Positions 1-53,945 of a stretch of 53,945 nt of DNA are shown one piece after another. The notes below the pieces were generated by a model. That model was not told the DNA's origin. It made no database searches and saw only the letters and a list, made by a program, of their open reading frames with translations. The stretch's first letter is position 1. Each line of letters begins with the position of its first letter. Source of the stretch: Cryomorpha ignava (GTDB taxonomy: Bacteria > Bacteroidota > Bacteroidia > Flavobacteriales_D > Cryomorphaceae); the NCBI RefSeq assembly GCF_010686655.1, contig NZ_JAAGVY010000034.1:1-53945 (forward strand). The letters run 5' to 3'. A program made the translations under genes and the position numbers.

Positions 1-423
1 CAAACCTGAAAGACGATGTAGTGTAAACACTCATCAAGGGCTCGTAGGCCTTATGCACCAGGTCGATATATCTTGTATAGACAACAATATAAAGACCCGG
101 ATTTAATAACAAAAATTAATCTTGATATTAAATCATTGCAAACATAAAAGGGCTTTGAGAATTGATGGTTTAATATTGGCTTTCATCAACAACCCATTGT
201 ATATAGCCTCTTAAGTACACGCTAATTCCTGTAAGGGTGACAGTCAACAGCCTAGGGTATAGCGCAGCGCAGCCCTGGGTTGTTGAATATAGGAAGTTAA
301 GGTTTTGGCGGTATTTTTGCTTTTAGCAAAAATGGTGACAAAATCGAATTGATTGGTAAAATTTCATTTTGTGCAAAACGTAAACTTATAATCAGTTCAG
401 TGTCAAGCATTTGTTTGTTAATC
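1..423. other. Left margin without a supported gene
   Basis: No convincing gene is seen. A minus-strand frame is open from about position 125 to the left edge, and a plus-strand frame ends at a TAA near position 26. Either could be the end of a gene outside the window, but both are too short to identify. The rest is AT-rich and holds one inverted repeat at 245-285. Confidence 0.4.
245..285. repeat. Imperfect inverted repeat (intergenic hairpin)
   Basis: The arms CAACAGCCTAGGG (245-257) and CCCTGGGTTGTTG (273-285) pair over 13 bases with two G-T type exceptions, around a loop rich in GCGCA. It looks like one of the dispersed intergenic hairpins common in Bacteroidota genomes. No poly-T run follows on either strand, so it is not an obvious terminator. 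Confidence 0.5.
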
Positions 424-459
424 AAAAAAGCCGTTTCAATCTTACGATTAAAACGGCTA
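424..459 (-). terminator. Rho-independent terminator after tRNA-Leu
   Basis: On the minus strand the arms AGCCGTTT and AAACGGCT form an 8-bp stem followed by a run of T. It lies just past the 3' end of the tRNA gene and would end its transcript. Confidence 0.75.
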
Positions 460-462
460 GTG

Positions 463-546
463 TACCCAGGACTGGACTCGAACCAGCACGAGCTTAAGCT
501 CACCACCCCCTCAAGGTGGCATGTCTACCAATTTCACCACCTGGGC
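463..546 (-). tRNA. tRNA-Leu (anticodon GAG)
   Basis: Read on the minus strand, the acceptor arm GCCCAGG pairs with CCTGGGT near the 3' end (the outermost pair is G-T). The D arm contains AAATTGGTAGACA. The anticodon stem CCACC/GGTGG closes the loop TTGAGGG with anticodon GAG. A long variable arm (GAGC..GCTC type) is typical of tRNA-Leu, and the T arm contains GGTTCGAGTCC. The length of 84 nt fits tRNA-Leu. The terminal CCA is not encoded and would have to be added enzymatically. It would decode CUC and CUU codons. Confidence 0.96.
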
Positions 547-699
547 ATTTTGGGGTGCAAAAATAGAACTTTCATTTAATAATCTCTTCCATTTCCAAAA
601 AAATTTAATTCTCCTCAACATTATCCATGTTACCCTGTTTTTAACCGTTAAATGGTTGAAACTATTAGGTGAACCAAGTATTTTTAAATTCCTTATAAT

Positions 700-707
700 T
701 ATATTTG
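700..707 (+). promoter_or_regulatory. -7 element TATATTTG
   Basis: A perfect match to the Bacteroidota consensus TAnnTTTG. It overlaps the TTG at 705 that would otherwise be the longest start of the hydroxylase ORF. Transcription would therefore begin after that TTG, and the ATG at 723 is the real start. Confidence 0.6.
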
Positions 708-722
708 TCTAAAACTAGAACG

Positions 723-1415
723 ATGCAACATAAGCCAAAAGAACAGGGAACAACGGCGCTTTTCAAAAACCGTACTCTCGAAAAACTGGCCAGAACCCAT
801 ATTTCTATTCCCCTTTCTATTTATTTTATCGGTTCGGCCGGCTTACTTTATACTAATTTTTCAAGCGGTTATACCACTATTCTCGGTGGGATAAGTGTTT
901 TCTTCATTGGTTTTCTTTTCTGGACATGGTTTGAGTATTTTATGCACAAAAGGCTATTTCACATGCTCCCCACCAATAGGTTTAAAGAGCGAATTCAATA
1001 CTTATTTCACGGAGTACATCATGAGTTTCCACGAGATAAAACCAGATTGGCCATGCCACCGGCTGCATCAATTCTGATATTAACAGCGCTCTTTTTTACT
1101 TTTAAAATTATAATGGACAATTACACTTTTACATTTCTTCCTGGATTTGTAATGGGTTATTCGGCCTATTTATTTGTGCACTACTCCATTCACGCCTTTA
1201 AGCCACCAAAAAACAAGCTCAATGTGCTTTGGATAAATCACAGTATTCACCATTATAAGGATGATACTGTTGCTTTTGGTGTATCAAGTCCGCTGTGGGA
1301 TGTGATATTTCGCACAATGCCAAAGAAAACATATCAGCGCCCCAAAAAGAATAATGAAACCCGTGTAGAAACATCTTCGGCACGGGCTAATGGATCGAAG
1401 GAAGTAGTAACCTGA
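723..1415 (+). CDS. Fatty acid hydroxylase / sterol desaturase superfamily protein
   Basis: This membrane enzyme of about 230 residues belongs to the family of non-haem di-iron hydroxylases that act on lipids. The histidine clusters that bind iron are visible in order: HKRLFH, then HGVHHEFPRDKTR, then HYSIHAF, then HSIHHYKDD. Hydrophobic segments near residues 30-70 and 115-150 would place it in the inner membrane. The pattern resembles the Scs7-like fatty acid 2-hydroxylase branch, so 2-hydroxylation of lipid acyl chains is a reasonable inference, but the substrate cannot be read from the sequence. A longer ORF starts at TTG 705, but that codon lies in a -7 promoter box, so ATG 723 is preferred. 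The gene stands alone. Confidence 0.85.
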   Translation: MQHKPKEQGTTALFKNRTLEKLARTHISIPLSIYFIGSAGLLYTNFSSGYTTILGGISVFFIGFLFWTWFEYFMHKRLFHMLPTNRFKERIQYLFHGVHHEFPRDKTRLAMPPAASILILTALFFTFKIIMDNYTFTFLPGFVMGYSAYLFVHYSIHAFKPPKNKLNVLWINHSIHHYKDDTVAFGVSSPLWDVIFRTMPKKTYQRPKKNNETRVETSSARANGSKEVVT

Positions 1416-1768
1416 GACTTCATGAAGGTTTAAAAATTGCCGTATTGTTGTCTATACGATTCGGTAATTTTGTTTTAATCCTTTTGCAGACTTAAATCTT
1501 GAGTCCGCTCCGACAACCCAGAATTTCATGATTACGCCCTTCGTTTGTGAGACCGTTACACTAAGTTTTCACCTTTTTCGCCCCTAACCCCTTATCCCGC
1601 TTTTTAGCTGGGCACTCCCGTTGGTTGAAAGGGGAACTTGTTAAAATTCAGTGAATTCCTAAACAATCCAAATAGTGAATTCGAAGGCAACTTACTTATC
1701 GGAGTGGACTCAAATCTTCTTTTTAGTAATTTGATCCTTTGCCAATTTAATAAAACCTTCAAATTCGT
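1416..1768. other. Intergenic region occupied by a MITE-like element
   Basis: No coding signal is seen between the convergent hydroxylase and MFS genes. Most of the space is filled by the repeat element described at 1501-1711. Confidence 0.6.
1501..1711 (+). mobile_element. MITE-like element, copy 1 (211 bp)
   Basis: The element starts with GAGTCCGCTCCGACAA and ends with TTATCGGAGTGGACTC, which is a terminal inverted repeat of 16 bp with two differences. It is flanked by the 7-bp direct repeat AAATCTT (1494-1500 and 1712-1718), as expected of a target site duplication. A second copy lies inverted at 42560-42735 with nearly the same interior. This copy has about 35 extra bases after CCCCTAACC. 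No ORF is present, so it would depend on a transposase elsewhere. The parent IS family was not identified. Confidence 0.75.
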
Positions 1769-2995
1769 TTAGTTTCTATCTGCGTTCATCTTCTTTAGCT
1801 GAAAAGCAGTCATAAAGATAGATAGCAACATAATAATTGCTCCCGCTGCAAAAGGGGCACCCGGAAAATCAATAATTGCATTATCTCCTGTAAAAAGGTA
1901 AAAAATATAAGTCATAACCGGAGGGCCAATAATGGCGGTAAGGCTCATAATACTGGTAAGCGTGCCCTGTAGTTGCCCTTGCATATTGTTGGGTACAAAG
2001 TTTGAAATGATTCCCTGAAGGGTTGGCCCTGCAACACCACCCAGACAATAAGGCACGATAAAGGCAAACATCATCCAGGGTTCTGTCGCCACAGAAAAAA
2101 GGAATAACCCAAGCGTCCAGAAGCACATGCCCAAAATGATGGTCTTTGTTTCGCCGAGCTTTCTTACCACGATGCGTATGAGTCCACCCTGAACCACGGC
2201 TACCACCACTCCCACTGCCGCGAGTGATAAGCCCACTGTGGTTTCAGTCCAGCTAAATTGATACATCGTGAAAAATGTCCAGGTAGATTGCACCGCGTAG
2301 CCGGCAATGTAGATCAAAAAGAAAGGTATTATAAAACCCATTACCGCCGGAAATTGGCGCAGATTTTTCAAGCCACCCACCGGGTTTGCCTTTCTCCAGT
2401 TAAAGTTGGAAATGCGATTTTCGGGTTTTAGAGATTCCGGAAGGATAATGAGACCGTAGATAAAGTTGACAAGGCTTAACACTGCGGCTACCAAAAATGG
2501 AACCTGCACCCCCCACTTTGCAGCCACACCACCTATTACGGGTCCAATAATAAATCCCAATCCAAAAGCGGCACCTATAAGGCCAAAGTTTTGAGCCTTC
2601 TTTTCAGGGGTACTGATATCAGCAATGTATGCAGTAGCAACAGTAAAGCTCGCTCCCGAAATTCCGGCAAGCACTCTTCCCACAAACAACCACCCCAAAG
2701 TTGGTGCATAAGCGTGAAAAATATAATCGATTCCAAGACCGAAAAGTGCAATTAAAATAATGGGTCGTCTGCCGTATTTATCGCTTAACATTCCTAAAAA
2801 GGGAGCAAACATAAATTGCATGGCCGCATAAGCAAACATAAGCCAGCCGCCTATTCTGGAAGCTTCGCTTAATCCCCCGCCCGATAAATTTTCAATAAGC
2901 GCCGGCAAAATAGGAATGATAATCCCGATGCCGATAACATCTATTAAAACGGTTACAAAAATAAAACCTAGAGAGGCATTGTGATTTTTTGCCAT
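1769..2995 (-). CDS. TCR/Tet-type MFS efflux transporter
   Basis: This is a 12-helix drug:H+ antiporter of the major facilitator superfamily, 408 residues, resembling the TetA family. The first helix carries the FVTVLIDVIGIGIIIPILP pattern seen in TetA-like pumps. Loop 2-3 has the MFS motif A as GMLSDKYGRRPI (about residues 69-80), and helix 5 has the antiporter-type GAAFGLGFIIGPVIGG. It would export small hydrophobic compounds from the cytoplasm. Calling it a tetracycline pump is not justified without a class-level match. A perfect -7 box (TAATTTTG on the minus strand, 3003-3010) lies only 7 nt before the ATG. No TetR-like regulator is adjacent. Confidence 0.88.
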   Translation of the reverse strand: MAKNHNASLGFIFVTVLIDVIGIGIIIPILPALIENLSGGGLSEASRIGGWLMFAYAAMQFMFAPFLGMLSDKYGRRPIILIALFGLGIDYIFHAYAPTLGWLFVGRVLAGISGASFTVATAYIADISTPEKKAQNFGLIGAAFGLGFIIGPVIGGVAAKWGVQVPFLVAAVLSLVNFIYGLIILPESLKPENRISNFNWRKANPVGGLKNLRQFPAVMGFIIPFFLIYIAGYAVQSTWTFFTMYQFSWTETTVGLSLAAVGVVVAVVQGGLIRIVVRKLGETKTIILGMCFWTLGLFLFSVATEPWMMFAFIVPYCLGGVAGPTLQGIISNFVPNNMQGQLQGTLTSIMSLTAIIGPPVMTYIFYLFTGDNAIIDFPGAPFAAGAIIMLLSIFMTAFQLKKMNADRN

Positions 2996-3002
2996 AAGGG
3001 CG

Positions 3003-3010
3003 CAAAATTA
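3003..3010 (-). promoter_or_regulatory. -7 element TAATTTTG of the MFS gene
   Basis: A perfect TAnnTTTG match on the minus strand, 7 nt upstream of the start codon. It implies a leaderless or nearly leaderless mRNA. Confidence 0.55.
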
Positions 3011-3087
3011 CATCAGAGAATTTTTAGAAACTCAAATTCCAAATTGTTTTTTAGTTCCTTTATAACAAAGCGAAATCTGGTAGCTGA

Positions 3088-3942
3088 TTATCCTACATCT
3101 TCAATATATGATTTAAAAGAAGGCAACGCCTCCATGGGGCAAGTTGCATTTTTAATATGGGTTTTAATCAGTCCGTTGCAAAAACTCAAGCCCCCACCTG
3201 GTTCAATTTCATACCACTTGCCCTGATAAAGCCTGTAACCGTGATTGGTTTTTGCGTCGGTATCCGCAAAAAATGAAAAGGCTGTCTCTCCGGCTACACC
3301 AGCAATTATAAGTGTAGGAAATTGGATCACTGAAATTTTAGGCAATTCTCCCTTTTTAGCGAAAGCGGCCCAAAAATCATTTTCAGAATACGGTTGCTCT
3401 GCACCTTGCCAATGACCATACTTTTCTACCACATTTTGAAGAAACTTCAGAATTTCAGGACGGATTGTAAAATCTGAAATCACTTGACTTTTACCATGGG
3501 AAAAAGTAAAGAGGAAAGCATTTTTATCCATTCCAGCTTTAATCTCATTTCGCTTTTCCCATACATCTTGTTCAAACCTATTGGGAATAAGTGCTGGCAG
3601 TGACAAATAGCTATCAGTAGGAAGGCGACTTTCTGATTCTAAGCAATGATGAATCAGCTTAAATGCGGTTTTTTGGTAAGTGAAGTCGCTTGGAGAAGTG
3701 CACCAGAAACCAAGATTGTCGTTTTCAATTTTGAGATTTTGCTCTTCGGCGAATAATCGAAATAAAACGATTGGGATATTCTTAAGTACCAACTTAGAAA
3801 TCAGCACATTCTTATTCTTAAAAGAGTGATAACTGGACGTGAATGGCAATGACAAAATCACTTTTTTTAGCGACTCATGCAGCGCACTTTCTAATTTAAT
3901 TTTATCTTCTGGCGTGTAGAATCTAACTTCTCGGGCGGTCAT
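3088..3942 (-). CDS. Hypothetical protein, 284 aa
   Basis: I do not recognise this protein. It has no signal peptide or membrane segment and looks cytosolic. The N-terminal half is rich in K, L and S. The C-terminal half includes YRLYQGKWYEIEPGGGLSF and ends in a conserved-looking stretch with NGLIKTHIKNATCP. Two cysteines and several tryptophans are present, but no catalytic motif is visible. It has normal codon use for the window and lies between the MFS pump and the GT2 gene on the same strand, with 80 nt to the next gene, so it may be an independent unit. Confidence 0.65.
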   Translation of the reverse strand: MTAREVRFYTPEDKIKLESALHESLKKVILSLPFTSSYHSFKNKNVLISKLVLKNIPIVLFRLFAEEQNLKIENDNLGFWCTSPSDFTYQKTAFKLIHHCLESESRLPTDSYLSLPALIPNRFEQDVWEKRNEIKAGMDKNAFLFTFSHGKSQVISDFTIRPEILKFLQNVVEKYGHWQGAEQPYSENDFWAAFAKKGELPKISVIQFPTLIIAGVAGETAFSFFADTDAKTNHGYRLYQGKWYEIEPGGGLSFCNGLIKTHIKNATCPMEALPSFKSYIEDVG

Positions 3943-4022
3943 AGCAATTGATTGCCAAAAAGGTAGGAGATATTCTCAACTTATCAAAATTTTGATTCAA
4001 AATCTGAAGTAACAGAAGCAAA

Positions 4023-4775
4023 TCAGTTTTCCAATTCCATTTGCCGCAGCTTAGCGTGCTTTAAAAAATCTGAATAAGCCGAGTTTTTGGCAATTACAAA
4101 TCCACGCCAGCCATCGCGAAACGCTGCTTTCAAAAAGTAAATTTTTAAAAATTTAAACCATGGAGCAAAAAGAATCTTAAAAAGACTTGCTTTTTTTCCT
4201 TTCTCAAAATTAATTTCCGCCTTGAGCGTAGAATATTTATTGATGGTAGTTAGATGTTGCTCAATGGTATAAAAAGAATAATGGAACAAATCACCATTGA
4301 GTTTTCCTTTGACGGCATCATTGTCTATCTCCAGATATTCGTGTACTTTTTCGCCAGTCCAACGCGCTTTTGCTTTGTCAAACAGCCGATACTTAGCGTC
4401 GGGATACCAGCCACCGTGCTTTATCCATTTTCCGCAGTAATTGGTTAAGCGGTTTATCTGCAAGGCATCTGTATAACTATTCGTTTTCCAGTTAATTATT
4501 GACTCACGTAAGGATTCAGACAGCGCTTCATCGGCATCGAGCGATAGTACAAACTTATTTTCGGTAAGGCTGTTGCCGAAATTCTTTTGTGCTGCAAAAT
4601 CGGCAAAAGGATGTTGCACAAAATTAACATCAAACTTCCGGCATAGATCCGCAGTTTTATCAGTCGAAAAGCTATCAACTATAATGATTTCATCGGCTAC
4701 ACCACTAAGCGAATTCAGACATCGCTCAATATTCCGCTCTTCATTGTATGTTATAATTACCGCCGATATTTTCAT
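4023..4775 (-). CDS. Glycosyltransferase family 2 (LPS core WaaE/KdtX-like)
   Basis: This 250-residue protein has the GT-A fold pattern. The N-terminus ISAVIITYNEERNIERCL binds the nucleotide sugar, EIIIVDSFSTDKT follows, and the metal-binding SLDADEAL lies near residue 80. The middle part, with YRLFDKAKARWTGEKVHEYLE, is typical of the WaaE/KdtX-like group that adds sugars to the lipopolysaccharide inner core. It would act at the cytoplasmic face of the membrane. It starts one base after the stop of the SDR gene, so the two are translationally linked, and it is the last gene of the S9 peptidase-SDR-GT2 operon. Confidence 0.87.
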   Translation of the reverse strand: MKISAVIITYNEERNIERCLNSLSGVADEIIIVDSFSTDKTADLCRKFDVNFVQHPFADFAAQKNFGNSLTENKFVLSLDADEALSESLRESIINWKTNSYTDALQINRLTNYCGKWIKHGGWYPDAKYRLFDKAKARWTGEKVHEYLEIDNDAVKGKLNGDLFHYSFYTIEQHLTTINKYSTLKAEINFEKGKKASLFKILFAPWFKFLKIYFLKAAFRDGWRGFVIAKNSAYSDFLKHAKLRQMELEN

Positions 4776-4776
4776 C

Positions 4777-5487
4777 TTACCAGGAAATTTCCTTTTTATC
4801 GCGCCAGAATTTTCCCGTCTTATCTTTCTCTACTTCGGTGGCCAGCCATACGGGTGTTTCTGCTCCCTGATCTACTGATCTCGGAGCATTACTCCCACCC
4901 ATGGCCGTGCGTGTCCATCCGGGGCAAACTGCATTTACGGTAATATCTTTTTTAGCAAGTACTGGTGCAAGTTGCCGCGTTACCGCATTCAAAGCAGTTT
5001 TCGACAGCGAATAAATAGGTGCCCAAGAGCCAATTTCATCTTTACAAAAAGAGCCGGCGGTGCTTGAAAGCATCACTACCCGGCAGCCTTTATTCATAAA
5101 AGGAAGCAATGCCTTTGTCATGATAAGCGGGGCGACTGTATTGGTTTCCAGAGTCAGTAATATTTCTGCTCTTGAAAGGTCGAGTATGCTTTTCTGATCG
5201 TCAGGCAACACGGCTGCATTATTTACAAGCGCATCGATTTTATCACCAGAATCTGTAAGTATTTTAAGCAGATTATCGATACTTTCAGGATCTGTAACAT
5301 CCAGTATTGTTGGTACCACATTGTGACCCTCGCCCCGAAGCAGACCCGAGGATTGCATAATCCGGTTCGTGTTTCGGCTACACATATACACCTTGTAGCC
5401 TTTAAAACAGAGTTGCCTCGAAATCTCAAAACCTATTCCTTTGTTGGCGCCGGTTACAATGGCCACTTTTTGATCAGAGTCCGCCAT
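4777..5487 (-). CDS. SDR family oxidoreductase (carbonyl reductase-like)
   Basis: A classical short-chain dehydrogenase/reductase of 236 residues. The Rossmann motif TGANKGIG is at about residues 13-20. NNAAV follows the fourth strand, the catalytic Ser is in VVMLSSTAG, and the YSLSK motif supplies Tyr and Lys. The PGWTRTAMGG segment is characteristic of carbonyl reductase-like members that use NADPH. The substrate is unknown. The start lies 2 nt after the stop of the S9 peptidase and the stop lies one nt before the GT2 start, so the three genes form a tight operon. What links a peptidase, a reductase and a glycosyltransferase is not evident. Confidence 0.88.
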   Translation of the reverse strand: MADSDQKVAIVTGANKGIGFEISRQLCFKGYKVYMCSRNTNRIMQSSGLLRGEGHNVVPTILDVTDPESIDNLLKILTDSGDKIDALVNNAAVLPDDQKSILDLSRAEILLTLETNTVAPLIMTKALLPFMNKGCRVVMLSSTAGSFCKDEIGSWAPIYSLSKTALNAVTRQLAPVLAKKDITVNAVCPGWTRTAMGGSNAPRSVDQGAETPVWLATEVEKDKTGKFWRDKKEISW

Positions 5488-5489
5488 AA

Positions 5490-7385
5490 TTAAAGGGTTT
5501 CTTTAAGCCATCTAAAAAATTCATTTTGCCATACGATTCCGTTTTGAGGACTAAGCACCCAATGATTTTCTTCGGGCAGATACAGCAATCTGCTTTTTAT
5601 GCCAAGCATCTGTGTAGCTGTAAAAGCCTCTAGCCCCTGCCCTATTGGAATTCTAAAATCCTTACCTCCCTGGATAATCAAAATCGGTGTTTTCCAATCT
5701 TGCACATGATTAATGGGGTTGTACTCGTTATAGGTTTTTTGGGCTGCTTCATTTGTTTTATCCCAATACGGGCCACCGATATCCCAATTCATAAAAAATA
5801 GTTCTTCAGTAGTGCCGTACATACTTTTTAAGTTAAACGGACCGTCATGGGCGATAAACGTTTTGAATCGTCCATCGTGAATTCCTTCCAGATAAAATGC
5901 TGAATACCCACCGTAGCTGGCTCCTACGCATCCAAGGCGATCCGTATCAACATAAGGTTCTTTGGCCACAGCATCGATTGCCGACAAGTAATCGCGCATA
6001 TTTTGTCCGCCCCAGTCTTTAGATATTTGCTCATTCCACTCTACGCCATACCCCGGCATTCCACGGCGGTTTGGTGCCACAACAATGTAACCGTTGGCGG
6101 CCATGAGTTGAAAATTCCATCTGAATGAGTAAAACTGGCTCAGGGCAGATTGCGGACCGCCTTGGGTATAAAGCAGCGTGGGGTACTTTTTGGAAGCATC
6201 AAAATCAGGTGGATAAATCATCCAAACCAGCATCTGCTTTCCATCTGTAGTTTCTACCATGCGCGATTGTACATTACTCATTTTTAAGTCATTGTATATC
6301 TCGTCGTTTACATGCGTCAATTGCGCCAAATGTCCTGCGTTTAAATCAATGGCGTACAACTCGCGGGCATGATTCATGTCTGTTTTACCGGCAATAAGTC
6401 TTCCATTTGCAAATCCCACTAGTCCCGAAATATTGTGTACTCCAGTGGTGACTTGCTTTACAGTAGTTTTTGATTCTGCATTGCCGGAAACGTTTACCGA
6501 AAATAACTGCTCTGTTCCTTTAGTCGCCGCGGTAAAATAGATTGTTTTATTATCATCAGACCAAATGAATGAGTTTACCGTGCCATCCCAGTCTTTGGTG
6601 AGGTTTACGGCTTTCCCGTTAAGCATAATTTTTATATCATTTTTATCGCTCTCATATCCATCACGAGCCATTGAAAGCCACGATAGTGTGCCACCCTTTG
6701 AATAAGTGGGATTGGTATCGTAACCCTTATTAGATTCAGTGATGTTTTTGGTGGTTTTGGTAGCAACATTATATTCGTAAAGATCTGTATTTGTGCTGTT
6801 CACATATTCATTACCCTTCATTTTTTTCGAAACATACACCACAGATTTTCCACTGGGGTTCCAAACATAATCTTCGCCTCCGCCGAAAGGTTTTGTAGGC
6901 GTATCATAAGGTTCACCTTTATTTAAGTCTATTGAGTCATTGCCATTTACCGAAACGAGAAACACATGATTGTGCTCTCCTTTTTCCCACGTATCCCAAT
7001 GCCGCACGTTGAGCTCATCAAAAATCATGGCATCGCTTTTATCCATTTTTGGATAGTAATCTTCACCGGTTATTTTACGAACTTTCACCGCATAATCTGT
7101 AAGTTTCCATTTGCCGTCAGGCGAAAGTTTAGGGTTAACCACCAGTGACTTCCCAACTGAATCTTTCCTTACATCTCCTGTTTTTAAGTTTAAAACGAAT
7201 GTTTGAGAATTAAAAGTATTGCCGGGAATATCTGGTGTGGTAACCTTATAAACAAGGCTAGTTCCATCTTGAGAAATACCAACTGCACTCACCCGGCCAA
7301 GGCTCCAAAGCAACTCGGGGGTCATTACCTGCGCAGATGCAAGAATAGGGAGAAAAAGAAATAAGAGAAGCGATTTTAATTTCAT
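5490..7385 (-). CDS. S9 family prolyl oligopeptidase-like serine peptidase, secreted
   Basis: A 631-residue exported peptidase with a signal peptide ending near ASAQ (residue 19). The first two thirds form the beta-propeller that gates the active site; this family often resembles TolB/PD40 repeats. The C-terminal alpha/beta-hydrolase domain carries the catalytic triad: Ser490 in GASYGGYS, Asp576 in GGKDFRIP and His608 in ENHW. It probably cleaves short peptides in the periplasm (dipeptidyl or acylaminoacyl type). It is the first gene of the operon with the SDR and GT2 genes. Confidence 0.92.
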   Translation of the reverse strand: MKLKSLLLFLFLPILASAQVMTPELLWSLGRVSAVGISQDGTSLVYKVTTPDIPGNTFNSQTFVLNLKTGDVRKDSVGKSLVVNPKLSPDGKWKLTDYAVKVRKITGEDYYPKMDKSDAMIFDELNVRHWDTWEKGEHNHVFLVSVNGNDSIDLNKGEPYDTPTKPFGGGEDYVWNPSGKSVVYVSKKMKGNEYVNSTNTDLYEYNVATKTTKNITESNKGYDTNPTYSKGGTLSWLSMARDGYESDKNDIKIMLNGKAVNLTKDWDGTVNSFIWSDDNKTIYFTAATKGTEQLFSVNVSGNAESKTTVKQVTTGVHNISGLVGFANGRLIAGKTDMNHARELYAIDLNAGHLAQLTHVNDEIYNDLKMSNVQSRMVETTDGKQMLVWMIYPPDFDASKKYPTLLYTQGGPQSALSQFYSFRWNFQLMAANGYIVVAPNRRGMPGYGVEWNEQISKDWGGQNMRDYLSAIDAVAKEPYVDTDRLGCVGASYGGYSAFYLEGIHDGRFKTFIAHDGPFNLKSMYGTTEELFFMNWDIGGPYWDKTNEAAQKTYNEYNPINHVQDWKTPILIIQGGKDFRIPIGQGLEAFTATQMLGIKSRLLYLPEENHWVLSPQNGIVWQNEFFRWLKETL

Positions 7386-7443
7386 GATGATTAAATTTAA
7401 CGGGTAAAATTACAAATATGAAATGAGAGCCTTATTTGAAAAC

Positions 7444-8508
7444 TTACAGCCATTTTTTGTTTTTAAAATAATAAAGCATTCCGGCCGTAATAATTATAAG
7501 CAGTAACCAAAATAGCGGGTAGGCATATTTATAATGTAACTCGGGAAGGTATTCAAAGTTAGTACCGTACACTCCTGCGACGAATGTAAGGGGGATAAAA
7601 ACCACTGAAAAAATGGTGAGCACACGCAAAATATCATTTAGGCGCGCTCCCATATTCATATGAAAAATTCCGAGTTCATCGTTTAGCAACTCTTTGTAAA
7701 TTTCTATGGCTTCATTTGCATGTTGCACATGATCTTGAAGATCCTTTATAAAAGGAATCGTTTTCTTGGATAACAATGGCGATTCGGTTTTTTCGAATTG
7801 AATGGCCAGTTCCAAAACCGGTCTTATCGTTCGCCTGTAACTATTAGTGTCCCTTCTGTAAACATTAACCAGATTGAGCAGCTTTTTATTTTGAGATTTA
7901 AGCATCTCCTCCACGAGTGATTCAATTTGATTGCCCAAATGTTCAATGGTTATTACGTAATTATCTACAATAGCGTCCATTAATGCAAAAGCCAGATAAT
8001 CTGATCCACGCGTTCGGATTTTTGTAGTCGTGTTGATAATTCTATTCCGTACGCCTTCAAACACATCACCTTTCATTTCCTGAAAGCTCAATAGAAAATT
8101 AGGGCCGATTACAATTGCTACTTGTTCAGTTTCAACTAAATTAGTGTCCGATTCAAGCCTCAGCATTTTTAAAAAGAAAGCGAGCCTGTCTTCGGTTTGA
8201 TCAAATTTTGAACGCTGATTGGTATTCAATACATCTTCGAGAATAAGCGGGTGAATTGTAAATATTTCGCCCAGTTTGGCTATTATGGAAGTGTCGTGAA
8301 GACCAGTAATGTTATACCATGTAATATATTTTTCACTTAGGTACTCTGCTGCCGCATCTACCTGAATATTATCGAAAGTTTCATATCCGTTTTGATCGAA
8401 TTTAATGACGTCAATCGAAACCTTCTCCGATTTTTGTGCTCCTACAAAAATCAGACTTCCAGGTGCGGCGCCTATTTTTTTCGATTCTTTCCTAACAAAT
8501 TTTGCCAT
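7444..8508 (-). CDS. corA: CorA-family Mg2+/Co2+ transporter with GTN signature
   Basis: This 354-residue protein matches CorA: a long cytoplasmic alpha/beta and helical domain (about 1-290) and two C-terminal transmembrane helices with a KNKKWL tail. The first pore helix contains VVFIPLTFVAGVYGTNFEYLPEL. The expected signature is YGMNF, so the Met of the GMN motif is replaced by Thr; the codon reads ACT on the coding strand. The surrounding FEYLPEL loop is normal, so folding as a channel is likely. Selectivity or gating could differ. CorA-like relatives with GVN or GIN are known; I cannot say how common GTN is. Confidence 0.9.
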   Translation of the reverse strand: MAKFVRKESKKIGAAPGSLIFVGAQKSEKVSIDVIKFDQNGYETFDNIQVDAAAEYLSEKYITWYNITGLHDTSIIAKLGEIFTIHPLILEDVLNTNQRSKFDQTEDRLAFFLKMLRLESDTNLVETEQVAIVIGPNFLLSFQEMKGDVFEGVRNRIINTTTKIRTRGSDYLAFALMDAIVDNYVITIEHLGNQIESLVEEMLKSQNKKLLNLVNVYRRDTNSYRRTIRPVLELAIQFEKTESPLLSKKTIPFIKDLQDHVQHANEAIEIYKELLNDELGIFHMNMGARLNDILRVLTIFSVVFIPLTFVAGVYGTNFEYLPELHYKYAYPLFWLLLIIITAGMLYYFKNKKWL

Positions 8509-8699
8509 TTCTATCCTTTACTGAAGCGCGGTATAAAGTTATGTATTAGCAGATTAATCAGAAAAACGAATGTGATGCGATTCACTTTGAGTAGTCATTA
8601 CAATCACATATTTAAATCATTAATCTCGCAGTCGAAGGTAGAAAAATCAGTAATACTTATGGCTTTGAATAAAATTATTTGAAATCTGAATTACCGAAA

Positions 8700-9152
8700 T
8701 CAGAAATCGATTTTCATTACTTCAGACTTTTCAAGCTTAAATACGGCATCGCTCCATTTTGGAGGACCAAAATTCGCCGGTGCATTATTCGAAAAGGCAA
8801 AAGGCTCCTTTGGGTAACCTACAAAATTCTTGTCCAGAATCTTATTTCCATTTAAATCCTGAAAGAATGCAATGGCATAAGTGCCTTTAGGAAGTTCAAT
8901 AATATGCGCAAAATCAGCTTTCCCATTCGTTTTTGCCGCAAAATCCATGAAAGGCTTATCACCTAAAAAATTATCAGACTTATTATAAACCGCGATGAGA
9001 ACCACACTTTCATCGTCATTTTCAAGACCTGTAAATTGAAGTTCAAGTTTGTGGACATCCTGTGATTGACCAACAGAAATATTTAGAAGCAAAAACAAAA
9101 GCAATAATACCGGAAGGATTTTAGAAAAGAAGTGAGAATTTAAAAGAATCAT
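8700..9152 (-). CDS. DUF2141 domain-containing exported protein
   Basis: A 150-residue protein with a strongly hydrophobic signal segment at residues 8-28. The mature part matches the DUF2141 pattern: VLIAVYNKSDNF near the start, then LPKGTYAIAFFQDLNGNKILDKNFVGYPKEPFAFSNN. The DLNGNKILDKN stretch looks like a calcium-binding loop. Function is unknown; such proteins are small secreted beta-sandwich proteins found widely in Bacteroidota. A perfect -7 box on the minus strand at 9214-9221 gives a leader of about 55 nt. Confidence 0.82.
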   Translation of the reverse strand: MILLNSHFFSKILPVLLLLFLLLNISVGQSQDVHKLELQFTGLENDDESVVLIAVYNKSDNFLGDKPFMDFAAKTNGKADFAHIIELPKGTYAIAFFQDLNGNKILDKNFVGYPKEPFAFSNNAPANFGPPKWSDAVFKLEKSEVMKIDF

Positions 9153-9332
9153 ATTTTATTTTTAGTTAGAACATCAATGATGTCAATATGTTCAGAGACG
9201 AATTGAACATTTTCAAAGATAATTTCCACTTTATTTGCGACTAAGAGGCAACTCTGAAAATAGTTCTCGTCTACAATCCGCTAACTCGTTTTTGTAGCGA
9301 GTGAAATAAGATGCTTAATTACATAAGTTATC
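9153..9332 (+). ncRNA. Possible small RNA upstream of a plus-strand terminator
   Basis: A strong plus-strand terminator at 9333-9366 lies between a divergent promoter and the lipoprotein gene, so it does not end any listed gene. The preceding stretch has mutually exclusive short stems, CTACAA/TTGTAG (9271-9276 with 9292-9297) and ACTCG/CGAGT (9284-9288 with 9298-9302). This is consistent with a small RNA or a transcription attenuator for the gene at 9479. No promoter was located with confidence, and the family is not recognised. Confidence 0.3.
9214..9221 (-). promoter_or_regulatory. -7 element TATCTTTG of the DUF2141 gene
   Basis: A perfect TAnnTTTG match on the minus strand. Transcription would begin near 9208, leaving about 55 nt before the start codon at 9152. 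Confidence 0.5.
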
Positions 9333-9366
9333 AAAATGCCCGATACCAGACGGGCATTTTTTTTTG
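9333..9366 (+). terminator. Rho-independent terminator, orphan
   Basis: The arms AAAATGCCCG and CGGGCATTTT form a 10-bp perfect stem with an 8-base loop, followed by a long T run. It points away from the DUF2141 gene and sits about 110 nt before the lipoprotein start. Confidence 0.8.
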
Positions 9367-9478
9367 CTCAAAAGTAGCCTTTAAGCTTTGATTCCACATT
9401 TTGTTTAGCTTCAAAAGTTAAAAAATCTATAATTAACTTCAAATATCTTATATTCGCCCCCGAAAAAATAAAACATAT

Positions 9479-10384
9479 ATGAAATTGATCAACAAATTTT
9501 TAATTGGCAGTCTCTGCCTGGGATTGTTAACATTCACATCGTGTACTAAAGGAGATGATGATGGACCGGCTGAACCGGAATATCAAGGAACGCTAACTGG
9601 CGACCTAACAATTATAGGTAATCCGGAAGCAACAGTTTACACAGCTACCAGTATTACGGCAACGCATGATACAAGTGGGTTTTCTGCTGCGCCAGTTAAA
9701 ATAGAAGTAGTAAATTCTTCCGGTGTAAAGATTACTATTCAATTAACTGATACTACCGCCCAATTAGCGCCTTATGTTTTACGTCGCAGCGGTTCAAACT
9801 TATCTACTATTAAGTTGAGCGCAAATGGTGAAACATATACTACCCGAACGGATGATATTCCAGGCGAAGATAATGGCTTAATAACTATTACTGACGGTGG
9901 AGCTGATGATGGAATTTTACGTGGTAATATTATCCTTTTGAAATGGTTTAAAGTTAAAACAACCGGACCTGATTCGTTAGTGGCCTTAATGCAAAACGGT
10001 AGTTTTGAAGTGCCGCTTGTGCGCAAAGGTTTTACTTTCGAGCCTGGCGATGCTACTGTTTCGGCTAAGATAAACGGTGCTGCCTTTAATCCTATTGCAA
10101 CCAATAAATTTGGCTTTACACTGATATCCTCATCTGCAACAGGAGAAATGCTTTCTGTAGAGCTACCAGACAATACTACCGTAGGTGAGCACGCCTTAAA
10201 TGAATCTTCAGATTATGCCGTGGATTATACTAGTGGAAGTACTTTGTACAATTCAGAGGGTACAATCAATGTTACTGCTTTTGATGCAAATGCAGGTACT
10301 GCAACGGGAACTTTCCAGTTTACAGCTACTCCCACCTCAGGTGGAACAGCAGTTTCAGTAACAGAAGGAGCCTTTACTTTCTAA
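9479..10384 (+). CDS. Hypothetical lipoprotein, 301 aa
   Basis: The N-terminus is a lipoprotein signal peptide with lipobox LTFTSC (Cys22), followed by the acidic stretch TKGDDDGPAEPEYQG. The acidic residues just after the cysteine resemble the surface-export signal of Bacteroidota lipoproteins. The rest is Thr, Ser, Gly and Asn rich and likely all-beta, with two loosely similar halves. No catalytic motif is seen. It is probably an outer-membrane or surface lipoprotein of unknown role. It is transcribed alone and ends at a strong terminator. Confidence 0.75.
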   Translation: MKLINKFLIGSLCLGLLTFTSCTKGDDDGPAEPEYQGTLTGDLTIIGNPEATVYTATSITATHDTSGFSAAPVKIEVVNSSGVKITIQLTDTTAQLAPYVLRRSGSNLSTIKLSANGETYTTRTDDIPGEDNGLITITDGGADDGILRGNIILLKWFKVKTTGPDSLVALMQNGSFEVPLVRKGFTFEPGDATVSAKINGAAFNPIATNKFGFTLISSSATGEMLSVELPDNTTVGEHALNESSDYAVDYTSGSTLYNSEGTINVTAFDANAGTATGTFQFTATPTSGGTAVSVTEGAFTF

Positions 10385-10406
10385 AATTAATGATTGAATT
10401 CATACT

Positions 10407-10446
10407 AAAAAGTGCGACATCCATTAGAGTGTCGCACTTTTTTTTT
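10407..10446 (+). terminator. Rho-independent terminator after the lipoprotein gene
   Basis: The arms AAAGTGCGACA and TGTCGCACTTT form an 11-bp perfect stem with a 10-base loop, followed by T9. It lies about 25 nt after the lipoprotein stop. Confidence 0.9.
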
Positions 10447-10497
10447 AAGCATTTTTATCAAGTGATGTGATCTACCATTTACAAAATATATAAATAG

Positions 10498-11022
10498 ATG
10501 GCAAAAGAAACGGCATTTGGCAGAGATTCTGATTATCAAACTTTCGCACTACTCGGCCAGGAAATTGGACAAACCCGGAATAAAAAGGCATTGGCAAACC
10601 AAATTCAATTTTTAACGAGCGATAATATAATTGACTCGCAGCGTGCTGCAACTGTTCTTCACCATGCCAGCAATCTGGCTCCCGATTTATTTCTCAAACA
10701 TCTCGACAAGCTCATCGCGGTAATCGAAAACCCCATTCACGATTCAGGTCCGCGAATGGTGATGCGCGTATGTATGCATATCGAAATTCCCGAAAAACAT
10801 TCAGGAACCATTGTTAATTTGGCTTTTCAATATTTGGGAAATCCAAAAACACCCGTGGCAATTAAAGTGAATGCCATGTATGTAATCGCCAATCAGGCAA
10901 ATAAGTATCCTGAACTTACCACAGAATTGAAAGCTTGTATTGTGAACCAATATGAAAGAGAATTACCGGCATTTAAGTCTTGTGTCAGAAAATTATCCAA
11001 ACAGCTAAACTTTCGAATATGA
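10498..11022 (+). CDS. Helical HEAT-like repeat protein, function unknown
   Basis: A 174-residue cytosolic protein made of successive amphipathic helices, for example QRAATVLHHASNLAPDLFLKHL and VAIKVNAMYVIANQANKYPEL. The spacing resembles HEAT or ARM-type repeats, which usually act as scaffolds. There is no signal peptide and no catalytic motif. It lies between a terminator and the GT39-like gene on the same strand, with about 130 nt to the latter, so its functional partner cannot be inferred. Confidence 0.65.
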   Translation: MAKETAFGRDSDYQTFALLGQEIGQTRNKKALANQIQFLTSDNIIDSQRAATVLHHASNLAPDLFLKHLDKLIAVIENPIHDSGPRMVMRVCMHIEIPEKHSGTIVNLAFQYLGNPKTPVAIKVNAMYVIANQANKYPELTTELKACIVNQYERELPAFKSCVRKLSKQLNFRI

Positions 11023-11155
11023 GATTAATCAGCTACTTTGATTGATTATCCTTAGGGTATGACCATCCTAATATTCTTTCCAGATTGCAAAAGCGCACAA
11101 ATCTTTAACCATACTCTACAATTATTCCGAAATTCATCGATTTTATTGAAGTAGC

Positions 11156-13075
11156 ATGAAAATTTCAAATAAGGCAATTCTTTTTTTCATACTGATTGTC
11201 GCGTGTGTATTCCGGTTTTATGATTTTGCACATATTCCGTTTACGCATGATGAATTTAGCGCCTTATTCAGAACCCGCTTCTCATCGTTTCACGAGCTGA
11301 TAGAAAGAGGTGTACGTCCTGACGGGCATCCTGCCGGGGTGCAGGTATTCTTGTATTTCTGGTCAAAAATTGTGGGATGGAATACCTGGCTTATCAAATT
11401 ACCATTTGCAGTGGCTGGTGTTTTATCAATTTTATTGATGTACCGCATTGCCACACTCTGGTATAATGAGACTGTGGGAATAATATCGGCTGCATTTCTC
11501 GCGGTAATGCAAATAATGGTCATGTATGCACAAATTGCGCGACCTTATATTTCGGGTCACTTTTTTGTGCTTCTAATGGTCTTTTTCTGGTCGCTGATGA
11601 TTCTAAAACCGGATAAAACCTTTTTGAGAAACAGTATCCTCTTTGTGCTTTCTGCAGCTCTGTGCGCTTATAACCATCATTTTAGCCTGCTTATGGCCGC
11701 CATTGTAGGTTTTACCGGTCTCTTTTTGATTCAGCGCAAATATCTCGGGTGGTACATTCTAAGCGGAGTTGCCATTTTCGCTCTTTACATTCCTCACCTC
11801 TCTATTTTATTCTCTCAATTAGAAATTGGTGGAATAGAAAGCTGGCTGGCCAAACCTACCCCATCATTCTTTCCGCTCTATCTCGGATATTTGTTTAATT
11901 ATTCGGTATTAATGTACGGTCTGGTGGGCGCAATTATGGCGGGTGGCTTTTTTACAATTAAAAAGGCTGATTTTTCCTTGAAGAAGTTTCTCTTGTTTCT
12001 CACCTTTTTCATTCTCCCGGCTTTAATCGGCTATTTCTACTCTGTTTATTCCAGTGCTGTATTGCAATACTCGGTACTCATATTCAGCACGCCTTTCATA
12101 TTATTTTTGCTTTTTGGGCATATCTCAAATCAAAAACCGGTTGTTAATGCAGTGCTCACACTTATTATTCTTGCTATTGGCGGATATGCGTTGATATACA
12201 AGCGAGAACATTATCGAGTTTTTTATGATTCGCCCTACGAAAAAATTATTGATGATGCCCAAAAAGTCAATTCACAATTTCCCGGTACGCCCATTCTCAT
12301 ACATTCTCATCACGCTATTACAGACTACTATTTGGATGAGAACACTTTCAGCATTCCATTTACCTGGTTAGACTCATTGCCAACAACGGCTCAACTTATC
12401 TTATTTTTAGATAGTGCCTCGAAAGTATCAAATACCTTCTATTATGGCCATCTATCAGAAAATGATTCCAAAACAATTCCCATAATTCGGGATTACTTTC
12501 CTGAAATAAAGTGGCAGAGCAATTACTTCAACGCTTCAACATATCTATTTTCGAAAGGTGAAAAAATGAAAACCAAAAATGTAGTGTTGGATTTTGAGAC
12601 TGCTGAAACTAAAAATTGGTCAAATTTCGATTTAAATTATGTTGTAGAAACGGACATATTAAACGAATCCCATGCCTACAAAGTAGATAGCACTATAGAA
12701 TGGTCGGTTTCATTTCATGAAAATCTCAGTTTCTTTTCGCCCCAAAAGAATGACTTTATTGACATTGCTCTTTCCGGTTATTTTGAAAAATCACCAAAGG
12801 AAACCCTTGTTGTTGCCACTTTAAAAAATGATGAGACAACTGTTTACTGGGGTGCATCAGGCTTTCATGATTTTCTAACGTCCGATATTTTTCCTCAGCA
12901 AGTGAAAGCACACCTTACGATAAAGCTCTCTGACGTTCAAGGCATTGAGAAACAAACCGCTCTAACCGTTTTTTTATGGAACAAAGGAGAATCTCAATTT
13001 CTGATAGATGATTTTGAAATAGCGCGAAGAGCTGGAAATCGCGTTTTGTACGGTCTGGGCGAGCAAATTGAATAG
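11156..13075 (+). CDS. Membrane glycosyltransferase, GT39/ArnT-like (GT-C fold)
   Basis: This 639-residue protein has about ten transmembrane helices in residues 1-350 and a soluble C-terminal domain of about 290 residues. The first periplasmic loop has FTHDEFSALFRTRFSSFHEL, the acidic pair typical of GT-C enzymes, followed by RPDGHPAG, as in the PMT/ArnT/RgtA group. Such enzymes transfer a sugar from a polyprenyl-phosphate donor to lipid or protein acceptors on the periplasmic face. The C-terminal domain (VVLDFETAETKNWSNF onward) looks like a beta-sandwich carbohydrate-binding module and is an unusual extension. The acceptor is unknown. Confidence 0.78.
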   Translation: MKISNKAILFFILIVACVFRFYDFAHIPFTHDEFSALFRTRFSSFHELIERGVRPDGHPAGVQVFLYFWSKIVGWNTWLIKLPFAVAGVLSILLMYRIATLWYNETVGIISAAFLAVMQIMVMYAQIARPYISGHFFVLLMVFFWSLMILKPDKTFLRNSILFVLSAALCAYNHHFSLLMAAIVGFTGLFLIQRKYLGWYILSGVAIFALYIPHLSILFSQLEIGGIESWLAKPTPSFFPLYLGYLFNYSVLMYGLVGAIMAGGFFTIKKADFSLKKFLLFLTFFILPALIGYFYSVYSSAVLQYSVLIFSTPFILFLLFGHISNQKPVVNAVLTLIILAIGGYALIYKREHYRVFYDSPYEKIIDDAQKVNSQFPGTPILIHSHHAITDYYLDENTFSIPFTWLDSLPTTAQLILFLDSASKVSNTFYYGHLSENDSKTIPIIRDYFPEIKWQSNYFNASTYLFSKGEKMKTKNVVLDFETAETKNWSNFDLNYVVETDILNESHAYKVDSTIEWSVSFHENLSFFSPQKNDFIDIALSGYFEKSPKETLVVATLKNDETTVYWGASGFHDFLTSDIFPQQVKAHLTIKLSDVQGIEKQTALTVFLWNKGESQFLIDDFEIARRAGNRVLYGLGEQIE

Positions 13076-13216
13076 TTTGCAGAGCTTCGATTCTTCGATA
13101 ATAGAGAATCGCGACCTTATAAATTCGATTCACATCTATTTGCATAACATTCTGCACTATTCTTTGTTAAAACCTAACAAAGCCGTATTTTTACCTCATT
13201 AAAAACATTCAGAATT

Positions 13217-14164
13217 ATGACAATCGAAGAACGCGAGCGCGAATTTCAGGAGAAGATAGATAGTGGACAGAAAATAGAACCAAAAGAATGGATGCCTGAT
13301 GAATATCGGCGACAGCTTATAAGAATGATTGGTCAGCATGCACATTCCGAAATTGTGGGAATGCTGCCTGAGGGCAATTGGATAACACGCGCTCCAAGCC
13401 TTCGCCGAAAGGCGGTGCTACTTGCCAAAGTGCAAGATGAAGCCGGTCATGGTCTTTATCTATACAGTGCTGCTGAAACACTCGGTATTGACAGACAAAC
13501 AATGATTAACCAACTCATTACTGGAAAAGCGAAATACAGCAGCATATTTAATTATCCCACCACTTCGTGGGCAGATATGGGTGCAATAGGCTGGCTTGTT
13601 GATGGCGCTGCCATAGTAAATCAAACTATGCTTGCCCGCGGATCTTATGGTCCATATTCACGCGCTATGGTGCGTATTTGCAAAGAAGAAAGTTTCCACA
13701 ACCGCCAGGGGTATGAAATCATTTATCAATTGGCTAATGGAAGCGAAGCGCAGAAAAAAATGGCGCAAGACTCGCTAAACAGATGGTGGGGACCGTCTAT
13801 GCAAATGCTCGGGCCGTCTGATGCTGATTCAACGAACAGCGCAGTAACAATGAACTGGAAAATAAAAGTTGAAAGTAATGATACCGTGCGCCAGCGCTTT
13901 ATTGACCGAACTGTTCCACAGGCGCATGCCGCAGGTTTAACCATTCCCGATCCGGATTTGAAATACAATGAAGAAACCGAGCACTGGGAAATCGGTGAAA
14001 TAGACTGGGATGAGTTTTATAAAGTCATAAAAGGATACGGCCCTTGCAATGCCAAGCGCATGAAAGCCCGAAACGAGGCAGAAGAGCAAGGTAAATGGGT
14101 GCGCGAAGCCGCCGCAGCTTACGCGAATAAGAAATCGAAAAAACAAGAAAAACAGGTAGCCTAG
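13217..14164 (+). CDS. paaA: 1,2-phenylacetyl-CoA epoxidase, catalytic subunit A
   Basis: PaaA is the di-iron oxygenase subunit that converts phenylacetyl-CoA to the ring 1,2-epoxide with O2 and electrons from PaaE. At 315 residues it has family length. The N-terminus [27 protein letters not shown] and the ligand-bearing helices [12 protein letters not shown] and [14 protein letters not shown] are clear; the EAGH and ESFH segments supply Glu and His to the metal. The C-terminal [15 protein letters not shown] is also typical. It is the first gene of the paaABCD run, 34 nt before paaB. A TATTTTTA box upstream is one base off the promoter consensus. Confidence 0.96.
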
Positions 14165-14197
14165 ATTAGGCTTATACTTATAGTAAAGCACAGAATA

Positions 14198-14503
14198 ATG
14201 ACAGATCAAAAAAACGATAATAGCGAGCAAGGCATTCTCTGGGAAGTATTTGTACAAGCCAAGCCTGGTTTGGCGCATAAGCACTCAGGAAGCCTTCACG
14301 CCACCGATGCGGAAATGGCGCTAAAAAGTGCACGCGATGTGTATACGCGCCGCAGCGAAGGGGTGAGCATTTGGGTGGTTCCGGCTACCGAAATTACAGC
14401 CACTACCGAAGGTGATTCAGATTCGTTTTTTGATCCTGCCGACGATAAAGTTTATCGCCATCCTACGTTTTACACCGTTCCTGAAGGAGTAAAATACCTC
14501 TAA
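14198..14503 (+). CDS. paaB: 1,2-phenylacetyl-CoA epoxidase subunit B
   Basis: This 101-residue protein has the PaaB pattern: WEVFVQAKPGLAHKHSGSLH near the start, DAEMALKSARDVYTRRSEG in the middle and a YRHPTFYTVPEGVKYL end. PaaB is non-catalytic and bridges PaaAC heterodimers in the epoxidase complex. It ends 3 nt before paaC. Confidence 0.95.
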   Translation: MTDQKNDNSEQGILWEVFVQAKPGLAHKHSGSLHATDAEMALKSARDVYTRRSEGVSIWVVPATEITATTEGDSDSFFDPADDKVYRHPTFYTVPEGVKYL

Positions 14504-14506
14504 GAA

Positions 14507-15271
14507 ATGACCGAAGAAAAAGCTTTATATAATTACCTTATCAGATTGGGCGACAATGCCTTAATACTTGGACAGAGACTTGGAGAATGGTGCGGACACG
14601 CTCACCAGTTAGAATCTGATATTGCCCTTACTAATGTTGCGCTTGACCAAATTGGTCAGGCCAGACTTTTGCTCTCTGAAGCAGCAAACCTGCAAGGTGA
14701 AGGAAAGTCTGAAGACCATCTGGCTTTTCACCGAGATGAGCAGGATTTTAGAAATAACCTCTTGGTAGAAATGGAAAATGGCGATTTTGGGCAGACTATT
14801 ACACGCCAGTTTCTTTTTGATGTATATCAATATCATTTGCTAAAAGCATTTTGTAAAAGCGAAAATGATTTTTTGAAAGCTTTTGCTGAAAAGAGCATAA
14901 AGGAAGTTACTTACCACCGCAGCCTAAGCCGCGACTGGATGGTACGCCTGGGTGATGGAACAGAAAATAGCCACCAGAAAATGCAGGATGCCATAAATCT
15001 TCTATGGCAGTATACCGGCGAACTTTTTGAAATGGATGAATCCGACGAAGTGCTAATGGAAGCGGGGATAGTTCCAGATTTAAGCGAGATTAAATCCATT
15101 TGGGATAAAGAGGTGAAGACTGTAATTGATGAAGCAACGCTTGCTATTCCCGATACGCGTGGATTTATGGCAACGGGTGCACGTAAAAAAGGTGAACATA
15201 CAGAGTATATGGGTTATATTTTGTCAGAAATGCAATACTTGCCTCGATCTATGCCCGATGCAAAGTGGTAG
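14507..15271 (+). CDS. paaC: 1,2-phenylacetyl-CoA epoxidase subunit C
   Basis: PaaC (254 residues) is the structural partner of PaaA in the phenylacetyl-CoA epoxidase. Visible family features are LGDNALILGQRLGEWCGHAHQLESDIALTNVALDQIGQARLLL at the N-terminus, EVTYHRSLSRDWMVRLGDGTEES-like sequence near residue 145 and the RKKGEHTEYMGYILSEMQ end. It shares the ferritin-like fold with PaaA but is thought to lack the catalytic metal site. It follows paaB directly; paaD begins 61 nt later. Confidence 0.95.
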   Translation: MTEEKALYNYLIRLGDNALILGQRLGEWCGHAHQLESDIALTNVALDQIGQARLLLSEAANLQGEGKSEDHLAFHRDEQDFRNNLLVEMENGDFGQTITRQFLFDVYQYHLLKAFCKSENDFLKAFAEKSIKEVTYHRSLSRDWMVRLGDGTENSHQKMQDAINLLWQYTGELFEMDESDEVLMEAGIVPDLSEIKSIWDKEVKTVIDEATLAIPDTRGFMATGARKKGEHTEYMGYILSEMQYLPRSMPDAKW

Positions 15272-15332
15272 TCCGACGCTGCAAATTAGATTGAAAAGGA
15301 CGTCAGTTTCCGCTTGAAATACGATTTATTCT

Positions 15333-15815
15333 ATGGACGAAAAAAAGATATATGAAATTCTTGAGTCTGTAAAAGATCCTGAAATTCCTGTGCTTAGCAT
15401 TGCCGACCTCGGCATTTTGAGAAATGTCGAAATTTCTGAAGAAGGTAAACTTATCGTCACAATTACCCCCACTTACAGCGGTTGTCCCGCGATGGATACG
15501 ATTGAAAAAGATATTCTAAAAGCGCTAAATTCAGAAGGGTACGACGCCGAAATCAAAACCAGCATCTCCCCTGCCTGGACTACCGACTGGCTTACCAAGA
15601 AGGGAAGAAAAAATCTGGAAGAATACGGAATAGCTCCACCGGCTGAAAGTACTACTGATAAATCTTTTCTCACAGGTTCGCATAAAGAACTTCGCTGCCC
15701 CCAGTGCAAAAGCACCGATACCGAAATGATCTCACACTTTGGCAGTACAGCCTGCAAGGCACTCTATAAATGCAAAGATTGCCTTGAGCCCTTTGATTAT
15801 TTTAAGTGTATTTAG
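15333..15815 (+). CDS. paaD: PaaD, Fe-S assembly factor for the epoxidase reductase
   Basis: A 160-residue protein with an N-terminal MIP18/DUF59 domain (ESVKDPEIPVLSIADLGIL, then TYSGCPAMD) and a C-terminal zinc-ribbon-like part with CPQCKS, an ACKALYKC segment and CKDC. This is the PaaD architecture. PaaD is required for epoxidase activity, probably by maturing the 2Fe-2S centre of PaaE. In many clusters paaE follows directly; here the next 450 bases hold only a 42-codon ORF and then paaG. Confidence 0.93.
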   Translation: MDEKKIYEILESVKDPEIPVLSIADLGILRNVEISEEGKLIVTITPTYSGCPAMDTIEKDILKALNSEGYDAEIKTSISPAWTTDWLTKKGRKNLEEYGIAPPAESTTDKSFLTGSHKELRCPQCKSTDTEMISHFGSTACKALYKCKDCLEPFDYFKCI

Positions 15816-16001
15816 TACAATTTATTATTACTGTGGAACTATGCTAAAACGGAATCTCGCTCCAAGCCTTTCACAGAAGCATATAAGTCTTTATTTCCAA
15901 TACATTTACGATTGCCTGTTCATTTTTTTGTCTTGTTCACGTTTCGTGAACGGTTCTAAAAAGTGAACACGATAATAAACAAAAATAACAGGTTTAAGAT
16001 T
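15816..16001. other. Gap in the paa cluster with a palindrome
   Basis: This stretch has no gene-sized ORF and lies where paaE is often found. It contains the perfect palindrome at 15935-15951 and a further GTGAAC at 15964-15969. No paaE remnant was recognised. Confidence 0.5.
15935..15951. promoter_or_regulatory. Perfect palindrome GTTCACG-TTT-CGTGAAC, candidate operator
   Basis: Two 7-bp arms are separated by three bases, the size of a TetR- or MarR-type operator. A half site GTGAAC follows at 15964. It lies upstream of the 42-codon ORF and of paaG, in the middle of the phenylacetate cluster, so a role in paa control is a plausible inference. No regulator gene is nearby. Confidence 0.45.
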
Positions 16002-16130
16002 ATGGAAGAACAATCAGCTTCTATAGACCAACCGGGCTTGCTTCTTCAAAAGTTTGCCATTGATAGCAAAGAGTCTTTAGAATCCATCAAAGAATTGCTG
16101 GATGAAATAATATACGGTATAAAAGAATAA
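16002..16130 (+). CDS. Small ORF, 42 aa, in the paa cluster
   Basis: The reading frame starts MEEQSASIDQPGLLLQKFAI and ends ELLDEIIYGIKE. It is acidic and likely a single amphipathic helix in the second half. Codon use (GAA, AAA, CTG, ATA) looks like that of the neighbours. It lies 51 nt after the candidate operator and about 137 nt before paaG, on the same strand. No family is recognised; it may be a small regulatory protein or a leader peptide, or it may not be translated. Confidence 0.4.
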   Translation: MEEQSASIDQPGLLLQKFAIDSKESLESIKELLDEIIYGIKE

Positions 16131-16240
16131 TATTCCACGCAGCGGGCCAATCCCTTTTTATTCATATCGCTTCCGCGAAAGCGTAAACCTATTTTAACTT
16201 TAAATGCGCCCCTTGCAAAGCAATTAAAAAACAATTCTAT

Positions 16241-16248
16241 TACCTTAG
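16241..16248 (+). promoter_or_regulatory. Probable -7 element TACCTTAG before paaG
   Basis: One base differs from TAnnTTTG. It lies 19 nt before the paaG start and would allow paaGHIJY to be transcribed apart from paaABCD. Confidence 0.35.
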
Positions 16249-16267
16249 CCGCATAAGCATTGTTAAT

Positions 16268-17044
16268 ATGAGTACCATAAAGTTTACAATAGAAAACGGA
16301 ATTGCACACATCGTGCTAAACCGGCCCGATGTATTTAACAGCTTTAATAAAGCCATGGCGCACGAAGTGCAGGAAGCTCTTGACCAATGTCAAAGCAATT
16401 CTGAAGTGCGTTGTGTCGTACTTTCGGGTGAGGGAAAAGCGTTCTGTGCAGGGCAGGATTTAAAGGAAGTTACAGATCCAAATGGCCCGCCGCTTACCAG
16501 TATCGTGCGCGACCATTACAACCCAATTATTGAAAAAATCAGAAATCTCAATAAGCCTGTTGTGGCCGCTGTAAATGGAGTAGCTGCCGGTGCCGGCGCA
16601 AATATTGCACTTGCCTGTGATATTGTTATTGCAAAAGAATCTGCAAGTTTTATACAGGCTTTTAGCAAAATAGGATTGATACCCGACAGTGGCGGAACTT
16701 TTTTTCTACCGCGGCTTATCGGTCTGCAGCGTGCATCGGCACTTATGATGCTTGGCGATAAAGTAAGCGCCGCCGATGGGGAAAAAATGGGAATGATCTA
16801 TAAAGCTGTAGCCGATACTGATTTTGAAAATACAATTAAAGAAACAAGTGAAAAACTTGCCGGCATGCCCACTGTGGGACTCGCTTATACAAAGAAAGCA
16901 TTGAATAAATCAATGCACAACGACCTTTCGGCACAGCTTACCCTCGAAGAGCAATTACAAACTAAGGCCGGAAGAACACACGATTACAAAGAAGGGGTCG
17001 ACGCCTTTTTAAATAAACGAAAACCCCTGTTTAAAGGAGAATAA
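16268..17044 (+). CDS. paaG: 2-(1,2-epoxy-1,2-dihydrophenyl)acetyl-CoA isomerase (crotonase family)
   Basis: A 258-residue crotonase-fold enzyme. It has the CoA-binding and oxyanion-hole segments AFCAGQDLKE and GVAAGAGANIALACDI, and the PaaG-like block AFSKIGLIPDSGGTFFLPRLIGLQRA with the catalytic acidic residue. PaaG isomerises the ring epoxide to the oxepin-CoA and also moves double bonds later in the pathway. It abuts paaH with no gap, the first of a series of overlapping genes. Other enoyl-CoA hydratases are similar, but the neighbourhood settles the call. Confidence 0.93.
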   Translation: MSTIKFTIENGIAHIVLNRPDVFNSFNKAMAHEVQEALDQCQSNSEVRCVVLSGEGKAFCAGQDLKEVTDPNGPPLTSIVRDHYNPIIEKIRNLNKPVVAAVNGVAAGAGANIALACDIVIAKESASFIQAFSKIGLIPDSGGTFFLPRLIGLQRASALMMLGDKVSAADGEKMGMIYKAVADTDFENTIKETSEKLAGMPTVGLAYTKKALNKSMHNDLSAQLTLEEQLQTKAGRTHDYKEGVDAFLNKRKPLFKGE

Positions 17045-18241
17045 ATGAAAAAATTTGATTTAAATTCAATTATTGCTGTTGTGGGTAGCGGAGCAATGGG
17101 CACTGGTATTGCGCAAGTTGCCGCAACTGCCGGTCACAAGGTTTTGGTATTCGACAACAACAAGCAATCTATGGATAAGTCGTCTGCCTCACTTAAGAAA
17201 ATTTTGGCCAGGCTGGTTGAAAAAGACCGTATGACCCAATCTAAAGTTGATGGAATTATTGAGCGGATAACCTATTGTCATAATATTGAAGACCTTAGCA
17301 AGGCAAGCCTTATTATAGAAGCTATTGTTGAGAATCTGGAGGTTAAGAAAAATCTCTTTGGCCATTTGGAGCTTATGGTTGACGATGATGCTATTCTCGC
17401 CACCAATACGTCTTCCCTTAGTATTGCCAGCATTTGCGCGGCCTGTAGTAAGCCAGAACGTGTAATAGGTATTCACTTTTTCAACCCTGCTCCGCTTATG
17501 CCTTTGGTTGAAATAATTCCAGCTGTGCAAACCAGCGGAACTACATTGGTGGAAGCCAGAAACCTGATAGACTCATGGGGTAAAACTACAGTTTCTGCAA
17601 AAGATACACCGGGTTTTATAGTCAATCGCGTCGCTCGACCCTTTTACGGAGAGGCATTGCGCATACTTGAAGAGGGAATTGCCGATGTACCAACCATTGA
17701 CTGGGCGGTAAAAGAAATCGGAAAATTTAGAATGGGCCCCTTTGAGCTTATGGACTATATAGGAAACGATGTGAATTATGCCGTAACCGAAACGGTTTTT
17801 AAAGAATTCTATTACGACCCGCGTTACAGACCGGCTTTTACCCAGAAAAGAATGGTTGAAGCAGGATGGCTGGGACGCAAAACCGGTCGCGGATACTACG
17901 ATTATAGCGAAGATGCTGAAAATCAGGAGCCAACGAAGGACAAAAAATTGGGTAATTACATTGTAAACAGAATACTACTAATGCTTATCAATGAAGCTGC
18001 CGACGCGCTCTATCTCAATATTTCTACCCGCGATGGAATAGACCTCGCCATGACGAAAGGAGTCAATTATCCAAAAGGATTGCTGAAATGGGCCGATGAA
18101 CTCGGAGTGGAAAATGTATTAAAACAAATTCAGGAATTACAAGATTTTTACGGCGAAGATCGCTACAGACCAAGTGCTCTACTGAAAAATATGGTCAAAG
18201 AAAAATCTTGTTTTTATCCTGAAATAATAATGAACAACTAA
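17045..18241 (+). CDS. paaH: 3-hydroxyacyl-CoA dehydrogenase of phenylacetate degradation
   Basis: The N-terminal NAD domain has VVGSGAMGTGIAQVAATAGH near residue 13. LIIEAIVENLEVKKNLF and ATNTSSLSI follow, and the catalytic His lies in GIHFFNPAPLMPLVEII. The C-terminal domain has GPFELMDYIGNDVNYAVTE and a second shorter helical part. At 398 residues it is shorter than the 475-residue E. coli PaaH, mainly at the C-terminus. It oxidises 3-hydroxyadipyl-CoA to 3-oxoadipyl-CoA. The stop shares a base with the paaI start (TAATG). Confidence 0.92.
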   Translation: MKKFDLNSIIAVVGSGAMGTGIAQVAATAGHKVLVFDNNKQSMDKSSASLKKILARLVEKDRMTQSKVDGIIERITYCHNIEDLSKASLIIEAIVENLEVKKNLFGHLELMVDDDAILATNTSSLSIASICAACSKPERVIGIHFFNPAPLMPLVEIIPAVQTSGTTLVEARNLIDSWGKTTVSAKDTPGFIVNRVARPFYGEALRILEEGIADVPTIDWAVKEIGKFRMGPFELMDYIGNDVNYAVTETVFKEFYYDPRYRPAFTQKRMVEAGWLGRKTGRGYYDYSEDAENQEPTKDKKLGNYIVNRILLMLINEAADALYLNISTRDGIDLAMTKGVNYPKGLLKWADELGVENVLKQIQELQDFYGEDRYRPSALLKNMVKEKSCFYPEIIMNN

Positions 18242-18699
18242 TGGCAGAAGAAAAAAGACTTTCGGCATGGGAAATTGTCGAAAAAATGATGAACAAAGAT
18301 GCCTTCAGCAAGTGGCTGGGCGTTGAGCTCGTAGTTATAGAAGAAGGCTACGCCAAAATAAAGCTTACGGTGCGCGACGAGATGCTCAATGGTTTTGGAA
18401 TTGCCCACGGCGGTATTACGTATAGCTTGGCAGATAGCGCTTTGGCTTTTGCCGGAAATAGTCATGGCCAGAGAGCTGTCTCCACAAATACGACCATTAC
18501 ACACTTTGTAGAAGTGAAAGCCGGAGATGTACTCACCGCCGCAACTGTAGAGCATAATAAAGGAGAACGCATAGCTCACTATCTGGTAAATATCACCAAT
18601 CAAAACGACGAAAATGTAGCCGCCTTGAGCGGAAGTATTTTCAGAACTTCAAAATTGTGGTTGCACGAGGAGGAGAAAAAGGAAGAAACTGATTTATGA
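18241..18699 (+). CDS. paaI: Hydroxyphenylacetyl-CoA thioesterase
   Basis: A 152-residue hot-dog fold thioesterase. GFGIAHGGITYSLADSALAFAGNSHG is the PaaI signature with the catalytic acidic residue in the long helix, followed by NTTITHFVEVKAGDVLTA. PaaI releases CoA from dead-end hydroxylated phenylacetyl-CoA products. It overlaps paaH by one base and paaJ by four (ATGA), showing translational coupling. Confidence 0.94.
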   Translation: MAEEKRLSAWEIVEKMMNKDAFSKWLGVELVVIEEGYAKIKLTVRDEMLNGFGIAHGGITYSLADSALAFAGNSHGQRAVSTNTTITHFVEVKAGDVLTAATVEHNKGERIAHYLVNITNQNDENVAALSGSIFRTSKLWLHEEEKKEETDL

Positions 18700-19907
18700 A
18701 GGAAGCCTATATAATTGATGGAATTCGCACACCAATAGGAAACTTTCGCGGTGGGCTTAGCGATGTTCGTACTGACGATCTTGCTGCCCATGTAATTCGC
18801 GAATTGGTAAAAAGGCATACGAATTTGCCTTTAGCAGAAATTAATGACGTATTAATGGGCTGTGCCAATCAGGCTGGTGAAGATAACCGCAATGTAGCGC
18901 GAATGGCTGTTCTTCTGGCAGGTTTACCATTCAGTGTTCCCGGCGAAACCATTAACCGGTTATGCGCTTCGAGCATGTCGGCAGTAGCGCACGCAATGCA
19001 CGCCATCCGTGCAGGCGAAGGCGATTTGTTTATCGCTTCGGGAGTCGAAAATATGACCCGTGGACCCTGGGTAATTTCAAAATCAGGATCTGCCTATGGA
19101 AGCGACAACAAAATGTACGATTCCAGCTTTGGGTGGCGATTTATTAACCCCAAAATGGAGGAGCTTTACGGCACTGACGGAATGGGGCAAACAGCTGAAA
19201 ACCTGGTAGATATTCACCATATTTCCAGAGAAGATCAAGATGCATTTGCCTATCATTCGCAAATGAAGGCAGCCAAAGCTCAAAAATCGGGAAGGCTTGC
19301 AAAAGAAATCGTTGCAGTGTCTATTCCCAGAAGAAAACAAGATCCGATTAGTTTTGAGCACGACGAATTTATAAAGCCTTCTACAACAACAGAAATTTTA
19401 GGCAAGCTGCGCCCCGCTTTTCGCAAAGACGGAACTGTTACTGCCGGAAATTCGTCTGGTTTGAACGACGGTGCAGCCGCAGTGCTCATTGCTTCAGACA
19501 GAGCGGTTAAAGACCACAACCTAAAACCAATGTCGCGAATTGTAAGCAGTGGTGTAGCCGGTGTAGAGCCGCGCATTATGGGAATTGGCCCTGTAGAAGC
19601 CACCAACCTGGCTCTCAAACGCGCCGGTCTCTCTCTTGCCGATATAGATATTATTGAGCTGAATGAGGCTTTTGCAGCGCAGAGTCTCGCCGTAACCCGT
19701 TCTCTGGGCATTGCCGATGATGACGAAAGGCTAAATCCGAACGGAGGTGCCATTGCTATTGGACATCCGCTCGGCGTAACCGGCGCGCGAATCACCTATT
19801 CAGCAGCGCTTGAATTGCAGCTTACTGGTAAACGCTATGCGCTTTGTACCATGTGTATAGGCGTCGGCCAGGGTTATGCTGTTATTTTAGAAAATGTAAA
19901 TCGCTAA
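18696..19907 (+). CDS. paaJ: 3-oxoadipyl-CoA / 3-oxo-5,6-dehydrosuberyl-CoA thiolase
   Basis: A 403-residue thiolase. The acyl-accepting Cys lies in INRLCASSMSAVAHAMHAI (about residue 89), the catalytic His in NPNGGAIAIGHPLGVTGAR, and the second Cys in CTMCIGVGQGYA. The N-terminus AYIIDGIRTPIGNFRGGLSDVRTDDLAA matches PaaJ/PcaF enzymes. It carries out the two thiolytic steps that release acetyl-CoA and give succinyl-CoA. It overlaps paaI by 4 nt and is followed by paaY after 24 nt. Confidence 0.95.
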   Translation: MKEAYIIDGIRTPIGNFRGGLSDVRTDDLAAHVIRELVKRHTNLPLAEINDVLMGCANQAGEDNRNVARMAVLLAGLPFSVPGETINRLCASSMSAVAHAMHAIRAGEGDLFIASGVENMTRGPWVISKSGSAYGSDNKMYDSSFGWRFINPKMEELYGTDGMGQTAENLVDIHHISREDQDAFAYHSQMKAAKAQKSGRLAKEIVAVSIPRRKQDPISFEHDEFIKPSTTTEILGKLRPAFRKDGTVTAGNSSGLNDGAAAVLIASDRAVKDHNLKPMSRIVSSGVAGVEPRIMGIGPVEATNLALKRAGLSLADIDIIELNEAFAAQSLAVTRSLGIADDDERLNPNGGAIAIGHPLGVTGARITYSAALELQLTGKRYALCTMCIGVGQGYAVILENVNR

Positions 19908-19931
19908 TACAAAAGCTTAAAGACTATTGCT

Positions 19932-20534
19932 ATGGCAAATGTTTTTTCATTCAAAGGTTTCACTCCTGTTATTCATGAGTCTGCATTCATTCATCCAAAT
20001 GCCACAGTAACCGGCAATGTAATAATCGGTAAAGATGTTTATGTTGGTCCAGGAGCTGCCTTGCGCGGAGATTGGGGAAGAATAGAAATTGGCGACGGCT
20101 GCAACATTCAGGAAAACTGTACAATCCACATGTTTCCCGGCAAAACCGTGGTTCTGGAACCATCTGCCCATATTGGCCACGGTGCAATAATTCATGGAGG
20201 CATACTCAAGCGAAATTGCCTTATTGGGATGAATGCTGTAGTAATGGACGATGCCATTGTAGGCGAAGAAAGCATAGTTGGTGCATTGACTTTTGTGCCG
20301 GCAGGAATGGATATTCCCCGCAGAAGTCTGGTGGTAGGCAATCCGGCTAAAATCATAAAGCAGGTATCTGATGAAATGATAACCTGGAAAACCAAAGGAA
20401 CCCAGCTCTATCAAGCACTTCCCGGTGAATGTTACGAATCACTGAAAGCCACAGAACCGCTTCGCGAAGAAGAAAAAGATCGCCCTTCTCAAGATTCACT
20501 CTTTGCTACATGGAATTCGATTAAGGAAATTTGA
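19932..20534 (+). CDS. paaY: PaaY, hexapeptide-repeat thioesterase
   Basis: A 200-residue left-handed beta-helix protein with many hexapeptide repeats (for example NATVTGNVIIGKDVYVGPGAALRGDW) and metal-binding histidines like those of gamma-class carbonic anhydrases (HMFPGK, HIGHGAIIHGG). The C-terminal extension after residue 145 fits PaaY. PaaY hydrolyses toxic CoA intermediates of phenylacetate breakdown. It is the last gene of the cluster. Confidence 0.9.
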   Translation: MANVFSFKGFTPVIHESAFIHPNATVTGNVIIGKDVYVGPGAALRGDWGRIEIGDGCNIQENCTIHMFPGKTVVLEPSAHIGHGAIIHGGILKRNCLIGMNAVVMDDAIVGEESIVGALTFVPAGMDIPRRSLVVGNPAKIIKQVSDEMITWKTKGTQLYQALPGECYESLKATEPLREEEKDRPSQDSLFATWNSIKEI

Positions 20535-20762
20535 ATTAATTTTTCTTTACCATCCTTCGCACAAAATTACAATCTATTCTTTTTACATCTATCCGACTCT
20601 ATGATTTACCATCTACAATCTTAGGGTGCTGCTCTCATTAAAAATTCTGAAAGTAAAAATTCGCAATAAATATTTACCGGGAGTAGGTTTATTGCCAATA
20701 ATTTACCAATTTCAACGCGTGAGTTGATTAACCAATCAGAATCCAACAGAAAAAACCGGTAA

Positions 20763-22694
20763 ATGGGAGCATTAGATGTATATGTAGTAGAAACCAAAGA
20801 ACAGCGCAAGCGATTTGTAACCGCTATTCTTAAAGATATGAAGGCGCTTGATTTAATGCTCGAACGCAATATGTTTGAGCGTGATAACATGCGCATTGGC
20901 GCCGAGCAGGAATTCTGTTTTGTTGACAAGCACCTAAGACCGGCCATGATTGGACTTGAGGTTTTGGCACTTTTAGATGATTCACATTTTACTACAGAGT
21001 TGGCAAAATTTAATCTGGAAGCCAACCTCGACCCAATAAAATTTACTGGCGATGCCCTAAGCCGGATGGAAAATCAGCTATACGGACTTTTGCAAAAAGC
21101 AGATCAAATTGCACTTGACCATGGAGCGCGCATTTTGCTGACCGGTATTTTGCCCACTATTAAAAAGTCTGATCTCGAATTTGAAAACATAACCCCCTAT
21201 CCGCGATACCACGCTTTAAACGATGCCATGAAAAAGCAACGTGGCGGCGATTTTGAGTTTAATATAAAAGGTACGGATGAACTCGTGACCAAGCACAATT
21301 CAATGCTTTTTGAAGCTTGCAATACCAGTTTTCAGGTTCACCTTCAGGTAAATCCCGATGAGGTAGTTGACAAATACAATTGGGCACAAGCCATAGCCGG
21401 GCCTGTTTTGGCAGCCTGTACAAATTCTGTTTTGCTTTTTGGAAAACGCCTTTGGGACGAAACGCGTATCGCTGTTTTTGAACAAACAGTTGATTTAAAA
21501 AACCTTCAAAATCCCGAAAGGGAAATCAAAAGTCGGGTTGATTTTGGCTCCAGCTGGCTCGAAGAATCTATAACAGAAATTTTTCAGCATGATGTCGCCT
21601 ATCACAAGCTGCTGCTGGCCGGCGATGTAGAAGAAGATGCAATGGAAATGCTGCGCCAGGGAAAAGTACCAAAACTCACCGCCCTTTCGCTTTTTAATGG
21701 GACTATTTACAAATGGAATCGGGCCTGTTATGGAATTACCGATGGCCTGCCCCATATCAGAATTGAAAACAGGTATATCCCCGCCGGCCCAACTGTTGTT
21801 GACGAGATGGCCAATACAGCCTTTTGGCTTGGATTGATGGAAGGAATGCCTGATAATATTGGTGATATTGCTAATCTTATGGATTTTGACCATGCCAAAC
21901 TCAACTTTATTAAAGCCGCCCAAATGGGACTTGGCGCCCAGTTTAGATGGAAAGATGGTAAGCGTTATACCGCGCAAGAGCTCATCTTAAATCGCCTTCT
22001 TCCCCAAGCCCGAATAGGTCTTGAAAAAATGAAAATCGATGCACACGATATTGATAAGTATCTGGGCATAATAGAAAACCGGGTTTTAAATCACCAAACC
22101 GGTTCTATATGGGCTTCACAGTCTTTTACCGAGTTAAGAAGAACAGCCACTGTAGAAGAAGCGGTGGTAGCGGTAACGGCTGGTATGCTCAAACGGCAGC
22201 AATCCGGTAATCCTGTGCACACCTGGTCTTACGCCACTATGAGCGAAAGTGGTTCGTGGGAAAATAAGTTTAAACACGTACACCAGGTTATGTCAAAAGA
22301 GCTGTACACCGTTCAGAGCGAAGATCAGATAGCATTGGTTACCAATGTAATGAACTGGCGGAAGATCCATCACGTCCCTGTAGAAAATGAAGATGGAGAA
22401 GTGGTCGGGATTATTTCTTCGGCCGATATCTTGAAGTATTATTGCAAAAAAGATGATGCCGATGATGACCTTACGGTAAATGATATTATGACGGTTAATC
22501 CGATTACGGTAACGCCTGATACTTGCACAATTGACGCCCTGAAAATTATGCGAAAAAGCAATTTAGGCTGCTTGCCGGTTGTTAAGAACAAAAAATTAAT
22601 TGGCATTCTTACCGAATTTGATTTCGTGTATATGGCTGAACATTTATTTGAAGAACTCTCAAACATTGAAGCAAAAGACAATCACATTATTTGA
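20763..22694 (+). CDS. GCS2-like glutamate-cysteine ligase domain fused to a CBS pair
   Basis: This 643-residue protein has two parts. Residues about 45-430 resemble the GCS2/YbdK-type carboxylate-amine ligase fold (RIGAEQEFCFVD binds the metal; DPIKFTGDALSRME, TGILPTIKKSDL and IENRYIPAGPTVVDEMAN follow). Such enzymes join an amino acid to an amine using ATP. Residues about 500-630 are a tandem CBS module (VMSKELYTVQSEDQIALVTN and VNDIMTVNPITVTPDT), which commonly senses adenine nucleotides. The next gene overlaps and encodes an AstE/aspartoacylase-like hydrolase. Together they suggest a ligase and deacylase pair acting on one small molecule; the compound is unknown. Confidence 0.82.
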   Translation: MGALDVYVVETKEQRKRFVTAILKDMKALDLMLERNMFERDNMRIGAEQEFCFVDKHLRPAMIGLEVLALLDDSHFTTELAKFNLEANLDPIKFTGDALSRMENQLYGLLQKADQIALDHGARILLTGILPTIKKSDLEFENITPYPRYHALNDAMKKQRGGDFEFNIKGTDELVTKHNSMLFEACNTSFQVHLQVNPDEVVDKYNWAQAIAGPVLAACTNSVLLFGKRLWDETRIAVFEQTVDLKNLQNPEREIKSRVDFGSSWLEESITEIFQHDVAYHKLLLAGDVEEDAMEMLRQGKVPKLTALSLFNGTIYKWNRACYGITDGLPHIRIENRYIPAGPTVVDEMANTAFWLGLMEGMPDNIGDIANLMDFDHAKLNFIKAAQMGLGAQFRWKDGKRYTAQELILNRLLPQARIGLEKMKIDAHDIDKYLGIIENRVLNHQTGSIWASQSFTELRRTATVEEAVVAVTAGMLKRQQSGNPVHTWSYATMSESGSWENKFKHVHQVMSKELYTVQSEDQIALVTNVMNWRKIHHVPVENEDGEVVGIISSADILKYYCKKDDADDDLTVNDIMTVNPITVTPDTCTIDALKIMRKSNLGCLPVVKNKKLIGILTEFDFVYMAEHLFEELSNIEAKDNHII

Positions 22695-23865
22695 TTTCGT
22701 TGAGGGTAAATCCGTTCAAATCTCGCGTGAAATTGCGCGAATAGAAGGAGATCCCAACGGCCCCAATCTTGTTTTTATTGGCGGCATGCACGGCAACGAA
22801 CCTACCGGGGTGTTGGCTCTGCACAGAGTAATGAACGAACTAAAACCGCTTCAACCCCTTTTGAAGGGCAATGTGTATGCCCTTTCGGGAAACCTGAATG
22901 CACTTGAACGCGGAGAGCGCTTTATTGTAAAAGATCTGAATAGAGTTTGGCAACCGGATATGGTAGAACGCGCCAAAAAACGTGATTATCAACCATCCGA
23001 AATTATCAATGAAGTTGAGGAGCAGATCGAACTCTGGGGATATATCGACGAGCTGATGAATAACCGCAAAGGAAAGTTCATTTTTGTCGATCTCCACACC
23101 ACTTCGGTAAAGTCTGTTCCGTTTATTACAATGAGCGATACCATAATGAACCGCGGCTTTGCAAGGCGTATTCCCGTTCCCGTGGTAATAGGTATTGAGG
23201 AATATTTGCAAGAGCCGCTTTTAAGTTATGTTAACGATTTGGGTTGCATTTCAATGGCTTTTGAAGGCGGTCAACACAATGATCCCGAATCTGTTAGAAA
23301 CCACGAAGCAATGATTTGGCTTTCGCTGGTAACAAGCAAAGTCATAAAAAAAATAGAGGTGCCAAAATTTCGCAAGAACTACCACCACCTAATGCACAGT
23401 GCTGAAGGAAATCACAAAGTCTTTGCGATAAACTACAGGCAGAACATCGAGCCGCATGAAACCTTTGAGATGATACCAGGCTTTGGAAATTTCCAATCAA
23501 TTAAGGCGAATCAATTACTGGCAAAATTAGATGGACAACCGGTTTTGTCGCCGCAAAAAGGTTTGATATTTATGCCCCTCTACCAAAAGCTGGGCAACGA
23601 TGGATTCTTTATCATTGAAAAAATAGCCAAATTCTGGCTGGGGGTATCTTTTATTTTCAGAAAATTGAGCCTTTACCGCATTTTGCGCTTCCTTCCGGGC
23701 GTAAAACCATTTATGGAAACTGATCATATAATGGTAGTAAATACCGCGATAGCCAAGTGGTATAGCAAGGAGATATTAAACCTAATGGGATATCGACGCA
23801 AAAAGAAAAAAGGCGATATCACTTTGTACATCAGACGGAAATACGATTTTAAAGGGCCGGGGTAG
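22666..23865 (+). CDS. Succinylglutamate desuccinylase/aspartoacylase family zinc hydrolase
   Basis: The protein (about 400 residues) has the zinc-binding motif HGNEPTG within FIGGMHGNEPTG, the later zinc histidine in FVDLHTTSVKS, and EGGQHND with the catalytic Glu. This is the AstE/ASPA M14-like fold that cleaves N-acyl amino acids. The frame is open from ATG 22600, inside the upstream gene, but similarity begins at about KTITLFDFVEG, so a start near TTG 22666 is more likely; neither is certain. The overlap with the GCS2-CBS gene indicates co-translation. A C-terminal basic extension (RRKKKKGD) of about 70 residues is unusual. Confidence 0.83.
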   Translation: MKQKTITLFDFVEGKSVQISREIARIEGDPNGPNLVFIGGMHGNEPTGVLALHRVMNELKPLQPLLKGNVYALSGNLNALERGERFIVKDLNRVWQPDMVERAKKRDYQPSEIINEVEEQIELWGYIDELMNNRKGKFIFVDLHTTSVKSVPFITMSDTIMNRGFARRIPVPVVIGIEEYLQEPLLSYVNDLGCISMAFEGGQHNDPESVRNHEAMIWLSLVTSKVIKKIEVPKFRKNYHHLMHSAEGNHKVFAINYRQNIEPHETFEMIPGFGNFQSIKANQLLAKLDGQPVLSPQKGLIFMPLYQKLGNDGFFIIEKIAKFWLGVSFIFRKLSLYRILRFLPGVKPFMETDHIMVVNTAIAKWYSKEILNLMGYRRKKKKGDITLYIRRKYDFKGPG

Positions 23866-23926
23866 TTTAAATATATAGTTATATTCGAAAAGCTATTTCT
23901 TTTGATAAGAGCCATCTGTGCATCTG

Positions 23927-23962
23927 TGCATCTGTGGCAAAAAAAAGGCTGCCACAGATGCA
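23927..23962. repeat. Inverted repeat with A-rich loop
   Basis: The arms TGCATCTGTGGCA (23927-23939) and TGCCACAGATGCA (23950-23962) are a perfect 13-bp stem around an A-rich loop. The left arm is preceded by extra direct copies of CATCTGTG. A related but diverged hairpin is at 32107-32159. Confidence 0.7.
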
Positions 23963-24116
23963 TAGTTAATATCATTCGGAAAAGGAACTGCGATCTATTC
24001 TTTTTATAAACGAATGCCATAATTTAAATTCGAAAAACTTCTGCCGCAAAAAGGTTTGACAGAAACAATGATCTCCACCTTTCCGAACCATCCTGTGCCC
24101 CAATCTGAAATCAAAA

Positions 24117-24343
24117 TACCTCGCGATAAATCGACGAGGCTACAAATCATAAAATACCTCGCGATGAATCGACGAGGCTACAAATTATAAAATACCTCGC
24201 GATAAATCGACGAGGCTACAAATCATAAAATACCTCGCGATAAATCGACGAGGCTACAAATTATAAAATACCTCGCGTTGAATCGACGAGGCTACAAATT
24301 ATAAAATACCTCGCGATAAATCGACGAGGCTACATATCATAAA
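24117..24343. repeat. Six tandem 38-bp hairpin repeats
   Basis: Units start at 24117, 24155, 24193, 24231, 24269 and 24307. Each has TACCTCGCGATAAATCGACG followed by AGGCTACAAATYATAAAA, so each contains the stem CCTCG..CGAGG. Changes between units are few (GATAAA, GATGAA or GTTGAA in the loop; C or T in AAATYATA). There are no unique spacers, so it is not CRISPR. A diverged copy with CCCCG..CGGGG lies at 43407-43427. Confidence 0.92.
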
Positions 24344-24421
24344 TGAAAAGTATGTGTAAAACCCTGTGAACAATATTGAAAAGTTGAAGCTTTACAACAC
24401 GGCTTATTCCTCGCATTGTGC

Positions 24422-24429
24422 TACTTTTG
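24422..24429 (+). promoter_or_regulatory. -7 element TACTTTTG of the transketolase operon
   Basis: A perfect TAnnTTTG match 25 nt before ATG 24455. It lies just after the ATG at 24416 that would give a longer ORF, so the transcript cannot include that start. Confidence 0.6.
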
Positions 24430-24454
24430 CACCGAAGTATCGAAAAATCCTGTA

Positions 24455-25300
24455 ATGACTGATATTAAATCTTTAGAAAAGCTTACCACCCAAGTGCGTA
24501 GAGATATTGTGCGTATGGTTCACGCCGTAAATTCAGGTCACCCAGGCGGGAGCCTTGGTTGTGCTGAATTCTTTGTTGCCCTTTACGGTGAAGTGCTTAA
24601 ATACAATCCGAAAAAATTTACAATAGATGGAAAAGGCGAAGACCTGTTCTTCTTATCCAATGGGCACATCTCGCCGGTTTGGTACAGCGTATTGGCACGA
24701 AGCGGCTATTTTGATGTAGCAGAGCTCAAAACATTTCGAAAACTCAATTCCCGACTACAGGGGCACCCTACTACCCACGAAGGTTTGCCGGGTATTCGCG
24801 TAGCATCCGGATCATTAGGTCAAGGGCTGTCTGTTGCTCTTGGTGCTGCATTGGCAAAAAAATTAAATAATGACGACCGTCTTGTTTATTCCCTTCATGG
24901 CGATGGCGAGCTTCAGGAAGGTCAAATTTGGGAAGCAGCTATGTACGCTGCCGCGAATAAAGTTGACAATATAATCTCGACCGTTGACTACAATGGCAGG
25001 CAAATTGATGGAGATGTAGAAGATGTGCTCGATCTTGGCGACCTTGACAATAAATGGACTGCTTTTGGATGGGACGTTCTACATTCTGATGGGAATGATA
25101 TGACCGATGTTTTAAAAACATTGGCGAAAGCCAAAGAACACACCGGAAAAGGCAAACCCATAATGATCATTATGCGTACAGAAATGGGACACGGAGTTGA
25201 CTATATGATGGGAAGCCACAGCTGGCACGGTGTCGCACCTAACGACGATCAACTCGAAAAAGCCCTGGCTCAAAATGAAGAAACGCTGGGCGATTATTAA
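24455..25300 (+). CDS. Transketolase, N-terminal (thiamine diphosphate-binding) subunit
   Basis: A 281-residue half transketolase. It contains HAVNSGHPGGSLGCAEF near residue 25 and the diphosphate motif GDGELQEGQIWEAAMYAAANKVDN, ending with GHGVDYMMGSHSWHGVAPND. It pairs with the C-terminal subunit encoded at 26683 to move two-carbon units between sugar phosphates in the pentose phosphate pathway. ATG 24455 is chosen because the promoter box lies between it and the upstream ATG. It is followed after only 3 nt by a VWA gene, so the split enzyme is encoded around a third protein. Confidence 0.93.
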   Translation: MTDIKSLEKLTTQVRRDIVRMVHAVNSGHPGGSLGCAEFFVALYGEVLKYNPKKFTIDGKGEDLFFLSNGHISPVWYSVLARSGYFDVAELKTFRKLNSRLQGHPTTHEGLPGIRVASGSLGQGLSVALGAALAKKLNNDDRLVYSLHGDGELQEGQIWEAAMYAAANKVDNIISTVDYNGRQIDGDVEDVLDLGDLDNKWTAFGWDVLHSDGNDMTDVLKTLAKAKEHTGKGKPIMIIMRTEMGHGVDYMMGSHSWHGVAPNDDQLEKALAQNEETLGDY

Positions 25301-25303
25301 ATC

Positions 25304-26677
25304 ATGCGCGTACTAATAACGGTTCTCTTTCTTTTTTTCTGTGGAATAACCACATCGGGATTGTACGCCCAAAAAAATGAGGAACCGCTTACCCGATTGC
25401 TTTTTGTATTTGACGCCAGCAATAGCATGAATGCTACCTGGCAAAGCGATAGAAAAATTACCATCGCCCGAAAATTACTAAGCGATGCCATTAAGGAGGT
25501 TGACGACAAACCCAATGTAGAACTGGGATTGCGCGTTTACGGCCATCAGGTAATGATAGAACCAGGCAAGCAAGATTGTGACGATACCCGGCTCGAAGTT
25601 TCTTTTAGACCGCATAACGGAGCCTTGATACAACGTACTCTCAATAACCTTTCGCCGAAAGGCACCACCCCTATTGCACGCTCTCTTGAAAAGGCTGCCG
25701 GCGATTTTCCGGAGTGTAGCAACTGTCGCAATATCATTATTCTGATCACCGATGGTATTGAAGCTTGCGATGGCGACCCTTGCGCTGTGTCGCGGGCATT
25801 GCAGAAAAAAGGTATTATCCTAAAACCATTCGTAATTGGTGTAGGACTTGAAGATGAGTTTAAAGATACTTTTACATGCGTAGGAAATTACTTTGATGCC
25901 ACCAACGAAGAATCCTTTGAAAACATTCTAAATATCGTTATAAATCAAGCACTTAACAACACAACTGCACAGGTTAATCTACTCGATGACTTTGGTAAAC
26001 CCTCTGAAACCGATGTTACAGTAAACTTCTTTAATGAGGCTACAGATCAGCTTGAATACGGATTTGTACACACTTTAAATCACCGAGGAAACCCCGATAC
26101 CATTAGCCTTGATCCGATAATTACCTATCGGCTTGAGGCGCATACCATACCTAACATAGTAAAAAGCAATATTTCTATTATACCCGGCAAGCACAATATC
26201 ATTGCTGTTGATGCCGGTCAAGGCGATTTATTGTTGAAAATTGAAGGCCAGCTGGGAGAGAACATTCCGGTTATTTTGCGAAAGCGTGGTAAACTGGAAA
26301 CAGCACATGTACTTGCTACAAACCAGCGGGAGCGCATTCTTACCGGCACTTATGATTTGGAAGTGCTCACGCTTCCGCGAACGATTATTGAAGAAGTAAA
26401 AGTATCGCAAGATAAAATTACCACCGTCTCAATTCCCGAGCCGGGTGCATTGAATTTATCGCTTAGCACACCCGGATATGGAAGTATTGCCAAAGTAGAA
26501 GGCAGCGCTTTAAGGTGGGTTGTAAATTTAAACCCTTCAGAAACCGGACAGCAATTTAGGCTTCAGCCCGGTACTTACAAGCTTACTTTTAGATCTAAGA
26601 ACAGTAAAAATGTAGTTTATACCATAGAACGTGAATTTAAAATCAATTCAGGTTCATCAACCAACTTGAAACTTTAA
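25304..26677 (+). CDS. Secreted VWA-domain protein between transketolase genes
   Basis: A 457-residue protein with a signal peptide ending near GLYAQ (residue 23). The VWA domain (about 30-220) has the full MIDAS metal site: DASNSMN, a Thr in SPKGTTPIARS, and ITDGIEACDGD. Paired cysteines (CDDT, CSNC, CDGDPC) suggest disulfides and a periplasmic location. The remainder is three or four beta-sandwich-like segments ending in YKLTFRSKNSKNVVYTIEREF, likely carboxypeptidase-regulatory-like folds. It begins 3 nt after one transketolase gene and ends 5 nt before the other, so it must be co-transcribed, yet a cell-envelope adhesive protein has no obvious link to a cytosolic enzyme. Confidence 0.88.
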   Translation: MRVLITVLFLFFCGITTSGLYAQKNEEPLTRLLFVFDASNSMNATWQSDRKITIARKLLSDAIKEVDDKPNVELGLRVYGHQVMIEPGKQDCDDTRLEVSFRPHNGALIQRTLNNLSPKGTTPIARSLEKAAGDFPECSNCRNIIILITDGIEACDGDPCAVSRALQKKGIILKPFVIGVGLEDEFKDTFTCVGNYFDATNEESFENILNIVINQALNNTTAQVNLLDDFGKPSETDVTVNFFNEATDQLEYGFVHTLNHRGNPDTISLDPIITYRLEAHTIPNIVKSNISIIPGKHNIIAVDAGQGDLLLKIEGQLGENIPVILRKRGKLETAHVLATNQRERILTGTYDLEVLTLPRTIIEEVKVSQDKITTVSIPEPGALNLSLSTPGYGSIAKVEGSALRWVVNLNPSETGQQFRLQPGTYKLTFRSKNSKNVVYTIEREFKINSGSSTNLKL

Positions 26678-26682
26678 GCCCC

Positions 26683-27639
26683 ATGAAAGAATACGAAGTT
26701 CAAAATATAAAAGACACGCGCAGCGGATTTGGCGATGGCTTAACTGAATTAGGAAAGACAAATAAAGATGTGGTTGCACTTTGTGCCGACCTAACCGGAT
26801 CGCTAAAAATGGGAGATTTTCAAAAGGCTTTTCCAGATCGGTTTTTTCAGGTTGGAATTGGTGAAGCCAATATGATGGGCCTTGCTGCCGGGCTTACTAT
26901 TGGTGGCAAAATTCCATTTACAGGCACCTTCGCAAACTTCTCTACCGGTCGTGTTTACGATCAAATCAGACAGTCGATTGCCTACTCGGACAAGAACGTA
27001 AAAATTTGCGCTTCACATGCCGGGCTTACGCTTGGCGAAGATGGCGCTACCCACCAAATTTTGGAAGACATAGGAATGATGAAAATGCTTCCGGGAATGA
27101 CTGTGATCAATCCTTGTGATTACAATCAAACCAAGGCGGCAACAATTGCCATAGCCGACCACGTAGGGCCGGTATATTTGCGTTTCGGTCGCCCAAAAGT
27201 TCCAAACTTTACGCCTGCCGATCAGAAATTTGAAATTGGTAAAGCACTTAAATTAATTGAAGGGGCAGACGTAAGCATCTTTGCCACAGGTCATTTGGTT
27301 TGGAAAGCACTGGAAGCTGCCAAAGTTTTAGCACAGGATGGAATCTCTGCCGAAGTAATAAATATTCACACCATTAAACCTTTAGATGTTGCAGCAGTCT
27401 TAGCCTCTGTTAAGAAAACCGGATGCGTGGTAACTGCCGAAGAGCACATGATGAATGGCGGATTGGGCGATGCTATATCGCAGGTATTGGTTAGAAACAA
27501 TCCGGCGCCACTCGAAATGGTAGCGGTAAACGACACCTTTGGCGAAAGCGGAACCCCTGAAGAATTGATGACGAAGTACAATATCGATACCGAAGATGTA
27601 ATAAAAGCTGCTCGCAAAGTAGTGGGTAGAAAAAAATAA
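26683..27639 (+). CDS. Transketolase, C-terminal subunit
   Basis: A 318-residue protein with the transketolase pyrimidine-binding and C-terminal domains: VVALCADLTGSLKMGDFQ, the catalytic Glu in VGIGEANMMGLAAGL, CASHAGLTLGEDGATHQ, then the C-terminal LIEGADVSIFATGHLVWKALEAAKVL and EEHMMNGGLGDAI. It completes the enzyme begun by the gene at 24455. Its start lies 5 nt after the VWA gene. Confidence 0.94.
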   Translation: MKEYEVQNIKDTRSGFGDGLTELGKTNKDVVALCADLTGSLKMGDFQKAFPDRFFQVGIGEANMMGLAAGLTIGGKIPFTGTFANFSTGRVYDQIRQSIAYSDKNVKICASHAGLTLGEDGATHQILEDIGMMKMLPGMTVINPCDYNQTKAATIAIADHVGPVYLRFGRPKVPNFTPADQKFEIGKALKLIEGADVSIFATGHLVWKALEAAKVLAQDGISAEVINIHTIKPLDVAAVLASVKKTGCVVTAEEHMMNGGLGDAISQVLVRNNPAPLEMVAVNDTFGESGTPEELMTKYNIDTEDVIKAARKVVGRKK

Positions 27640-27668
27640 AATCGGCGGGTTGCCCTATCGGTTTTTTA
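27637..27668 (+). terminator. Probable terminator after the transketolase operon
   Basis: AAAATCGGCGGG and CCTATCGGTTTT can pair through G-T wobbles with one mismatch around a short loop, and T residues follow. The stem is weaker than the others in the window. The sigma factor start is 11 nt downstream. Confidence 0.4.
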
Positions 27669-27678
27669 AGTAAAATGC

Positions 27679-28212
27679 ATGTATAGCGGCGAAAAGGAAC
27701 TGATAAAAAGGCTAAAGGACAAAAAATCGCGGAATGCGGCTTTTGATCTTTTGGTAAAAACGTATCAGCAACCCTTGTATTATCATATACGTCGCATGGT
27801 AGGCAATCATCAGGATGCCGATGACGTGCTCCAGAATACTTTTATCAAAGTCTGGCGGTTTATTGGCGATTTTAAGGAAGAGTCAAAACTTTACACATGG
27901 CTTTATCGCATAGCAAGCAATGAGGCTTTGGGTTTTCTTAGAGCACAAAGGGCTAAGCCTTCCGGCAATGTAGATGCAGAAACCCATGTTGCCGCTACTA
28001 CTGACGGACCCGATGGAGACAGCATAGAGCGAAAACTTGGGGCTGCTCTTCAAACACTACCAGATAAACAAAGGCAGGTTTTTGATTTGAAGTATTTTTC
28101 GGAACTTAAATATGAAGAAATTTCAGAAATAACCGGCACATCGGTTGGCGCTTTGAAAGCTTCGTATTTTCATGCCGTAAAAAAGATTGAAGTATTTCTT
28201 AAAACACATTAA
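27679..28212 (+). CDS. ECF RNA polymerase sigma factor (sigma-70 family)
   Basis: A 177-residue sigma factor. Region 2 has the core and -10 binding segment HQDADDVLQNTFIKVWRFIG (about residues 46-65), preceded by LYYHIRRMVGN. Region 4 has LPDKQRQVFDLKYFSELKYEEISEITGTSVGALKASYFHAVKKIE with the helix-turn-helix. It is followed after 33 nt by a probable membrane anti-sigma factor and then a Spy-like protein, a common Bacteroidota stress module. An earlier in-phase alternative does not exist; ATG 27679 fits the family start. Confidence 0.93.
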   Translation: MYSGEKELIKRLKDKKSRNAAFDLLVKTYQQPLYYHIRRMVGNHQDADDVLQNTFIKVWRFIGDFKEESKLYTWLYRIASNEALGFLRAQRAKPSGNVDAETHVAATTDGPDGDSIERKLGAALQTLPDKQRQVFDLKYFSELKYEEISEITGTSVGALKASYFHAVKKIEVFLKTH

Positions 28213-28245
28213 ACCAAATTGAGAATAAAACATCAAAGCACCCGA

Positions 28246-28725
28246 ATGAAGAAGGAAGAAAATAGCGAAAACGAATTTTTACAAGAGCTTTCTCCCTTGC
28301 TGTTTGATAAACGCATAGCAGTGGATGCAGAGCCTCCAGCCGGATATTTTGATGGTCTAACGGATCAAATTACAGATAAAATCATTGCGGAAGACGGAAG
28401 AAATTCACGAGGACGAACCAAGATTATACAATTTGTAAACTTCAGAAATTTAGCTGTTGCAGCTGGAATTGCTGTAATTATTGCTTTGATTCCTTTTTTT
28501 AATTCAAATAATATTGACCAGACGCTAAGAAGCGAACTTGTAATTAATACGGACACAGAAATTAGCGAATTAAACGAATATATTGATGAATCTGATTTAT
28601 ATAGTGCATTTGAAGAGAATGAATTTTCGAAAACAGCTGTTTCCGAAGACCTGAATGAAGAAGAGATTATTGATTATTTGATTCGCGAAGATTACAATGA
28701 GGAACTTCTAATAGAAATGAGATAA
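28246..28725 (+). CDS. Probable membrane-bound anti-sigma factor
   Basis: This 159-residue protein has a soluble N-terminal part (MKKEENSENEFLQELSPLLF), one transmembrane helix at NLAVAAGIAVIIALIPFF (about residues 76-93) and an acidic C-terminal tail ending YNEELLIEMR. No zinc-binding anti-sigma signature is visible. The role is inferred from topology and position directly after an ECF sigma gene. The ORF is open from TTG 28219, but ATG 28246 is preferred. Confidence 0.65.
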   Translation: MKKEENSENEFLQELSPLLFDKRIAVDAEPPAGYFDGLTDQITDKIIAEDGRNSRGRTKIIQFVNFRNLAVAAGIAVIIALIPFFNSNNIDQTLRSELVINTDTEISELNEYIDESDLYSAFEENEFSKTAVSEDLNEEEIIDYLIREDYNEELLIEMR

Positions 28726-28736
28726 CTTATATTATA

Positions 28737-29186
28737 ATGAAACTAAACATAGTGATTATTGCCCTTTTAAGCTTTTTTCAACTCACCTTGGCGCAGGGTC
28801 AAAATCCAGATAAGCGAACCGCCCGTACCGATATTGAAGCCCAAAAAGTAGCATTTATAACTTCAGAGCTCAATCTAACTCCACAGGAAGCACAGGAATT
28901 TTGGCCTATGTACAATGCTTATCGCACCGACTTGCAAAAACTGCGAAAGGGCGAAATAATGAGACAATCTGATAGATTGCAATCAGATTCCAAACTAAGC
29001 GATAAGGAACTCGATGCAGAGATGAAAAAAGAATTTGCCAATGACAGGCACAAAATAGATCTGGACGAAAAATATTACGAACTTTTTAAAACCGTTTTGC
29101 CGGTTTCGAAAGTTGTAGCCTTTTATAAGGCAGAGCGCGATTTTAAGCGCGAGCTACTTAAGGTGTTGAAAGAAAGAAGAGATTAG
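28737..29186 (+). CDS. Spy/CpxP/CnrX-like periplasmic protein
   Basis: A 149-residue exported protein with a signal peptide (LLSFFQLTLAQGQ). The mature part is helical, with FITSELNLTPQEAQEFWPMYNAY, the LTxxQ-like motif of the Spy/CpxP family, followed by charged helices with KEFANDRHKIDLDEKYYELFKTVLP. In sigma modules of this type it may act as a chaperone or as the sensor that keeps the anti-sigma factor active. It is the last gene of the trio, 12 nt after the anti-sigma gene. Confidence 0.78.
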   Translation: MKLNIVIIALLSFFQLTLAQGQNPDKRTARTDIEAQKVAFITSELNLTPQEAQEFWPMYNAYRTDLQKLRKGEIMRQSDRLQSDSKLSDKELDAEMKKEFANDRHKIDLDEKYYELFKTVLPVSKVVAFYKAERDFKRELLKVLKERRD

Positions 29187-29218
29187 GTAAATATGCGTTC
29201 AAATTAATTTTCACAGAT

Positions 29219-29226
29219 TATCTTTG
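29219..29226 (+). promoter_or_regulatory. -7 element TATCTTTG of the aminotransferase gene
   Basis: A perfect TAnnTTTG match, 6 nt before ATG 29233. The longer ORF start (TTG 29224) lies inside the box and is therefore rejected. A leaderless mRNA is implied. Confidence 0.6.
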
Positions 29227-29232
29227 CGGTTT

Positions 29233-30420
29233 ATGAGCGCAAAAGACGATTTCTTAAAATATCAAGCCCAAACCACCCCCTTTCCCGTATCGATTGAAGT
29301 ATCGCACGCTGAAGGAAGTTTTATTTATGATGTGGATGGAAAAGCTTACGCCGATATGGTTTCGGGACTGGCTGTAACAAATGTTGGGCACCGCCACCCT
29401 AAAGTGATCGCAGCCATTGAAGCCCAGCTCAAAAAGTATTTGCACGTTATGCCTTACGGCGAATTTATTCAGTCGCCACAAGTAAATCTGGCCAGAAAAC
29501 TAAATGCTATTCTACCAAGCGGTTTAGATGTAAGCTATTTTGTAAATAGCGGAACAGAGGCCAATGAAGCCGCCTTAAAACTCGCCAAGCGATACACCGG
29601 CCGTCGGAAAATTGTATCCTGTCTCAAATCATATCACGGCAGCACACATGGTTCGCTAAGTGTTTCCGGAAATGAAAAGAAGAAATACGCTTTTCGTCCC
29701 TTGCTCCCCGAAGTCTATTTTATGCGCTTTAACGAAATGGCCGATCTGGAAATAATCGATTCTGATACCGCCTGTGTAATTGTTGAAACCATTCAGGGCG
29801 ATGCCGGCGTGCGCATTCCGACTCATTCATACATGCAGGCACTTCGCAAGCGATGCGATGATACCGGTGCGCTTCTCATTCTCGATGAAATTCAGGCGGG
29901 TTTTGGCCGCACCGGAAAACTTTTTGCTTTTGAGCATTTTGGCATTGTTCCAGATATCTTGACCATCGCCAAAAGCATTGCCGGCGGTATGGCAATGGGC
30001 GCTTTTGTGAGTAGCAAAGAAATTATGAAGTCGCTAATTTCTGATCCAATATTGGGACATATTACCACATTTGGTGGTCATCCGGTCTGTTGCGCGGCGG
30101 CAATTGGCAATTTAGAAGCCATAGAAGGTGAGAATATGGTAGAAACCTGCGAAGAAAAAGGTGCTCTTTTGGAATCTTGCCTCTCCCACCCTGCCATTAT
30201 TGAAATCAGACGAATCGGGTTGATGTTTGCTGTTGAATTTTCTTCAGCCGATCTCGTCTATAAAATTGTAGATCGCTGTCTTGAAAAAGGAATTATTGCC
30301 TTTTACTTTCTCTCCTGCCCCGAGAGTTTTCGGCTTGCTCCGCCGCTAAATATGAGTGATGAAGATTTGGTGAAAGCCGGGAAAACAATTAATGAAGTTA
30401 TTGGAGAGATTTGTGGGTGA
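29233..30420 (+). CDS. Class III pyridoxal phosphate aminotransferase
   Basis: A 395-residue fold type I enzyme. FVNSGTEANEAALKLAKRYTGRRK binds the cofactor phosphate, SYHGSTHGSLS follows, LLILDEIQAGFGRTGKLFAFEHF carries the cofactor-binding Asp, and the Schiff-base Lys (about residue 247) is in LTIAKSIAGGMAMGAF. It belongs to the acetylornithine/4-aminobutyrate aminotransferase group and catalyses amino transfer to a keto acid; the substrate is uncertain and it stands alone. It is not part of an arginine cluster. Confidence 0.92.
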   Translation: MSAKDDFLKYQAQTTPFPVSIEVSHAEGSFIYDVDGKAYADMVSGLAVTNVGHRHPKVIAAIEAQLKKYLHVMPYGEFIQSPQVNLARKLNAILPSGLDVSYFVNSGTEANEAALKLAKRYTGRRKIVSCLKSYHGSTHGSLSVSGNEKKKYAFRPLLPEVYFMRFNEMADLEIIDSDTACVIVETIQGDAGVRIPTHSYMQALRKRCDDTGALLILDEIQAGFGRTGKLFAFEHFGIVPDILTIAKSIAGGMAMGAFVSSKEIMKSLISDPILGHITTFGGHPVCCAAAIGNLEAIEGENMVETCEEKGALLESCLSHPAIIEIRRIGLMFAVEFSSADLVYKIVDRCLEKGIIAFYFLSCPESFRLAPPLNMSDEDLVKAGKTINEVIGEICG

Positions 30421-30714
30421 ATAAGGGGTAGTTGGTGATTGGTTATTAGTGATTTGTTTTTAGTGATTGGTTTTTAGTGATTTGTTTTTAGTGATTGGTT
30501 TTTGGTTTCATTATTTAATCGGTGAATTTTTGCGAACACCAAGGTTAATAGGCCCGAAAGGTGGGGTCTGAATAGAACTTCAGTCATATAATTCAATATC
30601 AATGAGTTTCTGTCCGCCCATCTAAAATTCTACGGGAAATATGTTTGCTTGAAACATTAATCTCCACTTTTTGAAAAACCCTAAATGTCCATTATCCTCC
30701 GAATGGTTCAACAT
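30421..30714. other. Intergenic region with period-15 repeat
   Basis: No coding signal. The first 80 bases are low-complexity repeats; the rest shows nothing recognisable. Confidence 0.55.
30433..30505. repeat. Degenerate tandem repeat of about 15 bp
   Basis: The block GTGATTGGTTTTTA or GTGATTTGTTTTTA recurs about five times in direct orientation. A shorter relative of the same kind (TTTTTAGTTTTTAG) is at 31970-31995. It is a simple-sequence expansion. Confidence 0.75.
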
Positions 30715-31080
30715 TCAATAATCACCCATACTTAGCAAAACAAGTGTACAAGCTTCAGTAGCCTCAATTCCCTTTTCTTCCAGTTCTTTTTCAAATTCAC
30801 TCTCGGTACCGGGGTTAAAAATCACTCTTTTCGGATTTAAGGAAAAAATATAATCTTTCCAGTAGTCCTGATGCTTTGGGCCAACGTAGAGGGTTACGGT
30901 ATCCACGTTCTCAATTTTAGGAAAATCTTTAAGAATCTCAACGTCATCGATCATTCCTGTGCGCAATCCAACAGGTACAACTTCGTGTCCTGCTCGCTTA
31001 AGACGGTTGGTAGCCACGTAGGCATATCTTGATGGGTTGGTACTGGCTCCTATGACTACAGTTTTCTTTGATTTGCTCAT
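30715..31080 (-). CDS. CoA-binding domain protein (YccU-like)
   Basis: A 121-residue single Rossmann-like domain: KTVVIGASTNPSRYAYVATNRLKRAGHEVVPVG, then VDTVTLYVGPKHQ and VIFNPGTES, as in the CoA-binding proteins related to the alpha subunit of succinyl-CoA synthetase. The exact role is unknown. The ORF continues to a GTG three codons upstream, but ATG 31080 fits, being about 10 nt from the expected start of transcription from the -7 box at 31096-31103. Confidence 0.88.
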   Translation of the reverse strand: MSKSKKTVVIGASTNPSRYAYVATNRLKRAGHEVVPVGLRTGMIDDVEILKDFPKIENVDTVTLYVGPKHQDYWKDYIFSLNPKRVIFNPGTESEFEKELEEKGIEATEACTLVLLSMGDY

Positions 31081-31095
31081 AACTTTCACTTTTTA

Positions 31096-31103
31096 CAAAC
31101 ATA
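31096..31103 (-). promoter_or_regulatory. -7 element TATGTTTG of the CoA-binding protein gene
   Basis: A perfect TAnnTTTG match on the minus strand, 15 nt before ATG 31080. It overlaps the end of the terminator for the upstream orphan genes. Confidence 0.55.
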
Positions 31104-31112
31104 CAAACACAG

Positions 31113-31138
31113 AAAAGGGGCTTTTTGTTAAAAGCCCC
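31113..31138 (-). terminator. Terminator after the twin-palindrome orphan genes
   Basis: On the minus strand GGGGCTTTT and AAAAGCCCC form a 9-bp stem with a 4-base loop, followed by TTTT. It lies 23 nt after the stop of the 79-aa gene. Confidence 0.65.
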
Positions 31139-31161
31139 CTCTCACGGTCTCACAGATTTAA

Positions 31162-31401
31162 TCATAGCTCTGTGTCATAAGAAAATGTCTCGGGAACAAT
31201 AAATTGTCCTTCCGGATTGCGAATCATGAGGTAAAAGTCTTTGCACAAAAAATTTATCCTGTGCTCAAAGCGTCGCTGGGAAAAATGGCAATCCCAGGCA
31301 TAAAGCGCCAGCTTTTTTATCGCTCTCCACGAGTGTGTATTTAATCCGTTTGGACGAGGAAAAGAATTGATGTATCGGCTTGCGTCTGCTAAATTATTCA
31401 T
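31162..31401 (-). CDS. Hypothetical protein, 79 aa, under palindrome box 1
   Basis: This small protein is not recognised. It starts MNNLADASRYINSFPRPNGL and ends VPETFSYDTEL. It is mixed alpha/beta by eye, with aromatic residues (WDCHFSQRRFEHRI, FYLMIRNPEGQF) and no signal peptide. It is preceded at 49 nt by the palindrome AACGTAATGTATTTACGTT (31451-31469), which is also found before the next gene upstream. A terminator follows. The shared box suggests the two genes respond to the same regulator. Confidence 0.5.
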   Translation of the reverse strand: MNNLADASRYINSFPRPNGLNTHSWRAIKKLALYAWDCHFSQRRFEHRINFLCKDFYLMIRNPEGQFIVPETFSYDTEL

Positions 31402-31450
31402 GGCTTTTTTATTTTTATGTGTTATTTATTCTGCTAAAGTCGAGGTGCAG

Positions 31451-31469
31451 AACGTAATGTATTTACGTT
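31451..31469. promoter_or_regulatory. Palindrome box 1, AACGTAATGTATTTACGTT
   Basis: The arms AACGTAA and TTACGTT are perfect inverse complements separated by five bases. The identity with box 2 (31936-31954) extends outward to GAGGTG on the left and GTG on the right. It lies 49 nt upstream of the 79-aa gene. Probable operator for an unknown dimeric regulator. Confidence 0.6.
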
Positions 31470-31487
31470 GTGAAATAATTCTTCAAA

Positions 31488-31901
31488 TTATTCCATTTCA
31501 ATGAGTTGAAAATAGTAGAGTGCTTCACCTTCGGAACTCTCATCAGAATTGAAACGATGCACGCGAGTGGTTAAATCAACATTTGCAATCTTCAAATCGC
31601 TTCCCAATGTTTTGCGCAGGCATATTTCGCCTGAATGTTCATTGGGAATCAGAAACTCGGCGAGTTTTGCAGCCACATCAAGCCTGTTCGAATTATTGAG
31701 CGAACCCATTAAGAGTTTGTTGACCTGCAAAAAGCTAAGCGCAAGCACATAACTCGCCTTTTTAGATCCAAATATGCCGCTACATACCATAAACAGAGGT
31801 GGATAGCCACGCACATTTGGATTGATAATAATTTTTGATACCGAAAGTTTGCTGAAATAATACTCTTTCGCTTCGTAGAAATTTTGACCTATGTCTCTCA
31901 T
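31488..31901 (-). CDS. Hypothetical protein, 137 aa, under palindrome box 2
   Basis: I do not recognise this protein. It starts MRDIGQNFYEAKEYYFSKLS, has a hydrophobic middle (PPLFMVCSGIFGSKKASYVLALSFLQ) that is too short and polar to be a clear membrane helix, and ends with EALYYFQLIEME. It is preceded at 34 nt by the palindrome box 2. It is flanked on both sides by the same 27-30 bp block, so it could also be seen as a unit bounded by direct repeats. No similarity to the neighbouring 79-aa protein is evident. Confidence 0.55.
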   Translation of the reverse strand: MRDIGQNFYEAKEYYFSKLSVSKIIINPNVRGYPPLFMVCSGIFGSKKASYVLALSFLQVNKLLMGSLNNSNRLDVAAKLAEFLIPNEHSGEICLRKTLGSDLKIANVDLTTRVHRFNSDESSEGEALYYFQLIEME

Positions 31902-31935
31902 AATGTTTTAATTTTTGAGCAAGATCAGAGGTGGG

Positions 31936-31954
31936 AACGTAATGTATTTACGTT
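31936..31954. promoter_or_regulatory. Palindrome box 2, AACGTAATGTATTTACGTT
   Basis: Identical to box 1 over the 19-bp palindrome and nearly so for about 6 bp on the left and 3 bp on the right. It lies 34 nt upstream of the 137-aa gene. Candidate operator. Confidence 0.6.
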
Positions 31955-32106
31955 GTGGTTTTTTTTTGTTTTTAGTTTTTAGTTTTTGGTTATTGGAGTT
32001 GCTGATATGGACATTGAATTGGTCATCGAGCGACGGTCATCGAGGGATGTCGAGATGAGTCAGAAAGAGCCGAGATATTAACCGTGATAAAAGATCTCAA
32101 TGTTTA

Positions 32107-32159
32107 TTTATTCGTGCATTCGTGGCTGAAAAAAAAATTGCCACTAATGCACGAATAAA
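32107..32159. repeat. 20-bp inverted repeat with A-rich loop
   Basis: TTTATTCGTGCATTCGTGGC pairs with GCCACTAATGCACGAATAAA with one mismatch, around an A9 loop. Loop and stem design resemble the hairpin at 23927-23962, suggesting one dispersed family. Confidence 0.75.
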
Positions 32160-32500
32160 TCGCGTTGCGATTAGATTGGAGCTTGGTAATTTCAAGCCGT
32201 AAGTAATTGTCGAAAGATTACCTGCCTCATTTTGTTAGATCGGTGAGGTATTCAGGATTTAAAGTCACAAGTAAAAAACAGCTTCAGAACATTTGACCTC
32301 ACTTAACATTATAGCCTTTTAACCTTACTGATTTTCAATCCACTAATAACTGGTGGAATACTTTTTCTAATTTTCATATCAAAATGCACGACATGCATTT
32401 CAATGTATAGATTATTAGCAATAAAAGTGTATCGGGTAAAATAGTAGTTGTGCGAAATCTGCAACACCTCAAGCCAAGGAGAGGTAATATTGAAAAAGAA

Positions 32501-32782
32501 TTAATTTCCCACATCCCAATAATAATACTTTACTCCATCATTGATGAAAGGTTCGTCACGCATCAGGTTTTGGGATCTATCTACTTTCACATATATCGCA
32601 GAGTCTCCATGCTGATCTTGCCGCAGCAGCTTTTTATAAATTCTCTTTTTCTTGAGTAAAAGCGTTACGTGATCGTTTAACTCCTCTGTTGTAAGCGGAT
32701 CCTTATCAACTGTCTGCCCATTTGCAATTATCTGTAAAGCAATAAACGGTATGATTATAGAAAGTTTTAAGAGCCGCATCAT
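32501..32782 (-). CDS. Small secreted hypothetical protein, 93 aa
   Basis: The N-terminus LLKLSIIIPFIALQIIANGQ is a signal peptide. The mature 70 residues are charged (TTEELNDHVTLLLKKKRIYKKLLRQDQHGDSAIYVKVDRSQNL) and end YYYWDVGN. No family is recognised. A -7 box on the minus strand lies 40-47 nt upstream, so transcription is plausible. It stands alone. Confidence 0.6.
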   Translation of the reverse strand: MMRLLKLSIIIPFIALQIIANGQTVDKDPLTTEELNDHVTLLLKKKRIYKKLLRQDQHGDSAIYVKVDRSQNLMRDEPFINDGVKYYYWDVGN

Positions 32783-32821
32783 TTTAATTCGCGATCAAAT
32801 AATTTTACCTGAACTTTTTCT

Positions 32822-32829
32822 CAAATTTA
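32822..32829 (-). promoter_or_regulatory. -7 element TAAATTTG of the 93-aa gene
   Basis: A perfect TAnnTTTG match on the minus strand, giving a leader of about 34 nt. Confidence 0.5.
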
Positions 32830-32898
32830 ATGAAAATTGTAAAGAGTATAGCGAATTGTAAATTCTTGCCTACTGCTGATTGCCAATTGCCTATTTAT

Positions 32899-33918
32899 TC
32901 AATAAAGCTTCAAAGTATTTTTCAAACTTTGTCCAATCTGCTTTCGCAAAGATTCGGGAGCTTTTACTTCCACATCTGTGCCATAACTCAAAATAGTCAT
33001 TATTAGTTCTTTGGTAACACAGAGGAATAGTTCCACTTCAAGTGCGACTTCATCGTTGCGAATAATCTTTTGGGATTGATGGAGCGGCTGCGATTCGATA
33101 TATTTCCCCGAAAGGGGAGAAAAACGCAAATGAATTCGTTGCGGATCATCATTTACAGCTGTAATTCCAATACTGTGTTCAAAATAAAGAGCAGGATTGA
33201 AACCAGCCTGACGTGAGAAATCAAAATCGGTTAGCTCAATAGATCCCGCAACCCTATCTAATCCAAAAACAACAACGGAATCTTTATCGGGGTTAAAACC
33301 AATTACGTACCAACGGTTTCGGTATTCTTTGAGGAGATACGGATGTAACTGATATTGCTGCTTTTTGCCTCCCGAAAATTTTTGGTACTCAAATTTAATA
33401 ACCTTATTGCTCTTTATCGCCTTCAAGATTACTGGAAGGTAAGCCCCACCTTTGTAAGATTGAGCGGTTTCAAACTGAATGTGAGAAGTAACCTCGCTTT
33501 CGTTGTTTTTTGGATTCAGATTAAATCTATCTAATATCTTGTCGATGGCAGCCTCTGAAGATTTAAACATATCGAGTCCGCGAAACTGCGACAGGGTATT
33601 GGCTGCAAAAGATATCGCTTCCAGATCGTCATCGTTGAGGGGCATTTCCTGAATTGAATAATCGGGATCAGAATAATAATAGCCCTTATTTGCCTTGTGA
33701 AATACGATGGGCGCATAATATCCCAGATTAGATTCATTGCGCATTGCAAAAAGATCTTTTTCGATGGTGCTTAGCGAAATTTTACCTTCATCGCTTCCAT
33801 AAAGCTCGTCTTCGCAAGCCTGTCGTAAATCCTCCTTATTGGGATAGGGATTGTATTTAGATCCTATTTTACGATCAATAATTCTGTAGCGGAGTAAGGC
33901 GTACTTATTTACAGGCAT
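32899..33918 (-). CDS. WYL-domain transcriptional regulator
   Basis: A 339-residue regulator. The N-terminus (about 1-90) is helical with ALLRYRIIDRKIGSKYNPYPNKEDL and SLSTIEKDLFAMRNE, likely a winged-helix DNA-binding part. The middle and C-terminus contain the WYL domain: IKSNKVIKFEYQKFSG, then HPYLLKEYRNRWYVIGFNPDK, the conserved ligand-binding strand pair. Such proteins often bind nucleic acid or nucleotides and control DNA damage or defence genes. ATG 33918 is chosen because the longer start (TTG) lies in the -7 box. No defence gene is adjacent. Confidence 0.85.
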   Translation of the reverse strand: MPVNKYALLRYRIIDRKIGSKYNPYPNKEDLRQACEDELYGSDEGKISLSTIEKDLFAMRNESNLGYYAPIVFHKANKGYYYSDPDYSIQEMPLNDDDLEAISFAANTLSQFRGLDMFKSSEAAIDKILDRFNLNPKNNESEVTSHIQFETAQSYKGGAYLPVILKAIKSNKVIKFEYQKFSGGKKQQYQLHPYLLKEYRNRWYVIGFNPDKDSVVVFGLDRVAGSIELTDFDFSRQAGFNPALYFEHSIGITAVNDDPQRIHLRFSPLSGKYIESQPLHQSQKIIRNDEVALEVELFLCVTKELIMTILSYGTDVEVKAPESLRKQIGQSLKNTLKLY

Positions 33919-33945
33919 GGGCGAAAATTGTTTTCTGATTCCCCA

Positions 33946-33953
33946 CAAATTTA
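33946..33953 (-). promoter_or_regulatory. -7 element TAAATTTG of the WYL regulator
   Basis: A perfect TAnnTTTG match on the minus strand, 27 nt before ATG 33918. The alternative TTG start overlaps this box. Confidence 0.55.
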
Positions 33954-34238
33954 AGAATAGATCGTATACTCTGATCGGTTCTGCTGGAATTTCTAATTCT
34001 AATCATTCACGATCCATTTTCTAAAAAAGGTAGCGCAATCATTATTCAAATCAAACGATAAGATGGGTTTATCAACCGGGTCTTGTTACTTTTTTTTACA
34101 CAAAATATTAGACTTAGAACAAAATGTTGTATTATTGCACAATCTTATTACAAAGGCCGGGCTTTTTTCGAAGTCGGCTCAAATTTCCAAAGATCCACAT
34201 TTTTTAATACATATTATTTTAACATTTTAATTTCGTAG

Positions 34239-36164
34239 ATGTACGATATCATTGAATTAACAGGCAAAAAAGTCGCAGATCTGCGCACAATTGCCAAAGA
34301 CCTAAACATTAAGAAAACCGAAGCGCTTAAAAAGCAAGAATTGGTTTATAAAATTCTGGACGAGCAGGCCATTAATCCGCCTGCAAAATCAGCAACAAAA
34401 CCGGCAGATGCCAGGCCAAAAAGTAAACCACCACGATCGGTGAGAGTTACTGCTACAGAGGCCGATGCGCCTAAGGTAGATGGAGATCAAAAAGGTGATG
34501 ACCCAGAGGCGAAGACTGAAGGGAAACCGGAAAGACCTAAGCGTCCCAATCCGCGCCCAGTCAATAAGCGCAGAGATGACGCAAAGCCTGAAGCTAAAAA
34601 AGACAATAAAGAATCTTCCGAAAATAAGGCTCCTACAGCTGAAAAAACAGAAGAATCGGCAGATCAAAGACGCGAAAATCGTCCGAGACCTAATCCAAGA
34701 GCAGATAACAAGCCGAATCCGCGCAACGATAATCGCTCGCAAAGCGATACCCGTCCGCAGGGCGAAAACCGCAATGACAGCAGGCAAAAATCTGAATCAC
34801 AAAGCGAAAACCGCCCAAACCCGCGTAGCGAAAATCGCTCACAAAGCGAAAATACTGCTCAAAACGACAATCGTAGTGATAACAGACAAAAATCTGAATC
34901 ACAAAGCGAGAATCGTCCAAAACCAAATCCGCGGCCAGAAAACAAGACTGATAATAAAAACGACAATAGAAATGATTCTCGTAACGATAACAGAAGCGAC
35001 AATCGCGGAGATCGCCAGAGTAATCAGAAAAAAGAAGATTTTTACGATTTCGATGGGCATGTAGAAACAGAAGGCGTTTTGGAAATCATGCCTGATGGGT
35101 ATGGATTTTTGAGATCTTCAGACTATAATTATCTCAACTCGCCAGATGATGTTTATGTTTCTCAATCGCAGGTAAAATTATTCGGGCTAAAAACCGGAGA
35201 TACTGTGGTGGGATGCGTTCGTCCGCCAAAAGAAGGTGAGAAATATTTCCCACTTATCAAGGTTGATGAGATAAATGGCCGCAGCCCTGCTTATGTAAGA
35301 GATCGCGTACCATTTAAATACCTTACCCCACTTTTTCCACAGGAAAAGTTAAATCTTGCCGGCAACCACAAAAATATAAGTACGCGCATAATCGATCTTT
35401 TTGCGCCAATTGGTAAAGGCCAACGTGGACTGATTGTATCGCAACCTAAAACGGGTAAAACTACTTTGCTTAAGGATGTTGCAAATGCAATAGCTGCAAA
35501 TCACCCCGAGGTTTATTTGATAATTCTGCTTATAGATGAGCGCCCTGAAGAGGTTACAGATATGAAGCGCTCGGTAAAAGCCGAGGTAGTAGCTTCTACA
35601 TTTGACGAGCCGGCAGATCGCCACGTAAAAATCGCCAATATTGTGCTTGAGAAAGCCAAGCGAATGGTAGAATGTGGCCACGACGTTTGTATTCTTCTTG
35701 ACTCAATTACGCGACTGGCTCGTGCTTATAATACTGTTTCTCCTGCCTCCGGAAAAGTACTTTCGGGTGGTGTTGATGCAAATGCATTGCACAAACCAAA
35801 ACGCTTTTTTGGTGCTGCCAGAAATATTGAGAATGGCGGTTCCTTGTCTATATTGGCTACAGCCCTTACAGATACCGGTTCTAAAATGGACGAAGTAATT
35901 TTCGAAGAGTTTAAAGGAACAGGTAATATGGAACTTCAACTTGACAGAAAAATCTCTAATCGCCGTATTTTCCCGGCCATCGATATTACCGCTTCGGGTA
36001 CGCGAAAAGAAGATTTACTTCTCTCAAAAGATGCGCTGCAACGTATTTGGATTTTGCGCAAGCACATGGCAGATATGAATCCTGTAGAAGCAATGGAATT
36101 CTTGAAAGGTCGCATTGAGCAGACCAATAGCAATGAGGAGTTTCTTATTTCCATGAATGGATAA
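34239..36164 (+). CDS. rho: Transcription termination factor Rho with long disordered insertion
   Basis: Rho is the ATP-driven RNA helicase that ends transcription. This one has 641 residues. Residues 1-45 are the Rho_N helical domain. Residues about 46-268 are a low-complexity insertion rich in N, R, D, S, E, P and K. The cold-shock-like RNA-binding domain follows ([16 protein letters not shown]), then the hexamer ATPase with P-loop SQPKTGKTT (Lys407, against Lys184 in E. coli) and [15 protein letters not shown]. The insertion contains an internal duplication of 34 codons. Long insertions are known in Bacteroidota Rho; that of Bacteroides thetaiotaomicron drives phase separation. The 5' leader is about 200 nt and may serve autoregulation. 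Confidence 0.96.
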
Positions 36165-36175
36165 TTCGTTTCAGT

Positions 36176-36306
36176 CCTAAAAGCCCGTTAGCGGCGTTGC
36201 TCTTGAATTGAAAAGAGTCGTACCGCCTAGCGGGACTCCTTGGTTTTCAATTCTGCGAGCAGCCTTGCAACCAAAGGGCGTCCGTATGGACTACCGAACT
36301 TTTAGG
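36176..36306. repeat. Large nested hairpin element
   Basis: Several inverted pairs nest one inside another: CCTAAAAG (36176-36183) with CTTTTAGG (36299-36306); TGCTC (36198-36202) with GAGCA (36257-36261); GAATTGAAAA (36205-36214) with TTTTCAATTC (36244-36253); GAGTC (36215-36219) with GACTC (36234-36238); CCGC (36223-36226) with GCGG (36230-36233). It follows rho by 11 nt and precedes the membrane protein gene. It could be a structured RNA, a 3' processing or stabilising element, or a short mobile element. No poly-T tail ends it. Confidence 0.6.
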
Positions 36307-36350
36307 TTCAGAAACTTGGTAATATTGATAAATATTGATTCAATAAGGGC

Positions 36351-36845
36351 ATGTCAAAACATCCCAATTTAAATATACCAGTACGAGCCGCACTGCTTTT
36401 AATAGTTGTGCGGCTCGCTTTTCATTTTGCGGATATTAACTGGCCGGAGTTTCAAATGGTTTATCTGTTTATTGCAGTCGGCGGGCTTATACCACTGTGT
36501 ATCTACGCTATATGGCCCCGGCCGATTGTTCCGCCATTTATTAAAGAAGTTGCAACAGCCATGCGCATTATGGCCGTTTATGCCATTATAATGATCGTAT
36601 TTATTATCGTCTTTTACGCGTTTATTGATAAAGCATATTTCGTAGAAAAGCAAACTGAAATTTTACAAGGAGCTCTTGAAACAGCAGATCCATCAGAATA
36701 CGGAAAATTAAAACAACAGGTAGAAGATTTCTTTTCCCTTCGTAATTTTTCTGTGCTTTTGCTTATCGGTTTTGTTATATCAGCTGGTTTTTATGCACTT
36801 TTTTTCACGATACTTAAACAGCTTTTTCTTAAGAATAAACAATAG
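36351..36845 (+). CDS. Four-helix membrane protein (DUF4199-like)
   Basis: A 164-residue integral membrane protein with hydrophobic helices at about residues 9-26, 36-54, 70-92 and 132-158. The third loop carries KAYFVEKQTEILQGALETADPSEYGKLKQQVEDFFS. Topology and the charged loop before the last helix resemble DUF4199 proteins of Bacteroidota, but the match is by eye only. It converges with mpl, 7 nt from its end. Confidence 0.6.
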   Translation: MSKHPNLNIPVRAALLLIVVRLAFHFADINWPEFQMVYLFIAVGGLIPLCIYAIWPRPIVPPFIKEVATAMRIMAVYAIIMIVFIIVFYAFIDKAYFVEKQTEILQGALETADPSEYGKLKQQVEDFFSLRNFSVLLLIGFVISAGFYALFFTILKQLFLKNKQ

Positions 36846-36852
36846 CGCAGAA

Positions 36853-38217
36853 TTAAAGTCCCGCAATTATTTCCTTATTTAATTCTGCAAAATCTATCCC
36901 GTCAAAATTTCCACTACTCATCATTAGCAAAGTTTTCCCTTTCCAGGAAATGACGCGCAATGTTTCCAGCAATTTCGCAGAATCTGTAAAGACCTCTACA
37001 TTGGCTGTTCCGAAAGCATTTTTCACATCATTTGCCGATAAGACATCCAGCTTTTTATGCGCTACCACTTCAGGACTGAAATAAACCAGGGCCCTGTCCG
37101 CTTTTTCCATGGCACCCTTATAAAGCGGCAAGAACTTCTTGTTTAAACTGCTAAATGTGTGCAATTCCATACAGGCAATAAGCTCTTTTTCCGGATACTG
37201 CATTTTTAAAGCAGATGTTGTAGCCTTTAGTTTACTCGGCGCATGAGCAAAATCTTTGTAGAATAAAAAATCGCCCTTCTCCCCTACTTTTTCGAGTCGC
37301 TTTGATGCACCCGAAAAACTTTGAAGTGCTGTAAAAATATCTTTATCGCTTAGTTGAAGCAGCCGGAGCACTACAGCCGCACCGCTTATATTTTGAAGAT
37401 TGTGGTCGCCAAATACTTCGAGGGGGTATTCGCCGGAAGGCGTAAGCAGAATAGTTTTGCCATTTTCAATTCTATGTGGATGGGTATCGTAACCAATGCA
37501 TTTAATATCGGCACGAGCAGCATGGGCAAGTTTGGCAAGCACTTCATCGCCTTTGTAGTAAATCAGATATCCATTTGGTTCAATTACAGCAATAAATTTC
37601 TCAAACTGCTCCACATAATTTTCCCATGTTGGAAAAACGTTAATATGATCCCAGGCTATGCCGGTAATGAGCGCAATATGCGGTTTGTACAAATGAAATT
37701 TTGGTCGGCGGTCTATGGGCGAGGAAAGATACTCATCACCCTCTATTACAGCTATTTCAGCATCTTTAGACAGTTTTACCATGCAGTCGTAGCCCTCTAA
37801 TTGAGCACCCACAAGGTAGTCTGTATTTTTTTCAACTTGCTTTAACACATGAAGCAACATACTGGTAATGGTCGTTTTTCCGTGGCTTCCGCCAATAACC
37901 ACTCGCGTTTTATTTTCGGTTTGGCGATAAACATATTCGGGATATGAGAATATTTCAATTCCCATTTCGCGAGCACGCGCAAGCTCCGGATTGTCTGCAC
38001 GTGCATGCATTCCCAGCACTATCGCATCTAAGTCTGAAGTAATACGAGCAGGATTCCAACCAGTGTTTTCGGGCAGAATTCCCTGTTTTGACAGCCGCGA
38101 TTTTGAAGGTTCAAAAATTTCATCGTCGCTGCCGGTTACAGTAATACCCTTGCGGCTCAAGGCAATAGCAAGATTATGCATGGCGCTTCCGCCAATGGCT
38201 ATGAAGTGTATTTTCAT
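36853..38217 (-). CDS. mpl: Mpl-type UDP-MurNAc:murein tripeptide ligase
   Basis: A Mur-ligase family protein of 454 residues. It has the N-terminal Rossmann-like domain (HFIAIGGSAMHNLAIALSRKG), the ATP loop GGSHGKTT at residues 109-116, IEGDEYLSSPIDRRPKF and the central FGDHNLQNISGA. Mpl links UDP-MurNAc to tripeptides recovered from murein. GSAMHNLA instead of the MurC GIGMSGLA pattern, and EGDEY with DRRPKF, favour Mpl over MurC. It stands alone on the minus strand. Confidence 0.9.
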   Translation of the reverse strand: MKIHFIAIGGSAMHNLAIALSRKGITVTGSDDEIFEPSKSRLSKQGILPENTGWNPARITSDLDAIVLGMHARADNPELARAREMGIEIFSYPEYVYRQTENKTRVVIGGSHGKTTITSMLLHVLKQVEKNTDYLVGAQLEGYDCMVKLSKDAEIAVIEGDEYLSSPIDRRPKFHLYKPHIALITGIAWDHINVFPTWENYVEQFEKFIAVIEPNGYLIYYKGDEVLAKLAHAARADIKCIGYDTHPHRIENGKTILLTPSGEYPLEVFGDHNLQNISGAAVVLRLLQLSDKDIFTALQSFSGASKRLEKVGEKGDFLFYKDFAHAPSKLKATTSALKMQYPEKELIACMELHTFSSLNKKFLPLYKGAMEKADRALVYFSPEVVAHKKLDVLSANDVKNAFGTANVEVFTDSAKLLETLRVISWKGKTLLMMSSGNFDGIDFAELNKEIIAGL

Positions 38218-38286
38218 TCGTTGAACTTACTTACGAAATGGATAGTTAAGCTTTCTAATTTCATTCGTTTTTTAACAGCGTATTGT

Positions 38287-38294
38287 TACTTTAG
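38287..38294 (+). promoter_or_regulatory. Probable -7 element TACTTTAG before the MBL gene
   Basis: One base differs from TAnnTTTG. It lies 18 nt before ATG 38313. Confidence 0.35.
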
Positions 38295-38312
38295 CAAAAA
38301 CTGAATTTAGCA

Positions 38313-39173
38313 ATGAAAATATATCCCATAGAAACCGGAAATTTTAAATTGGACGGCGGCGCTATGTTTGGCGTTGTGCCCAAATCTCTGTGGTCGCGCT
38401 CAAAGCCGGCCGATGATAATAATATGTGCAGCTGGTCTATGCGGTGCATGCTTATAGAAGATGGTGACAGATTGATACTTATTGACACGGGCATGGGCAA
38501 CAAGCAGAGCGAGAAATTCTTTAGCTATTATTACCTTTTTGGAGATGCTACGCTAAAAAAATCCATCGAGGCGCTTGGTTTTGGCCTTGACGATATTACC
38601 GATGTATTTCTAACCCATCTGCACTTCGATCATTGTGGTGGTGCGGTAGTTTACAATAAGGAAAAAGAACGGTACGAACCCACTTTTAAAAACGCTAAAT
38701 ACTGGAGCAATAAACTGCACTGGGACTGGGCGGTGAATCCAAATGATCGTGAAAAAGCATCGTTTCTGAAAGAAAATATTCTTCCCATTCAAGAATCGGG
38801 ACAGCTCAACTTTATAGAACGCGTCGGCCGATGGAATAAAGATGAAATTTTCCCGGGCTTTAAAACGTTTTTTGTTGATGGGCACACTGAAAGTCAGATG
38901 ATTCCGTACATAGACTATAAAGGAAGAACCTTGATTTTTGCAGCAGACCTTATGCCGTCGGCGAGTCATATTCCCATGCCTTATGTAATGGGTTACGATG
39001 TGCGCCCGCTTGAGACATTAAAAGATAAAGAGATTTTTTTAAATGCCGCTGCCGATAAGGAACATATTATTTTTCTGGAACACGATATTGACAATGAGTG
39101 CGCTCTTGTAGAACACACAGAGAAAGGTGTGCGATTAAAAGAGACTTATAAGTTTGTTGATATTTTTGGGTAG
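38313..39173 (+). CDS. MBL-fold metallo-hydrolase
   Basis: A 286-residue metallo-beta-lactamase-fold enzyme with the metal motif HLHFDHCGG (HxHxDH) near residue 106, the later metal ligands in FFVDGHTESQMIPY and IFAADLMPSASHIP, and EHD near the end. The type resembles quorum-quenching lactonase-like MBL proteins and many uncharacterised hydrolases; the substrate is unknown. It has no signal peptide. Confidence 0.88.
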   Translation: MKIYPIETGNFKLDGGAMFGVVPKSLWSRSKPADDNNMCSWSMRCMLIEDGDRLILIDTGMGNKQSEKFFSYYYLFGDATLKKSIEALGFGLDDITDVFLTHLHFDHCGGAVVYNKEKERYEPTFKNAKYWSNKLHWDWAVNPNDREKASFLKENILPIQESGQLNFIERVGRWNKDEIFPGFKTFFVDGHTESQMIPYIDYKGRTLIFAADLMPSASHIPMPYVMGYDVRPLETLKDKEIFLNAAADKEHIIFLEHDIDNECALVEHTEKGVRLKETYKFVDIFG

Positions 39174-39406
39174 ATCGTACTACAGACCTGGCAAAACGAT
39201 CAAGCTGGCCATTAAGAGAATTATCTTGGCGTTATAAAAATGTGCAATGCTTAAATCCCAGAGAATCGATAAAAGAATATACATTTATAACATTCTATTT
39301 TCGGTTTTAATAGACGTCCAATTTTTATATAAAATGGATTCGGCCAATCCTTCCGAAAAAAATGATTTTGTCAAATTAGTTTCAATATGCTAACAAATGC
39401 CATTTC

Positions 39407-40087
39407 ATGCGAATACTTATAGTTGAGGATGAGCCCAAGGTGGCTGCTTTTTTACAGAAAGGCCTTGATGAACAGGGTTATGAAGTAGAGGTGGTTTACG
39501 ATGGACAAATGGGAAAAAGAAAGGCCTTACAAGAAGATTTCGACTTGATAATCCTGGATGTAATTTTACCCTACATCAATGGTTTACAGCTTTGCAAACA
39601 AATAAAACAGGAAAAATCTCATGTTCCGGTCTTAATGCTATCTGCACTGGGCACAATGGATGATAAACTTACAGGGTTTGAAGAAGGAGCAGATGATTAC
39701 TTAATTAAACCGTTCGATTTTAAAGAACTTCTGGCGCGGATTAGGGCTTTACTCAAGCGAAGCAATGGCGATCATGGCGGTTCAAACAAGCTGGTAGTAG
39801 CTGATCTGGAGCTTGACTTAATGAAAAAAGTTGCTCGTCGCGGCGGAATCATTATCGATCTCACTACAAAGGAATTCTTATTTCTGGAATTTTTAATGCG
39901 CAACCGCGATAAGGTGGTATCAAGAGCAGAGATAGCAGAAAAAGTATGGGAAATTACTTTCGATACCGGAACAAATGTAGTAGATGTTTACGTAAATATT
40001 CTCCGAAAAAAAATCGATAGAGATCACGCAGTAAAGCTCATCAAAACGAGAATCGGCATGGGATATATGCTCAGCGATACCGCCTAA
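39407..40087 (+). CDS. OmpR-family response regulator
   Basis: A 226-residue regulator. The receiver domain has the acidic pair VEDEP, phosphoacceptor Asp51 in LIILDVILPYING and Lys in YLIKPFDFKELLARI. The C-terminal winged helix has DLTTKEFLFLEFLMRN and VVDVYVNILRKKIDRD, ending in TRIGMGYMLSD. It pairs with the histidine kinase one nt downstream and may control the coiled-coil gene at 41579. Of the CopR/CusR-like group by appearance; the signal is unknown. Confidence 0.95.
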   Translation: MRILIVEDEPKVAAFLQKGLDEQGYEVEVVYDGQMGKRKALQEDFDLIILDVILPYINGLQLCKQIKQEKSHVPVLMLSALGTMDDKLTGFEEGADDYLIKPFDFKELLARIRALLKRSNGDHGGSNKLVVADLELDLMKKVARRGGIIIDLTTKEFLFLEFLMRNRDKVVSRAEIAEKVWEITFDTGTNVVDVYVNILRKKIDRDHAVKLIKTRIGMGYMLSDTA

Positions 40088-40088
40088 A

Positions 40089-41462
40089 ATGGAAATCCGA
40101 AAAAGACTCACCTTTCTTTTTGTAGGCATTGTAGCGATCATTTTGCTTCTCTCTTCTCTTTCCATATTTTACTTTTCGTCTAATTACAGACAAGAAGATT
40201 TTTACAATCGCCTTCGAAGCAAAGGGCGGAATACGGCAAAGTTGCTCATTGAAGTTGAAGAAGTAGATGCCGAATTACTATTGCGAATAGAGCTTGACAA
40301 CCCGGAAAGCCTATCCGAAGAGAAAATTATCATTTACAATTTTGCAAACGAAATTCTCTTTAATACAGATCGCGATAACATAATTCAGATCAGCAGCTAT
40401 TTACTTGATGAAATAAGGCTCCAAGGCGAAGTGCGTTTCGAAACCAAAGGATATGAGGTGCTGGGCGCCATGTACACCGATCGGTATGACAGATTTGTAG
40501 TAATTACTGCCGCAAAGGATACGTACGGTTTGAGTAAATTGAAAAATCTACGAAATATCCTTTTCATTGTGTTTATTAGTGGAATCGGGCTTGCAAGTCT
40601 CACGGGTTGGCTCTATGCCGGGCGGGCTCTTAGACCCATTTCACGGGTTGTTTCCGAAGTGGATCGCATAACGATAAGCAGCCTCAATTTAAGACTTAAA
40701 ACCGACGCCTCTGAAGATGAAATTGCACGCCTTGCTACAACGTTTAACAAGATGCTGGACCGGCTGGAAAAGGCTTTTAAAATGCAAAAAGATTTTATTT
40801 CAAACGCATCGCATGAATTGCGAACGCCACTAACGGCTATAACTGGTCAAATAGAAGTATTGCTCTTAAAAGAACGCAGCACTTCTGAATATTCTGAGAC
40901 GCTTCATTCTGTTTTAGATGATATTAAAAATTTGAACCATACATCTAACCGTCTCCTTCTGCTTGCTCAAGCCAGTTCAGAGAGCGCCATTTCTAATTTG
41001 CGCCCTGTGCGGGTAGATGAATTGATTTGGCAGGCAAGAACTGAAGTATTAAAGAGAAGTTCATTGTACCAGATTAAGGTAAATGTAGCCAAAGAGATAA
41101 ATGATGAGAACAAATTTCTGGTTAATGGAAACGAACAACTCCTTAAAACTGTACTCATTAATTTAATGGACAACGGTTGCAAATACAGTGATAATCATAC
41201 AGTTGAAGTTTCGATGTACAGCGATTCTGGTAATTTGAAAACTACCTTTGCCAATACGGGAATTGGAATTCACTCTGACGATATTCATTTAATATGGGAG
41301 CCATTTCACAGGGGCAGAAATGCGCTGCAACGACGAGGGCATGGTATAGGCTTATCGCTGGTAAAGCGTATAACTGAAATCCATGATGGACACATTGAAG
41401 TCACGTCTGAATTAAACAAGGGTGCTGTGTTTATCCTCTACCTTCCCAATTTGAATGCGTGA
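40089..41462 (+). CDS. Sensor histidine kinase, HAMP type
   Basis: A 457-residue membrane sensor. It has transmembrane helices at about 8-29 and 155-177 with a 125-residue periplasmic part between them. The HAMP segment (GRALRPISRVVSEVDRI) is followed by the H-box SNASHELRTPLTAITGQIEVLL with His near residue 242, the N-box LINLMDNGCKYSDNH and the G-box RRGHGIGLSLVKRI. It begins one base after the regulator stop, so the two are coupled. The periplasmic domain carries no recognised ligand site. Confidence 0.94.
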   Translation: MEIRKRLTFLFVGIVAIILLLSSLSIFYFSSNYRQEDFYNRLRSKGRNTAKLLIEVEEVDAELLLRIELDNPESLSEEKIIIYNFANEILFNTDRDNIIQISSYLLDEIRLQGEVRFETKGYEVLGAMYTDRYDRFVVITAAKDTYGLSKLKNLRNILFIVFISGIGLASLTGWLYAGRALRPISRVVSEVDRITISSLNLRLKTDASEDEIARLATTFNKMLDRLEKAFKMQKDFISNASHELRTPLTAITGQIEVLLLKERSTSEYSETLHSVLDDIKNLNHTSNRLLLLAQASSESAISNLRPVRVDELIWQARTEVLKRSSLYQIKVNVAKEINDENKFLVNGNEQLLKTVLINLMDNGCKYSDNHTVEVSMYSDSGNLKTTFANTGIGIHSDDIHLIWEPFHRGRNALQRRGHGIGLSLVKRITEIHDGHIEVTSELNKGAVFILYLPNLNA

Positions 41463-41578
41463 TACAGCAGTTTCTGTCTAAACTTTAAATTTTAATCACT
41501 TTTTAATCTGGTTTTCATGCCGCACTTATTTCAGCAGTGCACTTTTGCATTGTAAATAAAACATAAAAATTTACTATC

Positions 41579-42436
41579 ATGAAAAAGTCAGAAAGCAAAA
41601 CAAAAATTATAGCCATAGTTTGTACTTTATTATTCTTCTTTTCACTCGGTGGCGCCGTGTATCTCCATGACTCTAATCAATCGTTAGAGCAACTGCTAAA
41701 AGGCAGCAAACTCACCTCAGAAACTCTGTTATCACAAAAGCTAATACTTGAAAAGGAAATAGCACAAATGAAAGGTAATATTCAAAAAGAAATGGGTATG
41801 AGCGTTGCAAAGGACAAACTTCTAGCTCAAGCTAATACTGCATTGACTAAAAAAGAAAAAGAAATAAAGTCATTGAAAAATAAAAAATCAGTGGACCAGA
41901 AATTCGCAGAGCTTCAAAAAATTAAATCGGATTTAGATGGCCAGGTAGCTGAAATGAACGCTCGGATAAAAGGATTGGAATCTGAGAAAAACACGCTAAC
42001 AAGTCAACTGGCTGATGCCAATAGCAAATCAAAAGAAATGGCTTCAAATATGGCTTTGATGAAACAAATGGGGTTGAACAATTATGAAGTAGAGGCTACT
42101 AAAAAGAACCAAAAATTAACGGTGGTAGCCCGCAAAACTAGAAACCTCAATTTGGCCTTCGATCTTCCGGCAGGAATAGCCGAAAACGTACAGTTCAAAA
42201 TTAAAACTCCAAGTGGAAAAGTAATCGATAAAACAGATCCTTCCCTTGCCTACGGATTGGATACTTACGAGGGGCTTCTTACTGCAAGTGTTGAACCCAT
42301 TGAACTAGGAATAGAGGTGAGTAAACGAATCACCATGTCATACAAACCTAAAGAAAAACTAAGCCGCGGTCTATATGTCATTGAAATACTTAATGGCGAA
42401 ACACATATGGCAAGCTGCCAGGTAAAACTCAAATAA
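41579..42436 (+). CDS. Coiled-coil membrane-anchored protein, unknown function
   Basis: A 285-residue protein with a transmembrane anchor at IIAIVCTLLFFFSLGGAVYL (residues about 9-28), a long coiled coil (about 35-160, with repeated K, E, L heptads), and a globular C-terminal domain beginning near YEVEATKKNQKLTVVARKTR and including FKIKTPSGKVIDKTDPS. It follows the kinase by 116 nt, on the same strand, and ends at a terminator. It could be a target of the two-component system; function not recognised. Confidence 0.75.
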   Translation: MKKSESKTKIIAIVCTLLFFFSLGGAVYLHDSNQSLEQLLKGSKLTSETLLSQKLILEKEIAQMKGNIQKEMGMSVAKDKLLAQANTALTKKEKEIKSLKNKKSVDQKFAELQKIKSDLDGQVAEMNARIKGLESEKNTLTSQLADANSKSKEMASNMALMKQMGLNNYEVEATKKNQKLTVVARKTRNLNLAFDLPAGIAENVQFKIKTPSGKVIDKTDPSLAYGLDTYEGLLTASVEPIELGIEVSKRITMSYKPKEKLSRGLYVIEILNGETHMASCQVKLK

Positions 42437-42468
42437 TAAAACTTTTATGTGAGTTGAATTAAGAGGAG

Positions 42469-42496
42469 GCCGATCCGGAAACGGGTCGGCTTTTTT
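42469..42496 (+). terminator. Rho-independent terminator after the coiled-coil gene
   Basis: GCCGATCCG pairs with CGGGTCGGC (one G-T pair) around a short loop and is followed by T6, 32 nt after the stop codon. Confidence 0.85.
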
Positions 42497-42559
42497 GATT
42501 GCCTGGAGTGCAAATCGTTATGATCGAACTACCATTTTCTTATTAAGAATTTAATACTT

Positions 42560-42735
42560 GAGTCCACTCCGATAAGTAAATTGTCTTAGAATTCACTATT
42601 TGCATTGTTTAGGAATTCACTGAATTTCAACAAGTTCCCCTTTAGAGGTTAGGGGCGAAAAAGGTGAAAACTTAGTGTAACGGTCTCACAATCGAAGGGC
42701 GTAATCATGGAATTCTGGGTTGTCGGAGTGGACTC
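42560..42735 (-). mobile_element. MITE-like element, copy 2 (176 bp)
   Basis: Inverted relative to copy 1 at 1501-1711. Its ends are GAGTCCACTCCGATAA and TTGTCGGAGTGGACTC, and it is flanked by the 6-bp direct repeat ATACTT (42554-42559 and 42736-42741). The interior is near-identical to copy 1 except for about 35 bases absent here. Non-coding. Confidence 0.75.
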
Positions 42736-43035
42736 ATACTTGAGAAATTTATTGAGCAATCATGATACTTTAAATCTAACGGAGTCAAAACTAGAAAGTG
42801 GGATTAGTTTATGATCATTTCATTTATTACGTATTCTCATTAGTTTGTCAAAACACCCTTCATTAAATTCAACAGATTCTTGTAATTCGTAACGCGGATT
42901 TTACTTTCCAATGGAAGCACTTTCAGGTTGGGTTTAGTGAATGCAGCATTCAGGACTTTGAGATATCAATCTGCTTTATCTGGACTCATCAGATTCAATA
43001 TTAACTGCCTCAAATTAAGTGTTAAAACTAAAAAA

Positions 43036-43170
43036 AGCAGTCCCGCACCACCACAGGCGAGACTGCTACGTCGTTGTCTTTTAAAAACTTAGCCTATGAA
43101 AACTAGCGACAACTTATTTTAATTGAGTTCTGAGACAGGTTTTTAGACGCATTTATAAAACCTGTTTTTA
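43036..43170. ncRNA. Structured intergenic locus with two terminator-like stems
   Basis: An 11-bp stem AGCAGTCCCGC/GCGAGACTGCT (43036-43046 with 43057-43067) is preceded by A7, so on the minus strand it is a terminator. GTTGTC (43073-43078) pairs with GACAAC (43108-43113). ACAGGTTTT (43135-43143) pairs with AAAACCTGT (43157-43165) and is followed by TTTTT on the plus strand. The three stems suggest a small RNA, but the strand is undecided and no promoter is evident. Tiny frames exist inside (for example an 8-codon MKTSDNLF). Confidence 0.35.
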
Positions 43171-43406
43171 ACAATATGACGAAGAACTTAGCAGAATAGT
43201 TACAGATGGATAGTTAATACTGATTTTGAAGGCTGGTTATTTTCGGAGGGGTCGTTTGATAGCCCACAGGCTCGCTTCACTGCGCACAGGCTCGCGTCTC
43301 GCGAGGCTGGTTTTATCTGGCGTCCCGCCAGGTTTAAAATGTTCAAGATTCAAATCGAATATTTTTTTTGATAAATTGATGGCTCCGCGATAAATCAAAG
43401 AGAATG

Positions 43407-43427
43407 CCCCGCGATGAATCGACGGGG
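43407..43427. repeat. Diverged single copy of the 38-bp hairpin unit
   Basis: CCCCGCGATGAATCGACGGG (plus one G) is followed by CTACACATTA. It equals the 24117-24343 unit except that both stem sides change together, CCTCG/CGAGG to CCCCG/CGGGG. A broken half copy (CTCCGCGATAAATC) precedes it at about 43384. Confidence 0.7.
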
Positions 43428-43480
43428 CTACACATTACTATATACTCTCTACTCGATACCCAATACTCCAAGCTATCCAT

Positions 43481-43488
43481 TATCTTTG
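43481..43488 (+). promoter_or_regulatory. -7 element TATCTTTG of recR
   Basis: A perfect TAnnTTTG match, with only 4 nt between the box and the ATG at 43493. The mRNA is probably leaderless. Confidence 0.6.
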
Positions 43489-43492
43489 CAAA

Positions 43493-44104
43493 ATGATTCC
43501 ATCAAAGTATATTGAAGCTGCAGTAAATGAAGTGGCATCGCTGCCGGGGGTTGGTCGTAAAACCGCTTTGCGCTATGTGCTTGATTTACTTGGCAGAAGC
43601 GAAGAGGAAGTTGAGCGGTTTACATCTGCCATTACCGAGTTGCGGAAGAATATTAAGCTTTGCAGCCTGTGTTACAATATTTCTGATACCGAAATATGTC
43701 AGATTTGCAGCAATCCCGCACGAGATAAAGCAATACTTTGCGTAGTAGAAGATATTAGAGATGTTATGGCGCTGGAGTCAACCCACCAGTACAAAGGACT
43801 CTATCATGTCTTGGGCGGAAAAATTTCGCCGATGGATGGCATTGGACCTACTGATTTAAATGTTGGCGGATTGATAGATCGTGCAGCTTCCGCTGAAACG
43901 ACAGAAATTATCCTCGCTCTTTCGCCAACCATGGAAGGAGATACAACGGCATATTACTTATACAAGAAATTCGAAAAACGTGCCGATGTTATAATCTCAA
44001 CCCTTTCACGTGGTGTGGCTGTGGGAGATGAGCTTCAATACGCCGACGAAGTTACCCTGGGTCGCTCTATATTACACCGAACACTTTACGATAAATCGTT
44101 GTAA
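43493..44104 (+). CDS. recR: Recombination mediator RecR
   Basis: A 203-residue RecR of family length. The N-terminal helix-hairpin-helix has LPGVGRKTALRYVLDLL, the zinc finger has CSLCYNISDTEICQICSNP, and the Toprim domain has ILCVVEDIRDVMALE and HVLGGKISPMDGIGP. RecR works with RecO (and RecF) to load RecA on gapped DNA. The stop is 3 nt before the following glycosyltransferase, so they may be co-transcribed. Confidence 0.97.
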   Translation: MIPSKYIEAAVNEVASLPGVGRKTALRYVLDLLGRSEEEVERFTSAITELRKNIKLCSLCYNISDTEICQICSNPARDKAILCVVEDIRDVMALESTHQYKGLYHVLGGKISPMDGIGPTDLNVGGLIDRAASAETTEIILALSPTMEGDTTAYYLYKKFEKRADVIISTLSRGVAVGDELQYADEVTLGRSILHRTLYDKSL

Positions 44105-44107
44105 TCA

Positions 44108-46057
44108 ATGACAGATTTGACCGTAGTTATTGTCAACTACAACGTTTCCTATTTTTTAGAGCAGTGCCTGCACAGTGTTTTGCGCGCTTCCGAAAATATG
44201 GATTGTGAAGTCTTTGTGGTCGACAATGATTCTGTGGATGGGTCTGTAGAAATGGTGCGCCAAAAATTCCCATGGGTAAAGCTTATTGCCAATAAGGAAA
44301 ATCTGGGTTTTAGCAAGGCCAACAACCAGGCGATGAAAATTGCCAGCGGCCGCTATGTCTTACTGCTTAATCCTGATACACTTGTAGAAGAAGATACTTT
44401 CGTGAAATCGGTTGAGTTTATGGACTCTCACCCCGATGCCGGCGGCCTTGGTGTGAAAATGATAGATGGTAAAGGCCGGTTTTTGCCAGAGAGCAAGCGC
44501 GGACTCCCCACTCCTGCCGTGGCTTTTTACAAAATATTCGGGCTCTCTGCCTTATTTCCAAAGTCAAAAGTATTTGGACAGTACCATCTTGGCTATTTAG
44601 ACAAGGATGAAATTCACGAAATTCCTATTCTCTCTGGCGCTTTTATTCTAATGCGCAAGGAAACGCTCGATAAAGTAGGCTTACTCGACGAAGCCTTTTT
44701 TATGTACGGTGAAGATATTGACCTTTCATATCGCATCGTTCTTGGTGGCTACAAAAACTATTATTTTCCAGACACGCGCATTATCCATTACAAAGGCGAA
44801 AGCACCAAAAAGAGCAGCGTTAACTACGTATTCGTATTTTATAGGGCGATGTTGATTTTTGCCAACAAGCATTTTTCAGCGAGGCTGGCAAAAACGTATT
44901 CGTTCTTGATCAATATGGCCATCTATCTGCGGGCGTCAATTGCTATTGCAAGCAGGTTTGTTAAAAAAGCAGTTGTACCGGTTTTAGATGCAATCATGAT
45001 TTTTGCAACTTTGCTTTACAGCAAAAGTATTTATCAAAATTACAGCCATATAGAGTACCATCCGCAAATGATATATTATGGATTTGCAGCGTATACCTTT
45101 GTTTGGATGGGAAGCGTATTTTTAAACGGAGGCTACGACAAACCGGTAAACCTTTTGCGTATTCTTCGAGGGGTACTAATAGGTACAATCGTAATATTGG
45201 CTTCCTACGCCCTTTTGCCCGAAAATTTGCGCTTTTCTCGTGCCTTGATTTTACTAGGAACAGTAAGTACGGCTTTGGTTTATATTTTATTCAGAGCAAT
45301 GCTGCATTTCTTGCGGTTTGATAATTATAGATTGGGACGCCCAATGCAGCAGCGTGTGGGTATTGTGGCAAATACTGCAGAATTTACACGAATCCGTAAT
45401 TTGCTCGAAGAAGCCGGAAATCCGATCAAATCTATTTTTCAAATATCGCCGCAAGAGCCTTCGGAAGGAAATGCGTCGCAGGCCGATAGGTTGCAAGAAG
45501 TAACTGAAGTTTATAAACTCGATACCGTCATTTTTAGTGGCGAAGACGTACCTTCTCACCGCATCATTAGCTTGATGGCATCTGTAGAACGCAAGAAAAT
45601 GGATTTTAAAATTGCTCCGCCCGAAAGCCTTTATATTATAGGTAGCAACTCTATTGAAAAGGGTGGCGATCTGTTTATAATGGACATTGACGCAGTGAGC
45701 AAACCAAAGAATAAACGTAAAAAGCGTCTGCTCGACTTTTTGCTTTCGTTCGTTTTGTTAATTGGGTTACCTGTGCTGATTTGGGGCGTAAAAAATAAAC
45801 TGGGTTTTTTAACCAACATCTTTTCGGTACTGTTTGGGCAAAAATCGTGGGTAGGATATTCGGTTGCACAAAGTACTGACCTTCAACTCCCCAATTTAAA
45901 AAAAGGTGTTCTTGGCCCATTAGACCGTTTAAAGAGAATTAAAGCCCCCGACGAAACTGCCAAAAAGCTCAATGCAGTGTATGCACGTGAATACAGCACT
46001 CGAAATGATCTGTCTATTATTACAGCCGGATTCAGAAATTTGGGTAGGAAGGAATAG
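44108..46057 (+). CDS. GT2 glycosyltransferase fused to a sugar-transferase-like membrane region
   Basis: This 649-residue protein has several parts. Residues 1-270 form a GT2 domain like rhamnosyltransferases (TVVIVNYNVSYFLEQCL, VFVVDNDSVDGS, LLNPDTLVEED, GAFILMRKETLDKVGLLDEAFFMYGEDIDLSYR). Residues about 285-420 form four or five transmembrane helices. Residues about 420-535 are a Rossmann-like segment (RVGIVANTAEFTRIRNLLEEAG). The C-terminus (RKKRLLDFLLSFVLLIGLPVLIW, then YAREYSTRNDLSIITAGFRNL) resembles the ends of polyprenyl-phosphate sugar transferases, but the catalytic middle is missing. Likely involved in cell-surface glycan synthesis. Confidence 0.8.
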   Translation: MTDLTVVIVNYNVSYFLEQCLHSVLRASENMDCEVFVVDNDSVDGSVEMVRQKFPWVKLIANKENLGFSKANNQAMKIASGRYVLLLNPDTLVEEDTFVKSVEFMDSHPDAGGLGVKMIDGKGRFLPESKRGLPTPAVAFYKIFGLSALFPKSKVFGQYHLGYLDKDEIHEIPILSGAFILMRKETLDKVGLLDEAFFMYGEDIDLSYRIVLGGYKNYYFPDTRIIHYKGESTKKSSVNYVFVFYRAMLIFANKHFSARLAKTYSFLINMAIYLRASIAIASRFVKKAVVPVLDAIMIFATLLYSKSIYQNYSHIEYHPQMIYYGFAAYTFVWMGSVFLNGGYDKPVNLLRILRGVLIGTIVILASYALLPENLRFSRALILLGTVSTALVYILFRAMLHFLRFDNYRLGRPMQQRVGIVANTAEFTRIRNLLEEAGNPIKSIFQISPQEPSEGNASQADRLQEVTEVYKLDTVIFSGEDVPSHRIISLMASVERKKMDFKIAPPESLYIIGSNSIEKGGDLFIMDIDAVSKPKNKRKKRLLDFLLSFVLLIGLPVLIWGVKNKLGFLTNIFSVLFGQKSWVGYSVAQSTDLQLPNLKKGVLGPLDRLKRIKAPDETAKKLNAVYAREYSTRNDLSIITAGFRNLGRKE

Positions 46058-46096
46058 ATAGCACCACAGTTTGATTGTCAATCAGGATAATTCAAC

Positions 46097-46104
46097 TAAT
46101 TTTG
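46097..46104 (+). promoter_or_regulatory. -7 element TAATTTTG of the E2 gene
   Basis: A perfect TAnnTTTG match 25 nt before ATG 46130, showing that the E2 gene has its own promoter. Confidence 0.55.
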
Positions 46105-46129
46105 CAGTGCCAATAAAGAAAAAGAAACT

Positions 46130-47500
46130 ATGCCAGATGTTGAAATTCTGCTGCCCAAAATGGGCGAGAGTGTTGCCGAAGCAACGATTGTTAGTTGGAT
46201 TAAAAACGAAGGAGATTCTGTAGAAGCCGACGAACCGATTATTGAAATCGCAACAGATAAAGTTGATAGTGAAGTACCATCGCCAGAAGATGGAATATTG
46301 GTAAAGCGCCTTTGCGAAGAAGGTGACGTAGTAGAAGTAGGTCAGCCAATAGCAATTATAAGAATAGGTGGCGAGAGCTCTGCACCTGCTGCACCATCTT
46401 CGGCGGAAGCCAAACCCAAACCTGCCGAAACGGCTACTGCGCAAAGCAATGGTGCCGAAAGAGTAAGTGAGCCCGTAATGAGCGGAAGCAGCGAACCTGT
46501 TTCAAAATCGGGTCCTTCGGGAAGATTTTACTCGCCGTTGGTACGTAATATTGCCAAAAAAGAAGGAATCGCCATGAATGAACTCGAGCAAATAGATGGC
46601 TCGGGAACAGATGGTAGAGTGACCAAGAAAGACATTTTAAGTTATATTCCAAATAGAAGTACCGGCGCTACTGCTGATACAGAGCGAAAAGCTGCTCCAC
46701 AGGAGAAATCAGACCAAGCGGCCAAATCGAATACCCCCGCCCCTGCCTCACAAAAGCAGGCGTCAAAAGGCCCAATGGTTATTGCAGGTCCCGATGACGA
46801 GATCATGGAAATGGATAGGATGCGCAAGCTGATCTCTGAGCACATGGTGATGAGCAAGCACACTTCACCACACGTAACCTCTTACGTAGAAGTAGATATG
46901 ACTAATATCGTGACGTGGAGAAACAAATGGAAAAATAAATTTGAACAGCGCGAAGGTGAGAAACTAACTTTTACGCCGATTTTTATCGAGGCCATTGTAA
47001 AGGCTATCAAAGACATGCCGATGGTGAATATTTCTACTGATGGCACAAATATTATTAAGCGAAAGCACATTAATATCGGTATGGCTGCAGCTTTGCCAAG
47101 TGGTAACCTGATAGTTCCCGTTATTCACGATGCAGATCAGCTAAACCTGGTTGGTCTCGCTAAAAAAGTAAACGACCTGGCAAATCGTGCACGCGAAAAC
47201 AAACTTAAACCGGAAGATATTCAGGGTGGTACTTACACCATGACGAATGTGGGAACATTTGGAAATGTGATGGGTACGCCTATAATCAATCAACCACAAG
47301 CTGCAATTATGGCTGTAGGTGCTATTCGCAAAAAGCCGGCTGTAATTGAAACTCCACAAGGTGATTTTATTGGTATCAGACAGATGATGTTTTTGTCTCA
47401 CGCATACGATCACCGCATTATTGACGGGGCTCTTGGTGGAACTTTTGTACGAAAGGTTGCCGACTATCTGGAGAATTTTGACGTAAACAGGGAAATTTGA
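46130..47500 (+). CDS. 2-oxo acid dehydrogenase E2 (dihydrolipoamide acyltransferase)
   Basis: A 456-residue E2. The N-terminal lipoyl domain has the modified lysine in EIATDKVDSEVPSPEDG (about residue 44). An Ala/Pro-rich linker follows, then the E1/E3-binding domain (FYSPLVRNIAKKEGIAMNELEQIDGSGTDGRVTKKDIL), another linker, and the catalytic domain ending in AYDHRIIDGALGGTFVRKV with the active-site His and Asp. The sequence type favours the branched-chain complex over pyruvate dehydrogenase, but E1 and E3 are not in the window, so the substrate is an inference. Confidence 0.93.
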   Translation: MPDVEILLPKMGESVAEATIVSWIKNEGDSVEADEPIIEIATDKVDSEVPSPEDGILVKRLCEEGDVVEVGQPIAIIRIGGESSAPAAPSSAEAKPKPAETATAQSNGAERVSEPVMSGSSEPVSKSGPSGRFYSPLVRNIAKKEGIAMNELEQIDGSGTDGRVTKKDILSYIPNRSTGATADTERKAAPQEKSDQAAKSNTPAPASQKQASKGPMVIAGPDDEIMEMDRMRKLISEHMVMSKHTSPHVTSYVEVDMTNIVTWRNKWKNKFEQREGEKLTFTPIFIEAIVKAIKDMPMVNISTDGTNIIKRKHINIGMAAALPSGNLIVPVIHDADQLNLVGLAKKVNDLANRARENKLKPEDIQGGTYTMTNVGTFGNVMGTPIINQPQAAIMAVGAIRKKPAVIETPQGDFIGIRQMMFLSHAYDHRIIDGALGGTFVRKVADYLENFDVNREI

Positions 47501-47533
47501 CGCTGATTATTTAAGAAACATCTAGGTTTATAT

Positions 47534-47541
47534 TAGCTTTG
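47534..47541 (+). promoter_or_regulatory. -7 element TAGCTTTG of the first PorE-like gene
   Basis: A perfect TAnnTTTG match 22 nt before ATG 47564. Confidence 0.5.
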
Positions 47542-47563
47542 GAATTCTTAACGATCGCCTTAA

Positions 47564-49606
47564 ATGAATTTCAATAAAATACTACGTCCGTTTTTACCGG
47601 TCGCGTTGCTAATTTTTATTAGCTCGAGCCTTGAAGCCCAGCAGTCAGGTTTTTTAAGCAAATTTCAGGAAGCTGTAAGGCTGGATGAAGAAAATGAACT
47701 AAATCAAAGTTTCATTATCTGGACACAGCTGGCCACTGATTATTCCGACAATGCAAATATAAATTACAAGGCAGGTCGTGCTTACTTGCAATCATTTAAC
47801 CGCAAAAGTGCCGCTCTCCCTTTTTTGCAGAAGGCAGCCACAAGTGAAGTTGACAAGAATTACGACCCTATAAGTCCATATGAGAAAAAAGTGCCTGTAG
47901 AGGTTTATTTCTACTATGCCAAGGCACTTCACCTGAACTACAAACTCGAAAAAGCAGAAGAATATTACGAGCTCTTTATCAGAAATGCACCCATAAAACA
48001 TTTTCTATACCCGGAGGCCGAGCTGGGCATGCAACAAATAAATAACGCCCAGGTTTTGATGAAAATTCCGGTTGAGTTTGAAATTAAGAACCTTGGATCG
48101 GTAGTAAATTCAGAATATCCCGATTTTTCGCCGGTTATATCGGTAGATGAGAATGCTTTGTTTTTTACATCTGCACGTCTTCGTCCCGATAGTTCGAATT
48201 TTAGAGCAAAAGACAGATTGACCGGCCTTTATTTCGAAGACATTTATGCTTCATACAAAGACCGTGATGGAAATTGGCAAGAGCCTGAATTGCTTAGTAT
48301 CAATACAACGGCGCATACCGCCACGATGAACGTTTCTGTAGATGGGCAAACCTTATATCTTTACAAAGATGTGAATGGAGGGGACATTTATCAGAGTACG
48401 CTTGTAGGTGAGATATGGAGTGAGCCAGCTCCAATGCCTGATGGTATAAATTCATCTGCCTGGGAAACGCATCTTGCCATTACGCCCGACGAACAAACTA
48501 TTTATTTCGTAAGCAACAGAAGCGGTGGAATGGGTGGCCGTGATATTTACAAAGCAAATAAGCTGCCTGATGGCAAATGGAGCAAACCTTCTAATCTGGG
48601 GCCGAAAATCAATACCCAATTTGATGAAGATGCCGTTTTTATTTCGCCTGATAGTCGAATTTTGTATTTCAGCTCTAAAGGACATAGTAGCATTGGTGGT
48701 TTTGACATTATGTACAGCAAGATTGGCGATGATGGGGAATGGTCAGCTCCCACAAATATTGGATACCCCATAAATACTACCGATGACGATGTATTTTTTG
48801 TAACATCGGCCGACGGCCAGAGGGCGTATTATTCATCTGTTCGCGATTCAGGATTTGGCGAAAAAGATATCTATATGATAAACCTGCCCGATCCGCAGGC
48901 TGTGAATCTTGCCGTGCTTAAAGGAACAATCATTCCTGCCGATGGTGATAAACTCCCTGATGATATTGTGATTTATGTAACCAATCGTAAAACCGGAAAT
49001 TCGCAAACGTACACTCCACGTGCCCGCGACGGAGTTTTTATAGCCATTTTGCCTCCCTGTAATCAATATGATGTTGATTATCAAATTAATGGAAAGATCG
49101 CTGCACGAGATACGTTCTCTATTGGCTGCGATCTCGACTATCAGGAAATCATAAAAGAACTCTTGCTTAGCCCTTTGATCGTAAGTACAGATGGAACAGC
49201 CGTAATAATGTCGTCTACATCTGGCGATGCAATACCGGCAACTTTTATGAAATTCTTTGGTTATAATCAGGAAACGATTGGTAAGGAAGAAGTAATGTAC
49301 GCTAACTTTATGAAGGGACTTAACAAGTTAGTTACAGCCAAGGGAAAAGCGGAGATTACGATTGTTGGAAGCGCTTCTAAAGTACCTACGAGCAGTTTTG
49401 AAAGCAATCAGGTACTTGCAGATGATAGAGCGAAAGCCGGTAAGCAGAAAATTCTCGACAATGCAGAGAGTTATGGAATAGACCCGGCAAAGCTTTCATT
49501 TAAATCTGTAAAAGGGTTAGTGCAGGGGCCAGAGTATCAAGGCGACTATAAAACCGGGAAGGATACATATGAAAAGTATCAGTACATCGATGTAAAAGCC
49601 GAATAA
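47564..49606 (+). CDS. PorE-like protein: TPR, PD40 propeller, CRD, OmpA-like end
   Basis: A 680-residue exported protein with a signal peptide (LLIFISSSLEAQQ). TPR-like helices occupy about 25-165. PD40/TolB beta-propeller repeats follow (EYPDFSPVISVDENALFFTSAR, THLAITPDEQTIYFVSNRSGGMGGRDIYKA, EDAVFISPDSRILYFSSKG). A small regulatory-like beta domain lies near 460-535 and an OmpA-like end near 545-680 (ITIVGSASKVP, then LADDRAKAGKQKIL). This order matches PorE of the type IX secretion system, which anchors the machine to peptidoglycan. It may be a paralogue; no por or gld gene is adjacent. A second related gene follows. Confidence 0.8.
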   Translation: MNFNKILRPFLPVALLIFISSSLEAQQSGFLSKFQEAVRLDEENELNQSFIIWTQLATDYSDNANINYKAGRAYLQSFNRKSAALPFLQKAATSEVDKNYDPISPYEKKVPVEVYFYYAKALHLNYKLEKAEEYYELFIRNAPIKHFLYPEAELGMQQINNAQVLMKIPVEFEIKNLGSVVNSEYPDFSPVISVDENALFFTSARLRPDSSNFRAKDRLTGLYFEDIYASYKDRDGNWQEPELLSINTTAHTATMNVSVDGQTLYLYKDVNGGDIYQSTLVGEIWSEPAPMPDGINSSAWETHLAITPDEQTIYFVSNRSGGMGGRDIYKANKLPDGKWSKPSNLGPKINTQFDEDAVFISPDSRILYFSSKGHSSIGGFDIMYSKIGDDGEWSAPTNIGYPINTTDDDVFFVTSADGQRAYYSSVRDSGFGEKDIYMINLPDPQAVNLAVLKGTIIPADGDKLPDDIVIYVTNRKTGNSQTYTPRARDGVFIAILPPCNQYDVDYQINGKIAARDTFSIGCDLDYQEIIKELLLSPLIVSTDGTAVIMSSTSGDAIPATFMKFFGYNQETIGKEEVMYANFMKGLNKLVTAKGKAEITIVGSASKVPTSSFESNQVLADDRAKAGKQKILDNAESYGIDPAKLSFKSVKGLVQGPEYQGDYKTGKDTYEKYQYIDVKAE

Positions 49607-49674
49607 GCCTAATATTACGCGATAGAATACTGTTTTTTATAAGGAAGAAGTTACATTCGCATAAAACAAGAGAA

Positions 49675-51231
49675 TTGTTTAAGAAAGCCCCACATACTCT
49701 TATCATTGTCAGTGTACTTTTATGCTGTCTTGTCAATTCTGCGAAAGGTCAAAATCCGAAAGAAGCCCATTCACTATTTTTAGATGGCAATTATTTCAAA
49801 GCCATTGACTTGTATTCATCGCTATTGGAAAAAGAGCCAAATAATCCGGAGTATAATCTTAATATAGGATTGAGTTATTTGCGCACCAATATAGACCCCA
49901 AGCTGGCGCTGGATTATTTGTTGAAATCAGAAGCTGAAGGAAAATTTGACAATAGTCTCCTCTTGCAGATTGCGCGGGCTCATACGCATCATTTAGATTA
50001 TGAATCTGCTCTTCATTATCTGCATAAATACAGATTGGTTGCGGGCAAAAAGGATAAAAACAAGGCGGAATACGAAAAGATAAAAGCCGACTGCAATACG
50101 GCGCAGGACTTATTGAAATACCCTGTAAATGTGAATTTTACCAATCTCGGCGAAAACATTAATAGTACTTATCCCGATTACAATCCCTTTGTAACCAGCG
50201 ATGGATCGCGCATGGTTTTCACTACCCGACGCAAGGTTCGTCCGGGTTCGCATCCCGAGTTTGACGGGTACTATCCGTCTGATATTATGATGTCGTTTCG
50301 CAAGGATGGTAAATGGTTTTTTGCCGATAGGCTAAGCGATAAAATCAATACCATTTATGATGAGCAAACAGTGGGATTGACAAGCACAGGCGACACCCTG
50401 TTTTTTTATATTGACCATGTAAGCGATGTGGGCGATATTTTTACAAGCATTTACAAAAACAAGACATACTCTGATCCAAAACGTCTCGGCGATGGAATTA
50501 ATGGTGTGGGAATTGAATCATCTTGTTCGCTTTCGCAGGATGGACAAACGATGCTTTTCAGTTCTAATCGACCTGGCGGAACAGGTGATTTTGATCTCTA
50601 TATGATAAAACGTGATGGAATAAATGAGTGGGAAGAACCGATTAACCTTGGGCAAGAAATTAATACCGAGCTGAGCGAAGATTACCCTACCCTCTCGCCC
50701 GATGGGAATACACTTTACTTTTGCTCAAACGGGCATCCGGGAATGGGCGGTTACGACCTCTATTTTTCTACCTGGGATGAACAGAGCCAGCAGTGGACAA
50801 AGCCTCAAAATATGGGCTATCCCATCAACAGTCCAAACGACGAAAAGAATATTTCGTTTATGAAAAGTGGAAAAACGGCTGTAATGGCCGCCTTGCGCAC
50901 GGATACATATGGCGATTTGGACATTTATCAGGTTGATTACGAGAAAACCGAAAGTGACAGTCCAGCCCTTTTTGTGCTAAATGTATCCCTGCCACAAGGA
51001 GAAGCGATGCCTGAACTCCAGATAAGAGATGCCTTTGATGAGCCTGTGGGAAGTTATTATCCAAACCGCATTACCGGAAGATATGTGTTGGCACTTCACC
51101 CCGGAAAATACTTCATTTACATCGATGCACCAGGTTACAATCCTTATACAGAAGTGCTGGTAGTCAACAAGTTTCACACTCGGCAAGACAATAATGTCAG
51201 ATTTATAAAACTACAGTCCAATAGGCAGTGA
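49675..51231 (+). CDS. TPR and PD40 propeller protein, PorE-related, without OmpA domain
   Basis: A 518-residue exported protein with a signal peptide at the very start (TLIIVSVLLCCLVNSAKGQ). TPR motifs span about 30-145, a PD40 propeller spans about 155-425 (YPDYNPFVTSDGSRMVFTTRRK, LSQDGQTMLFSSNRPGGTGDFDLYMIKR, YPTLSPDGNTLYFCSNG), and a carboxypeptidase-regulatory-like domain ends the protein (LALHPGKYFIYIDAPGYNPY). It lacks the OmpA-like domain of the upstream protein. The only plausible start is TTG 49675, because no ATG lies in frame before the signal peptide. It is 68 nt downstream of its paralogue. Confidence 0.8.
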   Translation: MFKKAPHTLIIVSVLLCCLVNSAKGQNPKEAHSLFLDGNYFKAIDLYSSLLEKEPNNPEYNLNIGLSYLRTNIDPKLALDYLLKSEAEGKFDNSLLLQIARAHTHHLDYESALHYLHKYRLVAGKKDKNKAEYEKIKADCNTAQDLLKYPVNVNFTNLGENINSTYPDYNPFVTSDGSRMVFTTRRKVRPGSHPEFDGYYPSDIMMSFRKDGKWFFADRLSDKINTIYDEQTVGLTSTGDTLFFYIDHVSDVGDIFTSIYKNKTYSDPKRLGDGINGVGIESSCSLSQDGQTMLFSSNRPGGTGDFDLYMIKRDGINEWEEPINLGQEINTELSEDYPTLSPDGNTLYFCSNGHPGMGGYDLYFSTWDEQSQQWTKPQNMGYPINSPNDEKNISFMKSGKTAVMAALRTDTYGDLDIYQVDYEKTESDSPALFVLNVSLPQGEAMPELQIRDAFDEPVGSYYPNRITGRYVLALHPGKYFIYIDAPGYNPYTEVLVVNKFHTRQDNNVRFIKLQSNRQ

Positions 51232-51286
51232 GAAACACTGCATTTCATAAAAACACAACCGGACTAAAAAACAAAAACCTCTAGCA

Positions 51287-52120
51287 ATGCAATTGAACCT
51301 AAAAAAACCTTTGGCCTTTTTTGATTTGGAAACCACCGGAGTAAATGTAGCTTCAGACCGAATAGTAGAAATAGCCATATTGAAAGTTTTTCCTGACGGT
51401 CATATCGAAAAACGCCCAGATCCAGCGTTGGGCAAAGCACGTTTGTTGATCAATCCCGGTATTCCTATTCCCGCTGAAACCTCTGCAATACATGGGATAT
51501 TCGATGAAGATGTAAAAGATGCTCCCACTTTTGAAGAGCTATCGGGCAAGCTTTTTAAGTTCTTATTTGATTGCGATTTAGCAGGTTTTAATTCCAATAA
51601 ATTTGACGTGCCGATTCTCGCAGAAGAGTTTTTACGCTGCGGAATTGACTTTAGCGTAGAAGGCCGAAACTTGATAGATGTACAAAACATTTTTCACCTT
51701 ATGGAGCAGCGTACACTCAAGGCCGGATACAAGTTTTACTGCAAAAAGGATATGGAAAATGCCCACGAAGCTATGGCCGATGTGGAAGCCACCCACGACG
51801 TTTTTATGGCACAGCTTGAGAAATATGCCGACACCGAAATAGAAGATCGCGATGGGAATATGATAAAACCTGTGGCAAACGATATGCAGCATTTGCACTT
51901 TACATCGCAGCGCCACCGCAATGTAGATATGCTGGGAAGGATAATCTACAACGACAAGGACGAAGAGATTTTTAATTTCGGAAAGCACAAAGGAAAAACG
52001 GTAAAGGAAGTTTTGAAGACAGAGCCGGGATATTACGGCTGGATGCTAAATGGCGATTTTCCGCTTTATACCAAAAAAGTATTGAAAGATATTAAAGAGC
52101 GATTGAGTTACGAGCAATGA
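51287..52120 (+). CDS. DEDDh 3'-5' exonuclease (DnaQ-like)
   Basis: A 277-residue protein. The exonuclease domain (1-190) has the three motifs: FFDLETTGVN (Exo I), GFNSNKFDVPILAEE (Exo II) and HEAMADVEATHDVF (Exo III with the DEDDh His). It resembles the epsilon proofreading subunit of DNA polymerase III, but carries a C-terminal segment with FNFGKHKGKTVKEVLKTEPGYYGWML that is typical of Bacteroidota stand-alone members. It overlaps the next gene by 4 nt (ATGA). Confidence 0.92.
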   Translation: MQLNLKKPLAFFDLETTGVNVASDRIVEIAILKVFPDGHIEKRPDPALGKARLLINPGIPIPAETSAIHGIFDEDVKDAPTFEELSGKLFKFLFDCDLAGFNSNKFDVPILAEEFLRCGIDFSVEGRNLIDVQNIFHLMEQRTLKAGYKFYCKKDMENAHEAMADVEATHDVFMAQLEKYADTEIEDRDGNMIKPVANDMQHLHFTSQRHRNVDMLGRIIYNDKDEEIFNFGKHKGKTVKEVLKTEPGYYGWMLNGDFPLYTKKVLKDIKERLSYEQ

Positions 52121-52731
52121 AAATAATCTGTATTGGCAGAAACTACGCCGAACACGCCAAAGAATTAATAAACGAAGTACCCACAGAGCCCGTGGTTTTT
52201 CTAAAACCTGAAACGGCTTTATTGCCAAAGAATCATCCGTTTATTTATCCCGATCACACCAGCGATTTACATTTTGAAGTGGAGCTGGTAATCCGGATAA
52301 GCAAACTTGGAAAGCACATCGAAGAAAAGTTTGCGCATAAATATTACAGCGAAATAGGAATCGGTATTGATTTCACGGCACGCGATTTACAGCAAAAGTT
52401 TAAGGAAAAAGGCCTACCTTGGGAAAAGGCAAAAGCTTTTGACCACTCGGCACCTATGGGTCGCAAATTCATTTCAGTGAGCGATTTGCCTAATAAAAAC
52501 GCGATTAAATTTGAGCTTTATAAAAACGGCGAATGCGTTCAATCCGGAAATTCATCTGATATGATTTTCAGCTTTGATGAGATAATAGCTTATGTTTCAA
52601 AGTATTTTACTCTGAAAATTGGAGACATGATTATGACCGGTACACCAAAGGGTGTTGGTTCATGTGTTATTGGCGATAAACTCGAGGCTTATATTGAAGG
52701 TGAGAAGTTGCTGGTGCTTGATGTGAAGTAA
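52117..52731 (+). CDS. Fumarylacetoacetate hydrolase (FAH) family protein
   Basis: A 204-residue FAH-fold hydrolase. It has KIICIGRNYAEHAKEL, metal ligands in DLHFEVELVIRI and IGIDFTARDLQQ, and MIMTGTPKGVGSC. The family includes acylpyruvate hydrolases and oxaloacetate decarboxylases, so the reaction is likely C-C bond cleavage of a keto acid. It overlaps the exonuclease gene by four bases, though no common pathway is evident. Confidence 0.92.
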   Translation: MKIICIGRNYAEHAKELINEVPTEPVVFLKPETALLPKNHPFIYPDHTSDLHFEVELVIRISKLGKHIEEKFAHKYYSEIGIGIDFTARDLQQKFKEKGLPWEKAKAFDHSAPMGRKFISVSDLPNKNAIKFELYKNGECVQSGNSSDMIFSFDEIIAYVSKYFTLKIGDMIMTGTPKGVGSCVIGDKLEAYIEGEKLLVLDVK

Positions 52732-52822
52732 GTTCGTCGTAGGGTTGATATGACTTTATTTGGATTTTTTAAGTTAGCTGGCTCAATATTGATTAACACA
52801 CCTGATTGATTAACATACCTGA

Positions 52823-53113
52823 TCATACCAATTTATCAGACATCACAAAATCTCGAAAATTAGTTCGTGTTATTCCTTTCACATCAGCATTATAATTGGA
52901 AGTAAACGTTTTTGAAAAGTAAATTTTCTTATTGGGATTCCATTTAAATTTAAAAGCGGAAAGTTTGTCTCTCGCTATTTCCAGATAATCTATTTCCTGT
53001 CGCTGTTTGGTTCGCCAGAAATACATTTGTGCAGCTTGATTGTAATATCTCAACAGTTTTAATCTCTCGGAGATCAGAAAATTTTCCCAGAGTATAACTT
53101 TAACTGAATACAT
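52823..53113 (-). pseudogene. Remnant of a DUF4143-type ATPase (C-terminal end only)
   Basis: The 96-residue frame carries ILWENFLISERLKLLRYYN, YFWRTKQRQEIDYLEIARDKLSAFKFKW and NADVKGITRTNFRDFV. This is the C-terminal end of the AAA_14/DUF4143 ATPases of about 380 residues. The P-loop part is missing: the sequence upstream (53114 on) has no continuation in any frame that I could find. The ATG at the start of the frame is thus accidental and the piece is a relic. Confidence 0.75.
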
Positions 53114-53326
53114 TCCGCTTAAAGCATAACTATAATGGAATAGTGTTAAAATATAAGGCTATTTTCCCTTATTCTGATTCAAATCACTCCTCTGGGTTTC
53201 CAAGAACCTTTTCTCCCAAGAAATCAAGTAAACTCATACCCATAATTATTGAGAGTATTGAAAAAGCTACAAACAATAGTTGCAAGATCAGTTTAAAATG
53301 TCGAATTTTCTTTAAAATAATTGCTT

Positions 53327-53560
53327 ATGAGTACTTTAAAATCTTTGAAAAGTAGGATCACCGAAAGAATTATGCTGTTACAGGATGAAGATTTGTTGGA
53401 AGTAATAGAAACAATTTTGAATTCAGATGTAACTGAAGAGCGAGTGCATTTAAATTCTTACCAGATCAAAATGCTGGAAATGAGTGAAAAAGATATTGCC
53501 AATGGTAATTTAATTTCTGAATCTGACCTAAGAAAAGATGACTCGAAATGGATGGACTAA
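53327..53560 (+). CDS. Antitoxin-like protein of a ParE/RelE-type module
   Basis: A 77-residue acidic protein (MSTLKSLKSRITERIMLLQD, then MLEMSEKDIANGNLISESDLRKDDSKWMD). Size, charge and position directly upstream of a ParE/RelE-like toxin frame indicate an antitoxin. The MSEKDIANGNLISESDLRKDDSKWMD end fits the Bacteroidota antitoxins of this kind, which bind the toxin with the C-terminal part. Its last codons overlap the toxin start. Confidence 0.75.
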   Translation: MSTLKSLKSRITERIMLLQDEDLLEVIETILNSDVTEERVHLNSYQIKMLEMSEKDIANGNLISESDLRKDDSKWMD

Positions 53561-53785
53561 AGGTTTTTTGGACAAGTATTGCCAGAAACCAACGAGATAA
53601 AATTTTTTTACTATTGGAATCAACGAAATAAGAACGCGGCATATTCAAAAAAGCTCAATTTAGCTCTTAGACGAAGGACAGATTTATTAAGAATCTATCC
53701 TGAAATAGGGAAGCTAACGATATTTAATCAAACGAGAGTGTTAGCAATAGGCCATTATAGCATTCTTTATCAAATCAAAAAAAAC
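53548..53785 (+). pseudogene. ParE/RelE-family toxin, frameshifted and cut by IS66
   Basis: The frame from ATG 53548 gives MDGLKVFWTSIARNQRDKIF and then runs out of register. Removing one T from the run at 53603-53609 restores YYWNQRNKNAAYSKKLNLAL, then RRRTDLLRIYPEIGKLTIFN and TRVLAIGHYSILYQIKKN, the normal ParE/RelE toxin. Translation then enters unrelated sequence at about 53786, where the IS66 end begins. The gene thus has a frameshift and has lost its C-terminal strand. A sequencing error in the T run cannot be excluded. Confidence 0.75.
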
Positions 53786-53945
53786 GTATCCACCCGACCA
53801 ACTACACCGCCTGATTTTCCAACTCACCAAAGCTTGTTAACTTTTCTGGTATGTCTATATTCCCAGGGAAGAGTTCAAAAAGTTTGTTGACCGGATGATC
53901 GGCGATTTTGCCAAGCACGGCAGTAAGCCAGGCCATAGGTTCTAC
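53786..53945 (-). mobile_element. IS66-family insertion sequence, end only
   Basis: The element runs off the right edge. The boundary is placed where the toxin frame loses homology, at the sequence GTATCCACCCGACC. Its transposase is read on the minus strand. The other end is not visible, so the inverted repeat and the 8-bp target duplication usual in IS66 cannot be tested here. Confidence 0.7.
53802..53945 (-). CDS. IS66 family transposase, C-terminal 47 residues (partial)
   Basis: The frame enters from the right edge as VEPMAWLTAVLGKIADHPVN, then KLFELFPGNI and DIPEKLTSF, and ends at TAG 53802-53804. This matches the IS66 C-terminal domain pattern (xEPxxWLxxVLxxIxxHP followed by LLPxN). The catalytic DDE core lies outside the window. 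Confidence 0.8.
   Translation of the reverse strand, partial: VEPMAWLTAVLGKIADHPVNKLFELFPGNIDIPEKLTSFGELENQAV

Follow-up and report, generated by a model that had tools for sequence, protein, structure and literature searches.

A predicted palindromic promoter element at recA, CRISPR-Cas and small-protein genes of Bacteroidia, with a WYL-domain protein as its candidate activator

Two identical 19-bp palindromes in a 53,945-nt stretch of the Cryomorpha ignava genome (hereafter the window) represent a motif that stands at a fixed spacing from a -7 box before recA, CRISPR-Cas effector genes and two families of small proteins, and that is linked to, and co-occurs with, a gene for a WYL-domain regulator. 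We consider it probable that a LexA-independent regulon, responsive to ssDNA or DNA damage and driven by a WYL activator, lies behind these palindromes. Each palindrome would be the upstream element of an activator-dependent promoter. In the manner of DriD, a homodimer of the WYL regulator (32899-33918) would occupy CGTAAATNNNTTACG at the position expected of the -33 element and bring the housekeeping RNA polymerase to a weak -7 box (TAnnTTTG) that follows after 25-27 bp. On the model of DriD and PafBC, ssDNA from damaged or invading DNA may switch the WYL domain on. The regulon would then raise RecA (from recA or bcp-recA), probably RarA, and the small proteins A and B, and, where these are present, also CRISPR-Cas effectors, restriction/repair genes, IS1595-like transposases and some phage recombination genes. 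From sequence we infer which protein is the regulator and that it binds, that it activates rather than represses, that it responds to ssDNA or damage, and what A and B may do.

The palindrome and its promoter geometry

The initial annotation of this DNA had placed AACGTAATGTATTTACGTT at 31451-31469 and 31936-31954, with gaps of 49 and 34 nt to the start codons of a 79-aa gene (B, 31162-31401, minus strand) and a 137-aa gene (A, 31488-31901, minus strand), and both copies and both gaps are exactly as described. Its further statement that nothing similar occurs elsewhere in the window also holds, since only these two copies are found even at up to three mismatches, against 0.04 expected from dinucleotide shuffles of the 54 kb, and the exact 19-mer occurs just twice in the whole genome (5.0 Mb, 149 contigs), both times here. 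The proposed extension of the identity to about 30 bp stands in part: the GTG side is common to both copies, but the match is not an ungapped 30 bp, owing to a 1-nt offset (on the plus strand, GAGGTG continues with CAG in one copy but with GG in the other). Looser searches of the same genome returned AACGTAAATAGGTTACGTT two more times, plus weaker relatives. By eye, TTTTTAGTGATTGG-like repeats are also visible at 30413-30512 of the window, around and after the end of an aminotransferase-like ORF.

Read on the gene strand, the window palindrome is CGTAAATACATTACG, one form of CGTAAATNNNTTACG. Palindrome 1 (31451-31469, gene strand AACGTAAATACATTACGTT) and palindrome 2 (31936-31954), both read on the minus strand, are the predicted upstream promoter elements of B and A, respectively, and each is conserved before homologues of its gene. 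With coordinates set by hand, the -7-like box of B, GACTTTAG, lies on the minus strand at 31434-31441, at +26 from the palindrome, and that of A, TGATCTTG, on the same strand at 31920-31927, at +25. Each agrees with TAnnTTTG at 4 of 6 positions, and we counted against our preferred explanation both these weak matches and the ATACA spacer variant that the two window sites share.

TAnnTTTG is the -7 element of Bacteroidota, and the palindrome would overlie the place where the -33 element usually stands. The geometry was examined at 111 sites with distinct context, a part of all sites found, with one-base spacer variants admitted. Aligned on the palindrome alone, these sites give ACGTAAATAGATTACGTTCTGC followed by TAnnTTTG at +26 to +33. 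When reduced to the 107 with distinct downstream sequences, which include homologous promoters of related genomes and are thus not independent, 103 match at least 4 of the 6 positions of TAnnTTTG at +25 to +27 (81 at +26 and 26 at +27), against a mean of 17.6 and a maximum of 26 of 107 in shuffled controls, and 22 for the best offset on the other side of the palindrome. These 103 sites would thus lie over the -35/-33 position at a fixed distance from the -10/-7 box, as do those of DriD and PafBC, and on this sequence evidence we read the palindrome as an upstream promoter element with the architecture used by these WYL activators. Such constant spacing is more readily expected of an activator than of a repressor. 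On the divergent rarA side (L103, L112, L122, L129, and L131), the -7 box lies one helical turn beyond the usual +26, with a perfect TAnnTTTG at +36 or +37 in all five loci of family f1 examined.

The association also holds in relatives. The annotation had named homologues without the palindrome as evidence against its proposal; in fact, GTAAATNNNTTAC is present within 110 nt upstream of 26 of 30 B homologues (the best-scoring 30 of 98 B loci) and of 6 of 8 A-family genes, own copies included, and mononucleotide-shuffled B upstream regions yield a mean of 0.02 of 30 and a maximum of 2 in 1000 shuffles. It is missed at L047, L048, L057, and L061 among the B loci, where L048 has a degenerate copy by eye, and at L030 and L037 among the A loci. 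In the 249 genomes of the order, exact CGTAAATAGRTTACG occurs in 126 copies in 56 genomes, compared with 4 copies of a reversed control pattern. Twenty-six of the 126 copies are found in two genomes of one genus (G172 and G233), often near contig ends, as would be expected of a multicopy element.

Genes behind the motif

The genes nearest to the 111 sites comprise BCP peroxiredoxin (24), RecA (19), a family of about 105 aa (15 entries), A and B (9 entries each), an IS1595-like transposase (9), RarA (5, divergent), Cas9 (3), HIRAN (3), and DnaE-like proteins (2), with many other sites next to single, unclustered genes; the names RecA, BCP, RarA, DnaE, and IS1595 were given by eye from sequence, without a library scan. 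BCP stands before recA in one group and after the site in another. Library scans, one set of which took in L100 and L111 and left out L162 and L175, confirm RmuC (L158), HIRAN (L114), DUF4007 (L107), CoiA-like proteins (L087 and L111), Cas12a (L078), Cas9 (L145 and L179), Cas8b/TM1802 (L191 and L121), Cas7 (L191), a D12 methyltransferase (L099), and a Pycsar-type membrane effector (L143). The predicted regulon thus contains recombination and repair genes, namely recA, rarA, RmuC, and a DnaE-like gene, as a regulon of the DriD/PafBC type should.

In several families, the promoter of recA carries the motif. In C. ignava itself there are six sites at no more than one mismatch, all with 4 or 5 of 6 positions of the -7 box at +25 or +26; such sites precede A, B, an IS1595-like gene, and a gene for a 115-aa protein of unknown function, and one precedes bcp, with recA behind bcp, and is divergent from rarA. 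In family f17, from another order, the site lies before bcp-recA in four loci and between bcp and recA in one, and B-like genes are found in two loci (L313 and L314). IS1595-like transposase genes with the promoter were observed at L105, L113, L118, L124, L134, L185, L330, and others; the element may be induced together with the regulon, and L185, one of the repeated G233 sites, may explain the copies in that genome. At L116 and L188, the motif lies 189-247 nt before genes for large secreted, surface-type proteins with no known link to DNA damage.

A and B had been described as orphans, and this does not hold. At E<=0.01, and with the own genome included, B has matches in 98 of the 249 genomes of the order and A in 16 of 249, the latter divided into eight at 1.2e-6 or better (own included) and eight weak ones (E 0.001-0.01). 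Elsewhere in the family, six genomes encode strong homologues of A (35-39% identity), and G001 has a weaker match that spans the full length. The annotation was right that the two proteins are unrelated (hhalign probability 0.1%) and unrecognised, as Pfam, NCBIfam, PHROGs, and PADLOC give no match to either. A lies directly upstream of B in five genomes (G003, G015, G030, G023, and G001), on the opposite strand in G041, and on a different contig in G036. A gene for a CoA_binding_2 protein, downstream of B in the window (30715-31089, minus strand) and lacking a palindrome of its own, also follows B in several relatives.

B, which is conserved in the order, is small and predicted to consist of helices only. 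Its model, from three sequences, is fairly confidently helical (pLDDT 82.5); Foldseek found no match to it below E 3.8, and the B profile gave weak, unrelated matches only among PDB sequences (best E 0.0066). No B homologues were confirmed in viral contigs, and none were found in the PLSDB plasmids. The model of A, from two sequences, is poor (pLDDT 63.5; best Foldseek E 0.28), and VIA gave a best Z of 6.0, below the tool's caution level, with mostly SSB/RPA-like OB folds among the 50 rows listed. We take this as a hint that A could possibly be an OB-fold ssDNA binder, the OB-like fold being tentative. Profile comparison places A beside a small group (L037, L162, L164, and L341; hhalign probability 94%, E 1e-7), which in turn matches the 105-aa family, whose genes stand behind the same promoter elsewhere (97.9%, E 4e-13), and by this intermediate group A appears related to that family, although the direct comparison reaches only 66%.

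Several CRISPR-Cas genes follow the motif. In the own genome (L191, G000:C5), the sixth of the sites, at 2501-2515 and with a 5-of-6 -7 box, is followed by ORFs at 2818-3171, 3275-5248, and 5273-6001, which appear to be a broken copy of the 5' end of cas8b, about 300 nt from the site, and then cas8b and cas7 of type I-B. A cas8b gene also lies behind a motif site in G046 (L121). Class 2 effector ORFs begin 29 to 102 nt after sites in loci from four genomes (Cas9 at L135, L145, and L179; Cas12a at L078), with starts as called mechanically.

The phage evidence is modest. Exact copies of the 15-mer were found in 42 viral stretches, which by a rough guess are probably largely due to chance, and eleven stretches pass a filter for the -7 box and flanks. 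Five of the eleven share one repeated sequence, in which the -7-like box is separated from an ATG by only 4 nt, so that the transcript would have to be leaderless. In viral contigs L235, L238, L247, L248, L250, L273, L274, and L275, phage ORFs begin 38 or 49 nt after the first base of the motif, and a -7-like box lies in between. In keeping with a theme of ssDNA and recombination, the genes at such phage promoters include one for a RecE-like exonuclease (YqaJ), which starts only 4 nt from the box and may be leaderless, and one for an Erf ssDNA-annealing protein.

A candidate WYL regulator and its closest known systems

The annotation had proposed a small regulon under a dimeric regulator that is not encoded nearby. 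The regulon is supported by our data and its regulator is probably dimeric, but it is far larger than two genes, and its best candidate regulator is encoded in the window itself: a WYL/WCX-domain protein (32899-33918, minus strand; 339 aa from MPVNKY), upstream of A on the same strand with a single 93-aa ORF between them (32501-32782, minus strand), which has no palindrome of this kind upstream. Pfam identifies the WYL (1.4e-15) and WCX (5.9e-10) domains characteristic of DriD- and PafBC-type regulators, and no HTH or other N-terminal DNA-binding domain in the protein. The N-terminus is nevertheless strongly conserved, with S47, I49, K51, and D52 invariant in 26 sequences; the long PDB profile matches start at profile positions 77-161 and leave it uncovered. 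A profile of the 26 orthologues matches PafBC (6sj9) at 1.4e-20 and DriD (8tp8) at 1.8e-15, but CapW (9c5g) only at 7e-4 and 7qfz, which we take to be BrxR, at 3e-5. A single gene together with a palindromic site suggests a homodimer.

The WYL gene is widespread, with matches at E<=1e-20 in 221 of the 249 genomes of the order, and by hand count 19 of the 30 B loci have it upstream of B in the same orientation, inside the 1.5-kb flank. In other orders, it precedes the site by about 40-90 nt (L320 and L321) or stands on the same strand at a distance of 2.5-5 kb upstream (L313, L314, L316, L317, and L318), and in L319 the order is reversed, with the site upstream of the WYL gene. Two further loci (L312 and L315) have no TTACG site by the strict pattern, as their sites end in TTACA. 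The WYL gene is about 23 kb (G003) or 47 kb (G023) from A-B on the same contig, and it is on another contig in G015, G036, and G041. These separations and the reversed order in L319 weigh against our explanation, as do the rarA spacing and the surface-type neighbors at L116 and L188.

Co-occurrence points the same way, with the reservation that these statistics ignore phylogeny and count related genomes that are not independent. Across 295 genomes of the class, in which nine G301 rows were reduced to four distinct ones, sites defined as GTAAATNNNTTACG plus TTTG at the right distance are present in 25 of the 55 that have a close WYL protein (E<=1e-55), as against 15 of the 240 that have none (p=1.7e-11); an internal control, of matches without the following G, gives 16 of 55 versus 52 of 240 (p=0.29), and the stricter TTACGNTNT form 21 of 55 versus 4 of 240. 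Within the order, 55 of 221 genomes with the WYL gene carry the motif, versus 1 of 28 without it (p=0.008).

A different activator could bind the same promoter element, the WYL gene being merely a conserved neighbor. Such a reading would account for motif-positive genomes without a close WYL match: G038, which has convincing recA and 105-aa sites and a best WYL match of 9.1e-49; G370 and G505 (70% complete), also with convincing sites; and G030 (92% complete), with three exact sites and no WYL match at E<=1e-20. It is also compatible with the fact that binding of the palindrome by the WYL protein is proposed from sequence, and that the WYL gene of the window has no such site of its own. Against it are the linkage in several families and the class-wide co-occurrence, and the nearest solved relatives of the WYL protein are activators, of which DriD has this very promoter architecture. 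On balance we regard a different activator as unlikely, and the WYL protein as the better candidate.

DriD of Caulobacter crescentus (targets didA, bapE, recJ, and dnaG) provides the closest parallel. It is described as binding a pseudo-palindrome that overlaps the -35 element at a constant distance from the -10 element, and as a protein stimulated by ssDNA that anchors RNA polymerase on non-optimal promoters (PMC12340889). Like the system proposed here, it combines a WYL regulator, a site over the -35 element at fixed spacing, and targets that include DNA-repair genes and a small protein, all reported as SOS-independent (PMC12340889, PMC4211646). It differs in that the palindrome here is CGTAAATNNNTTACG and is paired with the Bacteroidota -7 box, and in that the downstream genes here include recA, rarA, CRISPR-Cas, IS1595-like, and phage recombination genes; activation by ssDNA and inhibition of division are attributed to DriD, and for the present system activation by ssDNA is proposed by analogy. 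The mycobacterial PafBC, the closest solved profile match, is likewise a WYL and WCX activator of a DNA-damage regulon, reported to be activated by ssDNA and to act as a heterodimer by sigma adaptation (PMC11804915), unlike the one gene and palindromic site seen here. PafBC-like WYL architectures are stated to be common in Bacteroidetes, with no regulon given for them in the part of that source considered here (PMC6789036). BrxR and CapW are also WYL proteins tied to defence genes, but their profile match is far weaker than those of PafBC and DriD. They are known as local regulators of one defence operon, not of a dispersed regulon with recA.

Bacteroidota were long believed to lack an SOS response, and an S24 regulator was described in 2021. 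That regulator seems not to account for the promoters studied here. If our explanation is true, one of the largest bacterial phyla has a second damage response with recA at its core, the conserved families A and B are damage effectors, and some CRISPR-Cas loci and phage recombination genes are inducible by DNA damage. In its broadest form, recA across much of the class Bacteroidia would be under an ssDNA-sensing WYL activator, instead of or besides LexA-type repression, and transposons, phage recombination operons, and three types of CRISPR-Cas effector would have recruited the same promoter, the whole forming a general "exposed ssDNA" alarm common to repair, immunity, and mobile elements, of which A and B would be the dedicated effectors; the chances for and against this wider picture seem to us evenly balanced. 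Among the papers listed in searches of largely open-access literature, judged by titles and abstract openings, we found no description of the regulon, and no occurrence of the motif string in the literature searched, and the circuit, seemingly undescribed, is likely to be novel.

Alternative origins of the palindrome

A different reading holds that the palindrome is the SOS box of the non-canonical Bacteroidota LexA, an S24/CI-like repressor whose self-cleavage frees the operator. This system, from the same phylum, resembles ours in that it is a DNA-repair regulon with recA among its genes, and differs in its S24 repressor and in its boxes, CTAA-N5-TTAG or GGA-N5-TCC (PMC8565304, the main text of which mentions neither WYL nor CRISPR). 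Our motif, GTAA-N5-TTAC with conserved CG flanks, fits neither box, but is one base per arm from the former, and divergent boxes such as TTAC-AAATT-GTAA have been published (PMC8565304). An S24 regulator is present in the own genome (G000:C47), and the box may have drifted, given that exact CTAA-N5-TTAG is found upstream in only 1 of 9 S24 loci. However, published S24 regulators bind their own promoters, and GTAAATNNNTTAC is absent from all nine S24 loci (about 3 kb each, from 8 genomes); the own-genome S24 gene has CTAATATTATTAG upstream instead, and the other eight have no exact CTAA-N5-TTAG. These loci come from a PF00717 search of 10 genomes, and one of the nine (L199) is a large helicase-like protein rather than LexA-like. 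Furthermore, G007 and the single-contig genome G108 carry the motif and have no PF00717 match at E<=0.001, and a repressor operator need not hold one distance to the -7 box, as the motif does. We therefore judge an S24 operator slightly less probable even than a different activator, and retain the WYL activator as the preferred explanation. As a separate observation, S24/CI-like candidates for the non-canonical LexA are seen at L197 (G000:C47), with CTAATATTATTAG in its own promoter, and at L196 (G046:C76), and in G046 a DinB-like polymerase gene (by eye) directly follows the S24 gene.

That the palindromes are repeat elements, either of the REP/RAYT type, as 11 Y1_Tnp (RAYT-like) matches in the genome (10 above the cut-off) and direct-repeat arrays near some of these loci might suggest, or direct repeats at the ends of a mobile cassette that contains the 137-aa gene, as the annotation had offered in the alternative, is very improbable, since the genome has just two exact copies of the 19-mer rather than many dispersed ones that also flank RAYT genes, the motif is found in none of the 11 Y1_Tnp loci and stands at recA promoters in several families, and the A and B sites differ from each other in relatives while each stays in its promoter position. 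Of the eleven Y1_Tnp loci (L016-L026, all from the own genome), five were examined for repeats of their own, and direct-repeat arrays are present at L016, L017, and L020, with short repeats at L018 and L019.
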